From NCBI RefSeq assembly GCF_014196925.1, contig NZ_JACIEN010000002.1, forward strand, positions 186,001 through 250,000: a stretch of DNA of 64,000 nucleotides. Reading direction: 5' to 3'. The position numbers and the translations under genes were made by a program. The DNA is from Chelatococcus caeni (GTDB lineage Bacteria > Pseudomonadota > Alphaproteobacteria > Rhizobiales > Beijerinckiaceae). Of this stretch, positions 1-64,000 are shown piece by piece. Positions within the stretch are counted from its first letter, which is position 1. Each line of letters begins with the position of its first letter. The notes beneath the pieces were generated by a model, which was not told the DNA's origin, did not search any database, and saw only the letters and a list, made by a program, of their open reading frames with translations.

Positions 1-1
1 G

Positions 2-190
2 TCGCGCAGCTTCGGGTTGATCGAGCGCAACTTCGACGTGGAGTGGGTCAGCCTGCCGCTCTCGGCTGCGCTCGTCTACGTGCCGATGCCGATCGCCGGC
101 TTCGCCGTCGTGGCGCAGGCGCTCGTCGAGATCGCGGAGGTGCTCGCTGGCGCACGCCGGCGCGATTCCGAGGCGGGGGCCGCGCCATGA
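2..190 (+). CDS. TRAP transporter small permease, DctQ-like (C-terminal fragment)
   Basis: Only the last 62 codons lie in the window. They run open from the left edge and stop at TGA 188-190. The fragment holds one hydrophobic helix (around LPLSAALVYVPMPIAG) followed by a short basic and acidic tail, as in the last helix of the small membrane subunit of TRAP transporters. The stop overlaps the ATG of the large permease in an ATGA, the usual dctQ-dctM arrangement. The product is inferred mainly from this coupling to DctM. The periplasmic binding subunit (DctP), if present, should lie further left. Confidence 0.7.
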   Translation, partial: SRSFGLIERNFDVEWVSLPLSAALVYVPMPIAGFAVVAQALVEIAEVLAGARRRDSEAGAAP

Positions 191-1473
191 CCGCCGTGAT
201 GGCCGAGATCCTCGTCGTCTGGTTCGCCGCGCTCCTGCTCGGCCTGCCGCTCTTCGCCTCCATGGGGCTTGCGGCCTTCGCCTTCGTCGTCATCAACGGC
301 ATGCCGGTCGACATCGTGCCGCAGAAGATCGCCCAGGCGGCCAATTCCTTCCCCATCCTCGCCGCGCCGCTGTTCATCCTGATGGGCAACATCATGAACT
401 CGGCCGGCATCACGGACCGGATCTTCGCCTTCGCCCGCGCCTGCGTTAGCTGGATGCGCGGCGGGCTGTGCCACGCCAATATCCTCGCCAGCGTGATCTT
501 CGCCGGCATGTCGGGCTCGGCCGTGGCGGATGCGGGCGGCGTCGGCTCGCTCGAGATCAAGGCGATGCGCCAGGAGGGCTACGATCCGGAGACCGCCGCG
601 GCCATCACGGCCGCCTCGGCGACCATCGGGCCGATCATCCCGCCGTCGCTGCCCATGGTGATCTACGGGGTCAGCGCCGATGTCTCCATCGGCGGGCTGT
701 TCCTCGCCGGCGTCATTCCGGGCCTGCTGATGGCGCTCGCCCTCTCCGCCATGGTCACGGTCGTCGCCACGCGGCGCGCCATGCCGCGCCATCCCTTCGC
801 AGGCTTGAGGACCCTCGCCGTCGCCTACCGACGGGCGCACTGGGCGCTGATGACGCCGGTCATCCTCTTCGGCGGCATGATGAGCGGCATCATGACGCCG
901 ACCGAGGCCGCCGCCGTGGCCTCCGTCTATGCCCTCTTCCTCGGGCTCGTCGTCTACCGTGACTTCGACCTGAGGCAATTGCCGCGCATCATCGTCGACA
1001 CCGTGGAGACGACCGGGATCGTGCTGGCACTCGTCATGACCGCGGCGGCGCTCGCCTGGTGCCTGTCGATCTCGCGCATCCCGCAGACGCTCGGGCCGAT
1101 GATCATCGGCGCCGTGGGCGACCCGCTCGTCTTCCTTCTCATCGTCAATGTGCTGCTGCTCGTCGTCGGCTGCGTCATGGAGGCGCTGGCGGCGATGCTC
1201 ATCCTCATCCCGATCCTGGTGCCCATCGCCGTCCAGTTCGGCATCGATCCCGTGCAGTTCGGCCTCATCTTCGTGCTCAACCTGATGATCGGCACGATCA
1301 CGCCGCCGGTGGGCGTCGTCCTCTTCGTCACGGCGCGCATCGCCAACATCCGCTTCGAGGCGATGTCGCGGGCCATCGTGCCGTGGATGTTGCCGCTTGT
1401 CGCGGTACTGCTCGCCGCCACCTTCTGGCCGCCGCTGACGACCTGGCTGCCGGGGCTCGTGCTGGGGCGGTGA
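187..1473 (+). CDS. TRAP transporter large permease, DctM family
   Basis: A 428-aa polytopic membrane protein, the normal length for DctM. It forms the transport channel of a TRAP importer, which uses an ion gradient to take up a carboxylate delivered by a binding protein. DctM hallmarks are visible: FAGMSGSAVADAGG near residue 110, ATIGPIIPPSLPM near residue 150 and MTPTEAAAVA near residue 235. I use the ATG at 187 because it overlaps the dctQ stop and gives a family-length protein; the open frame continues upstream without sense. The substrate cannot be read from the permease alone. Confidence 0.93.
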   Translation: MTAVMAEILVVWFAALLLGLPLFASMGLAAFAFVVINGMPVDIVPQKIAQAANSFPILAAPLFILMGNIMNSAGITDRIFAFARACVSWMRGGLCHANILASVIFAGMSGSAVADAGGVGSLEIKAMRQEGYDPETAAAITAASATIGPIIPPSLPMVIYGVSADVSIGGLFLAGVIPGLLMALALSAMVTVVATRRAMPRHPFAGLRTLAVAYRRAHWALMTPVILFGGMMSGIMTPTEAAAVASVYALFLGLVVYRDFDLRQLPRIIVDTVETTGIVLALVMTAAALAWCLSISRIPQTLGPMIIGAVGDPLVFLLIVNVLLLVVGCVMEALAAMLILIPILVPIAVQFGIDPVQFGLIFVLNLMIGTITPPVGVVLFVTARIANIRFEAMSRAIVPWMLPLVAVLLAATFWPPLTTWLPGLVLGR

Positions 1474-1485
1474 GGCCTCGCGGCC

Positions 1486-1941
1486 TCAGCGCGGGATCGG
1501 CCGCCAGCCGGGCGGCGCCATCTCGAAGCCGTCGAAGGTGAAGCCCGGCGCCACCGTGCAGCCGACGAGGGTGAAGGCGCCGAGGCTCGTCGCCGTCTGC
1601 CACCAGCCCGCGGGCACGACGCATTGCGGCCGCTCGCCCGCGGGAAGGTCGGCGCCGAGACGATGGGCTTGCGTTTCGTGCCCGTCGGACGACAGGGTCA
1701 GCACCAGCGGCGCGCCGAGATACCAGTGCCAGACCTCGGCGGCGTCGACGCGGTGCCAGTGGGACGTGCCGCCGGGCCCCAGCAGGTAGTAGATCAGCGT
1801 CGAGGCGGCGCGCCCGCCCTCTGCCGCCCGCGGGTCGCGATAGGTCTCGCGGAACCAGCCGCCCTCCGGGTGGGGCTGAAGATCGAGCAGGCGGACGATG
1901 GCCTCCGCCGTGAGCGCTTCCTGTCCGTTCGCTGGCAGCAT
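1486..1941 (-). CDS. Cupin-fold protein, DUF985 family
   Basis: A 151-aa protein matching the DUF985 cupin family in length and motifs: HPEGGWFRETY at the N-terminus, LLGPGGTSHWHRVDAAEVWHWY as two adjacent stretches around residues 53-75, and VVPAGWWQTA further on. The paired His residues (SHWHR, EVWHWY) are in the usual cupin metal or ligand pocket. The ATG overlaps the gloB stop (ATGA), so it is the second gene of a two-gene transcript. The biochemical function of DUF985 is not settled. Linkage to gloB hints at small-molecule or glutathione-conjugate chemistry, but that is inference. Confidence 0.85.
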   Translation of the reverse strand: MLPANGQEALTAEAIVRLLDLQPHPEGGWFRETYRDPRAAEGGRAASTLIYYLLGPGGTSHWHRVDAAEVWHWYLGAPLVLTLSSDGHETQAHRLGADLPAGERPQCVVPAGWWQTATSLGAFTLVGCTVAPGFTFDGFEMAPPGWRPIPR

Positions 1942-2708
1942 CAGAACCGGTCCTTCCAGGCGCGGAGCGCGGCGAAGACGTCCTCAGCCGGCCGGCCGGG
2001 GAGGTTGACGGCGGCGGCGAGGGCCGGTTCGCCCGCGCGCAGGAAGGGATTGGTCGCCTTCTCCTCGCCGAGGAGGGACGGGACCGTCAATTCGCCCCGC
2101 GCCCGCGTCGCCTCGATGTCGGCGGCGCGTTTGGCGAGCACGGCATTGTCCGGATCGGCGGCGAGCGCGAAGCGCGCGTTCGCGAGCGTATATTCGTGGC
2201 CGCAGTAGAGGCGGGTGTCGTCCGGCAGGGCGGCAAGCTTCCCGAGGGCGGCCCACATGTCCGCCGGCGTGCCCTCGAACAGGCGTCCGCAGCCGAGCGC
2301 GAACAGCGTGTCGCCCGCAAAGAGCGCCCGCTCGCCGGCGAACCAGTAGGCGATGTGGCCGAGCGTGTGCCCGGGCGTGGCGATGACCTCGCCGCTGAGA
2401 TCGCCGACCGCGACCACGTCGCCTTCCGCGACGGTCCGGTCGAGGTCGGGGATGGCGGCCGCCTCCGCCGCCGGCCCGATGACGGTGGCGCCCGTCTCCC
2501 GCTTGAGGCCGGGAATGCCCTCGACGTGGTCGGGATGCTTGTGGGTGACGAGGATGTGCGTCAGGCGCCATCCGGTATCGGCGAGGGCCCGGCGCACCGC
2601 GGCCTCCTCCGGCGCGTCGATGGTGGCGCAGGCGCCGCTCGTCGCATCGCGGACGAGGACGCCGATATTGTCGCTGCGGCAGGGAAAGACATGGATGTCG
2701 GCTGGCAC
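1941..2708 (-). CDS. gloB: Hydroxyacylglutathione hydrolase (glyoxalase II)
   Basis: A 255-aa metallo-beta-lactamase-fold enzyme that hydrolyses S-lactoylglutathione to lactate and glutathione, the second step of methylglyoxal detoxification. The metal-binding set is complete: THKHPDH near residue 54, GHTLGHIAYW near 112, FAGDTLF near 130 and YCGHEYT near 169. The C-terminal glutathione-binding part ends ALRAWKDRF. The start is GTG at 2708, preceded by a strong AAGGAGG; the frame runs far upstream but has no family similarity there. It is co-transcribed with the downstream cupin and divergent from a methyltransferase gene. Confidence 0.93.
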   Translation of the reverse strand: MPADIHVFPCRSDNIGVLVRDATSGACATIDAPEEAAVRRALADTGWRLTHILVTHKHPDHVEGIPGLKRETGATVIGPAAEAAAIPDLDRTVAEGDVVAVGDLSGEVIATPGHTLGHIAYWFAGERALFAGDTLFALGCGRLFEGTPADMWAALGKLAALPDDTRLYCGHEYTLANARFALAADPDNAVLAKRAADIEATRARGELTVPSLLGEEKATNPFLRAGEPALAAAVNLPGRPAEDVFAALRAWKDRF

Positions 2709-2873
2709 GATGGTCCTCCTTGGCTTCCGGCCCCCGGGGCGACCGTACGATCGAGGCGACCTTACAGCCTCTTCCCAGCCAGGCGAATCACGGGTGTTCG
2801 TTCTGTCGCGAAGCGCCATCATCTTGCAACCGGCGGTTCCGATCCCGATGATCAGGGGGAAGGAGGAGCCCCT

Positions 2874-3689
2874 TTGGCGGTCGATGTGGTCGATCTGAGG
2901 CATTTCTACGTGAGCCCGCTCGGCGTGGTGGCGCGGCGCCTCGTGCTGCGCGCGGTCGAGGGGCTGTGGAAGGACCTTACCGGCCAGCGGCTTCTCGGCA
3001 TCGGCTACGCGACGCCCTATCTCGCGGTCCTCAAGAGCGGCAGCGAGCGCACGCTCGCCTTCATGCCGGCGGCGCAGGGCGTGGTGAACTGGCCGCCGTC
3101 GGGCCCGTCGGCCTCCGCCCTCGTCGAGCCCACCATGCTGCCCTTGCCGGATGCCTGCATCGACCGCGTGCTCGTCGTCCACGCGCTCGAGACGAGCGAG
3201 GCGCCGGACGAGTTGATGAGCGAGGTCTGGCGGGTGTTGAGCCCGGGTGGTCGCGTCCTTCTCGTCGCACCCAACCGGCGCGGCCTGTGGGCGCGCATGG
3301 ACACGACGCCCTTCGGCCAGGGCCAGCCCTACAGCCGCTCGCAGCTCACAAGCCTCATGCGCCGCACGCTGTTCTCGCCGGAGAACTGGCTGGAGGCGCT
3401 CTATGTGCCGCCGCTGCAGCGCCAGCTCTTCCTGCGTTCGGCGGTGGCCTGGGAAAGGGCGGGGGCCGGCCTGTCGCTGCCCTTCGCCGGCGTGCATGTC
3501 ATCGAGGCGGTCAAGCAGCTGCACCGGCCCGTCGCGGTGCGGGCGATGCGGCGCGCGGCACGCCTGCGGCCCGTGCTGGTGCCGGCGCAGGGGGCGCTGT
3601 CGCCGCGCTTCGCGACGGGCGACGACATGTCGCCGCCGACGGTGCGGCCGCCGGGCTGCCGGGCACATCGCGAACGGGGGCCGTCGTGA
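2874..3689 (+). CDS. Class I SAM-dependent methyltransferase
   Basis: A 271-aa protein beginning at TTG 2874, chosen because AAGGAGG sits 7 nt upstream. GQRLLGIGYATPY is a divergent SAM-binding motif I; LPLPDACIDRVLVVHALE and LSPGGRVLLVAPN are the acidic loop and post-motif strand of Methyltransf_11 enzymes. The rest is a C-terminal alpha-helical and basic region of no recognised function. It is divergent from gloB across about 165 bp, a gene order I recall from other Rhizobiales. The substrate is unknown. Confidence 0.82.
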   Translation: MAVDVVDLRHFYVSPLGVVARRLVLRAVEGLWKDLTGQRLLGIGYATPYLAVLKSGSERTLAFMPAAQGVVNWPPSGPSASALVEPTMLPLPDACIDRVLVVHALETSEAPDELMSEVWRVLSPGGRVLLVAPNRRGLWARMDTTPFGQGQPYSRSQLTSLMRRTLFSPENWLEALYVPPLQRQLFLRSAVAWERAGAGLSLPFAGVHVIEAVKQLHRPVAVRAMRRAARLRPVLVPAQGALSPRFATGDDMSPPTVRPPGCRAHRERGPS

Positions 3690-3846
3690 GCGGGCGTCCG
3701 ACCGATCCTGACTTCCTCTTGACTTCGTCTTGACTTGGCGCCAGCCAGTCGCCAAGGTCCGCCCGCGCCGACCCCGCGGGGGTCCTCCCGGCCGGATGTC
3801 GCGGACGGGCCACCCGAAGATGGACAACCCCGGCGCCCCATATCGC

Positions 3847-4800
3847 ATGCGAAGCTATCTGGATTTCGAAAAGCCCGTCGCCGAGCTCGAGGCCAAGGTC
3901 GAGGAACTGCGCGCCATGGCCGAAGGCGGCAGCGCTGTCTCCATCGGCGACGAGATCGCCCGCCTCGAAGCCAAGGCGGACAAGGCCCTCGAGGATCTCT
4001 ACGCCAATCTGACGCCGTGGCAGAAGACGCTGGTGGCGCGCCATCCGCAGCGCCCGCATTTCGTCGACTACTGCGCCGCGCTGATCGAGGACTTCACGCC
4101 GCTCGCCGGCGACCGCAAGTTCGGCGAGGACGAGGCTATCCTCGGTGGCTTCGGCCGCTTCCGCGGCGAGAGCGTCTGCGTGATCGGCCAGGAGAAGGGC
4201 GCCAACACCGAGGCGCGCCTGCGCCACAATTTCGGCATGGCCAAGCCCGAGGGCTACCGCAAGGCCGTGCGGCTGATGGATATGGCGGACCGCTTCGGCA
4301 TTCCCGTCATCAGCTTCGTCGACACCGCCGGCGCCTATCCGGGCATCGGCGCGGAGGAGCGCGGCCAGGCCGAGGCCATCGCGCGCTCGACCGAGGCCTG
4401 CCTTGCGCTCGGCGTGCCCAACGTCTCCGTCATCATCGGCGAGGGCGGCTCGGGCGGGGCCATCGCGCTCGCCACGGCCAACCGCGTGCTCATGCTCGAA
4501 CACGCCATCTATTCGGTGATCTCGCCGGAGGGCGCGGCCTCGATCCTGTGGCGCGATTCCTCGCGTGCCCAGGACGCGGCGACCAACATGAAGATCACCG
4601 CACAAGATCTCTTACGCTTCTCGGTCATCGATGGCATTATCCCCGAGCCGTCGGGGGGAGCGCATCGCGATCCGGCGGCAGCCATGAACGCTGCGGGCGA
4701 TGCGGTCGCAGCGGCTTTTCAGGATCTGGCCGGGCTTTCGCCCGACGAGATCCGGTCCTTGCGTGCTGACAAGTTCCTGGCCATCGGGCGCCAGCTTTAA
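3847..4800 (+). CDS. accA: Acetyl-CoA carboxylase carboxyltransferase subunit alpha
   Basis: A 317-aa subunit, the family's usual length, starting MRSYLDFEKP. It transfers CO2 from carboxybiotin to acetyl-CoA, forming malonyl-CoA for fatty acid synthesis, together with AccD encoded elsewhere. Visible motifs include VDTAGAYPGIGAEERGQAEA and EGGSGGAIALATANRV (oxyanion and crotonase-type turns) and ISPEGAASILWRD. The ATG at 3847 gives the conserved N-terminus; upstream in-frame codons encode no conserved sequence. The leader (3690-3846) carries three closely spaced TTGACTT-like words but no convincing -10. Confidence 0.96.
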   Translation: MRSYLDFEKPVAELEAKVEELRAMAEGGSAVSIGDEIARLEAKADKALEDLYANLTPWQKTLVARHPQRPHFVDYCAALIEDFTPLAGDRKFGEDEAILGGFGRFRGESVCVIGQEKGANTEARLRHNFGMAKPEGYRKAVRLMDMADRFGIPVISFVDTAGAYPGIGAEERGQAEAIARSTEACLALGVPNVSVIIGEGGSGGAIALATANRVLMLEHAIYSVISPEGAASILWRDSSRAQDAATNMKITAQDLLRFSVIDGIIPEPSGGAHRDPAAAMNAAGDAVAAAFQDLAGLSPDEIRSLRADKFLAIGRQL

Positions 4801-4926
4801 CAATCTGTTAACCGACCCGGTGCGTGGCGGCGTGCACCGGTAAGGTTCGAGTAACGCTAACGGGTTTAAAGCTCGATGGTGCCGGTGGCCCCCGCGCCCG
4901 GCATCAGGGAAGCGAGAGGTTGCGTT

Positions 4927-6339
4927 ATGCTCAAGCGATTGCTGCTGGTCTCGACGATGGCCCTTGCAGTGGCAGCCTGTGAGGACGATGGCACCTACTC
5001 CCGCAGCGTGCGCGCCTCCCAGCCCGTTCCGAGCAAGACGCTCGCGCTGATGGAGCAGAAGGACATGTCGCGCTATGCGCCGGTCCTCATCCGCTCCTAC
5101 AAGAAGGAATCGGAGCTCGAGGTCTGGAAGCAGACCAAGTCCGGCAAGTACGCGCTCCTGAAGACCTTTCCCATCTGCCGCTGGTCGGGCCAGCTCGGCC
5201 CGAAGAAGCGCGAGGGCGACCGGCAGGCGCCGGAAGGCTTCTATGCCATCACGCCGGCCCAGCTCAATCCGAACTCGAGCTACTATCTCTCGTTCAACAT
5301 GGGCTATCCGAACGCCTACGACCGCGCCTACGGGCGCACGGGTGCCCATCTGATGGTCCACGGCGCCTGCTCCTCGGCCGGCTGCTACTCCATGACGGAC
5401 GAGCAGATCGCCGAGGTCTACGCCATCGTGCGCGAGGCCTTCGCCGGGGGGCAGAAGGCCGTGCAGATGCAGGCGATGCCCTTCCACATGACGGCGGAGA
5501 ACCTCGCCAAGCATCGCTACGACCAGAACATGGCCTTCTGGCGCAACCTGAAGGAAGGCGCGGACCACTTCGAGGTGTCGAAGCAGGAGCCGCAGGTCGC
5601 CGTCTGCGGCAAGCGCTACGTCTTCAATGCCACCGCGGCCAACGGCCAGCGCCTCGATCCTGCCGCGGCCTGCCCGCCGCTCGATGTCGACGAGGGCATC
5701 GCCATGGCCGTCGCGCAGAAGCAGCGCGCCGACGAGGCGAAGGTCGCCGATCTCGTCAACAGCGGCACCAAGGCCATCAAGCTGGTCTATGCCGATGGTG
5801 GCCAGCATGAATCCTTCCGCCGCCAGATGACCGCCGTCGCCGAGAGCAACGTCGGCGTCTTCGCGCAGTCCAACCGGCCGGAGCTCGAGGTCAGCCGGCC
5901 GGATGCGCTGGCGAGCGGCCCGCAGGTCGTCGAGCTCGACAGCAGCGGCCGCGAGAGGCCCGTCGAGGCGCCGAGGCCGGTCCAGGTCGCGGCACCGGCT
6001 GCCGCCCCGGCGCCCGTCCCGGCTGCGACGACCATCGTGACGCCCGCGCCGCAGGCGCAGCCCGTCGTCGCCTCGGCATCGAACGGACCGAACGGACGGC
6101 CGCTGGTCGACCGTCTCCTGTCCTTCGGCGGCCTGTTCGGCTCCAAGGACGAGCCGCAGGCCGAGACCGCGGCGGTGCCGGCACCAACCGACGCCCCGCT
6201 GCCACCCCGGCGCCGCGGCGCCGACGCCTCTTCCGCGGCCGGCAAGAAGGACCGGCAGGCCGCGCTGCCGCCGCTCATGCGCGGTGCCCAGGCGGCCCTG
6301 CCGTCGGGCCTGTCGGCCTATACGGAACAGGCGAACTGA
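4927..6339 (+). CDS. YafK/DpaA-type L,D-transpeptidase lipoprotein with long Pro/Ala-rich tail
   Basis: A 470-aa protein starting MLKRLLLVSTMALAVAACEDD. This has a lipobox (AVAAC), so it is probably exported and lipid-anchored. The YkuD-type catalytic motif is HGACSSAGCYSM near residue 144, with the nucleophilic Cys in GCYSM. The surrounding sequence (PEGFYAITPAQLNPNSSYYL) is typical of the YafK branch, which in E. coli includes an enzyme acting on the Lpp-peptidoglycan link. YafK proteins are about 250 aa. Here a further 200 residues include a low-complexity A/P/V-rich segment (about 340-400) and a basic C-terminus. A clear terminator follows. Confidence 0.88.
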   Translation: MLKRLLLVSTMALAVAACEDDGTYSRSVRASQPVPSKTLALMEQKDMSRYAPVLIRSYKKESELEVWKQTKSGKYALLKTFPICRWSGQLGPKKREGDRQAPEGFYAITPAQLNPNSSYYLSFNMGYPNAYDRAYGRTGAHLMVHGACSSAGCYSMTDEQIAEVYAIVREAFAGGQKAVQMQAMPFHMTAENLAKHRYDQNMAFWRNLKEGADHFEVSKQEPQVAVCGKRYVFNATAANGQRLDPAAACPPLDVDEGIAMAVAQKQRADEAKVADLVNSGTKAIKLVYADGGQHESFRRQMTAVAESNVGVFAQSNRPELEVSRPDALASGPQVVELDSSGRERPVEAPRPVQVAAPAAAPAPVPAATTIVTPAPQAQPVVASASNGPNGRPLVDRLLSFGGLFGSKDEPQAETAAVPAPTDAPLPPRRRGADASSAAGKKDRQAALPPLMRGAQAALPSGLSAYTEQAN

Positions 6340-6370
6340 GCCTCTCCGCCCTTATCCCGGTTCCAGGCAG

Positions 6371-6401
6371 AAGCGGCCGTCCCGACGGCCGCTTTCGTTT
6401 T
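6371..6401 (+). terminator. Rho-independent terminator after the L,D-transpeptidase gene
   Basis: A perfect inverted repeat AAGCGGCCGTC / GACGGCCGCTT with a 1-2 nt loop, followed by TCGTTTT on the plus strand. It lies 31 bp after the stop codon and separates the gene from the convergent permease gene. Confidence 0.85.
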
Positions 6402-6528
6402 GCGGCGCTACAGCCCTTCTGATTCAACTGAATCGGAACGAGCGCCTATCTTCTCGAGAATAGAGCCTCGTCGCTGACGCGGACCTTCGGTTCTTCTCCG
6501 AGCGGGCACCGCTTCGGCGGACGATGCG

Positions 6529-8322
6529 CTACAGCGGCCAGACGATGAGGATGGCGGGGACGGACACGATCACCATCAGGATCTCTAGGGGCAGGCCGAG
6601 GCGCCAGTAATCGCCGAAGGAATAACCGCCGGGGCCCATGATGAGCGTGTTGTTCTTGTGGCCGATGGGCGTGAGGAAGGCGAGCGAGGCCGCGACCACC
6701 GTCGCCATCAGGAAGGCGTCGGGATTGACCGACAATGTCCGCGCCGTCTCGATGGCCACCGGGCCGGCGATGACCATGGTCGCGACGTTGTTCAGCATGT
6801 CCGACAGGATGACGGTGACGAGCATCAGGCCGACAAGGGCGACCACAGGCGAATGGCCTGCCGTCACCGCGACGATCGCGTTGGCGACCAGAGCCGTGCC
6901 GCCGACGCTCTCGAAGGCGGCGCTGAGCGGCAGGAGGGCGGCGAGCATGACGACGACCGGCCAGTCGACCTGATCGTAGACCTCGCGCGGCGTCACGAGG
7001 CCCGTGGCGGCATAGCCGACGACGGCGATGGCGATGGCGGTGGTGAAGGAGATGAAGCTTGCGCTCGCCGCGATGATCGCGCCGATGAAAAGGCCGAGGG
7101 CGACGACGATGCGCCAGGTGCGGGCCGCCTGCACGCTCGTCTCGCTGAGCGGCATCGTGCCCAGCCAGTTGACGACATGGGCGAGCGCGGCCTGCGGCCC
7201 CGTCAGCAGCAGCATGTCGCCCGGCTCGATGATGCGCGAGCTGATCCGTTCGCGGAAGGTGCGTCCCTGCCGGGAGATGCCGAGCAGGGTCACGCCGAAG
7301 CGCGAGCGCAGGCGGAAGGCCTCGGCCGAGCGCCAGGCGATGCGCGAATCGGCTCGCACCACGGTCTCGACGAGCGCCGGTCCGCCCGTGCGGGCGGCGT
7401 CCTCCGCCTCCGGCGCGTCGACCGAGATGTCGTCCTTGGCCTGTTCGAGGCCGAGCGCCTTGATGAAGGCCGCCACGGCGTCCGCCGAGCCCTCGACCTC
7501 GAAGAGGTCGCCCTCGCGGATGGTGGCGAAGCGGGCGCGGCCGGGCAGGCGCCGCCCGTCGCGGATCAGGCCGAGAATGACGACGTCCGCTGCCTCGCTC
7601 TCCTCGTCGAGCTGGGCGACGAGGCGCCCGATGGCCGGCGATTGGGCCGAGACGGCGAGCTCGACGACGAAGTCGTCGATGCGGGCCGGCTCCGGCACCT
7701 GCCGGCCCGCCGTCGCACGGGGGATGAGGCGCCAGCCGCCGAGCGCGATGAAGAGGATGCCCGTGATGGCGCAGATGAGCCCGACCGGGGCAAAGTCGAA
7801 CATCTTGTAGGGCGCGCCCAGCGCATCCTGCCGGAAGGTTGAGGCGACAATGTTGGGCGGGGTGCCGATCAGGGTGGTCAGGCCGCCGAGGATGGTGGCG
7901 AAGGCGAGCGGCATCAGCGTCAGCCGCGGCGAGCGGCCGGCCTTGCGGGCGGTGTTGATGTCGATGGGCATCAGCAGCGCCAGCGCCGCGACATTGTTGA
8001 TGAAGGCCGACAGGGCGGCGCCCACGCCGCCGATGACGGCGATATGGATGGCGATGGGGCGGCCGGGCCGGACGATGCGCCGGGCGATGAGGGAGAGGGC
8101 GCCGCTGTTCTCCAGCGCGCGCGAGGCAATGAGCACGAGCGCGACGACGATCACCGCCGGATGGGAAAAGCCGCTGAAGGCATCCTTCTCGGGCACGACG
8201 CCGACAACCACGCCGACGAGCAGTCCCCCCATGGCGACGAGATCGTGCCGGATCCGCCCCCAGAGCAGCAGGGCGAGGATGCTGCCCATCAGGGCGAAGA
8301 GGATCATCTGCGGTTGCGTCAT
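6529..8322 (-). CDS. SLC13-family permease with two central RCK_C (TrkA-C) domains
   Basis: A 597-aa membrane protein of the DASS/CitT-ArsB fold. The N-terminal membrane half contains SAFINNVAALALLMPI and the substrate-site loop GTPPNIVAST (near 155-165). The cytoplasmic middle holds two RCK_C-like domains (about 207-290 and 320-395; for example DLFEVEGSADAVAAF and GDMLLLTGPQAALAHV). The C-terminal half repeats the fold and ends near LTPIGHKNNTLIMGPGG. Proteins of this layout are Na+-coupled transporters of carboxylates, sulfate or similar anions, and the RCK_C domains probably sense a ligand. It lies 64 bp downstream of the AI-2E permease on the same strand. Confidence 0.9.
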   Translation of the reverse strand: MTQPQMILFALMGSILALLLWGRIRHDLVAMGGLLVGVVVGVVPEKDAFSGFSHPAVIVVALVLIASRALENSGALSLIARRIVRPGRPIAIHIAVIGGVGAALSAFINNVAALALLMPIDINTARKAGRSPRLTLMPLAFATILGGLTTLIGTPPNIVASTFRQDALGAPYKMFDFAPVGLICAITGILFIALGGWRLIPRATAGRQVPEPARIDDFVVELAVSAQSPAIGRLVAQLDEESEAADVVILGLIRDGRRLPGRARFATIREGDLFEVEGSADAVAAFIKALGLEQAKDDISVDAPEAEDAARTGGPALVETVVRADSRIAWRSAEAFRLRSRFGVTLLGISRQGRTFRERISSRIIEPGDMLLLTGPQAALAHVVNWLGTMPLSETSVQAARTWRIVVALGLFIGAIIAASASFISFTTAIAIAVVGYAATGLVTPREVYDQVDWPVVVMLAALLPLSAAFESVGGTALVANAIVAVTAGHSPVVALVGLMLVTVILSDMLNNVATMVIAGPVAIETARTLSVNPDAFLMATVVAASLAFLTPIGHKNNTLIMGPGGYSFGDYWRLGLPLEILMVIVSVPAILIVWPL

Positions 8323-8386
8323 GCAGCCTCGCGGGGGCGGGGGGACCGGCTGAGATGTTGGCGGGCCGGAGGGGCGGTGCGCAAGA

Positions 8387-9520
8387 TCAGCCCGGCAGGC
8401 TTACCTCGTCCTTGGGGAAAACATGTTCGAGGAGCACAACGGTGACGATGAGGATCGGAACCGCCAGGAAGGCGCCGATGGGGCCCCAGATCCAGGTCCA
8501 GAAGGCCACGGCGAGGAAGACGATGAACGGGTTCAGCGTGAGGCGGCGGCCGACGACGCTCGGCGTGATGAACTGGCCCTCGAGCGTGGTCAGCGCGAGG
8601 AAGACGACCGGCGGCAGGACCGCCATGCCGAGCGTCTCGAAGGAGACGAGGCCGACGGCGAAGATCGTCAGCGTGGTGAGGACCGCGCCGATATAGGGCA
8701 CGAAGTTCAGCACGAAGGCGAGCAGGCCCCATAGCGCGGGGCTGGGCAGGCCGATGAGCCACATGGCGATGCCGGTCGCGATGCCGAGGCCCGCGTTGAT
8801 CATCGTGACCGTGCCGAGATAGCGGCCGAGTGCCCGCTCGATCTCGGAGACGATCTGCAGCGCCATGAGACGCGCCTCGCGCGTCATGAAGCCGACGACC
8901 AGCTTGCGCTTCATCTGCGCCCGTCCGGCGAGGAAGAAGATGAGCGTGCCGGCGAAGAGAAGGAACTGTGCCACGGCGGGCGTCGCTGCGGCGAGCGCCG
9001 TCTCCAGGAGCGAGGTCTCGCTCACCTGCACGTCGATCGCCCCGCCCCGGCCGACATCCGACAGGCCGCGCTCGATGCGCCGCAGGAAGCCCACGGATTC
9101 GCGCATGGCCTGGAAACGCTCCTCGAGGATCCCGCCGATCTCCGGCGCGCGCTCGATCCACGTGTTGACCTGGTCGGAGAAGGTGAGCGCCAGGAGATAG
9201 AGCGCCGCGACGAAGATCGACACGAGGCCGATGGAGCTCAGGAACGGCGGAACGCCCCGGCGCGCCATGTGCTCCACCAGGGGGCCGACGATGCTGCCGA
9301 CGATGATGGCGGCGCAGACGGGCGCGGTCACGGCCCGCGTCGCCATCAGCACCGCGCCGAAGGCCATCACGAAGATGCCGATCACGGCGAGGCGCGTGAT
9401 CGTCTTCCAGAAGAGTTCCTCGTCGACGGGCGTCATCCCGGCCGGATCGGCGGGAGGCGCGTCCCGCCGGTGGGACAATGCGGGCCAGCGCAGTCGACGC
9501 CTGTAGTTGCGCAGATCCAT
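8387..9520 (-). CDS. AI-2E family (PerM-like) transporter
   Basis: A 377-aa permease with the family pattern: two N-terminal helices, a long soluble loop (residues about 120-200), then a cluster of helices with LAFVLNFVPYIGAVL and the closing motif LEGQFITPSVVGRRL. Members export small molecules or ions; the autoinducer-2 name reflects one characterised relative and is not proof of substrate. The ATG at 9520 gives a basic cytoplasmic N-terminus; an internal ATG 28 codons later (MTPVDEEL) is possible. It is followed on the same strand by the SLC13 permease. Confidence 0.88.
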   Translation of the reverse strand: MDLRNYRRRLRWPALSHRRDAPPADPAGMTPVDEELFWKTITRLAVIGIFVMAFGAVLMATRAVTAPVCAAIIVGSIVGPLVEHMARRGVPPFLSSIGLVSIFVAALYLLALTFSDQVNTWIERAPEIGGILEERFQAMRESVGFLRRIERGLSDVGRGGAIDVQVSETSLLETALAAATPAVAQFLLFAGTLIFFLAGRAQMKRKLVVGFMTREARLMALQIVSEIERALGRYLGTVTMINAGLGIATGIAMWLIGLPSPALWGLLAFVLNFVPYIGAVLTTLTIFAVGLVSFETLGMAVLPPVVFLALTTLEGQFITPSVVGRRLTLNPFIVFLAVAFWTWIWGPIGAFLAVPILIVTVVLLEHVFPKDEVSLPG

Positions 9521-9625
9521 GACGACCGCCCGTTACCGCCCGCACGCCACCGCGCGATGGCTGTGCGAAGCAACGTGCTGCGGGTCGTATTGTTCCGCGC
9601 ATCCGCCGCCGGCCCTGCGGGCCCG

Positions 9626-12403
<2,778 letters not shown>

Positions 12404-12780
12404 CGATGGCCTTTCCGGACGATACAATTCTTGCGGTACGATCCTGCGCGCGGGGCATGCGCCTCGGGTACCGCCGGGACGGCGGAACTCCCGTCGCCGC
12501 GCGACAATTACCCGGCGCGGGCGCGCCGGTCCAGCATAAGCTCTAGAGGTTGCGCGTCGCTGGTCCGCCGGGGCGCCGTCTGGCGGGCGGGACCCTTGCG
12601 CCACATGGGATCGAGGCACGGGAATGTCAACGCTTTCAACAGCGGGAGAGGGGCGCCCCGGACGATTTGTCCCTTGCAAAGCGCCGGCGCATCGGCCACT
12701 CATGCCGACCATGATGCCGGCCGGCCCAGCGCGAGCGGTCCGCCGGCGCTGGTCCCACGTTGCTCGCGCCGGACTGATCC
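12404..12780. promoter_or_regulatory. Divergent intergenic region secA / parvulin isomerase
   Basis: 377 bp with no supportable gene. On the minus strand a perfect TTGACA lies at 12630-12625, a possible secA -35, but the matching -10 region (CATGTG after 17 nt) is poor. The 18-mer AGAGGTTGCGCGTCGCTG at 12545-12562 recurs exactly at 15606-15623, so part of this spacer may be a small dispersed repeat. The parvulin gene at 12781 has no strong Shine-Dalgarno. Confidence 0.35.
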
Positions 12781-13704
12781 ATGAAACGATTTCGCCCGCA
12801 TGCCCTCGTCCTGCTGACCGGTGCCGCTTTCCTCGCAGGTGCGGCGGCCACGGCCCAGACGTCGGCGCCGGCGCAGCCGGCGCCCGCGCAGAGCCAGGCA
12901 GCGGATGAGGCGAAGGTGCTCGCCCGTGTCGACGGCGAGCCCATCACCGCCCTCGATCTCGAGATCGCGGCGCAGGATCTCGGCGACCGGCTGCCGGCCA
13001 TGGCCGACGCCCAGCGGCAGGACTACCTCATCGGCTATGTCATCGACCTCAGGCTCGGCGCCAAGGCCGCGAAGGCCGCGAAAGTCGATGCCACGCCCGA
13101 CTTCGAGCGCCGCGTCGCCTACTACCGCGACAAGGTGCTGCTCGACGAATACCTGCAGAAGCAGGTCGAGCAGGCCGTGACGCCGGAGGCGGCCAAGGCG
13201 CTCTACGACGAGACGATGAAGAACCTGAAGCCGGAGGACGAGGTGCGCGCCCGGCACATCCTCGTGGAGAACGAGGAAGACGCCAAGAAGGTCGTCGCGC
13301 GCATCGAGGCGGGCGAGGACTTCGCCAAGGTCGCCGGCGAGATGTCGAAGGATCCCGGCTCGGCCAAGGAGGGCGGCGATCTCGGCTACTTCACGAAGGA
13401 CCGGATGGTGAAGGAATTCGCCGAGGCCGCCTTCGCGCTCGCGCCCGGCAAGGTCTCGGCACCGGTCAAGTCGCAGTTCGGCTGGCACGTCATCAAGGTC
13501 GAGGACAAGCGCGAGAAGCCGCTGCCGACCTTCGACGAGGTCAAAGAGCAGGTCGAGGCCTATCTCGCCCGCAAGGCGCAGCAGGACCTCATCCTCGCCT
13601 TGCGCAAGGACGCCAAGATCGAGCGCCTCGACAAGGCCGATGGTGCGAAGCCCGGCGAGAAGCCGGCCGAGGGCGCGACGCCCGCCGAGCCGAAGAAGAA
13701 CTGA
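12781..13704 (+). CDS. Periplasmic parvulin-type peptidyl-prolyl isomerase
   Basis: A 307-aa secreted foldase. It has a Sec signal peptide (basic MKRFRPH, hydrophobic [17 protein letters not shown], cleavage near AQT), a SurA/PrsA-like N-terminal chaperone region and a single parvulin domain at about 155-250 ([40 protein letters not shown]). The C-terminus is a charged K/E/A/P-rich tail. It should assist folding of proteins exported through SecA, whose gene is divergent from it. Confidence 0.92.
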
Positions 13705-13812
13705 GCAGCAACCGGCGCATCCTTCCTCGCGGGCCGGCCCGTCCGGGCTCGTCCGCGAGGCTCCGCTCCGCCGCCCGTGAGGGCACCGCGCAAGGGCATC
13801 CCGAGGCATCCG

Positions 13813-15054
13813 ATGTCCACCACCGTCTCCCCGCTTGCTCCGAAATCCGTGCCCGACATGCCCGCCGTCGAGGGCGTGCGCTTCGCGACCGCCGCGGCCG
13901 GCATCCGCTACAAGAACCGCACCGACGTGCTGATGGCGGTGTTCGACGAGGGCACGACGGCGGCGGGCGTCTTCACCCGCTCCAAGTGCCCGTCGGCCGC
14001 GGTCGACTGGTGCCGGGAGCAGCTCTCCGCCGGCACGGCGCGGGCCCTTGTCGTCAATTCCGGCAATGCCAATGCCTTCACCGGCATGAAGGGGCGCGAT
14101 GCGGTGGCGCTGACGGCGAAGATCGCCGCTGCCGCCGCCGCCTGCCGGCCCGAGGAGGTGTTCCTCGCCTCCACCGGCGTCATCGGCGAACCGCTCGATG
14201 CGACGAAGTTCGAGGGCGTGCTGGCCGATTGCGTGCAGCGTGCCGCAGGCGGTCCGTGGATCGAGGCGGCGCGCGCCATCATGACGACGGACACCTTCCC
14301 GAAGGTGGCGACGCGCACGGTCAATCTCGGCGGCGTGCCGGTGACCATCAACGGCATCGCCAAGGGTGCGGGCATGATCGCGCCGGACATGGCGACCATG
14401 CTCTCCTTCGTCGTCACCGACGCGCCGATCGCCGCGCCCGCCCTACAGCGGCTCCTGGCGCGCGGCGTCGAGGGCACCTTCAACGCGGTGACGGTGGACG
14501 GCGACACCTCGACCTCCGACACGCTGATGCTGTTCGCCACCGGCGCAGCGGCGAAGCGCGGCGCTCCCCGCATCGAGGAGGCGGGCGATCGCAGGCTCGC
14601 CGCCTTCCGCAAGGCGCTCGGCGAGCTCCTGCTCGACCTCGCCCAGCAGGTGGCGCGGGACGGCGAGGGCGCGCGCAAGTTCGTCGCCGTCACCGTCGAG
14701 GGGGCGGTCAGTGCCGCCTCGGCCCAGCGCATCGCCTTCTCCATCGCCAATTCGCCGCTGGTGAAGACGGCGGTGGCGGGTGAGGACGCCAACTGGGGCC
14801 GCATCGTCATGGCCGTCGGCAAGGCGGGCGAGCCGGCCGAGCGCGACAGGCTCGCCATCTTCTTCGGCGACATCCGCGTGGCGCACGAAGGCGCGCGCGA
14901 TCCCGCCTATGACGAGGCCGCCACCTCCGCCTACATGCAGGGGGACGAGATCGCCATCCGCGTCGACCTCGGCCTCGGCCGCGGCAAGGCGACGGTGTGG
15001 ACCTGCGACCTGACGAAGGAATATGTCGCCATCAACGGCGACTACCGCTCGTGA
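13813..15054 (+). CDS. argJ: Bifunctional glutamate N-acetyltransferase / amino-acid acetyltransferase
   Basis: A 413-aa ornithine acetyltransferase of the cyclic arginine pathway. It recycles the acetyl group from N-acetylornithine to glutamate and may also use acetyl-CoA. The self-cleavage site is visible as [14 protein letters not shown] (about 187-200), where the precursor splits before the catalytic Thr to give alpha and beta chains. Other motifs: [23 protein letters not shown] and [10 protein letters not shown]. The ATG at 13813 gives the usual N-terminus. The nudix gene follows after 10 bp. Confidence 0.96.
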
Positions 15055-15064
15055 GGCGCTGGGC

Positions 15065-15463
15065 ATGAAGCTCGTCCTCGTCGCCGCCTGCGCCCTCCTC
15101 GACGTCGACGGGCGCGTGCTCATCGCCCAGCGGCCCGAGGGCAAGCAGCTCGCCGGCCTGTGGGAATTCCCCGGCGGCAAGGTGGAGCCCGGCGAGCGGC
15201 CGGAGGAGACGCTGATCCGCGAGCTTCACGAGGAGCTCGGCATCACCGTCGCGGAGCCGTGCCTCGCCCCGCTCACCTTCGCCAGCCATGCCTACGAGAG
15301 CTTCCACCTCCTGATGCCGCTCTATGTCTGCCGCCGCTGGGAGGGCACGCCCATGTCGCGCGAGGGGCAGGCACTCAAATGGGTGATGCCGAACCGCTTG
15401 CGCGACTATCCCATGCCGCCGGCCGACGAGCCGCTGATCCCGCACCTGACGGCGCTGATGTGA
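15065..15463 (+). CDS. NUDIX hydrolase, MutT-like (d)NTP diphosphatase
   Basis: A 132-aa protein with an intact Nudix box starting GGKVEPGERPEETLIREL and ending HEELGI (about 37-61), preceded by LLIAQ-type beta strands (GRVLIAQRPEGKQLAG). The length and the QRPEGKQLAGLWEFPGG motif fit MutT, which removes 8-oxo-dGTP, or the related (d)CTP diphosphatase. It is translationally close to argJ (10 bp) and precedes a palindromic repeat that may help end the transcript. Confidence 0.9.
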   Translation: MKLVLVAACALLDVDGRVLIAQRPEGKQLAGLWEFPGGKVEPGERPEETLIRELHEELGITVAEPCLAPLTFASHAYESFHLLMPLYVCRRWEGTPMSREGQALKWVMPNRLRDYPMPPADEPLIPHLTALM

Positions 15464-15505
15464 TCGCGATCGCGGCCGATGCCCTGCGTCGGCCGACCGG
15501 CAGTT

Positions 15506-15604
15506 CCGTCGTCATGCCCGCGCTTGTCGCGGGCATCCACGCCGGGACGATTGCGCCAGGGCTGTAAGGCGTGGATGGCCGGGACGAGCCCGGCCAGGAC
15601 GGCG
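15506..15604. repeat. Compound palindromic intergenic repeat
   Basis: Nested inverted repeats: CATGCCCGCG/CGCGGGCATC, then TGGCCGGG/CCCGGCCA, with outer arms GCATCCACGCC (about 15533) and GGCGTGGATG (about 15568) that also pair. The whole can fold as a clover-like cruciform. This kind of 'TCATGCCCG...GGCCGGGAC' element is scattered between genes in many Rhizobiales genomes (from memory). Only one copy is in this window. It sits between convergent genes and may also act as a terminator. Confidence 0.65.
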
Positions 15605-15693
15605 GAGAGGTTGCGCGTCGCTGCTCCGTTTCGATTGCGCCAGGCTGACATCAGGCGGCCAGCTCGCATCCGCGGGACGTCCACTACCAATCA

Positions 15694-16182
15694 TTAGCCG
15701 GCGATATTCTCCGTCTCCGCGACGAGCGGCTGCAGCGCCGTCCTGATCTTGTCCGAGATTTCCACAGGCCTCTGGCTGTCTCGTTCCACATAGACATGGA
15801 CGAAGTGGCCGCGCGCCACGGCCTCGTCCGCGCCGGCGCGGAAGACGGCGACGTCATAGGTGACGGACGAGCGGCCGAGGCGGGAGACGGCGAGTCCGAC
15901 CTCGAGCGTGTCGGGATAGGCGGTGCTCGCGAAATAGGTGAGGCCGGTTTCCGCGACGAGGAAGATGTGCGGGCTCGTGGCGATGTCGATGAGGCCGTTC
16001 TCGATGAGGAAGCGGTTCACCGCCGTGTCGACATAGCCGTAGTAGACCACGTTGTTGACGTGGCCGTAGGCGTCGTTGTCGTGCCAGCGCGTCTCGATGG
16101 GGTGGAAGTGGCGATAGGCCGCGCGGGCGGGCCGCGTCCGCCGGTCAGTGGCCGGGGCGGGCGTCGTCGGACGATGGTTCAC
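15694..16182 (-). CDS. Hotdog-fold acyl-CoA thioesterase (4HBT/YbgC-like)
   Basis: A 162-aa single hotdog domain. The motif RWHDNDAYGHVNNVVYYGY (about 32-50) contains the catalytic Asp of the 4-hydroxybenzoyl-CoA thioesterase type (DxxGHVNN). The rest (TYFASTAYPDTLEVGL) matches acyl-CoA thioesterases such as FadM/YbgC. The start is GTG at 16182, overlapping the stop of the alcohol dehydrogenase gene by GTGA, with GAGG upstream, so the two are translationally coupled. It cleaves some acyl-CoA; the chain is unknown. Confidence 0.88.
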   Translation of the reverse strand: MNHRPTTPAPATDRRTRPARAAYRHFHPIETRWHDNDAYGHVNNVVYYGYVDTAVNRFLIENGLIDIATSPHIFLVAETGLTYFASTAYPDTLEVGLAVSRLGRSSVTYDVAVFRAGADEAVARGHFVHVYVERDSQRPVEISDKIRTALQPLVAETENIAG

Positions 16183-17336
16183 CAGGCGGCCTCGTAGATG
16201 GCGAGGGCGTCGGACTCGCTCAGGGGACGAGGATTGTTGACGAGGAGGCGCGTCTGCTTCATCGCGTCATGCGCCAGCCGGGCGAGGTCCTCCCGCGGGA
16301 TGCCGACGTCGCGCAGGCGCTGGGCGAGGCCGACCTCCTCGCACAGATGCGTGAGCGCCTCGACGAAGGCCTCGGCCCGCCGCGCCACCGGCACCTCGGC
16401 GAGCCAGGGAAAGGCGCAAGGGGCGATCTCGGCATAGGCGCGGCTGCAGGTCTCGGCGTTGAAGCGCAGCACGTGCGGCAGCACCAGCGCGTTCGAGAGT
16501 CCGTGCGGCACGTGATAGTGGCCGCCCACGGGATAGGCGAGGGCGTGCACGGCCGCGACCGGCGAATTGGCGAAGGCCTGGCCGGCGAACATGGCGCCGA
16601 GCAGCATGTTGGCGCGGGCCTCCCCATGCGTGCCCTCGCGCACGGCCGAGCGGATGTCGCCGCCGAGGAGCCTGAGCGCCTCCTTGGCGAGAAGCCGCGA
16701 GACGGGATTGTTGTTGGCGCTCGTCGAGGTATAGGCCTCGATAGCGTGCACCATGGCGTCGATGCCGGTCGCCGCCGTCACGTGATGCGGCAGCGCATAG
16801 GTGAGCTCCGGGTCGAGCAGGGCGATGTCCGGCAGGAGGACCGGCGAGACGACGCCCTTCTTCTCCGCTTCGCCGGTGGTGACGATGGAGATCGGCGTCA
16901 CCTCCGAGCCGGTGCCCGCCGTCGTCGGCACCAGCATCAGCGGCAGGCGCGGGCCTCTGGCCTGGCCGACGCCGTAGATGGAGGAGAGCTCCTCCTCGCC
17001 GCGGGCGAGCAGCGCCACGAGCTTGGCGACGTCCATGGACGAGCCGCCGCCGAAGCCGACGACCCCTTCCGCCCCTTCGCGCCGCGCCTGTTCGGCCGCG
17101 GCGAGCACCACCCTCTCGGGCGGGTCGGCCGTCACGCCGTCGAAGATGGTCACGGCAACGCCCGCCGCCGCGAGGGACGCGAGCGCGCTTTCGTGCAGCT
17201 TCGCGTCGATGATGCCGCGGTCGGTGACGAGGATGACGCGCGCGCCGAGTTGGTCGCGGGCGATGTCGCCGATCTGGGCGATGCTGCCGGCGCCGAAGAA
17301 GACCGTTTTCGCCGTGCTGAAGGTGAAGGGGTGCAT
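16179..17336 (-). CDS. Iron-containing alcohol dehydrogenase
   Basis: A 385-aa group III (Fe-dependent) NAD(P)-alcohol dehydrogenase. The cofactor motif is GFGGGSSMDVAKL (about 93-106). TTAGTGSEVTPIS follows, and the metal ligands are in GIDAMVHAIEAY (Asp, His near 190-200) and AVHALAYPVGGHYHVPHG (two His near 262-280). The start MHPFTFSTAKTV at 17336 has a strong GGAGG. It is the first gene of a pair with the thioesterase, suggesting joint action on an aldehyde/alcohol and its CoA ester. The substrate is unknown. Confidence 0.92.
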   Translation of the reverse strand: MHPFTFSTAKTVFFGAGSIAQIGDIARDQLGARVILVTDRGIIDAKLHESALASLAAAGVAVTIFDGVTADPPERVVLAAAEQARREGAEGVVGFGGGSSMDVAKLVALLARGEEELSSIYGVGQARGPRLPLMLVPTTAGTGSEVTPISIVTTGEAEKKGVVSPVLLPDIALLDPELTYALPHHVTAATGIDAMVHAIEAYTSTSANNNPVSRLLAKEALRLLGGDIRSAVREGTHGEARANMLLGAMFAGQAFANSPVAAVHALAYPVGGHYHVPHGLSNALVLPHVLRFNAETCSRAYAEIAPCAFPWLAEVPVARRAEAFVEALTHLCEEVGLAQRLRDVGIPREDLARLAHDAMKQTRLLVNNPRPLSESDALAIYEAAW

Positions 17337-17460
17337 CGCCTCCTCCCGTCCCGTGCGGGGAACTCGTTCCGAAGCCGGTTTCCTGCGAATGAGACGTGAG
17401 CCGCCGGCCGTTGGCAAGACCCTTGCTGCAAGACCTTTGCGGCGGCTTTCGCGGCGGGGC

Positions 17461-18366
17461 TCAGTCGTCCTTGCCTTCTCCGGGCGGCTCCAGCCCCTTC
17501 AGCGCGTCGGCGAGGCGCATCTTCGCCGAGCCCGGCCGCAGCGGCTTCTGCTGGCTTTCATGCGGCGCCCAGCCCGACAGCCAGACGATGTCGAAGGTCG
17601 CTGGGATGCGCCCGTCCGCCATGGCGAAGCGCTCGGCATAGATGGCGGCGGCGCGCATCAGGGTCGCCCGCCGCAAGGGCGTGCGACGCCGCTCGGCGAG
17701 CGTGTTGGTGAGGCCCATGGCCCTCAGGTCGCGCATCAGCGCGAAGGCGTTGTCGTAGCGCACGGTGAGCGTGTCGACATCCGTCACCGGCAGGGCAAGG
17801 CCGGCGCGCTGCAGGAGGGCGCCGACATCGCGCAAATCGGCGAAGGGGGCGACGCGCGGGCTGACGCCGCCCTCGACCTCCGCCTCGGCCGTGGCGAAGG
17901 CGGCGCGCAGCTCGCTCAGCGTGCCGCCGCCGAACAGGCAGCCGATGAACAGCCCGTCGTCGACGAGGCAGCGGCGGATCTGCGCGAGCGTGCCGGGCAG
18001 GTCGTTGACGCCGTGCAGCGCGAGCAGCGAGACGACGAGGTCGAAGCTCTTCGGCGCGAAGGGGATGAGCTCCTCGTCCGCCACCACCGCGGCCGCGCCG
18101 GAGGGGGCGGGGCGGGAAAGATCCAAAACCGGGGCGGCGCGCAGGACGTGCTCGACCTGGCCGCTTGCCGCGAGCGCCGCGACGGCGCCGCGGTGCGGGG
18201 TGCCGAGGTCGAGGGCGCGCGTAAAGCTGCGCTTGACGGCCGCGAGCCGTTCGGCAAGCTCGTCGCAGACCCGCGCCAGCAGGAAATCGGCATAGCCGAG
18301 ACGCTCGGCGCGCGTCAGGCGCAGCCGCTGCTGCCGGCGGTCGAAGATCTGGGGGGCGTTGGTCAT
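17461..18366 (-). CDS. NDUFAF5/BioC-like methyltransferase
   Basis: A 301-aa protein resembling the SAM-dependent family related to the mitochondrial complex I assembly factor NDUFAF5. Features: start PQIFDRRQQRLRLTRAERL, a divergent motif I (ALDLGTPHRGAV), FDLVVSLLALHGVNDLPG, LVDDGLFIGCLFGGGTL, and the family's end region TFDIVWLSGWAPHESQQKPL. NDUFAF5 hydroxylates an arginine of complex I, so 'methyltransferase' describes the fold rather than the reaction. It is divergent from comF, as in many Rhizobiales. Confidence 0.9.
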   Translation of the reverse strand: MTNAPQIFDRRQQRLRLTRAERLGYADFLLARVCDELAERLAAVKRSFTRALDLGTPHRGAVAALAASGQVEHVLRAAPVLDLSRPAPSGAAAVVADEELIPFAPKSFDLVVSLLALHGVNDLPGTLAQIRRCLVDDGLFIGCLFGGGTLSELRAAFATAEAEVEGGVSPRVAPFADLRDVGALLQRAGLALPVTDVDTLTVRYDNAFALMRDLRAMGLTNTLAERRRTPLRRATLMRAAAIYAERFAMADGRIPATFDIVWLSGWAPHESQQKPLRPGSAKMRLADALKGLEPPGEGKDD

Positions 18367-18438
18367 GGCGCGTGATCCGTTGCGGCCTTATGGGCCGTTG
18401 CGCCGGCAAGGTCAAAGCTTTCCGCCGGCCGTTCGTCC

Positions 18439-19215
18439 ATGAGCCATGTCGCCGGCTCGCCCCTCGCGGTCCGCCTGCGCCGCTCCGTCCGGCGGGCGGG
18501 GACGATGCTGGCGGACCTCCTCTATCCGCCGCGCTGCGTCGCCTGCGGGGCGGCCACGGCGGAGGCGCATGCGCTCTGTCCCCGCTGCTGGGGCGGGCTC
18601 GCCTTCATCGAGCGGCCGTTCTGCGAGCGGCTCGGCACGCCCTTCGCCGTAGACATCGGCGGCCTGCTCCTGTCGCCGGCGGCCATCGCCGACCCGCCCG
18701 TCTTCGCCCGGGCGCGGGCGGTCGCCCGGTTCGACGGCGCGGCGCGCGAGATGGTGCACCGGCTGAAATACGGCGACCGCATGGACCTCGCCGAAGCCAT
18801 GGGCCGCATGATGGTGCGGGCGGGCAGCGAGGTCCTGGCCGAGGCGGAGGTTCTCCTGCCCGTGCCGCTGCACCGCACGCGGCTCTTCTCGCGACGGTTC
18901 AACCAGGCGGCGGCGCTCGCCCGCGTCGTCTCCCGCCACGCCGGCGTGCCGTGGGAGGCCGAGGTGCTGCGCCGCGTCAAGCGCACGCGGCCGCAGGCGG
19001 GCCTCACGCGACCGCAGCGGGCCGGCAACCTGCAGGGCGCCTTCGCCGTGCCGCCGGAGCGGCGCATGGCGGTGGAGGGCCGCTCGGTCGTCCTCGTCGA
19101 CGACGTGCTGACCACGGGCGCCACGGCCAACGCCGCCAGCCGCGCGCTGCTGCGCGCCGGAGCGCGGCAGGTCGACGTCCTCGCCTTCGCGCGAGTTGTC
19201 GTCGGCGGGGAATGA
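18439..19215 (+). CDS. ComF family phosphoribosyltransferase-like protein
   Basis: A 258-aa protein with the two ComF parts: an N-terminal zinc-finger-like region (PPRCVACGAATAEAHALCPRCW, cited in two parts: CVACG and CPRCW) and a C-terminal PRTase fold with the PRPP loop VVLVDDVLTTGATANAA (about 215-231). ComF proteins are linked to DNA uptake and recombination in transformable bacteria, though the biochemical role is unclear in most. It begins the comF-grxC-DUF1178 run. Confidence 0.92.
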   Translation: MSHVAGSPLAVRLRRSVRRAGTMLADLLYPPRCVACGAATAEAHALCPRCWGGLAFIERPFCERLGTPFAVDIGGLLLSPAAIADPPVFARARAVARFDGAAREMVHRLKYGDRMDLAEAMGRMMVRAGSEVLAEAEVLLPVPLHRTRLFSRRFNQAAALARVVSRHAGVPWEAEVLRRVKRTRPQAGLTRPQRAGNLQGAFAVPPERRMAVEGRSVVLVDDVLTTGATANAASRALLRAGARQVDVLAFARVVVGGE

Positions 19216-19272
19216 CCCCTATATGACAGGAAAGGCGCCGCGGGTCGGCGCGCGTGAAGGTAAGGCAGGAGT

Positions 19273-19530
19273 ATGGCTCCCATCGTCATCTATACCAAGT
19301 CCTGGTGCCCCTATTGCAGCGCCGCCAAGGATCTGCTGCAGCGCAAGGGGGTCCCGTTCGAGGAGATCGAGATCACCGGCCGCAGCGAGCTGCGCGAGGA
19401 AATGATCGAGCGGGCGGACGGGCGCACCACCGTGCCGCAGATCTTCATCGGCGAGCAGCATGTCGGCGGCTGCGACGACCTCTATGCGCTCGACGCCCGC
19501 GGCGGGCTCGACCCGCTGCTCGTGGCGTGA
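19273..19530 (+). CDS. grxC: Glutaredoxin 3
   Basis: An 85-aa glutaredoxin with dithiol active site CPYC at residues 12-15, the cis-Pro motif TTVPQIFIG and the glutathione-binding GGCDDLYAL. It reduces protein disulfides and mixed disulfides using glutathione. The start is preceded by GGAG. It follows comF by 57 bp and precedes the DUF1178 gene by 33 bp. In related genomes I recall a carbon-nitrogen hydrolase gene between these two; there is none here. Confidence 0.96.
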   Translation: MAPIVIYTKSWCPYCSAAKDLLQRKGVPFEEIEITGRSELREEMIERADGRTTVPQIFIGEQHVGGCDDLYALDARGGLDPLLVA

Positions 19531-19563
19531 GGCGCGCGGTCCGGACGCCGGAGTGAGCGTGAA

Positions 19564-20031
19564 ATGATCCGCTACGACCTCGTCTGCGACAAGGACCATG
19601 CCTTCGACAGCTGGTTCCCCGACAGCGCCGCCTACGAGAAGCTCCTGGCCGGCGGGCTCGTCACGTGCCCGCACTGCGGCTCCGCCAAGGTGGCGAAGGC
19701 CATCATGGCGCCGGCGGTGAAGCGCACCGACAAGGGCGGTCCGCCACGGCTGCCTGTGCCGGCGGCTGCCCCTGCCGCCCCCGCGCCCGTCGCACTCCTG
19801 TCGGAGAAGGAGCAGCAGATGCGCGCCGTCCTGCGCGCGGTGCGCCGTCACGTCCTGGAGAACGCCGAGAACGTCGGCGAGCGCTTCCCGGACGAAGCCC
19901 GGCGCATGCATGCGGGCGAGACGGAGGAGCGCGCCATCTACGGCGACGCCTCGCTCGAGGAGGTGCATGCCCTCCACGAGGAGGGCATCGAGGTGCTGCC
20001 GCTACCGCGCCTGCCCGAAGAAGGCAACTGA
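19564..20031 (+). CDS. DUF1178 family protein
   Basis: A 155-aa protein recognised by its start MIRYDLVCDKDHAFDSWFP and the CPHCGS pair (about 37-42). The early Cys and CPHC could form a zinc ribbon. The middle is an A/P-rich linker, and the C-terminal half is conserved helical sequence ending near HALHEEGIEVLPLP. The family has no established function. Its fixed position behind grxC suggests a redox or metal-related role, which is inference. Confidence 0.9.
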   Translation: MIRYDLVCDKDHAFDSWFPDSAAYEKLLAGGLVTCPHCGSAKVAKAIMAPAVKRTDKGGPPRLPVPAAAPAAPAPVALLSEKEQQMRAVLRAVRRHVLENAENVGERFPDEARRMHAGETEERAIYGDASLEEVHALHEEGIEVLPLPRLPEEGN

Positions 20032-20108
20032 TCCGCCCCCGTGAACGGCTTTGACGCCGGTACCGGCCGGCGTCAATCTGATCGGCACGAACAATGGAGC
20101 TTCCGGCC

Positions 20109-21425
20109 ATGGCCGATCCCGCCTGGCGCGCCGTGCGCGGCCGCGTCCTCACCTTCCTTGCGCCGCCGCTCGGGGCGGGGGACGGGGCGAGCTATCGCTA
20201 TCTCGCCGATGGCCTGGTGCTGGCGCGGGACGGCCGCATCGCAGCCGTCGGCGAGGCGAGCCCGCTTCTCGCGACGCTGCCGGCCGATACGCCGGTCGAT
20301 CATTACCCGGACGGGCTCGTCCTGCCCGGGTTCATCGATCCGCACATCCATTTCCCGCAGACGCAGGTCATCGCCTCCTACGGCGCGCAGCTGCTCGAAT
20401 GGCTCGAGAGATATACCTTCGTCGAGGAGCAGCGTTTCGCCGATGCCGCGCATGCGGCCGAGCAGGCGGTGTTCTTCTTCGACGAGCTCGCCCGCAACGG
20501 CACGACGACGGCGCTCGCCTTCTGCTCGGTGCATCCCGTCTCGGCGGATGCCTTTTTCACCGAGGCCGAACGGCGCGGCATGGGCATGCTCGGCGGCAAG
20601 GTGATGATGGACCGCAACGCGCCGCCGGCGCTCACGGATACGGCCCAGAGCGGCTATGACGAGACGAAGGCGCTGATCGAGCGCTGGCACGGGCGCGGGC
20701 GCCAGCGCGTCGCCATCACGCCGCGCTTCGCCGTCACCTCTACGCCGGAGCAGCTCGCGGCGGCCGGCGCGCTGAAGCGCGAGCATCCCGATCTTCTCGT
20801 GCAGACGCATCTGTCGGAGAACCACGCCGAGATCGAGACGGTGCGCCGGCTCTTTCCCGAGGCCACCGGCTATCTCGACGTCTACGATCGTTTCGGTCTC
20901 ACCGGCGAGCGCAGCCTCTTCGGCCATTGCATCCACCTCACCGAGGCCGAGCGGCGGCGCATGGCCGAGACGGGCTCGGTCGCCGTCTTCTGCCCGACGT
21001 CCAACCTCTTCATCGGCAGCGGCCTCTTCGAGATGGGGCAGGCGCGCGAGGCGCCGGCCATGCGGGTCGCGGTGGCGACCGATGTCGGCGGCGGCACGAG
21101 TTTCTCCATGCTGCGTACCCTCGCCGAGGGCTACAAGGTGCAGCAGCTCCTCGGCCGCAACTGGAGCGCGCTGGAGGCCTTCCACCTCGCGACCGCCGGC
21201 AATGCGGCGGCACTCGGCCTCGCCGGCGAGATCGGCACGCTGGAGCCGGGGGCCTTCGCCGACCTGGTGGTGCTCGATGCGCGCGCGACGCCGGTGATGG
21301 CGAACCGCATGGCCCGGATCGACGGCGACCTCGAGGAGGAGCTGTTCGTGCTCATGACGCTGGGCGACGACCGGGCCGTCCGCGCCACTTATGCAGCCGG
21401 CCGGCTCATCCACGCCGCGTCCTGA
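20109..21425 (+). CDS. guaD: Guanine deaminase
   Basis: A 438-aa amidohydrolase that converts guanine to xanthine and ammonia. The signature PGFIDPHIHFPQTQV and the following LLEWLERYTFVEEQRF are specific to guanine deaminases. Further metal and catalytic motifs are THLSENHAEIE, GHCIHLTEAE, CPTSNLFIGSGLF and ATDVGGGTSFSML. I prefer the ATG at 20109 with GGAG 8 nt upstream; an in-frame ATG at 20094 would add MELPA. The stop abuts the stop of the convergent nitronate monooxygenase gene with no spacer. Confidence 0.95.
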   Translation: MADPAWRAVRGRVLTFLAPPLGAGDGASYRYLADGLVLARDGRIAAVGEASPLLATLPADTPVDHYPDGLVLPGFIDPHIHFPQTQVIASYGAQLLEWLERYTFVEEQRFADAAHAAEQAVFFFDELARNGTTTALAFCSVHPVSADAFFTEAERRGMGMLGGKVMMDRNAPPALTDTAQSGYDETKALIERWHGRGRQRVAITPRFAVTSTPEQLAAAGALKREHPDLLVQTHLSENHAEIETVRRLFPEATGYLDVYDRFGLTGERSLFGHCIHLTEAERRRMAETGSVAVFCPTSNLFIGSGLFEMGQAREAPAMRVAVATDVGGGTSFSMLRTLAEGYKVQQLLGRNWSALEAFHLATAGNAAALGLAGEIGTLEPGAFADLVVLDARATPVMANRMARIDGDLEEELFVLMTLGDDRAVRATYAAGRLIHAAS

Positions 21426-22484
21426 TCAGGCCTTGCGGCTGGAGAGCCTCGCGATGGCCTCGGCCGTCTCGGCGGCCAGCCGGGCCATGAGCTCCGCCGC
21501 GCCCTGGCGGCGGGCGAGGCGCACGCCCTGGCCCGCCCAGAGCGAGAGGTATTCGGAGCGCCCGGCCTTGGCGGCGGCGGTGCGCATCGGCCGTGTCAGG
21601 GCGTTCTGCAGCGGAAAGGGGAGGATCGCGCCCCCGGCGTCGACCGTCTCCATGAAGCGGTTGGCGATGCCGCGGGCGGGCCGGCCGGAGAAGGCGCGGG
21701 TCACGCGGGTGGCGTCTTCCTTCGCCGAGAGAATGGCCTCGCGATAGGCCTCGGGGATCCCGGCCTCGGCGCAGGTCAGGAAGGCGGTTCCCATCTGCAC
21801 GGCGCTGGCCCCGAGCGCCAAGGCGGCGGCGATGCCGCGCCCGTCCATGATGCCGCCGGAGGCGACGACGGGGATCGAAACGGCATCCGTCACCTGCGGC
21901 ACGAGCGCCATGGTGCCGATCATGGCCCGCTCGAAAGGTGCGGCGAAGGTGCCGCGATGGCCGCCGGCCTCGCTGCCCTGCGCGACGACGATATCGGCGC
22001 CGGCGGCCTCGACGGCCAGAGCCTCCTCGACAGTCGTCGCCGTCGCCGCAAAGAGCATGCCCTTCGCCTTGACGGCCGCCATCACATCCGCGCCGGGCAG
22101 GCCGAAGGTGACGCTGAAGAGGCTCGCGCCGCTTGCCAGCACCGCTTCCACCTGGGCGGCGAAGGCGTCACCGGCTGTCACCGGCATCTGCGGGGCGGGC
22201 AGCGCCAGCTCCTCGTAGAACGGAGCGACGGCGGTGAAGGCGGCACGAGCCTCGGCGGGCATCTGCGGGGCGGGCAGGGGCGCGAAGAGGTTGATGCCGA
22301 AGGGCCGCGTCGTCACGGCGCGCACGGCGGCGGCCGCGTCGAGGATCTGCTGCGGCGACAGATAGGCGGCGCCGATCGTGCCGAGGCCGCCGGCCTCGCT
22401 CACCGCCGCCACGAGGGCCGGCGTGTCGCCGCCGCCCGCCATCGGGGCCTGGATGACCGGGTGCGTGAGGTCGAGGCGCTGCAT
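21426..22484 (-). CDS. Nitronate monooxygenase (2-nitropropane dioxygenase family)
   Basis: A 352-aa TIM-barrel flavoprotein. Hallmarks: HPVIQAPMAGG near the start, VVAQGSEAGGHRGTF (about 176-190, with the catalytic His), IPVVASGGIMDGRGIAAALALGASAVQMGT as adjacent FMN-phosphate loop motifs (about 218-246) and FSGRPARGI. It oxidises alkyl nitronates such as propionate-3-nitronate. The 3-prime end meets guaD tail to tail at TGATCA. Confidence 0.92.
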   Translation of the reverse strand: MQRLDLTHPVIQAPMAGGGDTPALVAAVSEAGGLGTIGAAYLSPQQILDAAAAVRAVTTRPFGINLFAPLPAPQMPAEARAAFTAVAPFYEELALPAPQMPVTAGDAFAAQVEAVLASGASLFSVTFGLPGADVMAAVKAKGMLFAATATTVEEALAVEAAGADIVVAQGSEAGGHRGTFAAPFERAMIGTMALVPQVTDAVSIPVVASGGIMDGRGIAAALALGASAVQMGTAFLTCAEAGIPEAYREAILSAKEDATRVTRAFSGRPARGIANRFMETVDAGGAILPFPLQNALTRPMRTAAAKAGRSEYLSLWAGQGVRLARRQGAAELMARLAAETAEAIARLSSRKA

Positions 22485-22600
22485 GATGTCGATCCGCTCG
22501 TTCAGGAATGGACGAACGATAGCGCCGGAACCCCATCAGGAAAAATGGTTTTCGGCGATCCCTGCCATCTCTTCCGGAGATGACCGGGACATGGCCGTCA

Positions 22601-22993
22601 TTAGCGCTCGAAGCCGGCCAGCTCGTCCGTCGAGCCGGGCGAGGGGTCGAGCGTCGCCCAGCCCTTCTCGCTGCCGGTGGGCGGCAGCTTCGCGCGCTCA
22701 GGCCGATCGCGCAGGATATGCGCCTTGGAGACCATGAAGGCCGTCACCGGCGCCGTCAGGAAGAGGAAGAGCGTGATGAGCAACTCGTGCATCGACAGGG
22801 TGCCGCGCACCACCGCCGCATAGGCCATCGACGCGACGAGGACGGAGCCGACGCCGAGGGTCGTCGCCTTGGTGGGGCCGTGCAGGCGGCGCATCATGTC
22901 CGGCAGCTTGGCGAGCGCGAAGGACCCGACGAGCAGGAAGAAGGCGCCGACGACGATGAGGGCGGCGATGAGGAATTCAGCGACGATGGGCAT
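22601..22993 (-). CDS. phaG: Monovalent cation/H+ antiporter subunit G
   Basis: A 130-aa subunit with three predicted helices and the family motif FALAKLPDMMRRLHGPTKATTLG. Last gene of the PhaAB-C-D-E-F-G (Mrp/Mnh) operon, whose product is a multi-subunit secondary antiporter exchanging K+ or Na+ for protons and used in pH and salt homeostasis. The hydrophilic C-terminus (about 90-130) is longer than in minimal MnhG proteins. It is separated from phaF by 21 bp. Confidence 0.93.
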   Translation of the reverse strand: MPIVAEFLIAALIVVGAFFLLVGSFALAKLPDMMRRLHGPTKATTLGVGSVLVASMAYAAVVRGTLSMHELLITLFLFLTAPVTAFMVSKAHILRDRPERAKLPPTGSEKGWATLDPSPGSTDELAGFER

Positions 22994-23014
22994 CGGTCCG
23001 TCCCTTGCCGGGGT

Positions 23015-23284
23015 TCATTCGATCACGTTGCCGCGCAGCAGGTACTTGCAGAACGACACCGTCGTGAGAAAGCCGACCATGGCGAAGAGCAGGGCCGCCT
23101 CGAAATAGGTTGGCGCCTCGAAGAGCATGGCGATGACGACGATGAGCGCGATGGCGTTGATCACCATGGTGTCGAGGGCGAGGATGCGGTCGAGCACGTC
23201 CGGCCCCGCGACGATGCGGTAGACGTTGAACACCACCGAAAGACCGATGGCGACAAGCGCGATCTGGCAGGCGAGCGTGATCAT
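23015..23284 (-). CDS. phaF: Monovalent cation/H+ antiporter subunit F
   Basis: An 89-aa, three-helix membrane subunit. The motif YRIVAGPDVLDRILALDTM is characteristic of MnhF/PhaF. The start overlaps the phaE stop by 4 bp (ATGA), showing translational coupling inside the antiporter operon. Confidence 0.93.
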   Translation of the reverse strand: MITLACQIALVAIGLSVVFNVYRIVAGPDVLDRILALDTMVINAIALIVVIAMLFEAPTYFEAALLFAMVGFLTTVSFCKYLLRGNVIE

Positions 23285-23772
23285 TCGAAGATCCTCTTCA
23301 GCCGGGCCTCGTAGCGGGCCTTGATCTGGGCGACGGTTGCCGCCGGGTCGTCGACGTCAAGGCAGTGGACGAGCAGGGCCCGCCCGTCGGCGGACAGGTC
23401 GGCGCTCACCGTGCCCGGCGTCATGGTGATGGTCCCGGCGAGCGTCGTGATCGCCTCCGGCGCCGTGATGTCGAGCGGCACGGTGACGAAGGTCGAGCGC
23501 AGGCCGTCGCTGCGGCGGAAGAGGACGAGCCGCGCGACCTGCACGTTGGAGACGACAATGTCCCACAGCACGATGAGCGCGTATTCGACGATCGTGAGCG
23601 GTGCGCCGATCTTCGGCCGCTCGGGCCAGTAGACGCTGGTGATCTGCGGGATGAGCACGCCGAGGATGAGGCCGAGCACGAGGTGGCCGGCCGAGAACTC
23701 GTTGGCCAGCAGCAGCCAGACGAGCGTGATGAGCAAGGTCAGGATGGGGTGGGGGACGAGGATCTTGCGCAT
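23281..23772 (-). CDS. phaE: Monovalent cation/H+ antiporter subunit E
   Basis: A 163-aa subunit with an N-terminal membrane part (LVWLLLANEFSAGHLVLGLILG) and a conserved cytoplasmic part containing TMTPGTVSADLSADG and LLVHCLDV. Required for assembly of the Mrp-type antiporter. It starts 3 bp after the phaD stop and overlaps phaF by 4 bp. Confidence 0.93.
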   Translation of the reverse strand: MRKILVPHPILTLLITLVWLLLANEFSAGHLVLGLILGVLIPQITSVYWPERPKIGAPLTIVEYALIVLWDIVVSNVQVARLVLFRRSDGLRSTFVTVPLDITAPEAITTLAGTITMTPGTVSADLSADGRALLVHCLDVDDPAATVAQIKARYEARLKRIFE

Positions 23773-23775
23773 GGC

Positions 23776-25311
23776 TCAATGTCCCGTCGCGCGGGCTGTC
23801 TTGATGCTGCCGAGCACCGCTTCGACATAGGCGCGCGTGTCCAGCGCCTGCTGCGCCGTGTCGGTAACGGCGCGGGAGACGGGCCCGGCGAAGACCGAGA
23901 GCAGGACCATGCCGGCGATGAGGGCGCCGGCGGCGACCGTCGGCAGCACCCGGCGCTTGGGCTCTTCCTCCTCCTCCTGCGGCGGCTGCGCGGCGCTCTT
24001 CCAGAAGAGCACGCTGCCGGCCCGGGAGAAGCCAACGAGCATAAGGAAGCTCGAGCCGAGGACGGTGGCCCAGATCACGCCCGCATGGGCGGTCTCGCGC
24101 GTCGCATCGAGGATGAGCAGCTTGCCGAGGAAGCCCGACAGGGGCGGCAGGCCGACCATGGCGATGGCGGCGAGGAAGAACAGCCCGCCATAGACGTAGT
24201 CGCGCGGGAAGGGGGGAGCGGCGTTCAGCCGGTCGCGCGCCCGGCCGCGCCGCACGGCGATGAGGTCGACGAGGAGGAAGAGCGCCGCGCCGGCCAGGGT
24301 GCTGTGCAGGAGATAGTAGAGGGCGGCGGCGATGCCCACCTCGTCGAAGAGGCCTAGGGCGATCAACAGCGTGCCCATCGACGCGACGACGGAAAAGCAG
24401 ACGAGGTCGAGCAGCGTGCGGCTGGCGAGGACGCCGATGGCGCCAATCGCAAGGGTGACGATGGCGGCCGGGATCACCCACGGCGCCGCGACGAGCGCCA
24501 GCGGCCCGGCGTCGGCGCCGAAGACGAGGCCGTACATGCGCAGGATGGAATAGGCGCCGACCTTGGTCATGATGGCGAAGAGCGCGGCGACCGGCGCCGA
24601 AGCGGCGGCATAGGTCGTCGGCAGCCACCAGTGCAGCGGCACCAGCGCCGCCTTGATGGCGAAGACCATGAACAGGAGCAGCGCGCCCGTGCGCAGAAGC
24701 GCGACCTCACCCGCGCCGACCTGGCCGGCTTTCGCCGCAAGGTCCGCCATGTTGAGCGTGCCGGTGACCGAATAGATGAGGCCGACGGCGAAGAGGAAGA
24801 GCGTCGAGCTGATCAGGTTGATGGTGACGTACTGGAAGCCGGCCTTGAGCCGCCGCGGCCCGCCGCCGTGCAGCATGAGGCCGTAGGAAGCGATCAGCAT
24901 CACTTCGAAGAAGACGAAGAGATTGAAGAAGTCGCCCGTCAGGAAGGCGCCGTTGATGCCGAGCAGCTGGAACTGGAAGAGGGCGTGGAAATAGCGGCCG
25001 CGCCGGTCCCAGCCGTGGATGGCGTAGACGACGACGATGAAGGCGAGGCAGGCCGTCAGCAGGAGCATCGTGGCCGACAGCCGGTCGAGCACCTGCACGA
25101 TGCCGAAGGGCGCCGGCCAGTTGCCGAGCAGGTAGGCGCGCGATTCCCCGTCGCCGGCCAGCTGGTAGAGGCCGAAGGTGAGGAGGACGAGCATCAGCGT
25201 CGCGGCGACGGAGACGATGCGCTGGTGGAAGATGTCGTTGCGCGCGAAGAGGATGAGGTAGGCGGCCGTCAGCGCCGGCAGAAGCGTGGGGGCGACGATC
25301 CAGTGGCTCAT
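23776..25311 (-). CDS. phaD: Monovalent cation/H+ antiporter subunit D
   Basis: A 511-aa NuoN/NuoM-like membrane subunit with about 14 helices. Conserved features: FFNLFVFFEVMLIASYGL (Glu in a proton-path helix), FAIKAALVPLHWWLPTTYAAA (Lys and His of the channel) and YYLLHSTLAGAALFLL. It is one of the two large proton- or cation-translocating subunits. The residues after about 440 form a charged loop (EEEEEPKRR). Start and stop overlap phaC and abut phaE. Confidence 0.95.
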   Translation of the reverse strand: MSHWIVAPTLLPALTAAYLILFARNDIFHQRIVSVAATLMLVLLTFGLYQLAGDGESRAYLLGNWPAPFGIVQVLDRLSATMLLLTACLAFIVVVYAIHGWDRRGRYFHALFQFQLLGINGAFLTGDFFNLFVFFEVMLIASYGLMLHGGGPRRLKAGFQYVTINLISSTLFLFAVGLIYSVTGTLNMADLAAKAGQVGAGEVALLRTGALLLFMVFAIKAALVPLHWWLPTTYAAASAPVAALFAIMTKVGAYSILRMYGLVFGADAGPLALVAAPWVIPAAIVTLAIGAIGVLASRTLLDLVCFSVVASMGTLLIALGLFDEVGIAAALYYLLHSTLAGAALFLLVDLIAVRRGRARDRLNAAPPFPRDYVYGGLFFLAAIAMVGLPPLSGFLGKLLILDATRETAHAGVIWATVLGSSFLMLVGFSRAGSVLFWKSAAQPPQEEEEEPKRRVLPTVAAGALIAGMVLLSVFAGPVSRAVTDTAQQALDTRAYVEAVLGSIKTARATGH

Positions 25312-25681
25312 CGGGGCGCCTCCTCGCTCCGGGGCTCGATATTCGCGCCTTCGTTCATCTCGCGCATGGCGACATTGTCCGATCCCGTCTCGAGGAAGCT
25401 GCGCAGGGCAAGGACGACGATGAGCGCCGTCATCCCGAAGGAGATGACGATGGCGGTCAGCACCAGCGCCTGCGGCAGCGGATCCGTATAGGTGGTGGCG
25501 AGCGGATGGATGATCGGCGGCCTGTCCACCACGAGGCGCCCCATGGAGAAGAGGAAGAGGTTCACCGCATAGGAGAGGAGAGCGAGCCCGATGATGACCG
25601 GGAAGGTGCGCGCCCTGAGCGTCATGTAGACGCCCGCCGCCGTGAGCGTGCCGATGGCGCTGGCGAGGAGGAATTCCATGC

Positions 25682-25685
<4 letters not shown>
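25308..25685 (-). CDS. phaC: Monovalent cation/H+ antiporter subunit C
   Basis: A 125-aa NuoK-like subunit with three helices and the motif PVIIGLALLSYAVNLFLFSMG followed by DPLPQALVLTAIVI, both typical of MnhC/PhaC. Its ATG overlaps the stop of phaAB by 4 bp and its stop overlaps phaD by 4 bp. This is the antiporter subunit, not a polyhydroxyalkanoate synthase, despite the shared symbol. Confidence 0.94.
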
Positions 25686-28561
<2,876 letters not shown>

Positions 28562-28876
28562 GCGAGTGCGTCGTTCCCACCTTCGATTGACCGCATCTGA
28601 ACACCCGCCCCGGCGCGCTGGCACGCCGGGCACGGCCGTTCACAACGTCGTGAGCCCCCCTCGGGCCTCGGCATGCGGGCAGGATGCCCGCTGCCGGAAA
28701 GGCGCCGCCAACGTCGTTTCCGACGGGGCGCCCGTCTCGTCAGGCCCGGCCGTCATCCAGCCGAAAGCCCGAAGGGCAGCGGAAAGATGCCGACGGGGGG
28801 ATGTGCCATCCCCGTTGCGCGCGGGTCAAGACTTTCAGGTGTCGCGCCGGTCGATTTGTGCGGCGCAGCAACGGCT
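28562..28876. other. Intergenic region upstream of the pha operon
   Basis: 315 bp without a credible gene. It contains an inverted repeat CCCGGCG/CGCCGGG at 28609-28630, about 50-70 bp before the phaAB start, which could lie in its leader. I see no strong sigma-70 promoter by eye. Short frames crossing it have no recognisable product. Confidence 0.3.
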
Positions 28877-29233
28877 TCAGGGCAGCCGCCGCTCCTCGAA
28901 GAAATCGGCGATGCCGGCGTTCGTCACGCTGTCGGCGGCCTCGATCGCCTCCTTGACGCGGTTGCGGTAGCCCATCATGGCGCTGAGCAGCTGGGCCGCA
29001 TCGTGGGAGAGGCCGAAGCGCAACCAGCTCTCGATGGTGCTTTCCGGCAGGCCGGTGCGGTCGCAGAACTCGCGCATGGATGAGAAGCCGAGGCCGGCCA
29101 CAGTCGCGCGGAACTCATCCGGGCTCATGCGCTGCTTGAGCGCATGGGTGTGAACCCGCTCCATCACGTGGCCGAAGTCGTCGAGGGCTGTTTTCAGCGA
29201 TCGCTTGGCGAGGTCAGGCAGGCGTGGCGCCAT
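28877..29233 (-). CDS. Hypothetical small helix-turn-helix-like protein
   Basis: A 118-aa soluble, mainly helical protein. The stretch MREFCDRTGLPESTIESWLRFGL (cited as MREFCDRTG and STIESWLRFGL, about 53-76) looks like a Cro/CI-type HTH, where 'GLPESTIESW' would be the turn and recognition helix. No domain name is certain. The gene has ATG with GGAGG nearby and stands alone, divergent from the large glycosyltransferase. If the HTH reading is right it could regulate that neighbour. Coding signal is moderate. Confidence 0.6.
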   Translation of the reverse strand: MAPRLPDLAKRSLKTALDDFGHVMERVHTHALKQRMSPDEFRATVAGLGFSSMREFCDRTGLPESTIESWLRFGLSHDAAQLLSAMMGYRNRVKEAIEAADSVTNAGIADFFEERRLP

Positions 29234-29652
29234 CGTCGTGCCTCCGTCGGAGACGCTCCCGTGGAGCGGGCATCATGCGCCACAGTGGCGGCGACGCAAA
29301 CTCCCACCTTCCACATCCTTCCGCCTCCGCAGCCGCCGTAAGCAGCTTTGCGTGATATGTCAGCCTCTTGGCCGAGTTTGCCAGTCGCTGTCGAGTCGAA
29401 TTTGCCGACAGTGCGCATACCATCAGGGTGGCGCCGGCCGCAACGGCAGGGCCGGCACGCCGCGGGCGCCCAGCGCCCGCCCGGTGGGGAAGGAAGAGCT
29501 GCGGTGATCGGCGCCCCGGGTTGGGGTGCCCGGCTCCGCATCATCCGTCCGGTTGGTCGAGGTGAACAGCTGCGGGAAGGTTTTTCCCGCATGCCCACGC
29601 CTTTGTTTTCTTCATTCGTTGCGTCGTTCGTTCATTACAGTGGAATTTTCAG
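29234..29652. other. Intergenic region upstream of the large glycosyltransferase
   Basis: 419 bp without a supportable gene; frames in both directions are Arg/Pro-rich shadows. Its right third is less GC-rich than its surroundings. A small hairpin CGGGAA/TTCCCG occurs at 29573-29589, about 65 bp before the glycosyltransferase start. It presumably holds promoters for the two divergent genes, but I cannot name a -35/-10 pair with confidence. Confidence 0.3.
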
Positions 29653-32445
29653 ATGCAGCAGATTGTTTCCAGGCTGGCACACGGCGTTCGTCAACAAGCG
29701 GACAGGGCCGGGATTCTCTCGGATCTGGACAGCATCGTCTTCGCCTGTGCGACAAAGATCATCGCGGCATGCCGCTATCTGGTGCAGGTCTTCCGCGTTC
29801 TATCCTTTCGGGCCCGGCAATACGGGGCGCAGTGGGTCTATCTCCTCGCCAGACGGACGCTGATCGGCGCCGGCGGCTATATCGCCTTCCTATCGATCAA
29901 TCTCCTGCACCATGTCCCGGTCGTCGGACACGGCATCGCGATCACGCTCAGCGGGCTCGTCCTGGAGAAGTACGGCCGCTGGCTCTGCAGCGTCCATTTC
30001 CATCGGGCGCCCGACCAGGCCGGGCGGCTCTCCGGAATGCGGGACCTGCTGCGCGGCAACCTGACCGTCGTGCCGATCCAGTTCTTCGATCCGGCCTATT
30101 ACCAGCGGCATTTCCCGGGACGCTCCCTCATCACGACGGAAGCGCTGCTGCATTTCCTGCTCGTGGGCCGCTGGCGGCGCAAGAGCCCGACGCCGTGGTT
30201 CTCGTATCCCGTCTATCTCAAGAAGAATCCGGATATCGCGGGCTGGGGCGGCGAGCCCTTCCGGCATTTCGTCACCTTCGGGATCGCCGAAGGTCGCTGC
30301 GCCAGCGACATGTTCAACCCCGGCGGCTATCTCGCCGCCAATCCGGACGTGGCGGCCGGCGGCATGCCGGCGCTCGAGCATTTCGTGCGCTATGGCCAGG
30401 TGGAGCGCAGGCGCGGCGTGCCGCTGCCGCCGAAGCCCGAGAATCCCGTCTTCGCGGGTGAGGATCACGACGCCGATCACTACCTGCGCAAGATCCTCGC
30501 CCTGCCGCGTCCGGGGACGATGCAGCACCTCTTCGGCTGGGCCTCCCGTGCCGCCGTCGACGTCATCATTCCCGTCTACCGCGGCAAGTGCGAGACCATC
30601 ACCTGTCTCTACCGCGTGCTCTCGGCCCAGAACGAGACAGCCTCCTGCGTCGTCGTCGTCGACGACTGCTCGCCGGAAGAGGACCTGTCGGACGTCCTCA
30701 GGCTCCTCGCCAAGAAGGGCTACATCCGGCTGATCCGGAACCATGAGAACGAAGGGTTCGTCAGGTCCGTCAACAAGGCGATGCAGCTTCACCCCGTCCG
30801 TGACGTCATCCTGCTGAATTCCGACACGGAAGTGTTCGGCGACTGGATCGACCGCTTGCGGAAGGCCGCGCATGCCGACGCGCGCTTCGGCACGGTGACG
30901 CCCCTGACCAACAACGGGACGGTCTGCTCCTATCCCTTCTTCAACGAGGACAACGACCGGCTGCTGGAGGTGCCCTATGCGGAGATCGACCGCATCGCCG
31001 CCTCGGTGAATGCGGGAGAGGCCATCGAGTTGCCGACCGCCGTCGGGTTTTGCATGTACATCAAGAGAGGGCTCATCGACAGGATCGGCTATTTCGATGC
31101 CGAGGCATTCGGGACCGGCTACGGCGAGGAGAACGACTTCTCGCTGCGCGCGATCGATGCCGGCTGGAAGAACATCGCGGCCCCGAATGTCTTCGTCCGG
31201 CACCTCGGTGCGACCTCCTTCCGGGAGGAGCGCCGCGAGCGGATCGAGCACGCCATGCGGGTCATCGGCGAGCGGCATCCGCATTACCAGGCCCAGGTGC
31301 AGGCCTTCCTCCAGGCGGATCCGCTGCGCCACGCGCGCGAACAGATCGACCGGGAGCGCCTGCGGCGCTCATGTCGGGCCAGAAACGTGCTCGTCGTCAG
31401 CCATATCCGTGGCGGCGGCACGGAGCAGCACGTGCGCGAGGAGATGCGGCGCCTGGAGGCGGCAGGGTACGGCGTCTTCCGTGCCGTCGCCGACCCGAGG
31501 TTCCACGACCGCTTCGACATCGTGGGTGCGCGTGTGGCGACGATGCCGATGCTCTCGGGGATCCACACCGGCCTCGACCTGCAGCTGCTCCAGCGCCTGG
31601 CGGACGACCTCGCGATCACGGAGGTCCACGTCCACCACATCATGGATTTCGGCTCCCGCCCGGCCTCGGGCGTGCTGAACCTGCTCAGGCACCTGCAGCG
31701 GCCATGGCGGGTGGTCGTGCACGACTATTTCGGCATCTGCCCGCGCATCAACCTCATCGACGCCAAGGGCGTCTATTGCGGGGAGCCCGACAGTCCCGCC
31801 TGCCAGGCCTGCCTGCAGGCCAACCCGACGGAGTTCGGCGTGCCGGACATCGGCGCGTGGCGGGCGGACTATCACGAGCTGCTCGCCGGCGCGAAAGCCG
31901 TGGTCGTGCCCGACGAGGACGTCGCGAGACGGCTGAAGGGCTACTTCCCCGACATCGGCTTCCAGATCCGGCCGCACGACAACGTCATGCCGACGCCCCT
32001 GCTCAAGCGGCCGCGCCCCGGCTCCCGCATCCTGCGCGTCGGCGTGCTCGGCGCCATCTCCGCCATCAAGGGCTTCGAGAAGCTCCTCGACTGCGCGACC
32101 GATGCCCGGCTGCGCGGCCTGCCCGTCGAGTTCATCGTCATCGGCTATACCGAGAACGACGGCAAGGCGGCGCAGGCGGGGATCACCGTGACCGGACCCT
32201 ATGACAATGCCGCCGTTCTCGAGACCATCGACGCCCTCGATATCGACGTCATCTTCCTGCCCTCCGTGTGGCCGGAGACCTATTCCTACACCCTCTCGCT
32301 GGCGCTGAGGGCGGCGCGGCCGATCGTCTTGTTCGACGTGGGGGCCGCCGCCCGGCGGATTCGTGGGTTGCACGGCCACAAGCTCGTTCCGCTCCAGTAC
32401 AACGGCTGGAGGATCAACAACACGATCCTCGAGCTTCTGCCGTAG
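29653..32445 (+). CDS. Large multidomain glycosyltransferase (GT2 + GT4) with NPDV-type repeats
   Basis: A 930-aa protein in four parts. The N-terminal region contains a possible membrane helix (about 75-110). Three tandem modules of the form 'Fxx..YLxxNPD..HFxxxGxxE' follow (about 144-175, 182-214, 219-253; for example VYLKKNPDIAG and GYLAANPDVAAGG). Next is a GT2 catalytic domain (about 300-560: VIIPVYRGK, VVVDDCSPEE, LLNSDTEVFG, GTGYGEENDFSLRA). Last is a GT4-like domain (about 575-930: VVSHIRGGGTEQHVREE, GVLGAISAIKGFEKLL, FLPSVWPETYSYTLS). Such proteins build cell-surface polysaccharides. The Shine-Dalgarno is weak and no wzx/wzy or export genes are adjacent. Confidence 0.88.
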   Translation: MQQIVSRLAHGVRQQADRAGILSDLDSIVFACATKIIAACRYLVQVFRVLSFRARQYGAQWVYLLARRTLIGAGGYIAFLSINLLHHVPVVGHGIAITLSGLVLEKYGRWLCSVHFHRAPDQAGRLSGMRDLLRGNLTVVPIQFFDPAYYQRHFPGRSLITTEALLHFLLVGRWRRKSPTPWFSYPVYLKKNPDIAGWGGEPFRHFVTFGIAEGRCASDMFNPGGYLAANPDVAAGGMPALEHFVRYGQVERRRGVPLPPKPENPVFAGEDHDADHYLRKILALPRPGTMQHLFGWASRAAVDVIIPVYRGKCETITCLYRVLSAQNETASCVVVVDDCSPEEDLSDVLRLLAKKGYIRLIRNHENEGFVRSVNKAMQLHPVRDVILLNSDTEVFGDWIDRLRKAAHADARFGTVTPLTNNGTVCSYPFFNEDNDRLLEVPYAEIDRIAASVNAGEAIELPTAVGFCMYIKRGLIDRIGYFDAEAFGTGYGEENDFSLRAIDAGWKNIAAPNVFVRHLGATSFREERRERIEHAMRVIGERHPHYQAQVQAFLQADPLRHAREQIDRERLRRSCRARNVLVVSHIRGGGTEQHVREEMRRLEAAGYGVFRAVADPRFHDRFDIVGARVATMPMLSGIHTGLDLQLLQRLADDLAITEVHVHHIMDFGSRPASGVLNLLRHLQRPWRVVVHDYFGICPRINLIDAKGVYCGEPDSPACQACLQANPTEFGVPDIGAWRADYHELLAGAKAVVVPDEDVARRLKGYFPDIGFQIRPHDNVMPTPLLKRPRPGSRILRVGVLGAISAIKGFEKLLDCATDARLRGLPVEFIVIGYTENDGKAAQAGITVTGPYDNAAVLETIDALDIDVIFLPSVWPETYSYTLSLALRAARPIVLFDVGAAARRIRGLHGHKLVPLQYNGWRINNTILELLP

Positions 32446-32517
32446 CGCGGTTCCGATCAGGGGGGGCCTGGCCAGAGCGGGGAGCCTCGGCCGGGCGAGA
32501 CCGGTCACGACAGGTGG

Positions 32518-32546
32518 TTGGGCGTTCGGGCGCGAGCTGCTATCCT
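32518..32546 (+). promoter_or_regulatory. Candidate promoter for the 65-aa membrane protein gene
   Basis: TTGGGC at 32518-32523 and TATCCT at 32541-32546 with a 17-nt spacer, 31 bp before the GTG start. A match to -35/-10 by eye only. Confidence 0.35.
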
Positions 32547-32577
32547 GTCGGCCTCACCGGGTGAGACGAGGTGCGCT

Positions 32578-32775
32578 GTGGATGGCATGAAGCTGAGCGG
32601 CGGGGTGCGGGCATCGGACGAGGCCACGCTGACGAGCGGGCAGCGGCGGTTGCTTCTTGCCGGCTCGGCGGGCTTCGGCGTCGCACTCCTGGCGGCAGGG
32701 CTCTTCTTCTGGAGCCATTCGTCGCAGGCCGTCTTCGCCGACTGGCTGCTCACCGCGATCGCCGGCTGCTTCTGA
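32578..32775 (+). CDS. Small single-pass membrane protein, unknown
   Basis: A 65-aa protein starting GTG at 32578 (or ATG at 32587). It has a polar N-terminus (KLSGGVRASDEATLTSGQ), then one strong transmembrane helix (LLLAGSAGFGVALLAAGLFF) and a short tail WLLTAIAGCF. GAGACGAGG lies upstream and a plausible promoter is at 32518-32546. Its 3-prime end overlaps the convergent glycosyltransferase gene by 26 bp. I do not recognise the family. Its position between two glycosyltransferases suggests an envelope role, but nothing in the sequence proves it. Confidence 0.55.
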   Translation: MDGMKLSGGVRASDEATLTSGQRRLLLAGSAGFGVALLAAGLFFWSHSSQAVFADWLLTAIAGCF

Positions 32776-34714
32776 CCGGCCGGACGGCCATATCGGCCGG
32801 ATCCGTGCGGCGCCTTGCCGTTTCGGAGGTTCGGGCGAGGCCGTGTTCCGTCTTGTTCCAGCGGAACGGGCTGCGGATGAGCTCGATCACGCCCAGCCAG
32901 GCGGCGAAGGAGATCAGCACGAAATAGAGCGGCATCAGCGCGACATAGGGCGCGAGCCGCTGCAGATTGCGGCGGCGCAGGCCGATGAGGGCGGGCACGA
33001 CCATGGCAAGGCTGCCGGCGGCGAAGAGGGTGAGGCCGAGGGCGGCGAAGACGCGGCGCATCGGCGCATCGGCGGTGAACAGGCTGCCGTCGGCGAGCAT
33101 CAGCACCGATGTGACGAGGAAGATGGGAAAGAACAGCGCGGTCAGCACCGTGCCGGCCACCGTCGCGACGGCGCCCAGGGTGCCGGCGGGGCCCAGTTGC
33201 CGCAGCGCGGTTACCGGCTCGCGCGTATGCGTGACGCAGACCTGGAGCCATCCCTTCATCCATCGCGTGCGCTGGGCGAGCCAGGCCCGCAGGCGCGCCG
33301 GCGCCTCCTCCCGCGTCGTCGACGGCAGGTCCTCGACCGCGTAGCCGAGGCGCGCCAGCCTGAGCCCGAGGTCGGCATCCTCGGTGACGTTCCAGGCGTC
33401 CCAGGCATGGACGCTGCGCAGCGCCGCCGTCCGGAAATGATTGGACGTGCCGCCGAGCGGCACCGGGAAGCCGAAGGCGGCAAGGCCCGGATTGATGACG
33501 TCGAACAGCACGGCATACTCGATGGCGAACAGGCGCGTCAGCAGGCCGTCGTCGACATTGTCGATGGCGAGGTGGGCCTGCAGGCAGGCGACATGCGCAG
33601 GCGCGGCCGCAAGATGCCCGGCCGCCAGGCGCAGCTGCTGCGGCTCCGGCACGTCCTCGGCATCGTAGACGACCGTATATTCGCCGCGCGCCAGCTGCAG
33701 CGCCAGGTTGAGCGCGCGGGGCTTGGTGCGCGGCAGGCCCGGCGGCGCGACGACGACCTCGAACCAGGACGGAAGCGTCCGACGGCGCAGCGCCTCGGCG
33801 GTCGTCGCGTCGTCGCTCTCGATGACGAGCTTGATGTCGAGCTTGGCCGGCGGATAGTCGAGGCCCTTAAGGGCGGCGAGGAGCTGCGGCAGGACGCGCG
33901 CCTCCCGGTGCAGGGGCACGATGACGGTATAGGTCGGCAGCGCGTGGTCCTCCGGGCCGCGCCGCGGCGGGCGCCGGGGCGGCTCCAGGCAGCAGGCGAG
34001 GCGCACCGTCACCATGGCGATGAAGACGAGGCCGCAGAGCGAGGCGAACAGGCCGAAGGCCGCAGCCGGCGCCCGGACGAGGAGGAAGCTCATGACGCCC
34101 ACGGCGAGCGCGAGCAGGCCGATCTGCAGGCCGCTCATCTGGCCCCGGTAGGAGAGCGCGGCGGCCGCATCGGCAAGACCATTGGCGGCAAGATGGGCGA
34201 TGTGTCGGGGAAAGGCACGCAGCACCAGCCCGGTCAGCAGACGCGGCGTCGTGAGCGCCACGCCGGCATCGTGCCAGCGGGCGTGCTGCTCCATGAACCG
34301 GCCGAGATGCCGCACGCCCGGCGCGATGGCGAAGCGCAGGCCCTGCCCGTCGGGGTGCAGCGGCACGACGCCGGCGGTCAGGCATTCGGGAAAGCGTGCG
34401 CCGGCGCCGATGCGCACGTCGCGGCGCAGGAAAGGCATGCCCAGCGTCCCGGCGACGGCGGCATAGAGCCCCTCCTCGTCGATGGCGCCAGCGGCCAGCA
34501 GCGCCTCGAACGGCGAGACCCGCCACAGGCGTGCATATCGGCGAGCCTCGGCGAGAGCCTGTCCCGACACGCCGTGCTGCAGCAGAAAACCGATGCCGTC
34601 CCCGTCCGTTCCGTGGGTAAAACTTGTATAGCTTAAATAGACATCTTTATCTTCTTGATCAAAATGGCTTCGTGCTCCCCCGATGGTTTCGGGGGATAGA
34701 AATTCTGTCTTCAT
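32750..34714 (-). CDS. XagB-like processive glycosyltransferase (GT2) with N-terminal MshEN-like domain
   Basis: A 654-aa membrane glycosyltransferase. Residues about 45-150 resemble the T2SSE/MshEN N-domain (ARLWRVSPFEALLAAG, LYAAVAGTLGMPFL), as in XagB-type proteins. Two helices at about 190-240 precede the catalytic domain (TVIVPLHREARVLPQLL, VYDAEDVPEP near 350, NVTEDADLGLRLARLG, and QRTRWMKGW near 478, the QxxRW motif of processive synthases). Several C-terminal helices form the export channel. MshEN domains can bind cyclic di-GMP, so activity may be controlled by it. The 5-prime end is notably AT-rich, and the first 15 codons overlap a longer frame of the divergent binding-protein gene. 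Confidence 0.85.
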   Translation of the reverse strand: MKTEFLSPETIGGARSHFDQEDKDVYLSYTSFTHGTDGDGIGFLLQHGVSGQALAEARRYARLWRVSPFEALLAAGAIDEEGLYAAVAGTLGMPFLRRDVRIGAGARFPECLTAGVVPLHPDGQGLRFAIAPGVRHLGRFMEQHARWHDAGVALTTPRLLTGLVLRAFPRHIAHLAANGLADAAAALSYRGQMSGLQIGLLALAVGVMSFLLVRAPAAAFGLFASLCGLVFIAMVTVRLACCLEPPRRPPRRGPEDHALPTYTVIVPLHREARVLPQLLAALKGLDYPPAKLDIKLVIESDDATTAEALRRRTLPSWFEVVVAPPGLPRTKPRALNLALQLARGEYTVVYDAEDVPEPQQLRLAAGHLAAAPAHVACLQAHLAIDNVDDGLLTRLFAIEYAVLFDVINPGLAAFGFPVPLGGTSNHFRTAALRSVHAWDAWNVTEDADLGLRLARLGYAVEDLPSTTREEAPARLRAWLAQRTRWMKGWLQVCVTHTREPVTALRQLGPAGTLGAVATVAGTVLTALFFPIFLVTSVLMLADGSLFTADAPMRRVFAALGLTLFAAGSLAMVVPALIGLRRRNLQRLAPYVALMPLYFVLISFAAWLGVIELIRSPFRWNKTEHGLARTSETARRRTDPADMAVRPVRSSRRSR

Positions 34715-34895
34715 CTATTTTGCCCCACAACCCGTTCCACAGCTTATCCACAGGCGGGGATTTGTAAATTTCTTTGTAGGAATCGCCCGAGGCAGATCGC
34801 TGGCCGCCTGCGGCGCCCTCTTGCCGGCATTGATCCGCTGGCGCACAACTACAGGCGCCGGCCGGCCGCGGTCGGCGGGCGCTGGAGGAGACGGA

Positions 34896-35738
34896 GTGTT
34901 CAAGGGATCGCTGCTTGGCGTGCTCGCCCTCCTCGTCCTCCTCGGCGGACCCGTCTTCGCGGCGGAGGGGAGCGGGCCCGTCGTGCCCAATTTCTGGGAC
35001 ACGCGGACCCGCATCGAGAAGCCGGACCTGTCCTGGGTCCGGGTGGTCCGCGTCATGACCGACGACGAGTTCCCGCCGCTGCATTTCGCCGGCCCGGACG
35101 GCGTGCCGACGGGCTTTGCGGTCGAGCTCGCGCGGGCCGCCTGCGAGGTGCTCTCGGTTGCCTGCACGATCCAGGCCCGGCGGTTCGACACGCTGCTGCC
35201 CGCGCTCGAGGCCGGCCACGGCGACGTGGTCGCGGCCGGCATTCCGGTCACGGCGACGCTCAGGGAGGGCTTTGCGGTCACCTTTCCCTTCCACCGCATG
35301 CCGGCCCGCTTCGTCGTGCGACGCGAGAAGGCGCCGGACAGGCTCACGCCCGAGGTGCTGGCCGGTCACACGGTCGCGGTGATCGCCGACAGCGCACACG
35401 AAGCCTTCCTGAAGGCCTATTTCCCCGAGGCGGAGGCGAAGCCCTATGCCAATCTCATCGCCGCGCGCGAGGCGCTGAGGGCCGGCGAGGTCGATTACCT
35501 GTTCGGGGACGGGATGAGCCTTGCCCTGTGGCTCAACGGGCGGGTGGCCGACGACTGCTGTCGTTTCGTCGGCGGTCCCTATCTCGAGAGCCGCTATTTC
35601 GGCGAGGGCGTGGGCTTCGTGCTGCGCAAGGACGACAAGGTGCTGAGGCGCGCCTTCGACTACGCACTGCAGCGCCTGTGGGAGAACGGCACCTATACCG
35701 AGCTCTACCTGCGCTATTTCCCGGTCGGCTTCTATTGA
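34896..35738 (+). CDS. Orphan periplasmic substrate-binding protein (SBP_bac_3)
   Basis: A 280-aa protein with a signal peptide (hydrophobic LLGVLALLVLLGGPVFA, then AEG). A polar-amino-acid-binding fold follows: RVMTDDEFPPLHFAG, PTGFAVELARAACEVL, IQARRFDTLLPALEAGHGDV, VAVIADSAHEAFL and LWENGTYTELYLRYFP. The start is GTG 34896 with GGAGGAG upstream; the frame extends to 34683 but would bury the signal peptide. No ABC permease or ATPase gene is adjacent, so it may supply a distant transporter or act as a sensor. It is divergent from the XagB-like gene. Confidence 0.88.
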   Translation: MFKGSLLGVLALLVLLGGPVFAAEGSGPVVPNFWDTRTRIEKPDLSWVRVVRVMTDDEFPPLHFAGPDGVPTGFAVELARAACEVLSVACTIQARRFDTLLPALEAGHGDVVAAGIPVTATLREGFAVTFPFHRMPARFVVRREKAPDRLTPEVLAGHTVAVIADSAHEAFLKAYFPEAEAKPYANLIAAREALRAGEVDYLFGDGMSLALWLNGRVADDCCRFVGGPYLESRYFGEGVGFVLRKDDKVLRRAFDYALQRLWENGTYTELYLRYFPVGFY

Positions 35739-35857
35739 CCTTTCCGGGATTTGGCCGGAAATGCCGCGTTGACGCAACCGGGCGCCCTACCTAGTGTCGC
35801 GCCCGCCGCAGCCTTGCCTTGGCCGGCGTCCCCATCCTTCTTGAAGAGACGAGTATC

Positions 35858-37561
35858 ATGACGCATCCGCTCCAGCTCGATCCCGCGCTCGTCGAGGCCG
35901 CCCGCGCCTCGGCCGCCTGGCCGTTCGAGGAAGCGCGCAAACTCGTTGCGCGCCTGGAGCGGTCGGGCAAGAAAGAGGCCCTGTTCGAGACGGGCTACGG
36001 CCCCTCGGGCCTGCCGCACATCGGCACCTTCGGCGAGGTGGCGCGCACCTCCATGGTGCGCCACGCCTTCCGCGTGCTGACGGAGGATCGCATCCCGACG
36101 CGGCTCGTCGCCTTCTCCGACGACATGGACGGGCTGCGCAAGGTGCCGGACAACGTGCCGAACCGCGACATGCTCGCCGCGCATATCGGCAAGCCGCTGA
36201 CGCGGGTGCCCGATCCCTTCGGCACGCACGAGAGCTTCGGCCACCACAACAACGCCCGCCTGCGCGCCTTCCTCGATGCCTTCGGCTTCGACTACACCTT
36301 CATGTCGGCGACCGAGTGCTACACCGCCGGCCGCTTCGACGACACGCTGCGTCTCGTCGTCGAGCGCTATGACGAGGTGATGGCGATCATGCTGCCGAGC
36401 CTCAGGGCGGAGCGGGCGCAGAGCTATTCGCCCTTCCTGCCCGTCCATCCGAAGACCGGCATCGTGATGCAGGTGCCGATCGAGGAGGTGAGGAAGGACA
36501 GCGCCACCATCGTCTGGCGCGATCCCGACACGGGCGAGCGCTTCGAGACGCCGGTCACGGGCGGCCATGCCAAGCTGCAGTGGAAGCCGGACTGGGCGAT
36601 GCGCTGGGTGGCGCTCGGCGTCGACTACGAGATGGCGGGCAAGGATCTCATCGATTCCGTGCGCCTGTCGGGCCAGATCGCCCGCGCGCTCGGCGCCGCG
36701 CCGCCCGAGGGCTTCAACTACGAGCTCTTCCTCGACGAGAACGGCCAGAAGATCTCGAAGTCGAAGGGCAACGGCCTCACCATCGAGGAGTGGCTGCGCT
36801 ACGGCACGCCCGAAAGCCTCGCCCTCTTCATGTACAACAAGCCGCGCGAGGCCAAGCGCCTGTTCTTCGACGTCATCCCGCGCCATGTCGACGATTATCT
36901 CGGCTTCCTCAACGCCTATGGCCGGCAGGAGTGGAAGCACCGGCTCGGCAACCCGGCCTGGCACATCCACGCCGGCGAGCCGCCGGCGCCGGAGACGATC
37001 GAGGCGGCCGGGGCCAACGGGACGTCGACGCAGCTCACCTTCGGCATGCTGCTGAACCTCGCCGGCGTCGCCAATTCCGAGGATCCGGCGGTGCTGTGGG
37101 GCTTCATCCGTCGCTATGCGCCGGGCGCGTCGCCCGAGACGCATCCCCGGCTCGCCAAGCTCGTCGGCTATGCCGTCAACTACTTCCGCGACTTCGTGCG
37201 CCCGGCCAAGACGTTCCGGGCGGCGAGCGAGGCGGAGCGGGCGGCGCTGGCCGATCTCGACAACGAGCTCGCGGCGCTCGAGGGATCGAGCGACGCCGAT
37301 GCCCTGCAGGCGGTCGTCTACGAGGTTGGGCGCCGGCATTTCCCCGATCTCAGCGGCAAGACGAAGAGCCCGGACGGGCGCCCGGGCGTCTCGCAGCAGT
37401 GGTTCTCGAGCGTCTACCAGGTGCTGCTCGGCGAAGAGCGCGGGCCGCGCTTCGGCTCCTTCATCGCCCTCTACGGCGTCGCGGAGACGCGGGCGCTGAT
37501 CGAGAAGGCGCTGTCCGGCGTCCTCCTGGCCGAGCACGAGGCCTTCCTCGCGGCGCGTTGA
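35858..37561 (+). CDS. lysS: Lysyl-tRNA synthetase, class I
   Basis: A 567-aa class I LysRS that charges tRNA-Lys. The Rossmann-fold signatures are PHIGTF (HIGH-type, about 53-58) and KISKSKG (KMSKS-type, about 298-304). The class II LysRS motifs are absent. This archaeal-type enzyme is standard in alphaproteobacteria and in some spirochaetes. The ATG at 35858 ([15 protein letters not shown]) follows AGAGACGAG; an upstream in-frame start at 35819 is unlikely. The gene appears monocistronic, with 116 bp to ubiE. Confidence 0.95.
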
Positions 37562-37677
37562 GCCGGTCCAAGGTGCGGCGCGCGGTTTTCGGGTGACGAC
37601 CCGGGGGCGCGACGTGCCGTGCCATGGCGCGGCCGCGCCGGCCGGGCTATGGTCCCGGCGTTCGATGAGGTGGGACG

Positions 37678-38436
37678 ATGACGGCAGCGCGCGACGAAGA
37701 CACGCATTTCGGCTTCTCGAACGTGAGGCTCACGGACAAGCAGCGCCTCGTCGACGATGTCTTTCACAAGGTCGCCGGCCGCTATGACCTGATGAACGAC
37801 CTCATGTCGGCCGGCCTGCACCGGGCGTGGAAGGATGCGCTCATCTCCACGCTGCGCCCGCCGCGGCACCGGCCCTTCCACCATCTCGACGTCGCCGGCG
37901 GCACCGGTGACGTCGCCTTCCGCGTGAGCGACGCCGGCGGGCCGGACACCAAGGTCACGGTGCTCGACATCAATGGCGAGATGCTCGCCGTCGGGCGCGA
38001 CCGGGCGGCGGCGCGCCATGCGCACGACATCGAGTTCGTGCAGGGCAATGCCGAGAGCCTGCCCTTTCCGGACCGCAGCTTCGACGCCTATACGATCGCC
38101 TTCGGCATCCGCAACGTGCCGCGCATCGAACTTGCCCTGAAGGAGGCGCACCGCGTGCTGAAGCGCGGCGGCCGCTTCCTGTGCCTCGAGTTCAGCCGGG
38201 TCGACGTGCCGGTGCTCGATGCGATCTACGACGCCTATTCCTTCAACGTCATCCCGACGATGGGCCGCATGGTGACGGGTGACGGCGAGCCCTACCGCTA
38301 TCTCGTCGAATCGATCCGCAAGTTCCCCAACGCCCGCACCTTCGCCGGCATGATCGAGGAAGCGGGCTTCGTGCGCGTCACGGCCCGGCCGATGACGGGC
38401 GGCATCGTCGCCCTGCATTCCGGCTGGAAGATCTGA
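37678..38436 (+). CDS. ubiE: Ubiquinone/menaquinone biosynthesis C-methyltransferase UbiE
   Basis: A 252-aa SAM methyltransferase that C-methylates the benzoquinol ring in ubiquinone synthesis. Signatures: [19 protein letters not shown] (UbiE motif 1), [15 protein letters not shown] (SAM motif I), IAFGIRNVP and [15 protein letters not shown] (motif 2). The C-terminus [12 protein letters not shown] is conserved. GAGGTGGGACG precedes the ATG. The ubiB start is 7 bp after the stop; ubiE-ubiB-coaBC-dut is a conserved rhizobial order. Confidence 0.97.
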
Positions 38437-38443
38437 GGCGGTC

Positions 38444-40012
38444 GTGATCTCAGCGCTCGTCCACTGCTTCAGGCTCGCCCGCGTCGGCTTCGTGCTGGCG
38501 CGCGAAGGGGCGCTTTCCCTGACCGACGTCGCCCCGCTGCCGCCGGCGATGCGCCTCATGATCTCGCTCGGCCGCACCGTCGAGCGGCGCGGCGCGCGCG
38601 AGAGCGGTTCGCGCCTTGCGGCGGCGATGACGCGGCTCGGGCCCTCCTACGTCAAGTTCGGCCAGTTCCTGGCGACGCGGCCCGACGTCGTCGGCGTGCG
38701 CGCGGCGGCCGATCTCGAGAGCCTGCAGGACCGGCTGCCGCCCTTTCCGCGCGAGGAGGCGGTGCGCACCATCGAGGAAGCCTTCGATGTGCCCATCGAC
38801 AGGCTGTTCAGCGACTTCGGCCCGGCGCTCGCCGCGGCCTCCATCGCCCAGGTGCACAAGGCGCGCATCGGCGAGGGCGAGGGAGCGCTGACGGTCGCGG
38901 TCAAGGTGCTGCGGCCGGGGGTGCGCGAGCGCTTCGCACGCGATCTCGCCTCCATGCGCTTTGCCGCCGCCATGGCGGAGCGCCTGTTCCCGTCCATGCG
39001 GCGCCTCAGGCCCATCGAGGTGGTGGAGACGCTGGCGCGCTCCGTCGCCATGGAGATGGACCTGAGGCTCGAGGCAGCGGCGCTGTCGGAGCTCGGCGAG
39101 AACACCCGCGACGACGTCGACTTCCGCGTGCCGGACGTGAAGTGGGACCTCACCGCCCGCGACGTGATGACGAGCGAGTGGGTGGACGGCACGCCGCTGT
39201 CGGACATGGCGGCGCTGGTCGCCGCCGGCCACGACCGCGTGGTGCTGGCGCGCACGGTCATCCAGTCCTTCCTGCGCCAGGCGCTGCGCGACGGCTTCTT
39301 CCATGCCGACATGCATCCCGGCAATCTCTTCGTCGATCCCGAGGGGCGGCTCGTCGCGGTCGACTGCGGCATCATGGGCCGGCTCGGCCACAAGGAGCGG
39401 CGCTTCCTTGCGGAGATCCTCCTCGGCTTCATCACGCGCAACTACCGCCGCGTGGCGGAGGTGCATTTCGAGGCGGGCTACGTGCCGCGCCACCACAGCA
39501 TCGCGGATTTTGCCCAGGCCATCCGCGCCATCGGCGAGCCGATCCACGACCGGCGCGCCGACGAAATCTCGATGGCGAAGCTCCTGACGCTTCTCTTCGA
39601 GATCACGGCGCTGTTCGACATGAACACGCGCACCGAGCTCGTGATGCTGCAGAAGACCATGGTGGTGGTCGAGGGCGTGGCGCGCTCGCTCGACCCGCGC
39701 CTCGACATGTGGTCGACGGCCGACCCGGTCGTGCGCCAGTGGATCGAGCGCAACCTCGGCCCCGTCGGCCGGCTGGAGGAGGCCGGGCGCGGCGCTTTGT
39801 CGATCGCGGGCTTCGCCGGGCACCTGCCGTCGATCCTCAACCGCGGCGAGCGCATCGTCGAGCAGCTCGAGATCGCCGGCGAGCGCGGCTTCCTGCTCGC
39901 GCCGGAAAGCGTCGCCGACATCGGCCGCGCCGAGGCCCGCCGCGCCCGCTGGGGCAACCTGGCGCTGTGGGTCATCGCGGCCATCCTGGCCGCCATGTGG
40001 CTCGGCGGCTGA
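38444..40012 (+). CDS. ubiB: Ubiquinone biosynthesis accessory kinase-like protein UbiB
   Basis: A 522-aa ABC1/ADCK atypical kinase supporting ubiquinone synthesis at the inner membrane. Visible: the KxGQ motif YVKFGQFLATRPDVVG, the Ala-rich nucleotide loop LAAASIAQVHKA in place of a Gly-rich loop, catalytic HADMHPGNLFVD, the metal-binding VDCGIMGRLG, and a C-terminal transmembrane helix (NLALWVIAAILAAMWLGG). GTG start with GAGGCGG. It is likely co-transcribed with ubiE. Confidence 0.96.
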   Translation: MISALVHCFRLARVGFVLAREGALSLTDVAPLPPAMRLMISLGRTVERRGARESGSRLAAAMTRLGPSYVKFGQFLATRPDVVGVRAAADLESLQDRLPPFPREEAVRTIEEAFDVPIDRLFSDFGPALAAASIAQVHKARIGEGEGALTVAVKVLRPGVRERFARDLASMRFAAAMAERLFPSMRRLRPIEVVETLARSVAMEMDLRLEAAALSELGENTRDDVDFRVPDVKWDLTARDVMTSEWVDGTPLSDMAALVAAGHDRVVLARTVIQSFLRQALRDGFFHADMHPGNLFVDPEGRLVAVDCGIMGRLGHKERRFLAEILLGFITRNYRRVAEVHFEAGYVPRHHSIADFAQAIRAIGEPIHDRRADEISMAKLLTLLFEITALFDMNTRTELVMLQKTMVVVEGVARSLDPRLDMWSTADPVVRQWIERNLGPVGRLEEAGRGALSIAGFAGHLPSILNRGERIVEQLEIAGERGFLLAPESVADIGRAEARRARWGNLALWVIAAILAAMWLGG

Positions 40013-40184
40013 AAATCCGCCACTCTGCACGTTAAGGTTGATACTTCATTTCCGTGCCGAGGGCTTCCATGGCGCGCTGAACTGTTTGCGTGCTGTGCAC
40101 GACGCGCTAGTTTGCGCGTCGCGCCGCGCCGGCCTCGCTCGCCCAAGCGCCCGGCGCCGGATCGATCCTCGACGGGAGCGGCGC

Positions 40185-41393
40185 GTGACCAAGCGTATCC
40201 TTCTCATCATCGGTGGCGGCATCGCGGCCTACAAGTCGCTCGATCTCATCCGCCGCCTGAAGGAGCGCGGCTATTCCGTGCGTGCGATCCTGACGAAGGG
40301 CGGCGCGGAATTCATCACGCCGCTCTCCGTCGCCAGCCTGTCGCGCGAGCGCACTTTCACCGACCTCTTCTCGCTGACCGACGAGGCGGACATCGGCCAT
40401 ATCGAATTGTCGCGCTCGGCCGACCTCCTCGTCGTCGCGCCGGCGACGGCCGACCTTCTCGCCAAGATGGCGGGCGGCCATGCCGACGATCTCGCCTCGA
40501 CGGCGCTTCTTGCTACCGACAAGCCGGTCCTCGTCGCCCCGGCGATGAACCCGCGCATGTGGCAGCACCCGGCCACGCGCCGCAACATGGCGCTCCTCGA
40601 AGCCGATGGCGTCGCCGTCGTGGGGCCGAACGAGGGGGCGATGGCCGAGCGCGGCGAGTTCGGCCCCGGCCGCATGGCCGAGCCGATGGAGATCCTGGCC
40701 GCCGTCGAGCGGCTTCTCGGCGGTGCGGACCTGCCGCTCGCCGGCCGCCACGTCCTCGTCACGTCGGGGCCGACGCACGAGCCGATCGATCCCGTGCGCT
40801 ACATCGCCAACCGCTCCTCCGGGCGCCAGGGGCACGCCATCGCCGCAGCCGCGGCTGCCGCCGGGGCGCGGGTGACGCTCGTGTCCGGGCCGGTCGCCAT
40901 CGCCCCGCCCGCGGGGGTGACGACGGTGGAGGTCGAGACCGCCCGCGAGATGCTGGCGGCGGTCGAGGCGGCGCTGCCGGCCGATGCCGCGGTCTTCGCC
41001 GCGGCGGTGGCGGACTGGCGCACGGCGGGCGAAGCCGCTCAGAAGATGAAGAAGAACGGCAAGGGCACCCCCCAGCTCGCCCTCGTCGAGAACCCCGACA
41101 TCCTCGCCACCATCGCGCATCGTGCCGAGCAGCGGCCCGGCCTCGTCGTCGGCTTTGCGGCCGAGACGGAGAAGGTGGTGGAGCATGCCCGCCAGAAGCG
41201 CCTGCGCAAGGGCTGCAACTGGATCGTCGCCAATGACGTCGGCCCCGGCACGGGGGTGATGGGCGGCACGCGCAACACGGTGCATCTCGTCACCGGCGAA
41301 GGCGTCGAGGACTGGCCGACCATGGACAAGGACGAGGTGGCGCGCCGGCTCGTGGCCCGCATCGCCGCCGCCATGCCGAAGGGATCCGCATGA
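40185..41393 (+). CDS. coaBC: Bifunctional phosphopantothenoylcysteine decarboxylase / phosphopantothenate-cysteine ligase
   Basis: A 402-aa coenzyme A enzyme. The N-terminal CoaC flavodomain (about 1-185) has [31 protein letters not shown] and the PAMNPRMW clamp. The C-terminal CoaB domain (about 186-402) has [28 protein letters not shown], and [20 protein letters not shown]. The GTG start at 40185 follows GGGAG; the frame extends to 40038 without conserved sequence. It overlaps dut by ATGA. Confidence 0.96.
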
Positions 41394-41860
41394 CACCGAC
41401 GCCGCCTGCCGAACCGCTCGTCGAGGTCGTGCGCCTGCCGCATGCGGGCGACCTGCCGCTGCCACGCTACGAGAGCGCGCATGCCGCGGGGCTCGATCTG
41501 ATGGCAGCCGTACCCGCCGGTGGGCCGGTGACGCTGCCGCCCGGCGGCCGCGCGCTCGTGCCCACGGGTTTCGCGATGGCGTTGCCCCCGGGCTACGAGG
41601 CGCAGGTGCGGCCACGCTCCGGCCTTGCCCTGAAGCACGGCGTGACCGTTCTCAACGCGCCGGGGACCGTGGATGCGGATTACCGCGGCGAGATCGGTGT
41701 TATTCTGATCAACACGGGTGCAGCGGATTTTACGGTGAGCCGCGGCATGCGCATTGCACAGCTGGTCGTCGCGCCCGTGCGGCAGGTCCGGTTCGCGGAA
41801 GTCGACCGGCTCGGCGCGACGGAGCGCGGCGCCGGCGGTTTCGGGTCGACCGGCGTGTGA
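41390..41860 (+). CDS. dut: Deoxyuridine 5'-triphosphate nucleotidohydrolase (dUTPase)
   Basis: A 156-aa trimeric dUTPase that keeps uracil out of DNA and makes dUMP. The five motifs are present in order: [12 protein letters not shown]-like motif [12 protein letters not shown] (II), [18 protein letters not shown] (III, catalytic Asp), [12 protein letters not shown] (IV) and [11 protein letters not shown] (V). Its ATG overlaps the coaBC stop by 4 bp. The Rrf2 gene follows 33 bp later. Confidence 0.97.
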
Positions 41861-41893
41861 CCCGCGAGAAGCAGACGAAGAGGAACGACGACA

Positions 41894-42346
41894 ATGATCC
41901 TGCTCTCCCGGCGCAGCCTTCTCGCCATCGCCGCCGTGGTCGACGTGGCCATCCACGCCCGGCCGAGCCCGGTGGCGGCGAAGCTGCTCGCGGCCCGTCA
42001 CAACCTGCCGCCGCGCCATCTCGAGACGGTGCTGCAGCAACTCGTGCGGGCCGGCATCCTCAAGGGAGTGCGGGGACCGCGCGGCGGCTATGAACTCGCG
42101 CGCGAGCGCCGCCGCATCACGGCCGGCGAGATCGTGCGGGCGGCGATGGCGACCTCGACGGAGGAATCGCTGCCGCCCGTGCCGGAATCCGCCCTCGTCG
42201 ACCTCGTCGTCGGGCCGGTGGTGCGTGATGCCGGGGAGGCCTTTCTCAGGATCCTCGACGAATCGACGGTCGAAGACCTGTGCCGACGCGCCGAGGAGGC
42301 CGCGGTCTTCGGGCTCGTGCCGTCATCGGTCGATTTTACGATATAG
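41894..42346 (+). CDS. Rrf2 family transcriptional regulator lacking an Fe-S cluster motif
   Basis: A 150-aa protein with the Rrf2 winged HTH: RRSLLAIAAVVDVAIHA, HLETVLQQLVRAGILKGVRG and GPRGGYELARERRRITAGEI. The three-Cys cluster of IscR/NsrR is missing (one Cys, in VEDLCRRA), so it resembles the cluster-free CymR/CysR branch. The adjacent gene is cysteine synthase, so control of cysteine metabolism is the obvious inference. An AT-rich spacer with an inverted repeat separates it from cysK. Confidence 0.9.
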   Translation: MILLSRRSLLAIAAVVDVAIHARPSPVAAKLLAARHNLPPRHLETVLQQLVRAGILKGVRGPRGGYELARERRRITAGEIVRAAMATSTEESLPPVPESALVDLVVGPVVRDAGEAFLRILDESTVEDLCRRAEEAAVFGLVPSSVDFTI

Positions 42347-42467
42347 AATGTGAATATAGGAATATTATCGACAGTCTTTGTGTAAATATGCTATCGGGGC
42401 TGAGGTTCAATCGCCTGGCCTGCCTTTCACTTCTGCGGCAGGCCGGCAGAAGGGTGGAGACGAGATC
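42347..42467 (+). promoter_or_regulatory. cysK promoter region with possible Rrf2 operator
   Basis: An AT-rich spacer in a GC-rich genome. TCGACA (42368-42373) and CTATCG (42391-42396), 17 nt apart, are a possible -35/-10. Just upstream, GAATATAGGAATATT (about 42351-42365) forms an imperfect inverted repeat of AATAT arms, a fair candidate site for the upstream Rrf2 regulator. Confidence 0.4.
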
Positions 42468-43454
<987 letters not shown>

Positions 43455-43459
43455 TCTTT

Positions 43460-43491
43460 ATTCCCTCTCCCCGTGAGCGGGGAGAGGGAAT
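43460..43491. repeat. Perfect 14-bp palindrome, CCTCTCCCCG type
   Basis: ATTCCCTCTCCCCG / CGGGGAGAGGGAAT with a TGAG loop, 5 bp after the cysK stop. It has no T-run, so it is more likely a dispersed intergenic palindrome than a classic terminator, although it could stall transcription. Related elements occur at 48991 and 57196. Confidence 0.6.
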
Positions 43492-43540
43492 CTCGGCGCT
43501 CCTTCGAGAGGCCCTCTTTCGATTGGCTTGCGAAGCTCAG

Positions 43541-43565
43541 GGGCGGCCATGTGGCCGCCCTTTTG
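43541..43565 (+). terminator. Rho-independent terminator downstream of cysK
   Basis: GGGCGGCCA / TGGCCGCCC with a 2-nt loop followed by TTTTG, about 87 bp after the cysK stop. Confidence 0.8.
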
Positions 43566-43683
43566 CTTGTTCGGCTTCGGCGGGCCCCGCCGCGTGCGGG
43601 GGCGCACGCCGGCCCGTTCCGGTTCGGCGCATCTTGTCCCTGCCTGACGCGCCGATGCGGCGCCGGGCACCGGGAGCCGAACC

Positions 43684-43845
43684 ATGTACCGCCGCCTCGC
43701 CCTTCTCTCGATGTTCGTGTTCTTCGCCGCGGCCTACGCGACGCAGGACCGGCTGCCGCGCTCGGCGGTGAGCCTGCTGCGCGGGGCCGGCGAGCATGTC
43801 GCGATCGTCCCGGAGAGCGACGTGAGCATCGGGCCGGACATGTGA
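43684..43845 (+). CDS. Small exported or membrane-anchored protein, unknown (53 aa)
   Basis: An ATG-started 53-codon frame. It encodes a basic start (MYRRLALLS), a hydrophobic helix (MFVFFAAAYA) and then a polar domain ending VPESDVSIGPDM, that is, a short signal peptide or N-terminal anchor with a small periplasmic part. GGGAG lies 8 nt upstream, and a terminator hairpin stands 26 bp after the stop. The codon choice is GC-rich at third positions like its neighbours. No family is recognised; the call rests on these signals. Confidence 0.5.
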   Translation: MYRRLALLSMFVFFAAAYATQDRLPRSAVSLLRGAGEHVAIVPESDVSIGPDM

Positions 43846-43866
43846 GCGCCGCCTCTCAAGCGGACA

Positions 43867-43893
43867 TGAAAAAGGGCGCCTTCGGCGCCCTTT
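43867..43893 (-). terminator. Bidirectional terminator between the 53-aa gene and typA
   Basis: A perfect 10-bp stem AAAGGGCGCC / GGCGCCCTTT with a TTC loop. On the minus strand it is followed by TTTTTC, 14 bp past the typA stop. On the plus strand TTTCC follows, so it can serve both genes. Confidence 0.85.
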
Positions 43894-43906
43894 CCATTTG
43901 TCGGCG

Positions 43907-45736
<1,830 letters not shown>

Positions 45737-45898
45737 GAAAACTCCTGCCGCGGCGGATGGGGCCCGGCTCATGACACGAAATTGCGAAGCGGATGAGACA
45801 GCGCGCGCTGCCCACGCGCACTGGCACGCGGTTCCTATAATCCGATGTGCGTCAAACGGCAACGGAAAGTCTGTTGCAGCGCAGCAGCTCCTTGACCT

Positions 45899-45934
45899 TT
45901 GACGACGATTTAGTAAGGTGTCCTTATATTAAGG
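45899..45934 (+). promoter_or_regulatory. Promoter with palindromic operator ahead of the MarR gene
   Basis: TTGACG (45899-45904) is a good -35. The palindrome CCTTA-TAT-TAAGG (45922-45934) covers the -10 position (CCTTAT, 17-nt spacer). AAGGTG occurs just before and at the end of the palindrome. It ends 6 bp before the ATG, so a bound MarR dimer would block both promoter and leader: classic autoregulation. Confidence 0.6.
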
Positions 45935-45940
45935 TGACCC

Positions 45941-46393
45941 ATGAGAACCGGCCCAGCCACCTTCGGTTTCCTCCTGACGGATGCGGCGCGCCTCCTGCGC
46001 GCGCGGTTCGACCGCGCCATGGAGGAGGCGGGCCTCGGCCTCACGCCGGGCGAGGCGCGCGCCCTCGTCTTCGTCAGCCATTTCGCGCCCATCCGCCAGA
46101 GCCACCTCGCCGAGCGCATGAGCGTGGAGCCCATGACGCTCGTCGGCTTCATCGATCGGCTGGAGGCGCGCGGACTGGTGGCTCGTGCTCCCGATCCGGA
46201 GGACCGGCGCGCCAAGACGGTGCAGCTCACCCCGGCGGCCCTGCCGCTCGTGGAGGAGATCAAGGTCGTGCTGACGCGGGCGCGCGAGGACGCGACGCGC
46301 GACTTCTCGCAGGAGGAGATCGAGACCATGCGCCGGCTGCTCGACCGCATGCGCAGCAATCTCTGCAGCCGCAGCGGCGGAGAGGGGGCATGA
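45941..46393 (+). CDS. MarR family transcriptional regulator
   Basis: A 150-aa winged-HTH dimer. Features: FGFLLTDAARLLRARFDRAM (dimer helix), LTPGEARALVFV, QSHLAERMSVEPMTLVGFIDRLEARGLVAR (recognition region) and the wing DPEDRRAKTVQLTPAA. Its stop overlaps the start of the MFS efflux gene (ATGA), so it very likely controls that pump and itself, through the palindrome at 45922-45934. The inducing ligand is unknown. Confidence 0.92.
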   Translation: MRTGPATFGFLLTDAARLLRARFDRAMEEAGLGLTPGEARALVFVSHFAPIRQSHLAERMSVEPMTLVGFIDRLEARGLVARAPDPEDRRAKTVQLTPAALPLVEEIKVVLTRAREDATRDFSQEEIETMRRLLDRMRSNLCSRSGGEGA

Positions 46394-47733
46394 AGCCGTC
46401 CGCCGCCGCGCCGATGATGAGCGAGATGCGCACGGCCGTCATCGGCGCCTTCATCGTGGCGCTCGGGCCGGTGAGCCTGGCGCTCTATACCCCCGCGATG
46501 CCGGCGCTGGTCGGGGCCTTCGGCACGACGCCGGCGGCGATCAACCTGACGCTGACGGTCTATTTCTTCGGCTTCGCCTTCGCCCAGCTCGTCTGCGGGC
46601 CGCTCTCCGATGCCTATGGACGGCGCCCGGTGGCCATCGGCTTCTTCTCCATCTACCTGGCCGGCAGCCTCGTTGCCGCCTGGTCGCCGAGCATCGGCTG
46701 GCTGCTCGCCGGCCGGGCGCTGCAGGGCGTCGGCGTGGCGGCCGGCGTCGCCATCTCGCGCGCCATCGTGCGCGACCAGTTCACGGGCCAGACCTCGGCC
46801 CGCATCATGAACCTGATCGGCCTGATGCTCGCCGTCGGCCCCGCCGTCTCGCCGACGCTCGGCGGCATGACGGCGAGCGCCTTCGGCTGGCACGCCCTCT
46901 TCGTCATCATGGTCGTCTACGGCCTCGCCGTGGTCCTCACGCTCGCCCTCGCGACGCGCGAGACGAACCTTGCGCCCGACAGGGCGCTGGCGCGCCCGGC
47001 CCGCATGCTGACGAGCTACGGCGTTCTCCTGCGCGACCGGCGCTTCCTGCGCGCGGGCCTCGTCCTCGGCCTCACCACCGGCGGGCTCTATACCCTCGCC
47101 TCCATGCTGCCCTTCGTCATGATCGACCGGGTGGGCCTGACGCCGACGGGTTTCGGCCTGTCGATGCTGTGCCAGACCGGCGCCTATACCATCGGCACGG
47201 TGATCGTCGGGCGGCTGCTGCGCCGCTTCGAGGCGAGCCGCCTCATCTCGGCCGGCCTCGTCTTCTCGCTCTCAGCCGCCCTCTGGTTCGCGGTGGGCCT
47301 GAGGCTGCTGCCGCCGAGCTTTGCCACCGTCATGGTGCCGGTGGCGCTGTGGGCCTTCGGCATCGCCCTCGTCATGCCTGGCGTCACGACCAATGCGCTC
47401 GCCGGCTTTCCGCACATCGCCGGGGCCGCGGCGGCCATGACGGGCTTCATGCAGATCGGCGGCGGGCTCGTCGGCTCGGCGGTCGGCGCGGCGTTCTTCG
47501 CCGATCCCTTCGTCGCCATGACGACGGTCTTGCCCATCATGGGTGTCCTCGCGGCCGCCGCCCATGCCGGCCTCGCGCCGCGCCCGCTGCGCGCAGCCCC
47601 TCCCGCAGCCGAGGATCTGATGGCGGCTGCCGACCCCGCAGGCATCGTCGGCACGGGCGCGGAGGAGGCCATGCTGCTGGAGGAGGCGCGCCCGCGCGAA
47701 CCACGGACGGCGCGGGAGGACGCCCGCACCTGA
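46390..47733 (+). CDS. MFS multidrug efflux transporter, Bcr/CflA family
   Basis: A 447-aa, 12-helix proton-drug antiporter. Family marks: YTPAMPALVGAFGTTPAAI in helix 1 and the following loop, motif A GPLSDAYGRRPVAIG, GRALQGVGVAAGVAISRAIVRD, and helix 5 VGPAVSPTLGG. After the last helix comes a 50-residue acidic and basic tail. The ATG at 46390 overlaps marR. It probably exports antibiotics or other small molecules under MarR control. Confidence 0.92.
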   Translation: MKPSAAAPMMSEMRTAVIGAFIVALGPVSLALYTPAMPALVGAFGTTPAAINLTLTVYFFGFAFAQLVCGPLSDAYGRRPVAIGFFSIYLAGSLVAAWSPSIGWLLAGRALQGVGVAAGVAISRAIVRDQFTGQTSARIMNLIGLMLAVGPAVSPTLGGMTASAFGWHALFVIMVVYGLAVVLTLALATRETNLAPDRALARPARMLTSYGVLLRDRRFLRAGLVLGLTTGGLYTLASMLPFVMIDRVGLTPTGFGLSMLCQTGAYTIGTVIVGRLLRRFEASRLISAGLVFSLSAALWFAVGLRLLPPSFATVMVPVALWAFGIALVMPGVTTNALAGFPHIAGAAAAMTGFMQIGGGLVGSAVGAAFFADPFVAMTTVLPIMGVLAAAAHAGLAPRPLRAAPPAAEDLMAAADPAGIVGTGAEEAMLLEEARPREPRTAREDART

Positions 47734-47737
47734 TCGG

Positions 47738-48847
47738 TCAGGCGCGCGGGTTGCGGTGGCCGAAGCGCCATTCCGGCTGCACGGAGCGCACCAGCATCAT
47801 CTCGCCGATGTTCTCCGCCGTGAGCAGGCCGACGAGACGGTCGTTGCCGTCGAGCACGCCGAGGGCCGGGGCCTTGGCCTCGTTGAGCTTGCGGAAGGCG
47901 GCCTCGAGCGGCTGGCGGTAGTGGATCGTCGGCACCTCGGCATTCATGACCTCGATGACGGGCGATGCGGCGCCGTGGTTCCTGAGCGCCATGACGAGGG
48001 CGTCGCGCGTCAGGATGCCGCGCAGGTGCCCGCCGCCGTCGACCACCGGGAATTCCTTCTGGGACGTGCGGATCATGGTCTCGACGGCATCGTCGAGCGA
48101 GCTCTGCGGGCCGAGCACCTCGAACTGCGTGATCATCGCCTCGCCGACCGGCAGGCCGCGGGTGACGTCGCGGAAGGCGACGTGCTCGGCCTCCGAGGAG
48201 GCGGCGAGATAGACGAAGATGGCGATGAAGATGAGGAGCGGGTTGAGGAAGAGGCCGGCGAAGCCGAGCAGGAAGGCGAAGCCCTGGCCGATGGTGGCGG
48301 CGAGCTGCGTCGCGCGCGAGAAGCCGACCCGCATGGCGAGCAGCGCCCGCAGCACCCGGCCGCCGTCCATGGGAAAGGCCGGGATCATGTTGAAGAGGAC
48401 GAGGATGATGTTGGCCCCGGCGAGGCGCGCGAGCAGGCTGACGCGCGGATCCTCGAGCCGCGCCATGTCCGTCAGGTCGACGGTGGCGCCGAGGATGATG
48501 ACGAGCACGAGGGCGATGACGACATTGACCGCCGGTCCCGCCACGGCGACGACCAGCTCCTCGCCCGGCTTTTCGGGAATGCGCTCGAGGCTCGCGACGC
48601 CGCCGATCGGAAAGAGCGTGATGTGCGGCGTGCGCACGCCGTAGCGCCGGGCGGCGAGCACGTGGCCGAACTCGTGGAGCAGCACACACAGGAAGAGGAG
48701 CGCGATGAAGAGGACGCTGTCGGCGGCAGCGGCGGGCCCGCCGAGGCGCCATTGCGCGAAGCCGATCCACGCCAGGAAGAGCAGGAAGGTGACGTGGATG
48801 CGCACCGCGGTGCCGGCGATGGTGCCGACGTGAATGGACCAGGGCAT
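47738..48847 (-). CDS. Site-2-protease-like M50 zinc metallopeptidase with two CBS domains
   Basis: A 369-aa intramembrane protease. Zinc motif LLHEFGHVLAARRYGVRTP (HEFGH near 60) and the second-site motif NMIPAFPMDGGRVLRALLA (near 158-177) are intact and lie in an SpoIVFB-type membrane core of about five helices. Residues 240-369 hold paired CBS domains (FPVVDGGGHLRGILTRDAL, ALGVLDGNDRLVGLLTAEN), which probably sense adenine nucleotides. The target is unknown. The 3-prime end lies 4 bp from the convergent MFS gene. Confidence 0.93.
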   Translation of the reverse strand: MPWSIHVGTIAGTAVRIHVTFLLFLAWIGFAQWRLGGPAAAADSVLFIALLFLCVLLHEFGHVLAARRYGVRTPHITLFPIGGVASLERIPEKPGEELVVAVAGPAVNVVIALVLVIILGATVDLTDMARLEDPRVSLLARLAGANIILVLFNMIPAFPMDGGRVLRALLAMRVGFSRATQLAATIGQGFAFLLGFAGLFLNPLLIFIAIFVYLAASSEAEHVAFRDVTRGLPVGEAMITQFEVLGPQSSLDDAVETMIRTSQKEFPVVDGGGHLRGILTRDALVMALRNHGAASPVIEVMNAEVPTIHYRQPLEAAFRKLNEAKAPALGVLDGNDRLVGLLTAENIGEMMLVRSVQPEWRFGHRNPRA

Positions 48848-48990
48848 GGGCGCGAGCCTCCGGGAATCGGGCCGTCCGATCTACAGGAAAGCACGAACCG
48901 GGGCGGGCGCGCCATGCGGCCGAATGGTCCCGGCCGCGGCGCCGAACGCTTGAAGAAAGACGAGAGCGGTGGAGCGATGTCGGGACTGCC

Positions 48991-49023
48991 TCCCTCCCCG
49001 TCCTTTCGCTGGCGGGGAGGGGA
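48991..49023. repeat. CCTCCCCG-type palindrome
   Basis: CCTCCCCG ... CGGGGAGG with a 12-nt loop and further imperfect pairing outside, in the 200-bp spacer between argH and the M50 gene. It is similar in base pattern to the elements at 43460 and 57196. The rest of the spacer (48848-49047) holds no gene I can support. Confidence 0.5.
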
Positions 49024-49047
49024 ATGCGGCCGCCAGCGCTGTTCGCC

Positions 49048-50457
49048 TCAGAGCCGGGCGCGCCACCAGGCGATCTGCGCGCGCACGTTGTCCGGGGCCG
49101 TGCCGCCGAAGCTCATGCGCGAGCGCACGGAGTTCTCGACGCCGAGGACGGCGTAGACCGCGTCCGTGATGCGCGGCTCCACCGCCTGCATCACGTCGAG
49201 CGACAGGTCTTCCAGGCCGCAGCCGCGCTGCTCGGCCTCGGCGACGAGGCGCCCGGTGACATGGTGGGCGTCGCGGAACGGCATTTCGAGCGCGCGCACC
49301 AGCCAGTCGGCGAGATCGGTCGCCGTGGCGAAGCCGGCGCCGGCGGCGGCCGCCATGCGCTCGGGCACGGGCTTCAGGTCCGCGATCATGCCGGAGACGG
49401 CGGCGAGCACGAGCTCGTAGGTGTCGGCGGCGTCGAAGAGGCGCTCCTTGTCCTCCTGCATGTCCTTGGAATAGGTGAGCGGCAGGCCCTTCATCACCGT
49501 GAGCAGCGCCACCAGCGAGCCGATGATGCGGCCCGGCTTGGCGCGCACCAGCTCGGCCGCGTCCGGATTCTTCTTCTGCGGCATGATGCTGGAGCCGGTC
49601 GTCCACTGGTCCGACAGGCGCACGAAGCCGAACTGCGGCGTCATCCAGATCACGATCTCCTCCGCGAGGCGCGAGAGGTGCATGGCCGAGATCGAGGCGA
49701 TCGACAGATATTCGAGGATGAAATCGCGGTCGGAGACGGAATCGAGCGAGTTGCGCGTCGGCCCGTCGAAGCCGAGCGCCTCGGCCGTTGCGTGCCGGTC
49801 GATGGGGAAGGAGGTGCCGGCGAGGGCGGCGGCGCCGAGCGGGCATTCGTTGAGGCGCTTGCGCGAGTCGCGGATGCGCGAGCGGTCGCGCCCCAGCATC
49901 TCGACATAGGCCATGAGGTGGTGGCCGAAGGTGACGGGCTGGGCGCTCTGCAGGTGGGTGAAGCCGGGCATCACCGTCTCCGCATGGGCGGCCGCCTGGG
50001 TGAGCAGCGTGTCCATGAGGTTGGTGATCTGGGCGTCGGCCCGGTCATGCGCCTCGCGCACCCACAGGCGCACGTCCGTCGCCACCTGGTCGTTGCGGCT
50101 GCGGGCCGTGTGCAGGCGCCCGGCGGCCGGGCCGATGAGGTCGCGCAGGCGGCCCTCGACGTTCATGTGGATGTCTTCGAGCGCCGTGGAGAAGGTGAAG
50201 TGGCCGCCCTCGATCTCCTCGAGGATGCGCTTCAGCCCGTCGTGGATGGCGTCGCGGTCCTCTTCCGAGATGATGCCCTGCTTCGCCAGCATGTCGGCAT
50301 GGGCGACGGAGCCGCGGATGTCCTGCGCGGCGAGGCGTCTGTCGAAGCCGATGGAGACGTTGATGGCCTCCATGAGTGCGCTCGGCGAGGAGGCGAAGCG
50401 CCCGCCCCACATCGCATTGGCGTTCTTGTCCTGCCCGTTTGCCGGCTTGCCGCTCAT
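49048..50457 (-). CDS. argH: Argininosuccinate lyase
   Basis: A 469-aa enzyme that splits argininosuccinate to arginine and fumarate, the last step of arginine synthesis. Signatures: [11 protein letters not shown] near the start, [26 protein letters not shown], and the fumarase/lyase signature [12 protein letters not shown] (about 285-296). The start [10 protein letters not shown] at 50457 is preceded by GAGGCGA; a further in-frame start upstream is not conserved. Confidence 0.97.
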
Positions 50458-50548
50458 GTCGCCTCGCTCGCTTCGTCTGGCGCCCCTTCGCCATCGGCGC
50501 GTCATAGGCCAGCAGCGGGCGGGGGGCAAGGCGGGAGAGGGACGTAAA

Positions 50549-50583
50549 GGAAAAGGCGCGGCAGGTTCACGCCGGCCGCGCCT
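50549..50583 (-). terminator. Rho-independent terminator of fpr
   Basis: Read on the minus strand: AGGCGCGGC, a 12-nt loop, GCCGCGCCT, then TTTCCTTT. It lies 34-68 bp after the fpr stop. Confidence 0.75.
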
Positions 50584-50616
50584 CAGGCAGGGGAGGAGAG
50601 CTACGCAGGACCGGGC

Positions 50617-51390
50617 TCAGCGCTCGGCGAAGGCCTTCTCGATGACGAAATGGCCCGGCTCGCCGTGGTTGCCTTCGTTGAAGCCGCGCTCCTCGAGGAT
50701 GATCTTGAGGTCGCGGATCATCTGCGGGCTGCCGCAGAGCATCAGGCGGTCGTTCTCGGCGTCGATCGGCGGCAGGCCGATGTCGCCGAAGAGCTTGCTG
50801 GTCGTGATGAGATCGGTGATGCGGCCGCGGTTGCGGAAGGGCTCGCGCGTCACGGTCGGATAGTAGATCAGCTTCGAGCGGATCTCCTCGCCGAGGAACT
50901 CGTCTTCCGGCAGGTCGCGGGTGATCATCTCGCCATAGGCGAGCTCGGACACCTGGCGGCAGCCGTGCAGGAGGACGACCTTCTCGAAGCGCTCGTAGGT
51001 CTCCGGATCGCGGATCAGGCTGAGGAAGGGGGCAAGGCCGGTGCCGGTGCCGAGCAGGTAGAGGTTGCGGCCATGCATCAGGTTGTCGAGCACGAGGGTG
51101 CCGGTGGCCTTGCGGCCGACGATGATGGGATCACCTTCCTTCAGGTGCTGCAGGCGGGAGGTCAGCGGCCCGTCCGGCACCTTGATGGAGAAGAACTCCA
51201 GCTTCTCGTCGTAGTTGGGGCTCACGACGCTGTAGGCCCGCAGGAGGGGTTTTCCCTCCACCTCGATGCCGATCATCGTGAACTGGCCGTTCTTGAAGCG
51301 GAAGCCGGGGTCGCGCGTCGTCGTGAAGGAGAACAGCGTGTCCGTCCAGTGATGCACGCTCAGAACGCGCTCTTGGTTGAAGTTGCTCAT
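50617..51390 (-). CDS. fpr: Ferredoxin--NADP+ reductase
   Basis: A 257-aa FAD enzyme of the bacterial Fpr class that moves electrons between NADPH and ferredoxin or flavodoxin. FAD site RAYSVVSPNYDEKLEFF (RxYS), NADP site GTGTGLAPFLSLIRD and MLCGSPQMIRDLK, C-terminus GEPGHFVIEKAFAER. It is next to fdxA on the same strand with a 142-bp spacer. Together they could deliver NADPH electrons to the reductase encoded at 60744-62237, although both also have housekeeping roles. Confidence 0.95.
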   Translation of the reverse strand: MSNFNQERVLSVHHWTDTLFSFTTTRDPGFRFKNGQFTMIGIEVEGKPLLRAYSVVSPNYDEKLEFFSIKVPDGPLTSRLQHLKEGDPIIVGRKATGTLVLDNLMHGRNLYLLGTGTGLAPFLSLIRDPETYERFEKVVLLHGCRQVSELAYGEMITRDLPEDEFLGEEIRSKLIYYPTVTREPFRNRGRITDLITTSKLFGDIGLPPIDAENDRLMLCGSPQMIRDLKIILEERGFNEGNHGEPGHFVIEKAFAER

Positions 51391-51532
51391 GGCTTCTCGT
51401 CCATGCTCCCGGATCTGCGTCGCGGCCGGTGCCGCGGGGTTGAGTGCCGCGCCTTCACATAGCGGGGCGCCGCGCGGGGGAAAAGGGGTAACCAGCTTCT
51501 ATTTGCACGATCTCGTACGGAATTGCAAGTAT

Positions 51533-51862
51533 TTACATTTTTTCCGTACTAAATAGAAATTTCTCCTTGTCGGGGACGTCTTTCCACGCGTCCGCATCGT
51601 CCGGGACCGGTCCCTTATCGGTGATGTTGGGCCAGATCGCGGCATATTTCGCATTGACGGGCAGCCAGCGGTCGGCGCGCGGGTCAGTGTCGGAGACGAT
51701 CGCGTCGGCCGGACATTCCGGCTCACACACGCCGCAGTCGATGCATTCGTCCGGATGGATGACGAGCATCGTCTCCCCCTCGTAGAAGCAGTCGACCGGG
51801 CACACCTCCACGCAATCCTGGTACTTGCAACGGATGCAGCCATCGGTCACGACATAGGTCAT
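51533..51862 (-). CDS. fdxA: 7Fe ferredoxin FdxA
   Basis: A 109-aa ferredoxin with one [3Fe-4S] and one [4Fe-4S] cluster. The Cys pattern (9, 12, 17, 21, 25, then 40, 43, 46, 50) matches the Azotobacter FdI type, with [13 protein letters not shown] as the second motif. The C-terminal 50 residues ([15 protein letters not shown]) are the usual extension. It is divergent from the enamidase-like gene across 137 bp holding a palindrome. The last codons and the 3-prime flank are AT-rich. Confidence 0.96.
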
Positions 51863-51897
51863 GCGAACCTCCGGAAGGGCTCTTGCTCGCCTCTGGA

Positions 51898-51915
51898 TTG
51901 TTTGTATACTAACAA
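51898..51915. promoter_or_regulatory. 18-bp palindromic operator between fdxA and the enamidase-like gene
   Basis: TTGTTTGTATACTAACAA is an inverted repeat with only one mismatched pair, centred on GTATAC, a form typical of MarR-family sites. TATACT inside it (51905-51910), with TTGCTC 16 nt upstream, is a possible plus-strand -10/-35, so binding would block the amidohydrolase promoter and perhaps fdxA too. The MarR protein at 53233 is the natural candidate ligand. Confidence 0.6.
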
Positions 51916-51999
51916 ATTAGCGCACCTGATCCGGCTTGTCAATCGGGTCGCGACGCGGGCGGCGAGAGGCCGGTCGAAGCAACGGGAGAGAGGGAACCT

Positions 52000-53196
52000 A
52001 TGGCGCACGACGCGGTACAGCAGGGCGGGAAGGGCAAGCTCGTCATTCGCAACATCGGCCTGATCCTGAGCGGCGATCTCGAGCGGCCGATCCTCGACGG
52101 CGACACGGTGGTCGCGATCGACGGCCGGATCGCCGCCGTCGGCCGCGAGAAGGACGTCGACACCGACGGCGCGAGCGAAGTCATCGATGCCAACGGCACG
52201 GTGCTGACGCCCGGCCTCATCGACAGCCACGTCCACCCCGTCGCCGGCGACTGGACGCCGCGCCAGCAGCAGCTCAACTGGATCGACAGCAACCTGCACG
52301 GCGGCGTCACCACCATGATCTCGGCCGGCGAGGTGCACACGCCGGGCCGGCCGCGCGACGTCGTCGGCCTCAAGGCCATGGCGATCTACGCGCAGCGCAC
52401 CTTCTCCGCCTTCCGCCCGAGCGGCGTGAAGATCCACGCCGGCGCGCCCTGCATCGAGCCGGACATGACGGAGCAGGATTTCAAGGACCTGGCCGACGCG
52501 GGCGTCAAGCTGCTCGGCGAGGTCGGCCTCGGCGGCGTCAAGGACGGGCCGACGGCGCGCAAGATGGTGGCCTGGGCCCGCAAGTACGGCATCCAGTCGA
52601 CCATCCATACCGGCGGGCCGTCCATCCCCGGCTCCGGCCTCATCGACAAGGACGTGGTGCTGGAGGCGGACACGGATGTCGTCGGTCACATCAACGGCGG
52701 CCACACGGCCCTGCCGGACGACCAGATCCGCTGCATCTGTGAGGGCTGCAAGCGCGGCCTCGAGCTGGTGCACAACGGCAACGAGCGGGCCGCGCTCTAC
52801 ACCTTGCGCATCGCGCGCGAGATGGGCGACCTCAACCGCGTCATCCTCGGCACGGATGCGCCGGCGGGCTCCGGCGTGCAGCCGCTCGGCATCCTGCGCA
52901 TGGTCTCGCTGCTCTCCTCGCTCGGTGACGTGCCGGCGGAGGTGGCCTTCTGCTTCGCCACCGGCAACACGGCGCGCATGCGCCAGCTCGACTGCGGCCT
53001 GGTCGAGGTCGGCCGCGCGGCCGATTTCGTGCTGATGGACAAGGCCCAGCACTCGGCGGGCAAGGACCTGCTCGAGTCCGTGCGCCTCGGCGACCTGCCG
53101 GGCATCGGCATGACCATCATCGACGGCATCGTGCGCACGCAGCGCAGCCGCAACACCCCGCCGGCGACGCGCATGCCGGAGATCGTAGCGGGATAG
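52000..53196 (+). CDS. Enamidase-like amidohydrolase
   Basis: A 398-aa dinuclear metal amidohydrolase resembling Eubacterium barkeri enamidase. That enzyme hydrolyses 1,4,5,6-tetrahydro-6-oxonicotinate to 2-formylglutarate. Motifs: TPGLIDSHVHPVAGD (HxH), LLGEVGLGG (a Glu where many relatives have a carbamylated Lys; I recall this for enamidase), TIHTGGPSIPG, VGHINGGHTA and ILGTDAPAGSG (catalytic Asp). Plus strand, divergent from fdxA and convergent with the regulator and transporter operon, next to the reductase that would make its substrate. Enamidase activity is inferred. Confidence 0.8.
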   Translation: MAHDAVQQGGKGKLVIRNIGLILSGDLERPILDGDTVVAIDGRIAAVGREKDVDTDGASEVIDANGTVLTPGLIDSHVHPVAGDWTPRQQQLNWIDSNLHGGVTTMISAGEVHTPGRPRDVVGLKAMAIYAQRTFSAFRPSGVKIHAGAPCIEPDMTEQDFKDLADAGVKLLGEVGLGGVKDGPTARKMVAWARKYGIQSTIHTGGPSIPGSGLIDKDVVLEADTDVVGHINGGHTALPDDQIRCICEGCKRGLELVHNGNERAALYTLRIAREMGDLNRVILGTDAPAGSGVQPLGILRMVSLLSSLGDVPAEVAFCFATGNTARMRQLDCGLVEVGRAADFVLMDKAQHSAGKDLLESVRLGDLPGIGMTIIDGIVRTQRSRNTPPATRMPEIVAG

Positions 53197-53232
53197 GGCG
53201 CACGCGTTTCCGGCCGCGGGGTCGGAAGCGCG

Positions 53233-53664
53233 TCAGAGCATCTTCTGCAGCAGGGCGAGCAGCGTCGCGCGTTCCGCGGCGCTCAGTTCCTTCAGCGTTT
53301 CCTCGGAGATGGCGGCGGCCCGGGGCAGGCAGCGTGCGACGGTCGCCTCGCCCTCCGGCGTCAGGGCCACGAGCAGGCGCCGGCCATCGTCGGGGTCGGG
53401 GCTCGTCCCGGTCAGGCCGCGCTTCGTCAGCCGGTCGACGACGCCCTTGATGGTGGCGGCGTCCATGGCCGTCTGCCGGCCGAGGAGGTTCTGCGACAGC
53501 GGGCCGGCCTGGTGGAGCTTGGCGAGCGCCGCCCATTGGGTCGGCGTCAGGTCCTCGCCCATCATGGTCATGAAGATGGTCGTGTGGCGCTGGCTGACCT
53601 GGCGGAGGATGAAGCCGATCTGCTCGTCGAGAACATAGGCTGGCGTCGAAACGGCTGAGGTCAT
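53233..53664 (-). CDS. MarR family transcriptional regulator of the heterocycle cluster
   Basis: A 143-aa regulator: YVLDEQIGFILRQVSQRH (dimer helix), LTPTQWAALAKL, QNLLGRQTAMDAATIKGVVDRLTKRGL (HTH) and the wing DPDDGRRLLVALTPEG. I use the ATG at 53664 (MTSAVSTPAYVL) with GGAG 6 nt upstream; the frame extends 20 codons without similarity. It is the last gene of the catabolic and transport operon, 37 bp after livF. By analogy with NicR of Pseudomonas it may sense a pathway acid and act at the palindrome 51898-51915. Confidence 0.88.
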   Translation of the reverse strand: MTSAVSTPAYVLDEQIGFILRQVSQRHTTIFMTMMGEDLTPTQWAALAKLHQAGPLSQNLLGRQTAMDAATIKGVVDRLTKRGLTGTSPDPDDGRRLLVALTPEGEATVARCLPRAAAISEETLKELSAAERATLLALLQKML

Positions 53665-53701
53665 CGATACTCCGGTCCGGGCGGCGATCTCTCGCCGCCT
53701 A

Positions 53702-54406
53702 TCACACTGCAAGATAAGCGTCACGAATGTCGGGGCTCTCCTCGAGCTCGCGGATCGTGCCGCCGAAGCGGATGCGCCCGCTCTCGATGATATAGGCCCT
53801 GTCGGAGATCAGCCGCGCGAAATGCAGGTTCTGCTCCGAGAGGACGATGCTGAGGCCTTCGTTCTTCATGGCGAGGATGGCGTTCGCCATCTCTTCGACG
53901 ATCTTGGGGGCGAGGCCTTCCGAGGGCTCGTCGAGGAGGACGAGGGAGGGGTTGCCCATCAGCGTGCGGGCGATGGTCAGCATCTGCTGCTCGCCGCCGC
54001 TCATGCGCCCGCCGAGGCGCCCGCGCATCTCGCCGAGATTGGGAAAGAGCGTGTAGAGCTTCTCCGGCGTCCAGCGGGGGGCGCCCGTCCGCTCCGGCTG
54101 CTCGCCGACCATGAGGTTCTCCTCCACCGTCAGCTCGGTGAAGATGCGCCGGTCCTCGGGCACGTAGCCGAGGCCGCGGCGCACGATCTCGTGCGTCGGG
54201 CGCGCCGTGATGTCCTCGCCCTCGAAGAGGATGCGCCCCTCGCGCCGGGCGACGAGCCCGACGATGGAGCGGAAGGTGGTGGACTTGCCGGCGCCGTTGC
54301 GGCCGAGGAGGGCGACCACCTCGCCGGGGCCGACGTTGATGTCGACGTCGAAGAGGATATGGGCCGGCCCGTAGAAGCTGTTGAGCTGGTGGACTTCGAG
54401 TTTCAT
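53702..54406 (-). CDS. livF: Branched-chain-type amino acid ABC transporter ATPase LivF
   Basis: A 234-aa ATPase: Walker A GRNGAGKST, signature MSGGEQQM, Walker B LVLLDEPSEGL, H-loop region VLSEQNLHFA, and the LivF-type YVPEDRRIFTELTVEENL. It energises import by the LivHM permease as a heterodimer with LivG. Its ATG overlaps the livG stop by 4 bp. Liv-type systems in catabolic islands often carry aromatic or heterocyclic acids rather than leucine, so the substrate here may be the compound degraded by the linked enzymes. Confidence 0.94.
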   Translation of the reverse strand: MKLEVHQLNSFYGPAHILFDVDINVGPGEVVALLGRNGAGKSTTFRSIVGLVARREGRILFEGEDITARPTHEIVRRGLGYVPEDRRIFTELTVEENLMVGEQPERTGAPRWTPEKLYTLFPNLGEMRGRLGGRMSGGEQQMLTIARTLMGNPSLVLLDEPSEGLAPKIVEEMANAILAMKNEGLSIVLSEQNLHFARLISDRAYIIESGRIRFGGTIRELEESPDIRDAYLAV

Positions 54407-55176
54407 GCCGCGGCCTCTCCGCCATAGACGCTGCCTTCGCCGAGATAGACGGCCTTGACGTCCGGGTTGTTGCGCACCTCGGCCGGCGTGCCGCCCGCGA
54501 TGAGGCTGCCGCGGTTCAGCACCATGATCCGGTCCGCATGCTCGAAGACGACGTCCATGTCGTGTTCGGTGAAGAGCACGCCGATCGACTGCTCGCGCGC
54601 GATCGTCGCGGTGAGGCGCATCAGCGCGACGCGCTCCTTCGGCGCCATGCCGGCCGTCGGCTCGTCCATCAGGAGGAGCCTCGGCTCGTTGACGAGGGCG
54701 ATGGCGAGCTCGAGGCGCTTCAGGTCGCCATAGGCGAGCTCGCCACACGGCCGCTCCGCGAGGTCGCGCATGCCGACGAGCCCGAGCAGCCGGTCGGCCT
54801 CGGCGTGGTGGCGCGCGCCGGCGAAGCCGAACAGGCGGCCGAGCTCGCGGTGGTGCGAGAGCAGCGCCACCTGCACGTTCTCGCGCACCGTCATCGAGGG
54901 ATAGGTGGCGGTGATCTGGAAGGTGCGGCCGACGCCGAGACGCCAGATCTCGCGCGGGCGCAGGCCGGCCGTGTCGCGGCCGAGGATCCTGACCGAACCG
55001 GTGTCGCGGCTGATCTGGCCGTTGAGCATGTTGAAGCACGTGCTCTTGCCGGCGCCGTTGGGACCGATGAGGGCGAGGATCTCGCCGGCGGCGAGGGTGA
55101 AGGACACGCCCCTGACCGCATGCACGCCGCCATAGGACTTCGACAGGTTCTCGACTTCGAGGATGGGCGTGCTCAT
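54403..55176 (-). CDS. livG: Branched-chain-type amino acid ABC transporter ATPase LivG
   Basis: A 257-aa ATPase: Walker A GPNGAGKST, LivG-specific VGRTFQITATYPSMTVREN, signature LAYGDLKRLEL, Walker B LLLMDEPTAGMAP and FTEHDMDVVFEHADRI. The C-terminus includes PAEVRNNPDVKAVYLG. The ATG at 55176 overlaps the permease stop; longer upstream frames belong to another reading frame. Confidence 0.94.
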   Translation of the reverse strand: MSTPILEVENLSKSYGGVHAVRGVSFTLAAGEILALIGPNGAGKSTCFNMLNGQISRDTGSVRILGRDTAGLRPREIWRLGVGRTFQITATYPSMTVRENVQVALLSHHRELGRLFGFAGARHHAEADRLLGLVGMRDLAERPCGELAYGDLKRLELAIALVNEPRLLLMDEPTAGMAPKERVALMRLTATIAREQSIGVLFTEHDMDVVFEHADRIMVLNRGSLIAGGTPAEVRNNPDVKAVYLGEGSVYGGEAAA

Positions 55177-57122
55177 CGTGCGGCCTCCATCTTGGGGGCG
55201 GCGATCGGGGCGGCGCCGCTGCCGGACGTCGGGGCGGTTGCCTTCGCGGGTGCGGTCCGCGCCGCGCTGCCGCCGTCGTCGGCCCGGGTGCGGCGGCGGG
55301 CCAGGAGGTCCTCCGCGAAGCCGACGATGCCCTTGGGGAAGGCGACGACGAGCAGCACGATGATGGCGCCGAGCACGAGCTTCGACAGGTCCGTCTGGCT
55401 GACGAGCCAGATGGCGAGCGCCTTGTAGACGATGGCGCCGACGACGGCCCCCGACACCGTCTCGATGCCGCCGAGCAGCACCATGACGAGCCCGTCGACC
55501 GACATCGGGATGGCGAGGTTGTCCGGGAAGACGCTGCCCTTCAGGAAGGCGAAGAGCGCCCCGGCGATGCCCGCGAAGGTGCCGGCGATGACGAAGGCGG
55601 CCCACTGCACGCGCGAGCGGTCAATGCCGATCGCCTCCGAGCGCAGGGCGGAATCGCGCGTTGCCCTGAGCGCATAGCCGAAGGGTGAGAAGACGAGCAC
55701 CCTGAGCGCCACGATGCCGATGACCGAGACGGCGAGCGCCAGCCAGTAGAAGGTGGCGGGGCTCGAGGCCCAGCTCGCCGGCCACACGCCGAGGATGCCG
55801 TTGTCGCCGCCGGTGACCTCGACCCACTGGAAGGCGATGGACCAGGCGATCTGCGCGAAGGCGAGCGTCAGCATGGCGAAATAGACGCCCGACAGGCGCA
55901 CGCAGAACCAGCCGAAGAGGATGGCGCCGGCCACCCCGAGCAGCGGCCCCAGCAGGAGCGAGCCGATCATCGGCATGCCGAACATGGTGGTGGCGAAGGC
56001 CGCGCCATAGGCGCCGAGGCCGAAATAGGCCGCATGGCCGAAGGAGGCGAGGCCGCCGACCGTCATCAGGAAGTGCAGGCTCGCCGCGAAGAGGGCGAAG
56101 ACGGCGATCTCGGCCAGCACCGTCAGCGCGTAGTCGCCGGTGACGAAGGGCGCGAAGCCCGCGGCGACGACAACGGCGAGCATGATGAGGCGCTGGTTCT
56201 GGCTCATCGGCCGCCAGGGGCGGATGCTGAGCCCGGCCGGCTGGCGGGCCGGGCCTTCGGCGCGCCCGAGCAGGCCCCACGGCCGCACGATGAGCACGCA
56301 GGCCATGACGAGGAAGACGAGGACGATCGAGATCTTGGGAAAGATCAGGATGCCGAAGGCGTTGAGCTCGGAGACGAGCACCGCGGCGATGAAGGCGCCG
56401 AGCACGCTGCCGAGCCCGCCGATGACGACGACGACGAAGACCTCGACGATGATGGAGAGATCCATGAGATGGGTGACGGCGTTGCGCGGGATCTGCAGCG
56501 CGCCGCCGAGGCCGGCGAGGAAGATGCCGAGCGCGAAGACCGAGGTGAACAGCCAGGTCTGGTTGACGCCGAGGGCCGCCACCATGTCGCGGTCCTGGGT
56601 CGCGGCGCGCACGAGGACGCCCCAGCGGGTGCGGTGGAAGAGGATCCACAGGCCGCCGAGCACGAGCGGGCCGAGCACGATGAGGAAGAGGTCGTAGGTC
56701 GGCACCGCGAGGCCGAGGATATCGACCGCGCCGCGCAGCCCGGGCGCACGTGGCCCGACGAGGTCCTCCGGGCCCCAGATCATGACGACGAGGTCCTGCA
56801 CCATCAGCGTCACGCCGAAGGTCGCGAGCAGCTGGAACAGCTCCGGCGCGCGATAGATGCGGCGCAGCAGCACGATCTCCAGCAGCGCGCCGACGGCCGC
56901 GACGACGAGGGCCGCGACGACGATGCCGCCCCAGAAGCCGAAGAAGCCCTCGAACCGGTCGGTGAGCGTATAGGCCACATAGGCGCCGAGCATGTAGAAG
57001 GCGCCGTGGGCGAAGTTCACGATGCGCGTGACGCCGAAGATGATCGACAGGCCGGACGCGACGAGGAACAGGGAAGCCGCGCTGGCGAGGCCTGTCAGGA
57101 ACTGGACGACGAAGAATTCCAC
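55173..57122 (-). CDS. Fused LivH-LivM permease of a branched-chain-type ABC transporter
   Basis: A single 649-aa membrane protein holding both permease halves. The LivH part is about 1-300 (GLSIIFGVTRIVNFAHGAFYM, LVRAATQDRDMVAALGVN, EVFVVVVIGGLGSVLGAF). The LivM part is about 315-610 (LMTVGGLASFGHAAYFGLGA, RDSALRSEAIGIDRSR, MVLLGGIETVSGAVVG). The C-terminus is an A/P-rich tail. I place the start at GTG 57122, which fits LivH alignments and has AGAGGG upstream. An ATG at 57197 inside the adjacent repeat would add 25 unconserved residues and cannot be excluded. Confidence 0.9.
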   Translation of the reverse strand: MEFFVVQFLTGLASAASLFLVASGLSIIFGVTRIVNFAHGAFYMLGAYVAYTLTDRFEGFFGFWGGIVVAALVVAAVGALLEIVLLRRIYRAPELFQLLATFGVTLMVQDLVVMIWGPEDLVGPRAPGLRGAVDILGLAVPTYDLFLIVLGPLVLGGLWILFHRTRWGVLVRAATQDRDMVAALGVNQTWLFTSVFALGIFLAGLGGALQIPRNAVTHLMDLSIIVEVFVVVVIGGLGSVLGAFIAAVLVSELNAFGILIFPKISIVLVFLVMACVLIVRPWGLLGRAEGPARQPAGLSIRPWRPMSQNQRLIMLAVVVAAGFAPFVTGDYALTVLAEIAVFALFAASLHFLMTVGGLASFGHAAYFGLGAYGAAFATTMFGMPMIGSLLLGPLLGVAGAILFGWFCVRLSGVYFAMLTLAFAQIAWSIAFQWVEVTGGDNGILGVWPASWASSPATFYWLALAVSVIGIVALRVLVFSPFGYALRATRDSALRSEAIGIDRSRVQWAAFVIAGTFAGIAGALFAFLKGSVFPDNLAIPMSVDGLVMVLLGGIETVSGAVVGAIVYKALAIWLVSQTDLSKLVLGAIIVLLVVAFPKGIVGFAEDLLARRRTRADDGGSAARTAPAKATAPTSGSGAAPIAAPKMEAAR

Positions 57123-57195
57123 GGACGCGACCCTCTGGTTCTGGTCAGGCCCGGCGTCGTTGCGCCGGGGTTCGCTGGGCTGAGCGACGCTGCTC

Positions 57196-57365
57196 ATTCC
57201 CTCCCCCCCTTGCGGGGGAGGGTAGGGAGGGGGCACCTGGATGACCGCCGTGTTCTTGCGTCACGGCCTCCACCCCCACCCCTCCCCGAGCAAGTCGAGT
57301 GATCCCGGCTTGCTCTTCCCAAGATCCCTTCCCGGGTGAATCCGAGATGGGTGGGGGAGGGGAAT
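57196..57365. repeat. 170-bp MITE-like element with terminal inverted repeats
   Basis: Lies between livK and the permease gene. The left end (from 57196) reads ATTCCCTCCCCC and the right end (to 57365) reads GGGGGAGGGGAAT, a near-perfect terminal inverted repeat. Inside are further C-rich and G-rich tracts that pair (AGGGAGGGGGCACC with CCACCCCCACCCCTCC). No open frame. It is probably a non-autonomous palindromic repeat of the kind scattered in rhizobial genomes, lodged inside an operon; 57237-57414 holds no gene. Confidence 0.65.
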
Positions 57366-57414
57366 AGCCGCTCTCGCTACGGCAGCGGCGCTCCTTAACG
57401 CTTCAGCCGCAACA

Positions 57415-58620
57415 TCACCCCTGCGGCCTGAGCTGCTTCACGTCCTCTTCGGACGGCAGGTAGTTGGCGCCGTCGCGATAGACGGAATCGACCATAACGC
57501 CCTTGCCGTCGCGTACGTCGGTCTTGCCGACATAGGCGCCGAGCGTCGACTGGTGGTCGGTCGCGCGGAAGACGATCTTGCCGAAGGGCGTGTCGACCTC
57601 GACGCCCTTGGCGGCGGCGACGAGCTTGTCGGTCTCCGTCGAGCCGGCCTTGGCGAGGACGGCCGCGACCGCCTTCATCGTGCCGTAGCCGACGATGGAG
57701 CCGAGGCGCGGATAGTCGTTGAACTTCGCCTGGTAGGCCTTGAGGAAGGCGTCGTGCTCGGGCGTCTTGATGTCGTACCAGGGATAGCCGGTGACGATCC
57801 AGCCCTTGGGGGTCTCGTCCTTGAGGGGGTCGAGATATTCGGGCTCGCCGGTGAGGAAGCTGACGACCGAGCGGTCCTTGAACAGGCCGCGGGTGTTGCC
57901 CTCGCGCACGAACTTCACGAGGTCGGCGCCGAAAGTGACGTTGAGGATGGCTTCGGGCTTCGACGCGAGCAGCGCCTGCGCCACCGCGCCGGCGTCGATC
58001 TTGCCCTGCGGCGGCCACTGCTCGTCCACCCATTCGATATCCGGCCGGGCCTTCGAGAGAAGCTCCTTGAACACCGCGACGGCCGACTGGCCGTATTCGT
58101 AGTTCGGCGCCACCGTCGCCCAGCGCTTGGCCGGCAGCTTGGCCGCCTCTTCGGCCAGCATCGCCGCCTGCATGTAGTTGGAGGGGCGCAGGCGGAAGGT
58201 GTAGTCGTTGCCCTTGGACCAGGTGATGGCGTCCGTCAGCGGCTCGGCTGCCATGAAGAACACCTGCTTCTGCTTGGCGAAATCGGCCACGGCCAAGCCG
58301 ATGTGCGAGAAGAAGGTGCCGGTGATGAGCGCCACGCCCTCGCGCGAGACGAGCTCGTTGGCGGCCGTCACGGCCTCGGCCGGCTTGCCGGCGTCGTCCT
58401 TGGAGATGACGACGAGCTTCTTGCCGTCGACGCCGCCCTTGGCATTGATCTCCTCGATGGCGAGCTGCCAGCCCTTGCGGTAGGGCTCGGTGAAGGCCGG
58501 CAGGGCCGAATAGCTGTTGATCTCGCCGATCTTGATCTCGCCCTGGGCTCGGGCGGCGCCGGTGGCCGCGACAATGGCCAGGGCTGCAAAGGCTACCGAT
58601 TTTCGCAATCTCGTCCGCAT
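57415..58620 (-). CDS. Branched-chain-type ABC transporter substrate-binding protein LivK
   Basis: A 401-aa periplasmic protein with a signal peptide (RLRKSVAFAALAIVAATGAARA, cut near AQG). A type I binding fold follows: IKIGEINSYSALPAFTEPYR, VISKDDAGKPAEAVTAANEL, AVVAPNYEYGQSAV-like ATVAPNYEYGQSAVAVF, and GYGTMKAVAAVLAKAG. It captures the ligand for the LivHMGF importer just downstream. The ligand is unknown; linkage to the reductase and hydroxylase genes suggests a heterocyclic carboxylate. The DUF1185 gene ends 48 bp upstream. Confidence 0.92.
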   Translation of the reverse strand: MRTRLRKSVAFAALAIVAATGAARAQGEIKIGEINSYSALPAFTEPYRKGWQLAIEEINAKGGVDGKKLVVISKDDAGKPAEAVTAANELVSREGVALITGTFFSHIGLAVADFAKQKQVFFMAAEPLTDAITWSKGNDYTFRLRPSNYMQAAMLAEEAAKLPAKRWATVAPNYEYGQSAVAVFKELLSKARPDIEWVDEQWPPQGKIDAGAVAQALLASKPEAILNVTFGADLVKFVREGNTRGLFKDRSVVSFLTGEPEYLDPLKDETPKGWIVTGYPWYDIKTPEHDAFLKAYQAKFNDYPRLGSIVGYGTMKAVAAVLAKAGSTETDKLVAAAKGVEVDTPFGKIVFRATDHQSTLGAYVGKTDVRDGKGVMVDSVYRDGANYLPSEEDVKQLRPQG

Positions 58621-58668
58621 GTGCTCTCTCCCGTTATCGTCCGCGCCCGTCCCCTCTGGTCTGGACCG

Positions 58669-59253
58669 TCAGCGCAAGCCGTCCTCACCCTTGATCTCTT
58701 GCTTCGTCAGCCCGCCGACGCGCGGCAGCGGCCGGCCGGAATCCGTGACGGCGACCGCCACCAGGATCTCGCCCGCGCGCGGTGCGTCGTTGAGGCTGAC
58801 CTCCATGCCGTCGAAGTGGCTCCGCACATAGGCGGCATCCTTGTGGCCGAGCGGGATGTCGAGCACCGCGCCCGGCCCGCCGCGTTTCTTCGAGGAGGGA
58901 ATGAGCGCTGCGCCCTTGCCCAGCACCTTGCGCACCGGCGTGCCCATGCGCGGGTGCAGGATGGCGGCGGCATGCTCCAGCTCGCCGTTCTCGCCGACGA
59001 GCGCCGCCTTGCCGTAGCTCTCGGCCGCCTGCCCCTCGATGCCCAGCGCCGCGACGGCCTTCTCCGCCAGGAAGCCGCCGAGCTCCTCGCCGATGTCCAT
59101 GAGCTCGCCGAGGTCCTCGACATAGCGCCCGGCAAAGGGGTTCTCGATCACGGCGACAGCCGCGGCCTTGCGGGTCGGCGGGCTCACCAGCCGGCCCATC
59201 TCGGTGTGGGTTTCCTCGACGAATGTCGCGATCTTGCGGATCTTCGCCTTCAT
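58669..59253 (-). CDS. DUF1185 / 'amino acid synthesis' family protein, copy 1
   Basis: A 194-aa soluble protein of the AA_synth family (formerly DUF1185). Motifs shared with the next gene: VAVIENPFAGRYVEDL (about 33-48), SYGKAALVG, GELEHAAA, SSKKRGGPGAVLD, YVRSHFDGMEV and the C-terminal EIKGEDGLR. A structure of one member shows a chorismate-mutase/YjgF-like trimeric fold (from memory), and no reaction is established. The ATG at 59253 overlaps the stop of copy 2. A role in a ring-opening or tautomerising step is inference from context. Confidence 0.85.
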   Translation of the reverse strand: MKAKIRKIATFVEETHTEMGRLVSPPTRKAAAVAVIENPFAGRYVEDLGELMDIGEELGGFLAEKAVAALGIEGQAAESYGKAALVGENGELEHAAAILHPRMGTPVRKVLGKGAALIPSSKKRGGPGAVLDIPLGHKDAAYVRSHFDGMEVSLNDAPRAGEILVAVAVTDSGRPLPRVGGLTKQEIKGEDGLR

Positions 59254-59834
59254 CTCAGGCCGTCCTCTCCCTTGATCTCGCTCGCCTTCAGCCCGCCGAC
59301 GCGGGCGTGGATGCGCGGCCCCGTCGTCATGACGAGGATGACCGCCATCTCGTCGGCGCGCGGGGAATCGGGGATGCCCACCTCCATGGCGTCGAAATGG
59401 CTGCGCACGTAGGAAGCGTTGATGTGCGTGACCGGCACGTCGAGGCGCGCGCCCGGCCCGCCGACCTTCTTGGTCGAGGGCACGATGGCCTTGGCATCGC
59501 CCAGGGCCTCGCGCATGGCATAGCCGCCGGGCACGTGCCACAGCGCGCCGTGCTCCAATTCGCCCGCGGCGCCGACGATGGCGCCCTTGCCGTAGCCCTC
59601 GATCGCCGCGACGTCGCCGCCGAGGGCGGCGATGAGGTCCCGCGCCATGGCGAGGCCGAGGGGCTTCAGGTCGTCCATGAAGCCGGCGATGTCCTCGACA
59701 TGGCGGCCGGCGAAGGGATTGGCGATCACGGCGACGATGGCGCCGCGCTTGAGGGGCCTTGCGGCCGGCTGGCCGCCCTCGTGGAAGATCTCCTCCACCG
59801 TGATCAGGCGCTTGCGGACATCGACGTCAGGCAT
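59250..59834 (-). CDS. DUF1185 / 'amino acid synthesis' family protein, copy 2
   Basis: Also 194 aa and clearly paralogous to copy 1: VAVIANPFAGRHVEDI, GYGKGAIVG, GELEHGAL, STKKVGGPGARLD, YVRSHFDAMEV, and an identical EIKGEDGLR end. It begins with an extra VRKRLITVEEIFHEGG. The two genes overlap by 4 bp, and this one overlaps the UPF0280 gene by 8 bp, so all are translationally coupled and probably made in matched amounts. The pair may form a mixed oligomer. Confidence 0.85.
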   Translation of the reverse strand: MPDVDVRKRLITVEEIFHEGGQPAARPLKRGAIVAVIANPFAGRHVEDIAGFMDDLKPLGLAMARDLIAALGGDVAAIEGYGKGAIVGAAGELEHGALWHVPGGYAMREALGDAKAIVPSTKKVGGPGARLDVPVTHINASYVRSHFDAMEVGIPDSPRADEMAVILVMTTGPRIHARVGGLKASEIKGEDGLR

Positions 59835-60747
59835 GGATTTGACCCGTCTCCCGGAAAGTGTCAGCCGGCCGCGGCGCGGGCGCCGCGACGGTGGGTGCGG
59901 CCGGCAGCGAGCCTACCGTTCGCGTATGACCTTGCAAATGCAATGCCGCGGCGATGATCAGTCCGCGGTGGAGAAGCGCCTGCGCGAAGCCGCAGCCGGC
60001 GTCGAGCGCCGCCGCGATGTCGATATCGTCGAGGCGGCGCACGGCGCGCGTCACGGGGCGCTCGCCGAGGTCGCTCTCCGGCGCGAGCACCGAGGCCGGC
60101 ACGCGCGTGACGGCGGGATGGCCCGGCAGGTCGACGGCGTTGGCGATCATGGTCGCGGCCGCATCCGCTGCCGCCGCGTCGCGGGCGAGCACGGTGACCG
60201 CGTCGGCGATGCCCAGCGAGAAACTACGCCCGTGCCGGCCGCTCGTGGCGATACCGCCGATGCCATGGGCGGCGGTGAGGCTGAGGGTGCCGAAAAGGCC
60301 CGGCTCGTCCGGCCGGTCCACCATGCCGATGGAGAAGGTGCTGGCCGCGCTAAGATGGAGCGCGATGTCGCCGCCGTTGTTGACATAGGCCTTGTCGAGC
60401 CGCGCCACGGCGAGCATGGCGGCGAGGACCTCGTCCGCATCGGCGCCGGCGACGGCCGCCATAGGCGTGATGAAGCCGTCGGCTGCATGGGGCATGACGG
60501 CTCCCTGCATGCGCCGCGCGACCGCGCCGGCGAGCGGCGGATCGCCAGGGCGCGCCTGCCGCCGCAGCGCCGGCAGTTCGGCGCACAGCTCGTCGAGCAG
60601 GGTCGCGAAGCGCCGCGCCGCGGCCTCATAGGCGCGCGCCACCTCGCCCGCTTCGCCGAAGGCCTCGATGATGAGGTCGATCGGGCCGTGCTGCAGGTGC
60701 AGCCGGCGCCCGTCGGGCAGCATGCGGGCGGTGGCGGCGTCCCTCAT
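59827..60747 (-). CDS. UPF0280 family protein with ApbE-like fold
   Basis: A 306-aa protein of family UPF0280. Its core shows the ApbE (FMN transferase) pattern: NNGGDIAL (about 123-130), GGIATSGRHGRSFSLG (about 164-179) and DAVTVLARDAAAADAAAT (about 182-199), equivalent to the nucleotide and metal region of ApbE. The C-terminal 80 residues carry an A/P-rich end. The ATG at 60747 overlaps the stop of the reductase gene. ApbE enzymes attach FMN covalently to proteins; a flavinylation role on the adjacent reductase is my inference. Confidence 0.82.
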   Translation of the reverse strand: MRDAATARMLPDGRRLHLQHGPIDLIIEAFGEAGEVARAYEAAARRFATLLDELCAELPALRRQARPGDPPLAGAVARRMQGAVMPHAADGFITPMAAVAGADADEVLAAMLAVARLDKAYVNNGGDIALHLSAASTFSIGMVDRPDEPGLFGTLSLTAAHGIGGIATSGRHGRSFSLGIADAVTVLARDAAAADAAATMIANAVDLPGHPAVTRVPASVLAPESDLGERPVTRAVRRLDDIDIAAALDAGCGFAQALLHRGLIIAAALHLQGHTRTVGSLPAAPTVAAPAPRPADTFRETGQIHA

Positions 60748-62237
60748 CCGTGCGACCTTTTCGCCTTCTGCGGCGACAGCGGCCAGGGATTGTCCAGGCG
60801 GTGCGGCACCTGCCGGCGCGCCTCGCCCGGCTCGAGCGACGAGACCGGCCGGACCTCGCCCATATGGCCGCCGAGCGCCTCGTAGTCGCTCAGCCGCATC
60901 GTGAACTCGATGGGCGCGACGAGGGCCGGCGTCGGCACGTAGCCGAAGGCGTTCTCCGGCACGCGCGTCACGTCCACCATGAAGGTGATGCCGCCGCCGG
61001 GCCAGACATAGACCGGCGCGCCGCCGCAGGTGACATAGGTGAGCGCGTCCTTGACGGAGAGGGTGAGGCGCACCGGGTTCTCGGTGACGCCGGCGCGCAG
61101 CGAGCCGCCGGCCCCGCCCATGAAGAGCACGGTGCACAGGGCGGGCTCGCAGTTCTCCTTGATGCGCTCGACCGACTGGCGCAGCGCCTCGGGCAGCGCG
61201 CGCTCGACCGGCGTCAGCGTCTCGTCGAGCTCGTAATAGGCATGGTGCTCGCCGGTGGTGGAGACCATGAGGAGCCGGAGGCCCGGCCGCGCCACCTTGG
61301 GGTCGAAGGGGCCGAGGATCGACAGGGGATCGGAGATGTTGGTGCCGCCCCAGCCCGTGCCCGGCTCCGCCACCTGGAAGTAGCGGCCCGGGGTCGAGCG
61401 CCGGCCCTTCATCTTGATGCCGGTCTCGGGGATGTCGAGCAGCTTGCCGGCCTGGTGCTCGGAGAGGACGCCGGTGATGTGATCGTCGACTACCACCACC
61501 TCGTCGACCTTGCCGTGCCACTGCTTGGCGAACATGCCGATGGTGGCCGAGCCGCAGCCGACGCGCATGCGCTCCTCGGCGACGCCGTTGACGATCGGCG
61601 GCTTGCCGGCCTGAACGACGACGGTGGTGCCGTCGTCGATGGTCATTTCCACCGGCTTGCCGTTGCACAGGTCGAGCAGGGCGTCGCAGGTGATGCGGCC
61701 TTCCTTCTTCGAGCCGCCGGTCAGGTGATGCACGCCGCCGAGCGACAGCATCTGCGAGCCGTATTCGCCGGTGGTGACGTGGCCGACGGCCTCGCCCTCG
61801 ACGCGCACGGTCGCCTGCTCCGGGCCGAGGTGGCGGTCGGTGTCGATCTTCACCTTGACGCCGCAATAGCTGAAGATGCCCTCGGTGACGACCGTCACCA
61901 TGTCCACCCCGTCCACCTCGGACGAGACGATGAAGGGCGCGGGCTTGTAGTCGGGATAGGTGGTGCCGGCGCCGATGGCGGTGACGAAGGTCTCCTCGCC
62001 CTGGACGATGGTGCCGTCCCACTCGCCCTTGTTGAAGGGCACCACGTTGCCGCCCTGGGCAAGCGTACGCTCCAGCACCACGTGCGGGTCGATGCGCACC
62101 AGCTCGCCCTCGTGGTTGGCGTAGCGGTCGCAGGCGCCCGTCATGCCCGGCTTGATGTAGCACATCACCGGGCAGGCATCGCAGCGGATCTTGTCGTCCT
62201 TGGCCGCGCCCGGCGCGGCCGCCTGTTCGTTCTGCAT
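60744..62237 (-). CDS. 6-hydroxynicotinate reductase-like Fe-S protein
   Basis: A 497-aa soluble protein. The N-terminus holds a CxxCxxxCx9C cluster motif (RCDACPVMC, then GACDRY; Cys 19, 22, 26, 36) for a [4Fe-4S] centre. Conserved blocks include GIFSYCGVKVKIDTD, YGSQMLSLGGVHHLTGGSK and MRVGCGSATIGMFAK. In E. barkeri the enzyme of this name reduces 6-hydroxynicotinate to 1,4,5,6-tetrahydro-6-oxonicotinate with reduced ferredoxin. It is coupled to UPF0280 (ATGA) and 1 bp from the hydroxylase gene upstream. The exact substrate here is unproven. Confidence 0.82.
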   Translation of the reverse strand: MQNEQAAAPGAAKDDKIRCDACPVMCYIKPGMTGACDRYANHEGELVRIDPHVVLERTLAQGGNVVPFNKGEWDGTIVQGEETFVTAIGAGTTYPDYKPAPFIVSSEVDGVDMVTVVTEGIFSYCGVKVKIDTDRHLGPEQATVRVEGEAVGHVTTGEYGSQMLSLGGVHHLTGGSKKEGRITCDALLDLCNGKPVEMTIDDGTTVVVQAGKPPIVNGVAEERMRVGCGSATIGMFAKQWHGKVDEVVVVDDHITGVLSEHQAGKLLDIPETGIKMKGRRSTPGRYFQVAEPGTGWGGTNISDPLSILGPFDPKVARPGLRLLMVSTTGEHHAYYELDETLTPVERALPEALRQSVERIKENCEPALCTVLFMGGAGGSLRAGVTENPVRLTLSVKDALTYVTCGGAPVYVWPGGGITFMVDVTRVPENAFGYVPTPALVAPIEFTMRLSDYEALGGHMGEVRPVSSLEPGEARRQVPHRLDNPWPLSPQKAKRSHG

Positions 62238-62238
62238 G

Positions 62239-64000
62239 TCAGCCTCGTGCGCCTCTGGCGGCGAGAAGGGCGGCGCGCACCCGGTCGGGCGTCGCCGGCA
62301 CGCGGCGGATGCGCACGCCGGTGGCGTCGTGGATGGCGTTGAGGATGGCCGGAGCGGTCGGGATCAGCGCCTGTTCGCCGATGCCCTTGGCGCCGAAGGG
62401 GCCGACGGGCGAGGCATCCTCGACGAGGATCGACTCGACCGGCGGCATGTCCCCCGCCGAGGGGATGAGATAGTCGTGCAGGTTCTCGCCCTTGCCGGGG
62501 AAGAACTCCTCCATCAGCGCAAGGCCGAGGCCTTGCGCGGCGCCGCCCTCGATCTGTCCCTCGACGAGGGTCGGGTTGATGGCGCGGCCGACGTCGTGCG
62601 CCGCGGTGATCTTGAGGGCCTTCACCGTGCCGAGCGCGGTGTCGACCTCGACCTCCACCATATGGGCGCCGAAGCCGTAGACGGCGTAGGGGATGCCCTG
62701 GCCGTCGGCATCGAGCGGGCTCGTCGGCGGGTCGAAGGTGGCTTCGCCGGTCAGCAGGTAGCCGTGCTCGTCGGCCGGCAGATCGGCCAGGGCGATGGCG
62801 CGCTCGTGGCCGCCGTCGCGTACCGTGACCGCATCGTCGGCGAAGCTGACCGTCGCGCCCTCGCCGGCATTGGCGAGGCGCAGGATGGCGGCGCGCAGCT
62901 CGCGGCCCGCGAGTTCGGCCGCCTTGCCAGTAACGAAGGTCTGGCGCGAGGCGGAGGTCTTGCCGCAGTCGGGCGTCAGGTCCGTGTCGGCCGAGACGAG
63001 ATCGAAGCGGGCAATCGGCGCGCCGAGCGCGTCGGCGCAGATCTGGGTGATGACGGTGTTGGAGCCCTGGCCGATGTCGACCGCGCCCTGGTGCAGCGCA
63101 ATGCGCCCGTCGCGCTTCAGGCCGACGCGGATGGTGGAGGGATTGGGCAGCGAGGTGTTGCCGCAGCCGTACCACATGCCGGCGACGCCGACGCCGCGGC
63201 GCAGCCGGCCGTCGCCCTTGCCGTCGCTCGTCGCATTGAAGGCGGCCGCCTCGGCCAGAGCGCGCTGCCAGTGCGGCACAAGGGCTTCGAAACAGGCGCG
63301 GATGCCGACACCTTCGCCGAGCACCTGGCCGGTCACGGTCGGCTGGTCGGCGCGTAGCGCGTTGCGCAGGCGGAATTCCAGCCGGTCCATGCCGATCTTG
63401 TCGGCGAGCTCGTCGTAGAGCTGCTCCTGCGCGATGCCCGCCTGCGGCACGCCGAAGCCGCGGAAGGCGCCGGCGGGCACGAGGTGGGTGTGCACGGCGC
63501 GCGTCAGCGCCCGGTAATGCGGCACATAATAGGGGCCGGAGGCGTGGACCGGCACGCGATTCGCCACGGTCGGGCCCCAGGAGGAATAGGCGCCGGTGTT
63601 GAAGTCGCCGAGAAAATCGAGGCCGACGAGCCTGCCGTCCTGCGTCGCGCCCGCCCGCGCCCTGATGCGCGCCGGGTGGCGCTTCGTCGTCGTCATGATC
63701 GACTCGGGGCGCGTGTAGGTCATGCGCACCGGCCGGTCGAGGTGCCAGGCGGCGATGGCGATGAAGGGCTGCACCGAGAGGTCGAGCTTGGAACCGAAGC
63801 CGCCGCCGACGGCGGTCGGGATGATGCGCACGGCCTCGGGCGCGATGCTGAGCACCTTGGCGACGTCGTCGCGGTCCATGTAGGGCGCCTGGGTGCAGGC
63901 CTGCACCTCGATGCGCTCGCCGACGCGGCGGGCAAAGCCGGCCTCCGGCTCGATATAGGCGTGCTCGACGAAGCCGGTCTCGAATTCGCCGTCGACGACC
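62239..64000 (-). CDS. Xanthine dehydrogenase-family molybdopterin-binding subunit (partial)
   Basis: Runs off the right edge; 587 codons are visible, including the C-terminus. It is the large Mo-cofactor subunit of a hydroxylase. Motifs: AVGGGFGSK, GAYSSWGPTVANRV, GAFRGFGVPQA (substrate and Moco channel), DIGQGSNTVI, and the active-site Glu motif GAKGIGEQALIP near the end. Such enzymes hydroxylate N-heterocycles next to nitrogen, for example nicotinate to 6-hydroxynicotinate. The FAD and 2Fe-2S subunits should lie beyond 64000. First visible gene of the operon. Confidence 0.92.
   Translation of the reverse strand, partial: VVDGEFETGFVEHAYIEPEAGFARRVGERIEVQACTQAPYMDRDDVAKVLSIAPEAVRIIPTAVGGGFGSKLDLSVQPFIAIAAWHLDRPVRMTYTRPESIMTTTKRHPARIRARAGATQDGRLVGLDFLGDFNTGAYSSWGPTVANRVPVHASGPYYVPHYRALTRAVHTHLVPAGAFRGFGVPQAGIAQEQLYDELADKIGMDRLEFRLRNALRADQPTVTGQVLGEGVGIRACFEALVPHWQRALAEAAAFNATSDGKGDGRLRRGVGVAGMWYGCGNTSLPNPSTIRVGLKRDGRIALHQGAVDIGQGSNTVITQICADALGAPIARFDLVSADTDLTPDCGKTSASRQTFVTGKAAELAGRELRAAILRLANAGEGATVSFADDAVTVRDGGHERAIALADLPADEHGYLLTGEATFDPPTSPLDADGQGIPYAVYGFGAHMVEVEVDTALGTVKALKITAAHDVGRAINPTLVEGQIEGGAAQGLGLALMEEFFPGKGENLHDYLIPSAGDMPPVESILVEDASPVGPFGAKGIGEQALIPTAPAILNAIHDATGVRIRRVPATPDRVRAALLAARGARG

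Follow-up and report, generated by a model that had tools for sequence, protein, structure and literature searches.

The last part of a 64,000-nucleotide stretch of Chelatococcus caeni DNA (hereafter the window; positions 1-64000 correspond to 186001-250000 of contig NZ_JACIEN010000002.1, G000:C2) raises two questions: which compound do its genes serve to degrade, and what do the UPF0280 and DUF1185 genes contribute? An earlier note had read positions 51533-64000 as a catabolic island that holds a Mo-hydroxylase, a protein like 6-hydroxynicotinate reductase (Hnr), an enamidase-like hydrolase, a Liv-type importer, a MarR regulator, the ferredoxin FdxA and the reductase Fpr. Every one of these frames is intact and the inventory is matched by family or solved-structure searches, so the named genes stand; the left limit does not, because Fpr (50617-51390) lies just outside it.

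Gene content and predicted operator

The hydroxylase is encoded on the contig as a single 929-aa 2Fe-2S and Mo polypeptide (62239-64000, minus strand, cut by the window edge and continuing to contig position 251028) with a separate FAD subunit to the right of the window (contig positions 251030-251926), as delineated by contig frames and by the MoCoBD, 2Fe-2S and FAD domains found in a family search of the window and its right flank. Extension beyond position 64000, which the earlier note had proposed, thus recovered both the FAD subunit and the 2Fe-2S domain. Also on the minus strand are hnr (60744-62237, assigned by orthology), the UPF0280 (COG2122) gene (59827-60747; NF003322, 394.8 bits, cut-off 290), whose frame shares four bases with the end of hnr, two tandem DUF1185/AA_synth genes (copy a, 59250-59834, PF06684 240.5 bits, PDB 3BYQ and 2QTP; copy b, 58669-59253, PF06684 248.5 bits; cut-off 27), livK for the substrate-binding protein (57415-58620; PF13458, E = 3.6e-71), livH and livM fused into one permease gene according to the frame calls (55173-57197, longest frame to 57236; one 674-aa frame, a single gene in annotated locus L151 too), livG (54403-55176) and livF (53702-54406), both called as frames in the order of annotated loci L151 and L152, and the MarR family regulator (53233-53664, longest frame from 53724; PF01047). 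The enamidase ortholog is on the plus strand (52000-53196). It is followed to the left by fdxA, encoding a 7Fe-type ferredoxin (51533-51862, minus strand; NF045490 FdxA_Protbact, 158.8 bits, cut-off 135), and the ferredoxin--NADP reductase-like fpr on the minus strand, which has FAD/NAD-binding domains and a best NCBIfam match, NF008178, of 173.8 bits that does not reach the cut-off of 390.

The palindrome TTNGTATACNAA is common to the promoters of the main operon, the ferredoxin gene and the enamidase gene. Within the divergent fdxA/enamidase promoter the operator is predicted, without strand, as TTTGTATACTAA at 51901-51912 (extended site 51901-51916), and a second predicted operator lies beyond the FAD subunit gene at contig positions 251944-251955. 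Exact extended sites occur only twice genome-wide, both times inside the island. Core sites number 87 across 49 of 80 related loci, whereas 19 permuted palindromes average 0.16, and none of those in the related loci falls within annotated cluster genes; in the fpr-fdx gap (P3) a shared site was absent above shuffles. To judge from these sites, the three promoters likely form one regulon, with the MarR regulator, acting at the predicted operator, as the likely common control of the main operon, fdxA-fpr and the enamidase gene. The layout of one operon plus one convergent gene that had been proposed therefore falls short of the arrangement seen, as the operator is common to the main operon and the divergent fdxA/enamidase gap. 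The operator is usable for finding pathway members in genomes.

A probable reductive nicotinate pathway and its ring opening

The same gene set was found again in named genomes and on plasmids when searched for across genomes, and this recurrence places it far beyond chance. Hnr is closest to the record of Chelatococcus sambhunathii (98%) and has identities of 79-98% to named Hyphomicrobiales records and of 60-80% to 26 plasmid records. Many of the plasmid records are annotated as '6-hydroxynicotinate reductase', and it is this orthology that identifies the protein. Searches of Pfam and NCBIfam returned no family for Hnr at E ≤ 0.001, and its structural model, weak at pLDDT 69.6, matched nothing in the PDB at E ≤ 0.001. 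Two resemblances, each found in 41 of 42 Hnr members, are hints only: residues 126-161 are GCV_T_C-like (best E 3e-4), and the N-terminal Cys motif resembles AmmeMemoRadiSam proteins (best E 1e-3). Residues 13-395 of the enamidase-like protein match the Eubacterium barkeri enamidase 2VUN as best solved structure (E = 3.8e-110), with the HxH motif, the Glu of GEVGLG, two later His and an Asp aligned identically. Neither reductase nor amidohydrolase thus falls among unrelated families, the former grouping with annotated 6-hydroxynicotinate reductases and the latter with the E. barkeri enamidase. The sequence of hydroxylation, reduction and enamide hydrolysis suggested earlier is borne out, and the hydroxylase, Hnr and enamidase logic is like that of the nicotinate fermentation cluster of E. 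barkeri, reportedly described by Alhapel in 2006.

The island is a further example of an already published reductive nicotinate (vitamin B3) cluster. The link to Azorhizobium made in the earlier note is supported: the cluster has been published for Azorhizobium and Bradyrhizobiaceae, namely Azorhizobium caulinodans ORS571, Bradyrhizobium japonicum USDA110, Rhodopseudomonas palustris HaA2 and strain SG-6C, for the last of which degradation of nicotinate and 6-hydroxynicotinate has been demonstrated (PMC3511419). These clusters encode the first three steps, an ABC transporter and two conserved proteins of unknown function, as in C. caeni, whereas C. caeni has two DUF1185 genes and an in-cluster ferredoxin gene. 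The order hnr-UPF0280-DUF1185-livKHMGF-marR-enamidase-fpr is common to Bradyrhizobium loci and the island; the hydroxylase in these loci is a NicA/NicB-like pair, in contrast to the XDH-like enzyme of C. caeni with its FAD subunit and fused 2Fe-2S/Mo chain.

We put at roughly 80% the reading that the island encodes inducible, respiration-compatible catabolism along the reductive Azorhizobium/E. barkeri route, with nicotinate or a closely related pyridine carboxylate as substrate. By orthology, the substrate would be imported by the Liv-type ABC transporter and 6-hydroxylated by the XDH-like Mo/2Fe-2S/FAD hydroxylase, Hnr would reduce 6-hydroxynicotinate to tetrahydro-6-oxonicotinate (THON), and the enamidase would hydrolyse the ring to 2-formylglutarate and ammonia. 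Later breakdown would take place elsewhere and pass through glutarate, the continuation published for Azorhizobium and for proteobacteria (PMC3511419). It is quite improbable that the island instead serves another N-heterocycle or lactam, such as another pyridine carboxylate. The best NCBIfam matches of the hydroxylase are all under cut-off and family models do not fix its substrate, nor is a Liv-type transporter diagnostic; against this stand the conservation of Hnr and enamidase with the cluster of the nicotinate and 6-hydroxynicotinate degrader SG-6C and the presence of nicotinamidase and nicotinate phosphoribosyltransferase genes about 10 kb or less from the operon start, which may be coincidence.

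Electrons would pass from NADPH via Fpr and FdxA to Hnr, itself probably matured by UPF0280. Fpr is encoded at 30 and FdxA at 4 of 54 full-length related loci, and at 3 and 0 of 68 loci in the class sample, respectively; they are therefore not fixed cluster members. The supply of electrons by ferredoxin, as proposed in the earlier note, stands as a plausible idea.

Just 30 of 68 Hnr-positive genomes have the enamidase ortholog. HyuA/HyuB lactamase-type genes are frequent at loci of the 38 enamidase-less genomes (16/24 versus 1/25), where the HyuA of locus L157 best matches the caprolactamase alpha subunit (498.6 bits, not reaching the cut-off of 1000); no HyuAB is found near some enamidase-less loci (e.g. 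L162, L164, L167, L184, L186 and L187). Such ATP-dependent lactam hydrolases, which are absent from the window, would open THON in the clusters without enamidase, which predicts a second, ATP-dependent way to open the reduced nicotinate ring. Occurrence of DUF1185 tracks the enamidase (30/30 genomes with the ortholog versus 29/38 Hnr-positive genomes without it), and in 4 of the 13 matches to enamidase paralogs DUF1185 is no more than 120 bp away. It is not obligate, being missing from 9 of 68 Hnr-positive genomes. Tentatively, DUF1185 may handle the enamine/semialdehyde product of the enamidase. No support was found for reading UPF0280 and DUF1185 as signs of a new pathway variant.

UPF0280 as a companion of Hnr

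What is new is that UPF0280, a protein shaped like a flavin-attaching enzyme, accompanies Hnr across genomes. It is present in 68/68 Hnr-positive versus 1/317 Hnr-negative genomes, the single match being weak (E = 6e-4), and adjoins hnr at 79 of the 81 GTDB/plasmid loci, irrespective of hydroxylase type, ring-opening gene or DUF1185. Locus L090, which lacks UPF0280, is no exception, as an intact copy is found on another contig of the same genome. A role in hydroxylase maturation was rejected because UPF0280 occurs beside both hydroxylase types. A dedicated role for Hnr, in maturation or as a partner of any kind, is very probable. It is improbable that UPF0280, rather than modifying Hnr, serves it as a stable subunit or electron-transfer partner: the strict co-occurrence and the overlapping genes would fit this equally well, but the protein has an ApbE fold, and the E. 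barkeri reductase is a single-subunit-type enzyme.

The UPF0280 model (pLDDT 91) matches 15 PDB entries at E ≤ 0.001, all of which are either 2O34, from the same family, or ApbE/FmnB/Ftp flavin transferases; the latter occupy ranks 3-15 with probabilities of 0.99-1.00, and TM-scores to ApbE are just 0.34-0.48. With the fold, UPF0280 shares the metal-site Asp/Thr and the Ser of ApbE/FmnB enzymes, equated by motif and not by superposition (Ser169 in 136/136, Asp195 in 135/136 and Thr199 in 136/136 rows, which are redundant). It differs in lacking their HxxDP-type catalytic His, as no His is conserved in residues 160-207 and Arg174 occurs there instead (135/136 rows). The window protein scores 19.1 bits against Pfam ApbE (PF02424), under the gathering score of 25.6, and this model matches 36 of 45 UPF0280 members at E ≤ 1.

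The chances appear even that UPF0280 is an ApbE-like maturation enzyme that attaches covalent flavin to Hnr. This prediction leans on the covalent flavin that E. barkeri Hnr reportedly carries. The ApbE client motif D-x-x-[ST]-G-A-[ST] (DxxSGAT) has no full match in Hnr; the nearly invariant SLRAGVT (379-385) fits only 2 of 5 positions, and GSAT232 was rejected as the flavin site, being GSAA in 4 of 19 sequences, with Ser/Thr at T232 in 92% of 119 rows.

Alternatively, UPF0280 might move no flavin and assist Hnr at a step involving a persulfide or Fe-S, in line with what has been proposed for COG2122/DUF39. Homocysteine synthesis in sulfate reducers has a genetic requirement for COG2122, which in D. 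vulgaris is needed together with DUF39 (fitness r=0.98), and Rauch and colleagues proposed a persulfide role for the two proteins (PMC5764234). The solved member of the family, 2O34, is DVU1097. The eight conserved Cys of Hnr and the missing ApbE catalytic His also suit such a step. We consider it unlikely, given that UPF0280 retains the ApbE-type metal Asp/Thr and Ser, that the nicotinate route needs no sulfur transfer, and that Hnr is not detectably related to DUF39 (PF01837 unmatched in 42 Hnr members at E ≤ 10). In the compared genomes the client would be Hnr: DUF39, which is the other partner known for COG2122, is absent in 69/69.

The broader proposal, to which we give slightly less than an even chance, is that UPF0280/COG2122 forms a divergent branch of the ApbE fold dedicated to attaching a cofactor to Hnr, with no canonical His and a non-canonical target, and that in roughly half of the Hnr clusters of alphaproteobacteria an ATP-dependent HyuAB lactamase has taken the place of the enamidase. 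Genome comparison ties the widespread 'unknown' family UPF0280/COG2122 to a soluble, assayable catabolic enzyme, which opens the question of COG2122 function to a co-expression experiment. If true, a cofactor-attachment activity of UPF0280 on Hnr would also explain why COG2122 is required with DUF39 in homocysteine synthesis.

A conserved nicotinate-type cluster

On the minus strand, starting in the right flank and running into the window, the genes for a FAD subunit, a fused 2Fe-2S/Mo subunit, 6-hydroxynicotinate reductase (Hnr), UPF0280 (COG2122 family), two DUF1185 proteins, LivK, a fused LivHM, LivG, LivF and MarR follow one another, with overlaps of 4–8 bases between adjoining genes of the hnr-UPF0280-DUF1185 stretch. 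The enamidase gene lies on the plus strand, convergent with marR, and beyond it follow fdxA and then fpr on the minus strand. The earlier note had proposed a reductive nicotinate-type island and had suggested looking to the right of the window for FAD and 2Fe-2S hydroxylase subunits, which are present there as the FAD subunit and the 2Fe-2S part of the fused 2Fe-2S/Mo subunit. The proposal was borne out: the island is confirmed as a known, published and conserved cluster type, and its enamidase matches the solved Eubacterium barkeri enamidase (2VUN) at E = 3.8e-110. Gene order is identical along the whole locus in Chelatococcus sambhunathii DSM 18167 (L040), whose Hnr is 98% identical to that of the window. 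According to PMC3511419, Azorhizobium caulinodans, Bradyrhizobium japonicum, Rhodopseudomonas palustris HaA2 and strain SG-6C share the conserved cluster; SG-6C degrades nicotinate and 6-hydroxynicotinate, and its Hnr and the E. barkeri enzyme are 42% identical. The route leads from 6-hydroxynicotinate via tetrahydro-6-oxonicotinate (THON) to 2-formylglutarate, the last step being hydrolytic opening and deamination by the bifunctional E. barkeri enamidase (PMC9304392). Genes for nicotinate phosphoribosyltransferase and nicotinamidase, both above NCBIfam cut-offs, lie right of the window (L009:13359-14651 and L009:16434-17072 of the window's own locus with right flank), less than about 10 kb from the operon start; they could supply nicotinate from nicotinamide, or their proximity could be coincidence.

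Hnr was detected in 68 of 385 genomes of an even alphaproteobacterial sample (the class sample) and in 32 of 398 sampled from the phylum. Scanning GTDB with Hnr gave at least 592 relatives, and the best 80 of these, which were used here, are mostly Hyphomicrobiales with many Bradyrhizobium, so that the rows cannot be treated as independent. Within the 80, eight entries with acidobacterial titles are all MAGs (loci L071, L077, L082, L088, L095, L097, L099, L113). Their contigs have the same hydroxylase-hnr-UPF0280 order, with Hnr 75–79% identical to the window protein, and DUF1185 occurs in seven of the eight loci, the eighth (L088) ending at a contig edge. Cross-phylum transfer or a binning error is the likely explanation.

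Operator and electron supply

The extended operator TTTGTTNGTATACAAA has exactly two mismatch-free sites in the genome, one ahead of the FAD-subunit gene and one in the gap separating fdxA from the enamidase gene. With up to two mismatches allowed, the genome holds five matches versus two for the backward control. The best 16-mer common to both promoters is identical at 15 of 16 positions (12–13 in 20 shuffles). The palindromic core, TTNGTATACNAA, is present in 49 of 80 related loci with 87 sites in total, against a mean of 0.16 for 19 permuted palindromes; annotated cluster genes contain none of these sites, and all except four lie no more than 400 bp from the start of such a gene. In the class sample 13 of 67 loci carry the core, one site each, where the controls average 0.53 sites and reach at most 3. 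A looser site with three mismatches precedes hyuA in two loci (L115, L118). We infer that MarR binds this operator. Because they share it, Fpr and FdxA are part of the island here. In the first set of loci (GTDB relatives and chosen plasmids), 54 are full-length; Fpr occurs in 30 of these and FdxA in four, and in the class sample in three and none of 68 loci, respectively; genomes other than that of the window must feed electrons to Hnr from elsewhere.

UPF0280 as a predicted Hnr maturation enzyme

UPF0280 was matched in 69 of the 385 alphaproteobacterial genomes, namely all 68 with Hnr and G143 (Fisher p = 1e-75, shared ancestry ignored). G143, which has neither Hnr nor DUF39, the other known COG2122 partner, gave a weak UPF0280/ApbE-like match (G143:C2:572218-572610, E = 6e-4). 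Neighbourhoods were counted in 84 loci, the best 80 from GTDB and four hand-chosen from 26 plasmid matches, leaving out three with fewer than 900 bases downstream: of the 81 that remained, 80 contain UPF0280 and 79 have it next to hnr. In L066 it lies 8 kb away; it is missing from the locus L090, whose genome has an intact copy elsewhere. DUF39 was detected in none of the 69 genomes. Judged from this gene content, with UPF0280 in every Hnr-positive genome and DUF39 absent, Hnr, or something linked to it, is the one possible client of UPF0280 in these bacteria.

The E. barkeri Hnr reportedly carries a covalent flavin, and is said to hold three Fe-S clusters, which would require more ligands than eight cysteines. 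Cys19, 22, 26, 36, 125, 184, 228 and 363 of Hnr, the eight checked, are fixed or nearly so in 119 rows. Hnr (window positions 60744-62237) has no solved relative; residues 12-46 form an N-terminal Cys motif weakly similar to AmmeMemoRadiSam proteins, and residues 126-161 weakly resemble the glycine cleavage T-protein barrel (each in 41 of 42 members).

A PDB search with the UPF0280 AlphaFold2 model (pLDDT 91) gave 15 matches at E ≤ 0.001: two chains of 2O34, a member of the same family, and otherwise FmnB/ApbE/Ftp flavin transferases throughout, the latter at low TM-scores of 0.34–0.48. Like ApbE, UPF0280 keeps Ser, Asp and Thr (Ser169, Asp195, Thr199 and Gly125-Gly126-Asp127 in 135–136 of 136 aligned rows), but it lacks the conserved ApbE His and has a fixed Arg174; the ApbE motif, triad and metal assignments applied here follow in part PMC12052999. 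A flavin role has a rival in the persulfide role proposed for COG2122 in PMC5764234. That paper shows COG2122 to be required for homocysteine synthesis and states that its homology seemingly leaves out the flavin-binding region, which speaks against the flavin reading. Among the matches listed from the open-licence literature, no paper ties UPF0280 (COG2122/DUF375/PRK04334/IPR037456) to Hnr, and none joins ApbE or flavin transferase with 6-hydroxynicotinate. UPF0280 as an Hnr maturation enzyme is put forward as a predicted lead.

Ring opening and DUF1185

Enamidase was found at E ≤ 1e-30 in 33 of the 68 Hnr-positive genomes, 30 with an ortholog (69% identity or more) and three with a 37–40% paralog alone. 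Class-sample loci were fetched around Hnr for the 38 genomes without an ortholog and for 29 of the 30 with one, the thirtieth being L009. Among loci of at least 18 kb, 16 of the 24 that lack enamidase have HyuA or HyuB close to hnr, versus one of 25 enamidase-positive loci (p = 3e-6; 21 of 38 versus one of 30 with short loci counted). Enamidase and Hyu never occur together in the 54 full-length first-set loci, in which Hyu is present in four of 15 lacking enamidase, two of the four being hand-picked plasmids. The Hyu proteins are full hydantoinase A/B; for the one HyuA examined, caprolactamase alpha is the best match, with a score under that family's cut-off. This distribution suggests that HyuAB opens THON in enamidase-less clusters, and points to two solutions to ring opening. 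A literature search found no paper combining 6-hydroxynicotinate and hydantoinase.

DUF1185 occurs in 59 of 68 Hnr-positive versus 23 of 317 Hnr-negative genomes, and in 30 of 30 Hnr-positive genomes with an enamidase ortholog versus 29 of 38 without. In several split clusters (L193, L195, L200, L207, L216, L211, L219) it lies beside enamidase and not beside hnr. Four of 13 enamidase paralog matches have it within 120 bp, away from hnr (G300:C1:1039468-1041262, G378:C2:602390-604153, G210:C1:100028-101812, G381:C1:344089-345836; paralogs about 40% identical), perhaps representing a related lactam or enamide pathway. Solved DUF1185 members have a chorismate-mutase-like fold (PMC2954203), and for the homolog TgnF a stimulating effect on a semialdehyde oxidation during trigonelline degradation is reported (PMC7913881); given these and the enamidase linkage, DUF1185 would act at an enamine or semialdehyde stage. 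Within the fetched stretch, DUF1185 was not detected in seven HyuAB-bearing Hnr clusters (L166, L173, L157, L168, L170, L176, L190), and so seems dispensable where HyuAB is the ring-opening enzyme.

Two leads extend beyond the known cluster type: UPF0280 as a maturation enzyme of Hnr, which would be new, and HyuAB in place of enamidase, which would be a variant.
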